Assembly: GCA_016188625.1 (NCBI GenBank)
Contig: JACPHL010000055.1
Span: 1-8,291 of the forward strand
Origin: Candidatus Rokuibacteriota bacterium
GTDB lineage: Bacteria > Methylomirabilota > Methylomirabilia > Rokubacteriales > JACPHL01
Direction: 5' to 3'
Length of the DNA: 8,291 nt
Shown here: positions 1-8,291 of the stretch, piece after piece
How the letters are laid out: every line of letters begins with the position of its first letter
How positions within the stretch are numbered: the stretch's first letter is position 1
Notes under the pieces: model-generated
What the model was told of the DNA's origin: nothing
The model's database searches: none
The model's input: only the letters and a program-made list of their open reading frames with translations
Program-made: the position numbers and the translations under genes

Positions 1-45
1 GCGAGGGGCTGACGCCTCCCACCCGGGGGTACCCCTCCGAGGGTA

Positions 46-996
46 TTAGCGGTGGCAGGCCATGCAGTCCAGCGGGGCCCGGGCCCCGGCGGCGCTCATC
101 TCCCGGTGGCACTCGATGCACCACCCCATGGTGAGCGGGCGCGGCGGCCCGCCCAGGCCCACCAGTCCCCGGAGGTCGTGGAGGACGCTCGGCCCGGTCT
201 CCGCGTGGACGCGCTCCATCGCCTCGACCGGGCCGTGGCAGCTCTGGCAGCGCAGGCCCGCGCGCACGTGGGGCTTGTGGGGGAAGTGGACGAACTCGGG
301 CAGCCGGAAGACGCGCACCCAGGGGATCGGCTCCTTCCGCTGCCAGTAGCCGTGGAGCTTCTCGACCTCGGGGTTCCCGCGGGCCGCGACGATCTTGTGG
401 CACCCCATACAGGTCGCCACGGACGGGATCCCCGCCGCCGCGCCCCGCCGGGCCCCGGAGTGGCAGTACTGGCAGTCGATCCGGAACGACCCGGCGTGGA
501 TCAGGTGGCTGAAGAAGATCGGCTGCTCGGGCCCCTGCCGCCGCCCCGGCACCGGGAGGACCTCCCCGGGCCGGAACGGGGGGCGGGCCAGCGTCCGGAG
601 GTAGGCGATGACCTGGGCGATCTGCCGGTCGGCGAGGAAGGCCTTCCACCCCGGCATGAGCGGGGAGAGCCCCACCGCCTGCCCCCCCTCGCCGATGATG
701 CGGGCCAGGACGTGGTCGGGCAACGGGTTCATGACCCGCCCGTCGGTCAGGTCCGCGGGCCGGACGGGGAGGGCGGCGCCGGCGTCGCCGTCGCCCCTCC
801 CTTCGGGGCCGTGGCAGCTGGCGCAGTGCCGGGCGTAGAGCTGCCGTCCCCGTTCGACCTCGGACCGGGTGGGGGGGGAGCCCGACGACGCCGTGAGGAG
901 CGCCCCTAGGGCGGTCGCCATGGCGGCGGCGAGGAGGAGCCGGGCGGGTGCCCTCCGGGTAGGGCTCTGGCACGATAGCTGCACCACGGACCTCAC
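46..996 (-). CDS. Exported hexaheme cytochrome c: class I monoheme domain fused to an ActA-like pentaheme domain
   Basis: Likely a periplasmic electron-transfer subunit. Six CxxCH heme sites are visible: C58-H62, C175-H179, C196-H200, C250-H254, C293-H297 and C311-H315. The first, with Met114 (SPLMPGW) as probable distal ligand, is a class I monoheme domain (about 46-136). The other five, with the FSHLIHAG, PIPWVRVFRLPEFVHF and LTMGWC motifs, match the ActA pentaheme subunit of alternative complex III (quinol:cytochrome c oxidoreductase). A signal peptide is clear: basic TRRAPAR, then LLLAAAMATALGALLTA. The start is uncertain. GTG at 996 opens the frame, but GTG at 987 or 984, just after a GAGG, has better ribosome-binding context. 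ATG at 921 would lose the basic n-region. It ends with TAA right after CHR. Partner subunits (ActB/ActC) would lie beyond the left edge. Family knowledge gives the pentaheme call; the quinol-oxidising role is inferred. Confidence 0.86.
   Translation of the reverse strand: MRSVVQLSCQSPTRRAPARLLLAAAMATALGALLTASSGSPPTRSEVERGRQLYARHCASCHGPEGRGDGDAGAALPVRPADLTDGRVMNPLPDHVLARIIGEGGQAVGLSPLMPGWKAFLADRQIAQVIAYLRTLARPPFRPGEVLPVPGRRQGPEQPIFFSHLIHAGSFRIDCQYCHSGARRGAAAGIPSVATCMGCHKIVAARGNPEVEKLHGYWQRKEPIPWVRVFRLPEFVHFPHKPHVRAGLRCQSCHGPVEAMERVHAETGPSVLHDLRGLVGLGGPPRPLTMGWCIECHREMSAAGARAPLDCMACHR
968..983 (+). promoter_or_regulatory. Candidate sigma-54 (RpoN) -24/-12 promoter for the BON-domain gene
   Basis: TGGCACG, four bases, then CTGCA. 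This matches the sigma-54 consensus TGGCACG-N4-TTGCA at every conserved base except one (C for T). The invariant GG and GC start exactly 12 bases apart. Counting from the -12 element, transcription would begin near 994, a few bases before the ribosome binding site at 998-1007 and 19 bases before the ATG at 1013. The site lies at or inside the 5' end of the divergent cytochrome gene, so any enhancer-binding-protein sites would have to sit within that gene. Identified by eye only. Confidence 0.6.
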
Positions 997-997
997 G

Positions 998-1007
998 AAG
1001 GAGGTGA
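998..1007 (+). promoter_or_regulatory. Full-length Shine-Dalgarno sequence of the BON-domain gene
   Basis: AAGGAGGTGA, a complete complement of the usual 16S anti-SD tail, ends 5 bases before the ATG at 1013. It decides this start over the upstream in-frame ATG codons, which fall inside the divergent cytochrome gene. On the minus strand the same bases give no ribosome binding site for the cytochrome. Confidence 0.85.
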
Positions 1008-1012
1008 GCGGG

Positions 1013-1321
1013 ATGCCTTACCCGATTCGATCCCTGGTCGCGACGGCGCTCCTCGCCGTCATCTTCGGCGACTGCACGGCCGTGACCGGCAAGACGCTGG
1101 GGGAGAACATCGACGACGCCTCCATCACGGCGACGGTCAAGTGGAGGCTGGCCCGGGAGAAGGCCGCGATCCTGACGAGCATCGACGTGGACACCAACAG
1201 GGGCACGGTCTACCTGAGCGGGACGGTGGAGAGCGCCGCGATGAAGCGACGTGCCGTCGAGCTGGCGCGCGAGGTCCAGGGCGTCCGCGAGGTGATTGAC
1301 AACATCAAGGTCCGCGAGTGA
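1013..1321 (+). CDS. Small exported BON-domain protein
   Basis: 102 residues. An N-terminal hydrophobic segment (SLVATALLAVIFG, about 7-19) acts as an export signal. The rest is a single BON domain (about 36-101) with the typical GTVYLSGTV turn and the closing VREVIDNIKV strand. BON domains (OsmY family) are found in periplasmic or outer-membrane proteins and are thought to bind phospholipid or other envelope surfaces. The TGKTxGENIDDASIT lead-in is common in small lipoproteins of this family, where a GC pair marks the lipidated cysteine. Here the sequence is IFGDC (Cys21), with Asp just before the cysteine, which does not fit a lipobox, so lipidation is doubtful. It is divergent from the cytochrome with a 16-base gap and has its own strong ribosome binding site and a candidate sigma-54 promoter, which suggests nitrogen- or stress-linked control. 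It is convergent with the cyclase gene. Confidence 0.88.
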   Translation: MPYPIRSLVATALLAVIFGDCTAVTGKTLGENIDDASITATVKWRLAREKAAILTSIDVDTNRGTVYLSGTVESAAMKRRAVELAREVQGVREVIDNIKVRE

Positions 1322-1326
1322 TCCGA

Positions 1327-1355
1327 CCCGGGCGCCCGGGCCGCCGGTGGCCGGG
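1327..1355. terminator. GC-rich inverted repeats between convergent BON and cyclase genes
   Basis: A perfect 14-base palindrome (1327-1340) overlaps a second hairpin: arm 1335-1342, six-base loop 1343-1348, arm 1349-1355, with one bulged G. They start six bases after the BON stop. No T tract follows on either strand, so intrinsic termination is only possible; pausing or Rho-assisted ending is as likely. Confidence 0.3.
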
Positions 1356-1381
1356 AGGTTCGCGAGCAGACCTGAGGCGCG

Positions 1382-1410
1382 TAGGGCGGACGATTGCTTC
1401 CGGTTAATGC
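1382..1410. repeat. 29-base imperfect direct repeat, copy A
   Basis: Matches 3936-3964 at 24 of 29 positions. The 28 bases after the first T and the full 11-base core CTTCCGGTTAA align without gaps. Inside 1383-1410 versus 3937-3964 the five differences are all transitions. This copy lies 21-49 bases past the cyclase stop codon. On the minus strand it reads like the last codons of the methyltransferase gene (INRK instead of VNRK). Confidence 0.55.
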
Positions 1411-1430
1411 CAGCAGGCGAAACTCGGCTT

Positions 1431-3182
1431 TTACGATGCTAGGCCCGCTGCCCGGAGACTCGCAACGATGCGCTCAAGCACCGCAGGATCCCTGTAGGGC
1501 TGCGTCTCCGCCCATTTGGACACCGAAAAGTCGGGCCGCAGCCTCGCCACCTCTTGCGCAAGCTCGCGCGCCGAGCCCTCATTGCCAGTGGCGCGGCAAA
1601 CCTCGATCAGCACCAGGCGCGCGTCGATGTCGTCGGACTTGAGACGCAGCGCCTCCTTGGCCGCTGCGGTGGCCTCATCCCATCTGCGGATCTCTTTGCA
1701 GCCCGCGGCAAGGACCACTTCGAACCAGGACCCGTGGACTGGCGTCAGGCGCATCGCCTGCCGCATGCGATCAGCCGCGTCTCCGGGCCGGCCGCAGTAG
1801 TACAGGATGTTCCCCAGGAGGGGGTTGGCGTTCGCGCAGCTCGGGCGTATCGTCACCGCCTGCTCGGCCACTTCGAGCGCCTTGTCATGCTCGCGCCGGA
1901 GCAGGTGGATATGCGCCATGACGAAGTGGGCCTGGCCGTCCACGTCTTCCATCGCCAGCGCGCGTTCGGCCCACTGCACGGCCAACTCCAACGAGCGTGC
2001 CGGTGGCGTTGTCCAGCCTCGAAAAGCGTCCCACCAATGCGCGAAGGCAACCAAGGTCGGGCCAAGGAAGCTCTCGGGCGCGAGCCGCGCGACCTGCTCG
2101 AAGTTCTCGCGCGCCGCCGCATTCGCTTCCTTCTGCCCCTTCATGAGCTCGTGAAGGCCGCGATAATAATACTCGCGTGCCTTCGGGCTCCTGAGGGTCT
2201 TGCGCCACACCCTTGCGTGCTCGCCGCTCAACAGCTTCACGTCTAGCGCCGTGACGACCCTCTCGGTGATCTCGTCCTGAACCCCAAGCGAGTCGTCCAG
2301 GACGCGGTCGTAATGCTCGGTCCACATGACCTGCCCCGACGAGCCGTCGATCAGGGAAGCCGTGACGCGAGCGCGGTCGCCCGACTTTTGGACGAAGCCT
2401 TCGAGCAGGTAGCGCACCCGCAGCTCAGCCGCGACCTGTGCCGGCGTCACGTCCTTGTTGCGATAGGTATTCATCGTGCCGGAGGCGATGACCATCAGGC
2501 CGGCGATCTTGCCGAGCGCCCACTGGATGTCCATACGCAGCCCGTCGGCGAGGATGACCTGCTCCGGGTCTGCAATTGGCGTCCTGAACGGAAGAATCGC
2601 GATCGAGGGCAACGCATTGAGGTGCTCGGCGGTCCTGCGGTACGGCGGCACTGGGTCGGCGGCAATGGCGTGATACCAGCGAACCGGGTTCAGGATGTTC
2701 TTGACCGTCTGCTCCCCTTGGTCGACGAACACCGCTGCAACGTGACCGCGAACCGCGCTGTGCACAAGGTCCGATACGGCTATTCCGCCGGGCTCCGCGA
2801 GCCCCTGCAAGCGTGCCGCAACGTTCACCCCGTCGCCGTAGATCGAGCCGTCGGCCTTCTCGAGCACGTCGCCGAGGTGCACACCGATGCGAAAGCGCAT
2901 GCGACGGTCCTCGGCCACGGTGGCCGAACTCGCCTCGATGTCTCTCTGCATAGCGAGGGCGGCCTCAACCGCGCCCGTGGCCGCCTCGAACACGGCGAGC
3001 ACCGAGTCGCCCGCCGTATCGATTACGCGTCCTTGATGAGTCTCGACGTGCCTACGAATGACGCTGCGAGCAGAGTCAAGCGCCGCGACGGTTGCCCGCT
3101 CGTCCACTGCCATGAGGCGAGAATACCCCGCCGCGTCGCCGGCGAGGATCGCCACGAGTCGCTGCCTGTGTTCCTGAATCAT
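1431..3182 (-). CDS. Class III adenylate/guanylate cyclase with TolB-like and TPR regions
   Basis: Makes a cyclic nucleotide (probably cAMP) from NTP in the cytoplasm; no signal peptide or membrane segment is visible. The cyclase domain (about 7-172) has both metal aspartates, Asp16 (AGDAAGYS) and Asp59 (TAGDSV), and the transition-state pair Asn120 and Arg124 (GVNVAAR). Ser113 occupies the usual purine-selecting Asp/Thr position. Next is a TolB-N/FlgO-like domain (about 190-320, opening SIAILPF) as found in many rhizobial-type cyclases, then a TPR-like helical region (about 335-570) that probably binds a partner. The ATG at 3182 is preceded by AAGGGGGG, and 583 residues suits this architecture. 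Base composition is visibly less GC-extreme than the cytochrome or mgtE, with AT-rich codons such as ATAATAATA near 2162. With the flanking direct repeats this hints at separate ancestry. The cyclase call is secure; substrate and partner are inferred. Confidence 0.93.
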   Translation of the reverse strand: MIQEHRQRLVAILAGDAAGYSRLMAVDERATVAALDSARSVIRRHVETHQGRVIDTAGDSVLAVFEAATGAVEAALAMQRDIEASSATVAEDRRMRFRIGVHLGDVLEKADGSIYGDGVNVAARLQGLAEPGGIAVSDLVHSAVRGHVAAVFVDQGEQTVKNILNPVRWYHAIAADPVPPYRRTAEHLNALPSIAILPFRTPIADPEQVILADGLRMDIQWALGKIAGLMVIASGTMNTYRNKDVTPAQVAAELRVRYLLEGFVQKSGDRARVTASLIDGSSGQVMWTEHYDRVLDDSLGVQDEITERVVTALDVKLLSGEHARVWRKTLRSPKAREYYYRGLHELMKGQKEANAAARENFEQVARLAPESFLGPTLVAFAHWWDAFRGWTTPPARSLELAVQWAERALAMEDVDGQAHFVMAHIHLLRREHDKALEVAEQAVTIRPSCANANPLLGNILYYCGRPGDAADRMRQAMRLTPVHGSWFEVVLAAGCKEIRRWDEATAAAKEALRLKSDDIDARLVLIEVCRATGNEGSARELAQEVARLRPDFSVSKWAETQPYRDPAVLERIVASLRAAGLAS

Positions 3183-3207
3183 GCGCCCCCCTTACCCTGC
3201 GACGCGA

Positions 3208-3222
3208 GGTGACGCGATCACC
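3208..3222. promoter_or_regulatory. Inverted repeat upstream of the cyclase start, possible operator
   Basis: GGTGA, five bases, TCACC: a perfect 5-base inverted repeat 26-40 bases before the cyclase ATG. It resembles CRP/FNR-type half sites (TGTGA/TCACA), but with a 5-base spacer instead of 6 and G/C at the outer positions. A role in cAMP feedback is only a guess. Confidence 0.3.
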
Positions 3223-3248
3223 GACATCGGATGAAATGGCGAACTCTT

Positions 3249-3278
3249 CAGAGACAGGAACGCCAGAGACGGAAACGC
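3249..3278. repeat. 15-base tandem duplication (two copies)
   Basis: CAGAGACAGGAACGC is followed directly by CAGAGACGGAAACGC. There are two differences, both A/G. It lies 67-96 bases upstream of the cyclase ATG, in the likely promoter region. Confidence 0.7.
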
Positions 3279-3545
3279 CCAAGCTGGCCATCTCCGTGGT
3301 CAACGAGGGCGCCGAAAGGGTTGTCCGGGCTCCCGAGCCAGGGCATCGCCCCCTCCCCTGAGGGCCGGACGGTTAGGGTGCGACGATGGAGTAAATGTAG
3401 GAATGGGGCAGGGTGGGTGTCAACAAAAAGCTTTGGGAGCCTTGTGATTACAGGCACATGCTTTTGGTATCCTGGGCCCACTGCGGTGAAGGAAGGCCAC
3501 CCGCTCCAGCCTTCGCACCACCAGCCAGATAAGCGCCGCGGAAAC

Positions 3546-3580
3546 GAGTGCCGAGGGGAGGGAAACCTCCCCCTCGGCTC
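3546..3580. other. Strong hairpin with GAAA loop
   Basis: Arm 3551-3561 (CCGAGGGGAGG), GAAA loop 3562-3565, arm 3566-3577, with one bulged C. The stem extends through GAG (3546-3548) and CTC (3578-3580) past a two-base bulge. GAAA is a GNRA-type tetraloop, typical of folded RNA. CTCTT follows on the plus strand; on the minus strand GTTT follows some bases later. It could be a weak terminator for readthrough from the methyltransferase, or part of a structured RNA. Confidence 0.55.
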
Positions 3581-3689
3581 TTCCGGGAATCGTGGGGGGT
3601 GGCTCCCCGTCCGGGGCTTCCCGCTCGCTCAGCCGGGCTCGTCTAGGTGGCCGTAGCTCGCACCCTCGCCTCCGGCTCGGGCGCTCCGC

Positions 3690-3717
3690 GTCTCGACGGG
3701 CCAGTGCCCGTCGAGAC
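3690..3717. other. Perfect 12-base-pair hairpin
   Basis: GTCTCGACGGGC (3690-3701), loop CAGT, GCCCGTCGAGAC (3706-3717), with no mismatch. It sits mid-way in the hairpin-rich tract and is not followed by T residues on either strand, so it is not a standard terminator. A folded RNA element or a dispersed palindromic repeat unit are the likelier readings. Confidence 0.7.
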
Positions 3718-3782
3718 CTGCTCCGCAAACGGGGCCTCCGCTGGCCCCCCATCCCCCCGGAGGTGGGGGTTCAGGCCTCGCA

Positions 3783-3879
3783 GCCCAACGGACCTTGGGC
3801 CACTCGGCGCGCTCCAGGCTCCGGCGCTCGACAACGGCCACACGACGCGCCCGGAATTCGCTCGCCGGGGCACCCCGGC
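3783..3879. other. Further hairpins of the structured tract
   Basis: Two perfect short hairpins: GCCCAA/TTGGGC (3783-3788 with 3795-3800, six-base loop) and GCCGGGG/CCCCGGC (3864-3870 with 3873-3879, two-base loop). As an alternative to the second, ACGGCC (3834-3839) can pair with GGCCGT (3877-3882), and GGCTC (3817-3821) with GAGCC (3883-3887), closing a larger nested fold. Confidence 0.45.
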
Positions 3880-3935
3880 CGTGAGCCTCCCCACCCACAC
3901 AAAACCCTGTAGAGCCGTTTAAATATCGAGGCCTT

Positions 3936-3964
3936 TAGGGCGGGCGGCTACTTCCGGTTAACGC
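3936..3964. repeat. 29-base imperfect direct repeat, copy B
   Basis: Partner of 1382-1410. This copy overlaps the final codons and TAG stop of the methyltransferase gene and the 12 bases beyond it. With copy A it brackets the cyclase gene and the hairpin-rich tract, about 2.55 kb. Confidence 0.55.
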
Positions 3965-4574
3965 ACTTGACCAGCCGCCAGCCGCCGAGGAGGTTGACCT
4001 TGCCGGTCACCTCCGGGGTGAGCCCCACCTCGTAGAGGAGCGGGTCCAGGGGGAGGTTCGACTTCCAGCCCAGGTGGGTGCAGACCGGCGCCACGGCGTC
4101 CTCGAGCTTCCCTACCAGACGGTTTTCGCTCCGGAAGTGGTTGAGGAGGACCAGGCTCCCCCCGGGCCGGGTGACCCGCCGCATCTCCCGGAGCACCCCC
4201 ACCGGGTCGGGGACGGCGCTGATCACGTAGGTGGCCAGGGCGTGGTCGAACTCGTCGTCCCCGAACTCCACGGCGCTGGCGTCCATGACCTTGAGCGTGG
4301 CATCCATCCGGAGGGTCGCGAGCCTCGCCCGCGCCTTCCGGAGCATCGCCTCCGAGAGGTCAATTCCCACGAGCCGGACCCCCGCGGGGTAGTAGGGGAG
4401 GTTGAGCCCCGTGCCGATCCCCACCTCCAGGACCCGCTCGCCGGGCCGGGGGGCGAGGAGCCGGAGGGCGGCCGAGCGGCCCGGCTCGAAGATCTTCTTG
4501 AAGATCAGGTCGTAGACCGGGGAGTAGAGGTCGTAGACCCGCCTGACCTGCCGTTCTTCGAGCGATGTGTCCAC
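3948..4574 (-). CDS. SAM-dependent methyltransferase, PmtA-like (phospholipid N-methyltransferase family)
   Basis: Class I Rossmann methyltransferase of 208 residues. Probable reaction: SAM-dependent methylation of phosphatidylethanolamine towards phosphatidylcholine at the inner membrane. Visible are the RRVYDLYSPVYDLIF lead-in typical of PmtA/UbiE-like enzymes, motif I VLEVGIGTGLNLP (from residue 48), the acidic Asp72 in GIDLSEAM, a MDA at about 97-99 that would contact adenine, the post-II segment VPDPVGVLREMRRVTRPGG, and LLNHF (about 143-147). I chose GTG at 4574: it sits behind GGGAGGG with a 6-base spacer and gives the family's usual length. An in-frame ATG at 4781 would add 69 residues with no domain. 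It ends VNRK then TAG inside direct repeat copy B. Neighbours do not fix the substrate; another small-molecule or lipid target remains possible. Confidence 0.86.
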   Translation of the reverse strand: MDTSLEERQVRRVYDLYSPVYDLIFKKIFEPGRSAALRLLAPRPGERVLEVGIGTGLNLPYYPAGVRLVGIDLSEAMLRKARARLATLRMDATLKVMDASAVEFGDDEFDHALATYVISAVPDPVGVLREMRRVTRPGGSLVLLNHFRSENRLVGKLEDAVAPVCTHLGWKSNLPLDPLLYEVGLTPEVTGKVNLLGGWRLVKCVNRK

Positions 4575-4898
4575 GCGGGACCCTCCCGGACGGTGGTCCG
4601 ACTCTCGGTGGATGCCGCTCCCCTTTCTATCACAGTCCCCGGGAGGGGCGCAAACCCTTTTTGGCCGCCATGGAAGCGGCCCCTGGGGGCGCTCGGCCAG
4701 GCCATCCACATCTTGGCCTTCCCTCGCGTCCACAGATGGCGCCGCAGGCTCACGCTCTGAGATCGGCGGACGCCTGCCCAACCCAAGTCGGAAAGCTCAA
4801 GAACCACGGACCCAATGTCACGATCTGCGCGGCGCATCGTCAACCATTTGTCCCGCGACACCCTATCGAAGCAGGGCTCGATGCCGCCGCGGCGGTGG
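4575..4898. other. 324-base gap between methyltransferase and redoxin genes
   Basis: Open frames cross it on both strands, but none shows a recognisable domain. It holds the methyltransferase ribosome binding site and candidate promoter, an inverted repeat GGCCGC/GCGGCC at 4663-4668 and 4676-4681, and two inverted repeats just past the redoxin stop: ATCGA/TCGAT (4865-4869, 4878-4882) and the palindrome CCGCCGCGGCGG (4884-4895). These last two could slow or end transcription, though no T tract follows on the minus strand. Confidence 0.6.
4626..4654 (-). promoter_or_regulatory. Candidate promoter of the methyltransferase gene
   Basis: On the minus strand TTTGCG (4654-4649), a 17-base spacer, then GATAGA (4631-4626) preceded by TGT, an extended -10 shape. 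Each hexamer matches the sigma-70 consensus at only 3 of 6 positions. It sits about 50 bases before the GTG start. Confidence 0.3.
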
Positions 4899-5570
4899 TT
4901 ACAGGACACCCGCCCGGGCCGCTGCGAGCAACTCCTCATTGCTGGGGTGCTGGGCATAATCGGCGGGATCGTCGAGGGCCACGACATGATTCCATCGGAC
5001 GGTCCCCTGGCGGTCGATCAGGAAATAACTGATGAGCGGCGAGAGATCGTCGTACGGGCCTTGTTCGTCAGTCTCGAGCGTCTCGAACCCATCGATCTGG
5101 TTGAGTAGTTCCACCGCTTCCTTTCTCGGCATCCGGCGCGTGATCTCGTCGCTGGGGTTGAGCTCGATCGTTCCGAGATCGGCCGGATTGACGGTCTCGG
5201 GCCAGCGCGTCGGCCGATCCGGCGCAATGCGATAGATCGGGACGCCGTAGGCTCGATGGATCGCCAATGCCGGGTCCGAGGCGAGCGGCAGGCCGGGCGG
5301 ACGGTACCGGGTATAGAGCCGCGCCGCCTTGACCGTTGTCGTGGTCACGGCCAGGGTCTCGACGCCCAATGCCAGCAAGGCGCCAGCGGTCCCCTTCAAG
5401 GCGGCCAGATTCCGGCGACAGAACGGGCATTCGAAGCTCCGCAGAAGCACGAGCAGCAAGGGCGCCCGGCCGAGATAGTCGGCGCGCCGCGCGCGACCCT
5501 CGAGCGAGACCAGCACGAGATCGAAATCGGGCGCCGGGTCGCCCGGTTGGATGAGCCCCGGTCGGTTCAT
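4899..5570 (-). CDS. AhpC/TSA-family peroxiredoxin-like protein (redoxin)
   Basis: 223 residues, no signal peptide, so probably cytoplasmic. It has a thioredoxin fold: GDPAPDFDLVLVSLEG opening (10-25), strand LLLVLLRSFECPFC with a CxxC pair Cys48 and Cys51, VETLAVT (70-76), LPLASDPALAIHRAYGVP (94-111) and a late FLIDRQGTVRW (183-193). Cys48 is the likely peroxidatic or thiol-active residue, with Cys51 able to form a local disulfide. About 70 residues (112-182) with no recognised motif sit between the YGVP and FLID segments, which normally adjoin, making it longer than common BCP/AhpC enzymes. It starts with ATG 31 bases after the mgtE stop, so it is probably the last gene of that unit. Peroxide or disulfide reduction is inferred; no reductase partner is in view. 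Confidence 0.85.
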   Translation of the reverse strand: MNRPGLIQPGDPAPDFDLVLVSLEGRARRADYLGRAPLLLVLLRSFECPFCRRNLAALKGTAGALLALGVETLAVTTTTVKAARLYTRYRPPGLPLASDPALAIHRAYGVPIYRIAPDRPTRWPETVNPADLGTIELNPSDEITRRMPRKEAVELLNQIDGFETLETDEQGPYDDLSPLISYFLIDRQGTVRWNHVVALDDPADYAQHPSNEELLAAARAGVL

Positions 5571-5601
5571 TTCACCGATCGCCAGTTCCTCGCCCTGACC
5601 T

Positions 5602-7191
5602 CTAGAGCAGGAACCGCATCAGAAGGGTGGCCAATCCCAGGTAGATGCTCACCCCGACCACGTCCTGAAAGGCCGTCTCGAACGGCCCCGCGGTCAGGGC
5701 CGGATCGAACCCGAGGCGCTTGGAGATCATGGGGAAACCGGTCCCCGTGATGGCGGACAGGTTGATGGAGATGAACATGGACAGCCCCACCACCAGGCCG
5801 AACACCCAGTGGCCCTGCCAGAAGGTGCCCACGAACCCCACGACGGTCCCGCAGATGAGGCCCAGGACGAGGGTGGTCTTCAGCTGCTGCCAGATGGCAT
5901 GTCGCCACTGGCGAGGGTTCACGTGACCCGTCGCCAGGCCGCGCACGACGATCGCCGCCGATTGGAGGCCGGTATTCCCCGCGATGGCCTGGATCAAAGG
6001 CATGAACGAGACCAGCAGGATGACCTGGCCGAGCGTCCTGTGGAACTGGGCGATGATGAGGCCTCCGAGGAGCTGGATCCCGATGGTCACCATGAGCCAG
6101 GGCAAACGGAGTATCGCGCGGCGCCCGGTGGGGAGCCGCTCCAGCTCCTCGGCGCCCGACCCCACCATGGCCGCCACGTCTTCCTCGTGCTCCGCGTGGA
6201 TGACGTCGATGACGTCGTCCACAGTGATCGTCCCCAGCAGCCGGTTGTCCCGCCCCACCACCGGGACCGCCAGGAGGTTGTGCTTGGCGACCAGGCGCGC
6301 CACCTCCTCCTGGTCCATCTCGGGGGTGACGCTCAGCACGTCCCGCTGGCTGATGGCGTGGACGGGGGTGATGGGATCGGCCGTGATGAGCCGCCGGATC
6401 GGGAGCACCCCGACGAGGTGCTCGTGGTCGTCCACCATGTAGAGGTAGAAGATCGACTCGGCGCTGGCCGCCTTGCGGACGTGCTCCAGGGCCTGGGCCA
6501 CGGTCATCTCCTCGTGGACCGCCACGAACTCCGGGTTCATGATCCGGCCGGCGGTCTTCTCGCCGTGCCGGAGCAGCTCCTGGACCTCCTCCGACTCCTC
6601 CCGCTTCATGAGGTCCAGGAGCTTCTCGGCCTGCTCCTCGGGGAGGTCGCTCATCACCTCGGCGGCGTTGTCGGGGGGCATCCGGTCCAGGATGCCGGAG
6701 AGCTCCGCCTCGTCCAGGGCCTGGACGAGCGCCAGGATCGTCTGGTCGTCCATCTCGTGGAGGACCGCGCCGGCCTGGTCGCGGGAGAGGTGACGGAAGA
6801 CGGTCACCTGCTGGGGGAGCTCGAGGTCGCGGAGGGCGCGGGCGAGGTCCACGGGGTGGGTCTCGTCCAGGAGGGCCTGGAGGCGGTCGGTCCCCTCCGC
6901 CTCCAGGAGGTCCCGGAGGGTGTCGGCGAAGGCGGCGAGCTCGTCGGGCGTCACTTCTAGGGGGCCCCGGACTGGGGCGGCCGGGGAGCCCCCAGCTCCC
7001 GGCCCCGGGCCTCTCGCTGACGGCCGGCCCGCCGGCGCCGCCCCGAGGGCCGCGGACCCGAGCGTGACCACCGCCACCGAGGACTCGAACGTCCAGCGCA
7101 GGAACTGGACCTTGACGGGCTCGGCGTTCTGGAGGGCGAAGACCGCGATGGCCAGGGCGAAGAGGGTGACCAGGAGGTAGATCAGCTGCAC
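5602..7191 (-). CDS. mgtE: MgtE-type Mg2+ transporter, open in frame with an N-terminal LapA-like segment
   Basis: The frame encodes 529 residues from a GTG at 7191. Residues 80-529 are a complete MgtE: helical N domain (about 84-215), two CBS domains (about 216-340, ending TVDDVIDVIHAEHEEDVAAM, the plug-helix lead-in) and five membrane helices (about 363-528). The helices carry the pore signatures AIAGNTGLQ and GPFETAFQDVVG; Asp510 corresponds to the conserved ion-binding aspartate. MgtE is a homodimeric inner-membrane Mg2+ channel gated by cytoplasmic Mg2+ at the N and CBS domains. A GTG at 6954 (residue 80) would give exactly 450 residues, the usual length, and is my preferred start. Residues 1-50 look like LapA, followed by a Gly/Pro/Ala-rich linker. 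It starts 10 bases after the preceding gene's stop and the redoxin follows after 31 bases, so it is probably co-transcribed. Confidence 0.9.
   Translation of the reverse strand: MQLIYLLVTLFALAIAVFALQNAEPVKVQFLRWTFESSVAVVTLGSAALGAAPAGRPSARGPGPGAGGSPAAPVRGPLEVTPDELAAFADTLRDLLEAEGTDRLQALLDETHPVDLARALRDLELPQQVTVFRHLSRDQAGAVLHEMDDQTILALVQALDEAELSGILDRMPPDNAAEVMSDLPEEQAEKLLDLMKREESEEVQELLRHGEKTAGRIMNPEFVAVHEEMTVAQALEHVRKAASAESIFYLYMVDDHEHLVGVLPIRRLITADPITPVHAISQRDVLSVTPEMDQEEVARLVAKHNLLAVPVVGRDNRLLGTITVDDVIDVIHAEHEEDVAAMVGSGAEELERLPTGRRAILRLPWLMVTIGIQLLGGLIIAQFHRTLGQVILLVSFMPLIQAIAGNTGLQSAAIVVRGLATGHVNPRQWRHAIWQQLKTTLVLGLICGTVVGFVGTFWQGHWVFGLVVGLSMFISINLSAITGTGFPMISKRLGFDPALTAGPFETAFQDVVGVSIYLGLATLLMRFLL
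6957..7191 (-). other. LapA-like (DUF1049) coding segment, possibly a frameshifted separate gene
   Basis: From GTG 7191: membrane helix LIYLLVTLFALAIAVFAL, the family signature QNAEPVKVQFLRW, and the start of a second helix (VAVVTLGSAALGAA), as in LapA/DUF1049 inner-membrane proteins linked to LPS assembly. The second helix then breaks into a Gly/Pro-rich stretch. Shifting by one base at about 7040 instead gives a basic tail (GRRRRAGRQREARGREL and on) that ends at TAG (6959-6957), two bases before the likely mgtE GTG at 6954. That is the expected arrangement for separate coupled genes. So either lapA has a one-base indel (real or sequencing error) or it is a true fusion. The second helix is incomplete in both readings. 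Confidence 0.6.
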
Positions 7192-7201
7192 GCCGCGGGC
7201 C

Positions 7202-7825
7202 CTAGAAGCGGAGGAGGTCCTTCGCCCCGCTCGCCGCGCTCCGCACCAGCTCGAGGGTGCCGTGCGGGAAGACCGCCTTCACCAACCCTATCGCCGGGAC
7301 CTGATCCGACACCCAGACCGTCCCGTCCTTATGCGGGGCCCGGAGCGCGGTGAAGCGCCCCGCGGCGACCTGCACCTCCTCGCGGATCCCGCCGGGCAGC
7401 CCGGCCTCCCGGAAGGGGCGGAGCTCGTTCTCGACCGTCCCGATGAGCCCCTTGGGGCGCCGGATCACGCTCTGCTTCGCCTTCCCGGTCTTGCGGTCCA
7501 CCACGATCTGGGTCACGGAGAGCGGCGGGCCGTCGGCCTCGAGGCTGGTGGCGACCTGGAGGGTGTACTCCGTCGCCGAGGCCTTGACGACGGCGTAGGT
7601 GACGTAGAGCGGAGCGGGGGAGACCGTCTCCTCCGCGACGCGCCAGGTCACCTCGCCGCCCGGCCCCACCTCCTTGTAGACGACCGGCGCGGTGCGCTTG
7701 AGGGCGGACTCGAACCGGTAGGTGGCCCAGGCCCCCTCGGTCTGGGCCACCGCGGTCGGAGGCAACCCCGACCCGAGCAGGAGGAGCATGGAGAGGAGCG
7801 CCCACCACCTGAGTCTTCGTCTCAT
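7202..7825 (-). CDS. Exported protein of unknown function, coupled to the Pal-like gene
   Basis: 207 residues. A clear Sec signal peptide: RRRLRWW, a hydrophobic core ALLSMLLLLGSG, and probable cleavage after AVA (residue 27). The mature part looks beta-rich, with alternating hydrophobic strands, a GRFTALRA strand (about 156-163) and a VWVSDQVPAIGLVKA segment (170-184). I recognise the pattern 'G-F-x-A then W-x-S-x-x-VP-x-x-GLVK' from uncharacterised periplasmic proteins (DUF3108- or lipoprotein-carrier-like folds), but cannot name the family. There are no cysteines and no transmembrane helix after the signal. Its ATG (7825-7823) overlaps the TGA of the Pal-like gene (ATGA), so translation is probably coupled. 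A periplasmic role with the Pal-like protein is inferred from this coupling only. Confidence 0.85.
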   Translation of the reverse strand: MRRRLRWWALLSMLLLLGSGLPPTAVAQTEGAWATYRFESALKRTAPVVYKEVGPGGEVTWRVAEETVSPAPLYVTYAVVKASATEYTLQVATSLEADGPPLSVTQIVVDRKTGKAKQSVIRRPKGLIGTVENELRPFREAGLPGGIREEVQVAAGRFTALRAPHKDGTVWVSDQVPAIGLVKAVFPHGTLELVRSAASGAKDLLRF

Positions 7826-8291
7826 CGGCCTACCCTCACGACGAAGTGGGCCCGACGGTTCAGCGCCCAGGCCAGCTCGTTGGAGGCCGGGTCGAGGGGC
7901 CGCTCTTCGCCGTAGCTGATGGTCTCCAGGCGCTGGGGGTCGATCCCCAGCCCCACCAGGTACTCCTTGGCGGCCTGCGCCCGCTTGTCGCCGAGGGCGA
8001 GGTTGTACTCGGGGGTCCCGCGCTCGTCGGCGTGGCCCTCGATGAGGAGGCGCAGGCCGGGGCTCTCCTTCAGGAGCGCGGCGGTCGCGTCGAGTCTCCG
8101 CCGGGCCTCCGCGGTGAGGAGGTACTGGTCGAACTCGAAGTGGACGTCCGGGAAGGCCGTCCGCACGGGCGGAATGGGCGCTGGCGGCGGGACCACCGCC
8201 ACGGGCGGCTCGGGCGGCGCGGGCGGAGGCGCCACGGGGGGCGGGGCAGGCGGTGCCGGCGGAGCCACGGGCGGCGGGGCGGCCACGGGCG
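7822..8291 (-). CDS. pal: Pal-like OmpA-family peptidoglycan-binding protein (5' end off window)
   Basis: 154 residues are in view from a GTG at 8286, but the frame stays open to the edge and the repetitive Pro/Ala coding continues, so the true start, with its signal or lipoprotein peptide, is outside. First comes a long Pro/Ala/Val linker (about 1-41 of the visible part), then a full OmpA-C domain: DVHFEFDQYLL (47-57), the peptidoglycan-binding core EGHADERGTPEYNLALGDKR (83-102), GIDPQRLETISYGEERP (114-130) and the closing WALNRRAHFVVR (140-151). The HADERGTPEYNL wording is that of Pal, which anchors the outer membrane to peptidoglycan and works with TolB; generic OmpA proteins differ here. 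The linker is unusually proline-rich. In the following gene ATGA coupling occurs where ybgF/cpoB would normally lie, and that gene is not CpoB-like. Confidence 0.92.
   Translation of the reverse strand, partial: PVAAPPPVAPPAPPAPPPVAPPPAPPEPPVAVVPPPAPIPPVRTAFPDVHFEFDQYLLTAEARRRLDATAALLKESPGLRLLIEGHADERGTPEYNLALGDKRAQAAKEYLVGLGIDPQRLETISYGEERPLDPASNELAWALNRRAHFVVRVGR
8198..8291. repeat. Degenerate 33-base tandem repeat in the Pal linker
   Basis: GCCACGGG(C/G)GGC recurs at 8198, 8231 and 8264, a 33-base (11-codon) period, and again at 8282 after a shortened 18-base unit. It encodes the Pro/Ala/Val linker and runs off the right edge, so its full copy number is unknown. Confidence 0.6.

Follow-up and report, generated by a model that had tools for sequence, protein, structure and literature searches.

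A probable sigma-54 promoter upstream of a BON-domain gene of Candidatus Rokuibacteriota and its conservation in related loci

The question raised by this locus is whether a small exported protein with a BON domain is placed under RpoN (sigma-54) control by a promoter lying at the start of a divergent cytochrome gene. The window, i.e., the whole 8,291-nt stretch of DNA that was analyzed, is contig C167 of a 2.6-Mb MAG (84% complete) of a Candidatus Rokuibacteriota bacterium. A preliminary description of the window had pointed to a sigma-54-like site, one base off the consensus, upstream of the BON gene, and the site was found where it had been placed (Table 1). Compared with TGGCACG-N4-TTGCW it has a single mismatch, a C in place of the T that opens the -12 box, and it was the sole one-mismatch match to the consensus in the whole window. 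Its GG (969-970) and GC (981-982) are 10 bases apart, which is the sigma-54 spacing claimed earlier, and the site lies 45 bp upstream of the BON start codon. Taking GC as -13/-12 puts the predicted transcription start at C994, with A995 equally plausible, and gives a predicted leader of 19 nt. The full Shine-Dalgarno sequence of the preliminary description was likewise present ahead of the ATG.

Table 1. Features of the window and of related loci discussed in the text.
Feature	Position	Strand	Basis or remark
Predicted sigma-54 promoter, TGGCACG-ATAG-CTGCA (-24/-12 elements), TGGCACGATAGCTGCA	968..983	+	Conserved upstream of homologous BON genes
Predicted transcription start	994..995	+	Inferred from -12 spacing
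Shine-Dalgarno, AAGGAGGTGA	998..1007	+	Window sequence
BON-domain exported protein, 102 aa, possibly a lipoprotein	1013..1321	+	PF04972, E 1.9e-18; 20-homologue alignment
Divergent multi-heme cytochrome c	46..984	-	Start GTG 984, or GTG 987, GTG 996, ATG 921
Recurrent neighborhood of relatives	L081:8247-11344; likewise L083, L085-L090, L092, L097		Gene order
BON-linked activator, relative of the C205 regulator	L081:9300-10697		
Candidate enhancer, TTGAAAAnnnTTCCA...TTTGGG-TGTAG, or variant	Between the divergent sites of L022, L024, L026-L031, L033, L039		

The product of the BON gene scored 67 bits against PF04972, above the gathering cut-off of 27, and contains a signal sequence. Its Cys21 was invariant among 20 homologues; the residue before it, at position -1 of the lipobox, is G or A in most homologues but D in the window protein (IFGD-C). 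The protein is possibly a lipoprotein. The closest homologues in named genomes were mostly from Candidatus Rokubacteria/Rokuibacteriota (Methylomirabilota). Because the next gene is on the opposite strand, the BON gene is probably transcribed alone. A reading frame at 1431-3182 (minus strand) consists of TPR repeats fused to a class III adenylate/guanylate cyclase domain. Farther along, a single ORF at 5602-7191 (minus strand) joins a LapA-like N-terminus, which at 27.5 bits is slightly below its cut-off (28), to a MgtE magnesium transporter that is complete; the two may be fused, the start may have been set too early, or the assembly may be wrong.

On the other side of the promoter, the cytochrome was found to consist of a c/cbb3-type heme domain followed by a QrcA-like multi-heme half (84 bits, cut-off 180). 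Among its possible start codons, GTG 984 is the likeliest, with GAGGT just upstream. The earlier claim that the promoter sits inside this gene would hold for a GTG start, which puts the promoter over the first codons, and would fail for ATG 921, which leaves it intergenic; a position within the gene is thus probable but not certain.

In order to see the site in its homologous settings, the BON protein was searched against the window's own genome and 98 more (99 in total), all of the relatives being from outside the genus and family of the window's MAG. From the best BON loci in the order, 21 were taken, each from a different genome and with the window included; they were oriented, and 520 bp upstream of each was scored with a matrix that approximates the published sigma-54 consensus; a strong site was defined by a score of at least 12. 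A study of D. vulgaris gave the same elements, tGGcacg and tTGCt (PMC4641369). Strong sites were present on the sense strand in 15/21 loci and on the antisense strand in 1/21, while other spacer lengths yielded a site in 0-1 of the 21. The corresponding values for 300 column-shuffled matrices were a mean of 0.33 loci and a maximum of 4, and for Markov sequences a mean of 0.24 and a maximum of 2. Four further loci had a weaker site, TGGCACG-N4-GTGCC, for a total of 19/21 (18/20 without the window), which are not 19 independent events since some of the loci are close kin; in one pair the flanks are as much as 68% identical. The BON homologues of L023 and L037 had no site in the 520 bp upstream. 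Identity between loci reached 83% over the 12 core bases, a value inflated by the picking of sites by score (the antisense, spacer and shuffle controls are unaffected), as compared with 29%, equal to chance, in the flanks and 26% in the four spacer bases. GG, CA and TGC never varied among the BON-upstream sites.

Held-out BON paralogues, scored at a threshold of 10.5 or above, had a sense-strand site in 8/20 cases and an antisense site in 0/20. A background test on automatically called gene starts gave 8/18 for BON genes versus 31/201 for other genes (p 0.006), but this test is weak because called starts are often too far upstream and the neighbors are rich in sigma-54 sites, and the match-anchored test (520 bp upstream, 21 loci) was preferred. 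BON homologues outside Rokubacteria had few sigma-54 sites. The gene divergent from the conserved site varies among the relatives (a membrane protein, an M48 peptidase, a methyltransferase-like protein and others) and is not the window's cytochrome; what the site accompanies is BON, or a dksA/traR-like gene upstream of BON in an apparent operon. As the divergent neighbor differs among loci, cytochrome codons do not impose the conservation, and GG and GC are kept in the 19/21 loci beyond what such codons would require, a point on which the preliminary description had proposed that its promoter be checked.

Sigma-54 promoters need an activator (enhancer-binding) protein. The window's genome was found to encode RpoN itself (PF04552, E 7.2e-62, with the RpoN box ARRTVAKYR), the other component on which the earlier proposal depended, and 13 sigma-54 activator domains scoring over 200 bits, plus fragments at contig ends; no activator gene is present on the window's contig. 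Downstream of BON, ten relatives carry a gene for an NtrC-type activator composed of a receiver, a sigma-54 interaction domain and a Fis-type HTH. The gene order there is a divergent M48 peptidase gene, a dksA/traR-like gene (in most), BON, the activator and, in some, a gene that by sequence reading is histidine-kinase-like (e.g., L081_9). The divergent M48 peptidase gene carries its own sigma-54 site in the ten activator-linked loci; for the peptidase itself, the window's genome gave only a weak match (29%). The closest match in the window's genome to the BON-linked activators is a regulator encoded on contig C205, which shares 58-59% identity with the ten (next best, 49%) and contains GAFTGA.

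Between the divergent promoters of these ten loci a dyad, TTGAAAAnnnTTCCA or a variant, was observed; its center is 133-175 bp away from the start on the BON side and 76-109 bp away from that on the M48 side, and the usual position of enhancers is 80-150 bp upstream (PMC4987338). A locus that was not used in defining the dyad (L040/L098) has a version of it at -148 (L098:494-518, minus strand). The element is a candidate binding site of the linked activator. The preliminary description had expected enhancer sites within the cytochrome coding sequence; none was found there, and the dyad of the relatives is absent from the window. A palindrome near position 907, CCCTAGGG, was tried as an enhancer and dropped, since it is at chance level for the base composition.

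These observations bear on which activator would serve the window promoter. That the promoter is real but answers to an enhancer-binding protein other than that of C205, and to another signal, has in our estimate slightly less than an even chance, and is compatible with the reading we prefer in everything save the activator. The dyad was detected neither in the window nor anywhere in its genome when searched as a 25-base pattern with up to two mismatches, it was likewise missing from L034-L036, relatives in which BON is unlinked to this NtrC-type activator, and at least 13 activators are available in the genome. Against this, the C205 protein is clearly the closest to the BON-linked regulators, and enhancers can drift faster than promoter cores.

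A chance match in the 5′ part of the cytochrome gene, with BON read from another promoter, appears quite unlikely. The exact pattern TGGCACGNNNNYTGCW occurred three times in 2.6 Mb, where by our own estimate about two matches are expected from base composition, and pattern searches with a relaxed consensus found 7 matches genome-wide versus 7 for a reversed control; the motif is at chance level in the genome and the string alone is therefore weak evidence. However, homologous genes have this site upstream of them too, with orientation and spacing unchanged despite unrelated flanks, and this conservation of the predicted promoter in relatives is not explained by chance. In addition, a simple consensus scan of positions 800-1450 showed no sigma-70-like site. 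Least probable of all is that RpoN binds without an activator and mainly blocks the cytochrome gene, for although the promoter overlaps the probable cytochrome start, so that polymerase held there as a closed complex would stand in the way of that gene, loci with no cytochrome at this place have retained the site, which indicates BON as the main target, and its distance and orientation suit the BON start.

Taken as a whole, the findings lead us to favor, with a probability of roughly 85%, a functional sigma-54 promoter that drives the BON gene and most likely depends on an NtrC-type regulator such as that of C205. Transcription, the acting activator, its binding place in the window and the signal are inferred. 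RpoN polymerase would sit at the GG and GC of the site as a closed complex and would fire only once an enhancer-binding protein has been activated and hydrolyzes ATP; the likeliest such protein is an NtrC-type response regulator, perhaps that of C205. Transcripts starting at 994/995 would then supply BON protein on demand for export. The trigger would probably be envelope or general stress. Of the enhancer-binding-protein control (nitrogen, phage-shock or similar) that had been suggested for the gene, nothing points to nitrogen, and it is envelope or general stress that the neighborhoods of the relatives suggest.

Other sigma-54-like sites were observed in the relatives and in the window's own genome. 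Two to three successive sites per neighborhood occur at L093:6361, 8140 and 8865, at L095:6541, 8321 and 8998, and at L094:9902 and 8860; they precede a DUF748 gene, a small membrane-protein gene and BON, after which comes an AI-2E-type transporter gene. On contig C336 of the window's genome, a site (AGGCATGGAGGTTGCA, L124:493) lies 90 bp upstream of a dksA/traR-like gene. High-scoring sites of the same genome at L121:328 and L121:2732 (C316), L132:4619 (C247), L130:2869 (C108) and L125:4199 (C75) are followed, in that order, by genes for a Met-rich exported protein, a small membrane protein, a glycine-zipper protein, another Met-rich exported protein and a universal stress protein. A further site, TGGCATCCGGCTTGCT at L133:3669 (C240), is 65 bp upstream of a gene that reads like lpxC.

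Over the neighborhoods and the window's own genome, then, sigma-54-like sites were found near genes for LigD-type primase-polymerase, DUF748, dksA/traR-like, glycine-zipper and universal stress proteins. These genes look like a stress regulon, which is suggestive only, and would fit the proposal that the bacterial exterior is governed by sigma-54 (PMC3162934). More tentatively, and with the odds somewhat against it, rokubacterial RpoN may run an envelope or general stress regulon, as RpoS or EcfG does elsewhere, with the window promoter as one output. The regulon would comprise BON, the M48 peptidase lipoprotein and the dksA/traR-like, LigD-type primase-polymerase, DUF748 and universal stress protein genes, with a dedicated NtrC-type two-component system encoded beside BON in many members. 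RpoS gave no match over the family cut-off (378.7 bits) in 59 genomes. RpoS-like factors scoring up to 324 bits exist, so this search does not establish that RpoN replaces RpoS.

In the literature covered, which did not extend to subscription papers, we found no paper linking BON proteins to RpoN or describing RpoN control in Rokubacteria, and no report of this neighborhood of BON and activator. The conserved site would connect RpoN with a family of small exported proteins throughout an order, in a group with almost no cultured members, and a likely regulator and a candidate enhancer can be named that are testable in a surrogate host.

Among known systems, the neighborhood of the relatives resembles ZraSR-zraP of enterobacteria, in which ZraR serves the divergent sigma-54 promoters of zraSR and zraP (PMC4987338): in both, sigma-54 promoters point away from each other, and the genes around them encode an exported protein and a response regulator of the NtrC type. 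The relatives differ in carrying BON, M48 peptidase and dksA/traR-like genes and not zraP, and nothing in them points to zinc. The ten relatives have such a module; the window does not, its divergent gene being the cytochrome and no activator gene lying next to BON. The window protein is also like OsmY (NF007858) and other BON-domain stress proteins in that it is small, exported and contains a BON domain. It has only one such domain, however, and at 55.2 bits falls far under the NF007858 cut-off of 174, so that it is not an OsmY equivalog. The osmY gene of E. coli is controlled by RpoS, not RpoN. As for the promoter, its -12 box begins with C and not T, and TGCC or TGCG is a frequent ending of the sites in relatives, in place of TGCW. 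Given correctly spaced GG and GC, a single mismatch overall, and both rpoN and activators in the genome, the predicted promoter joins the known sigma-54 class.
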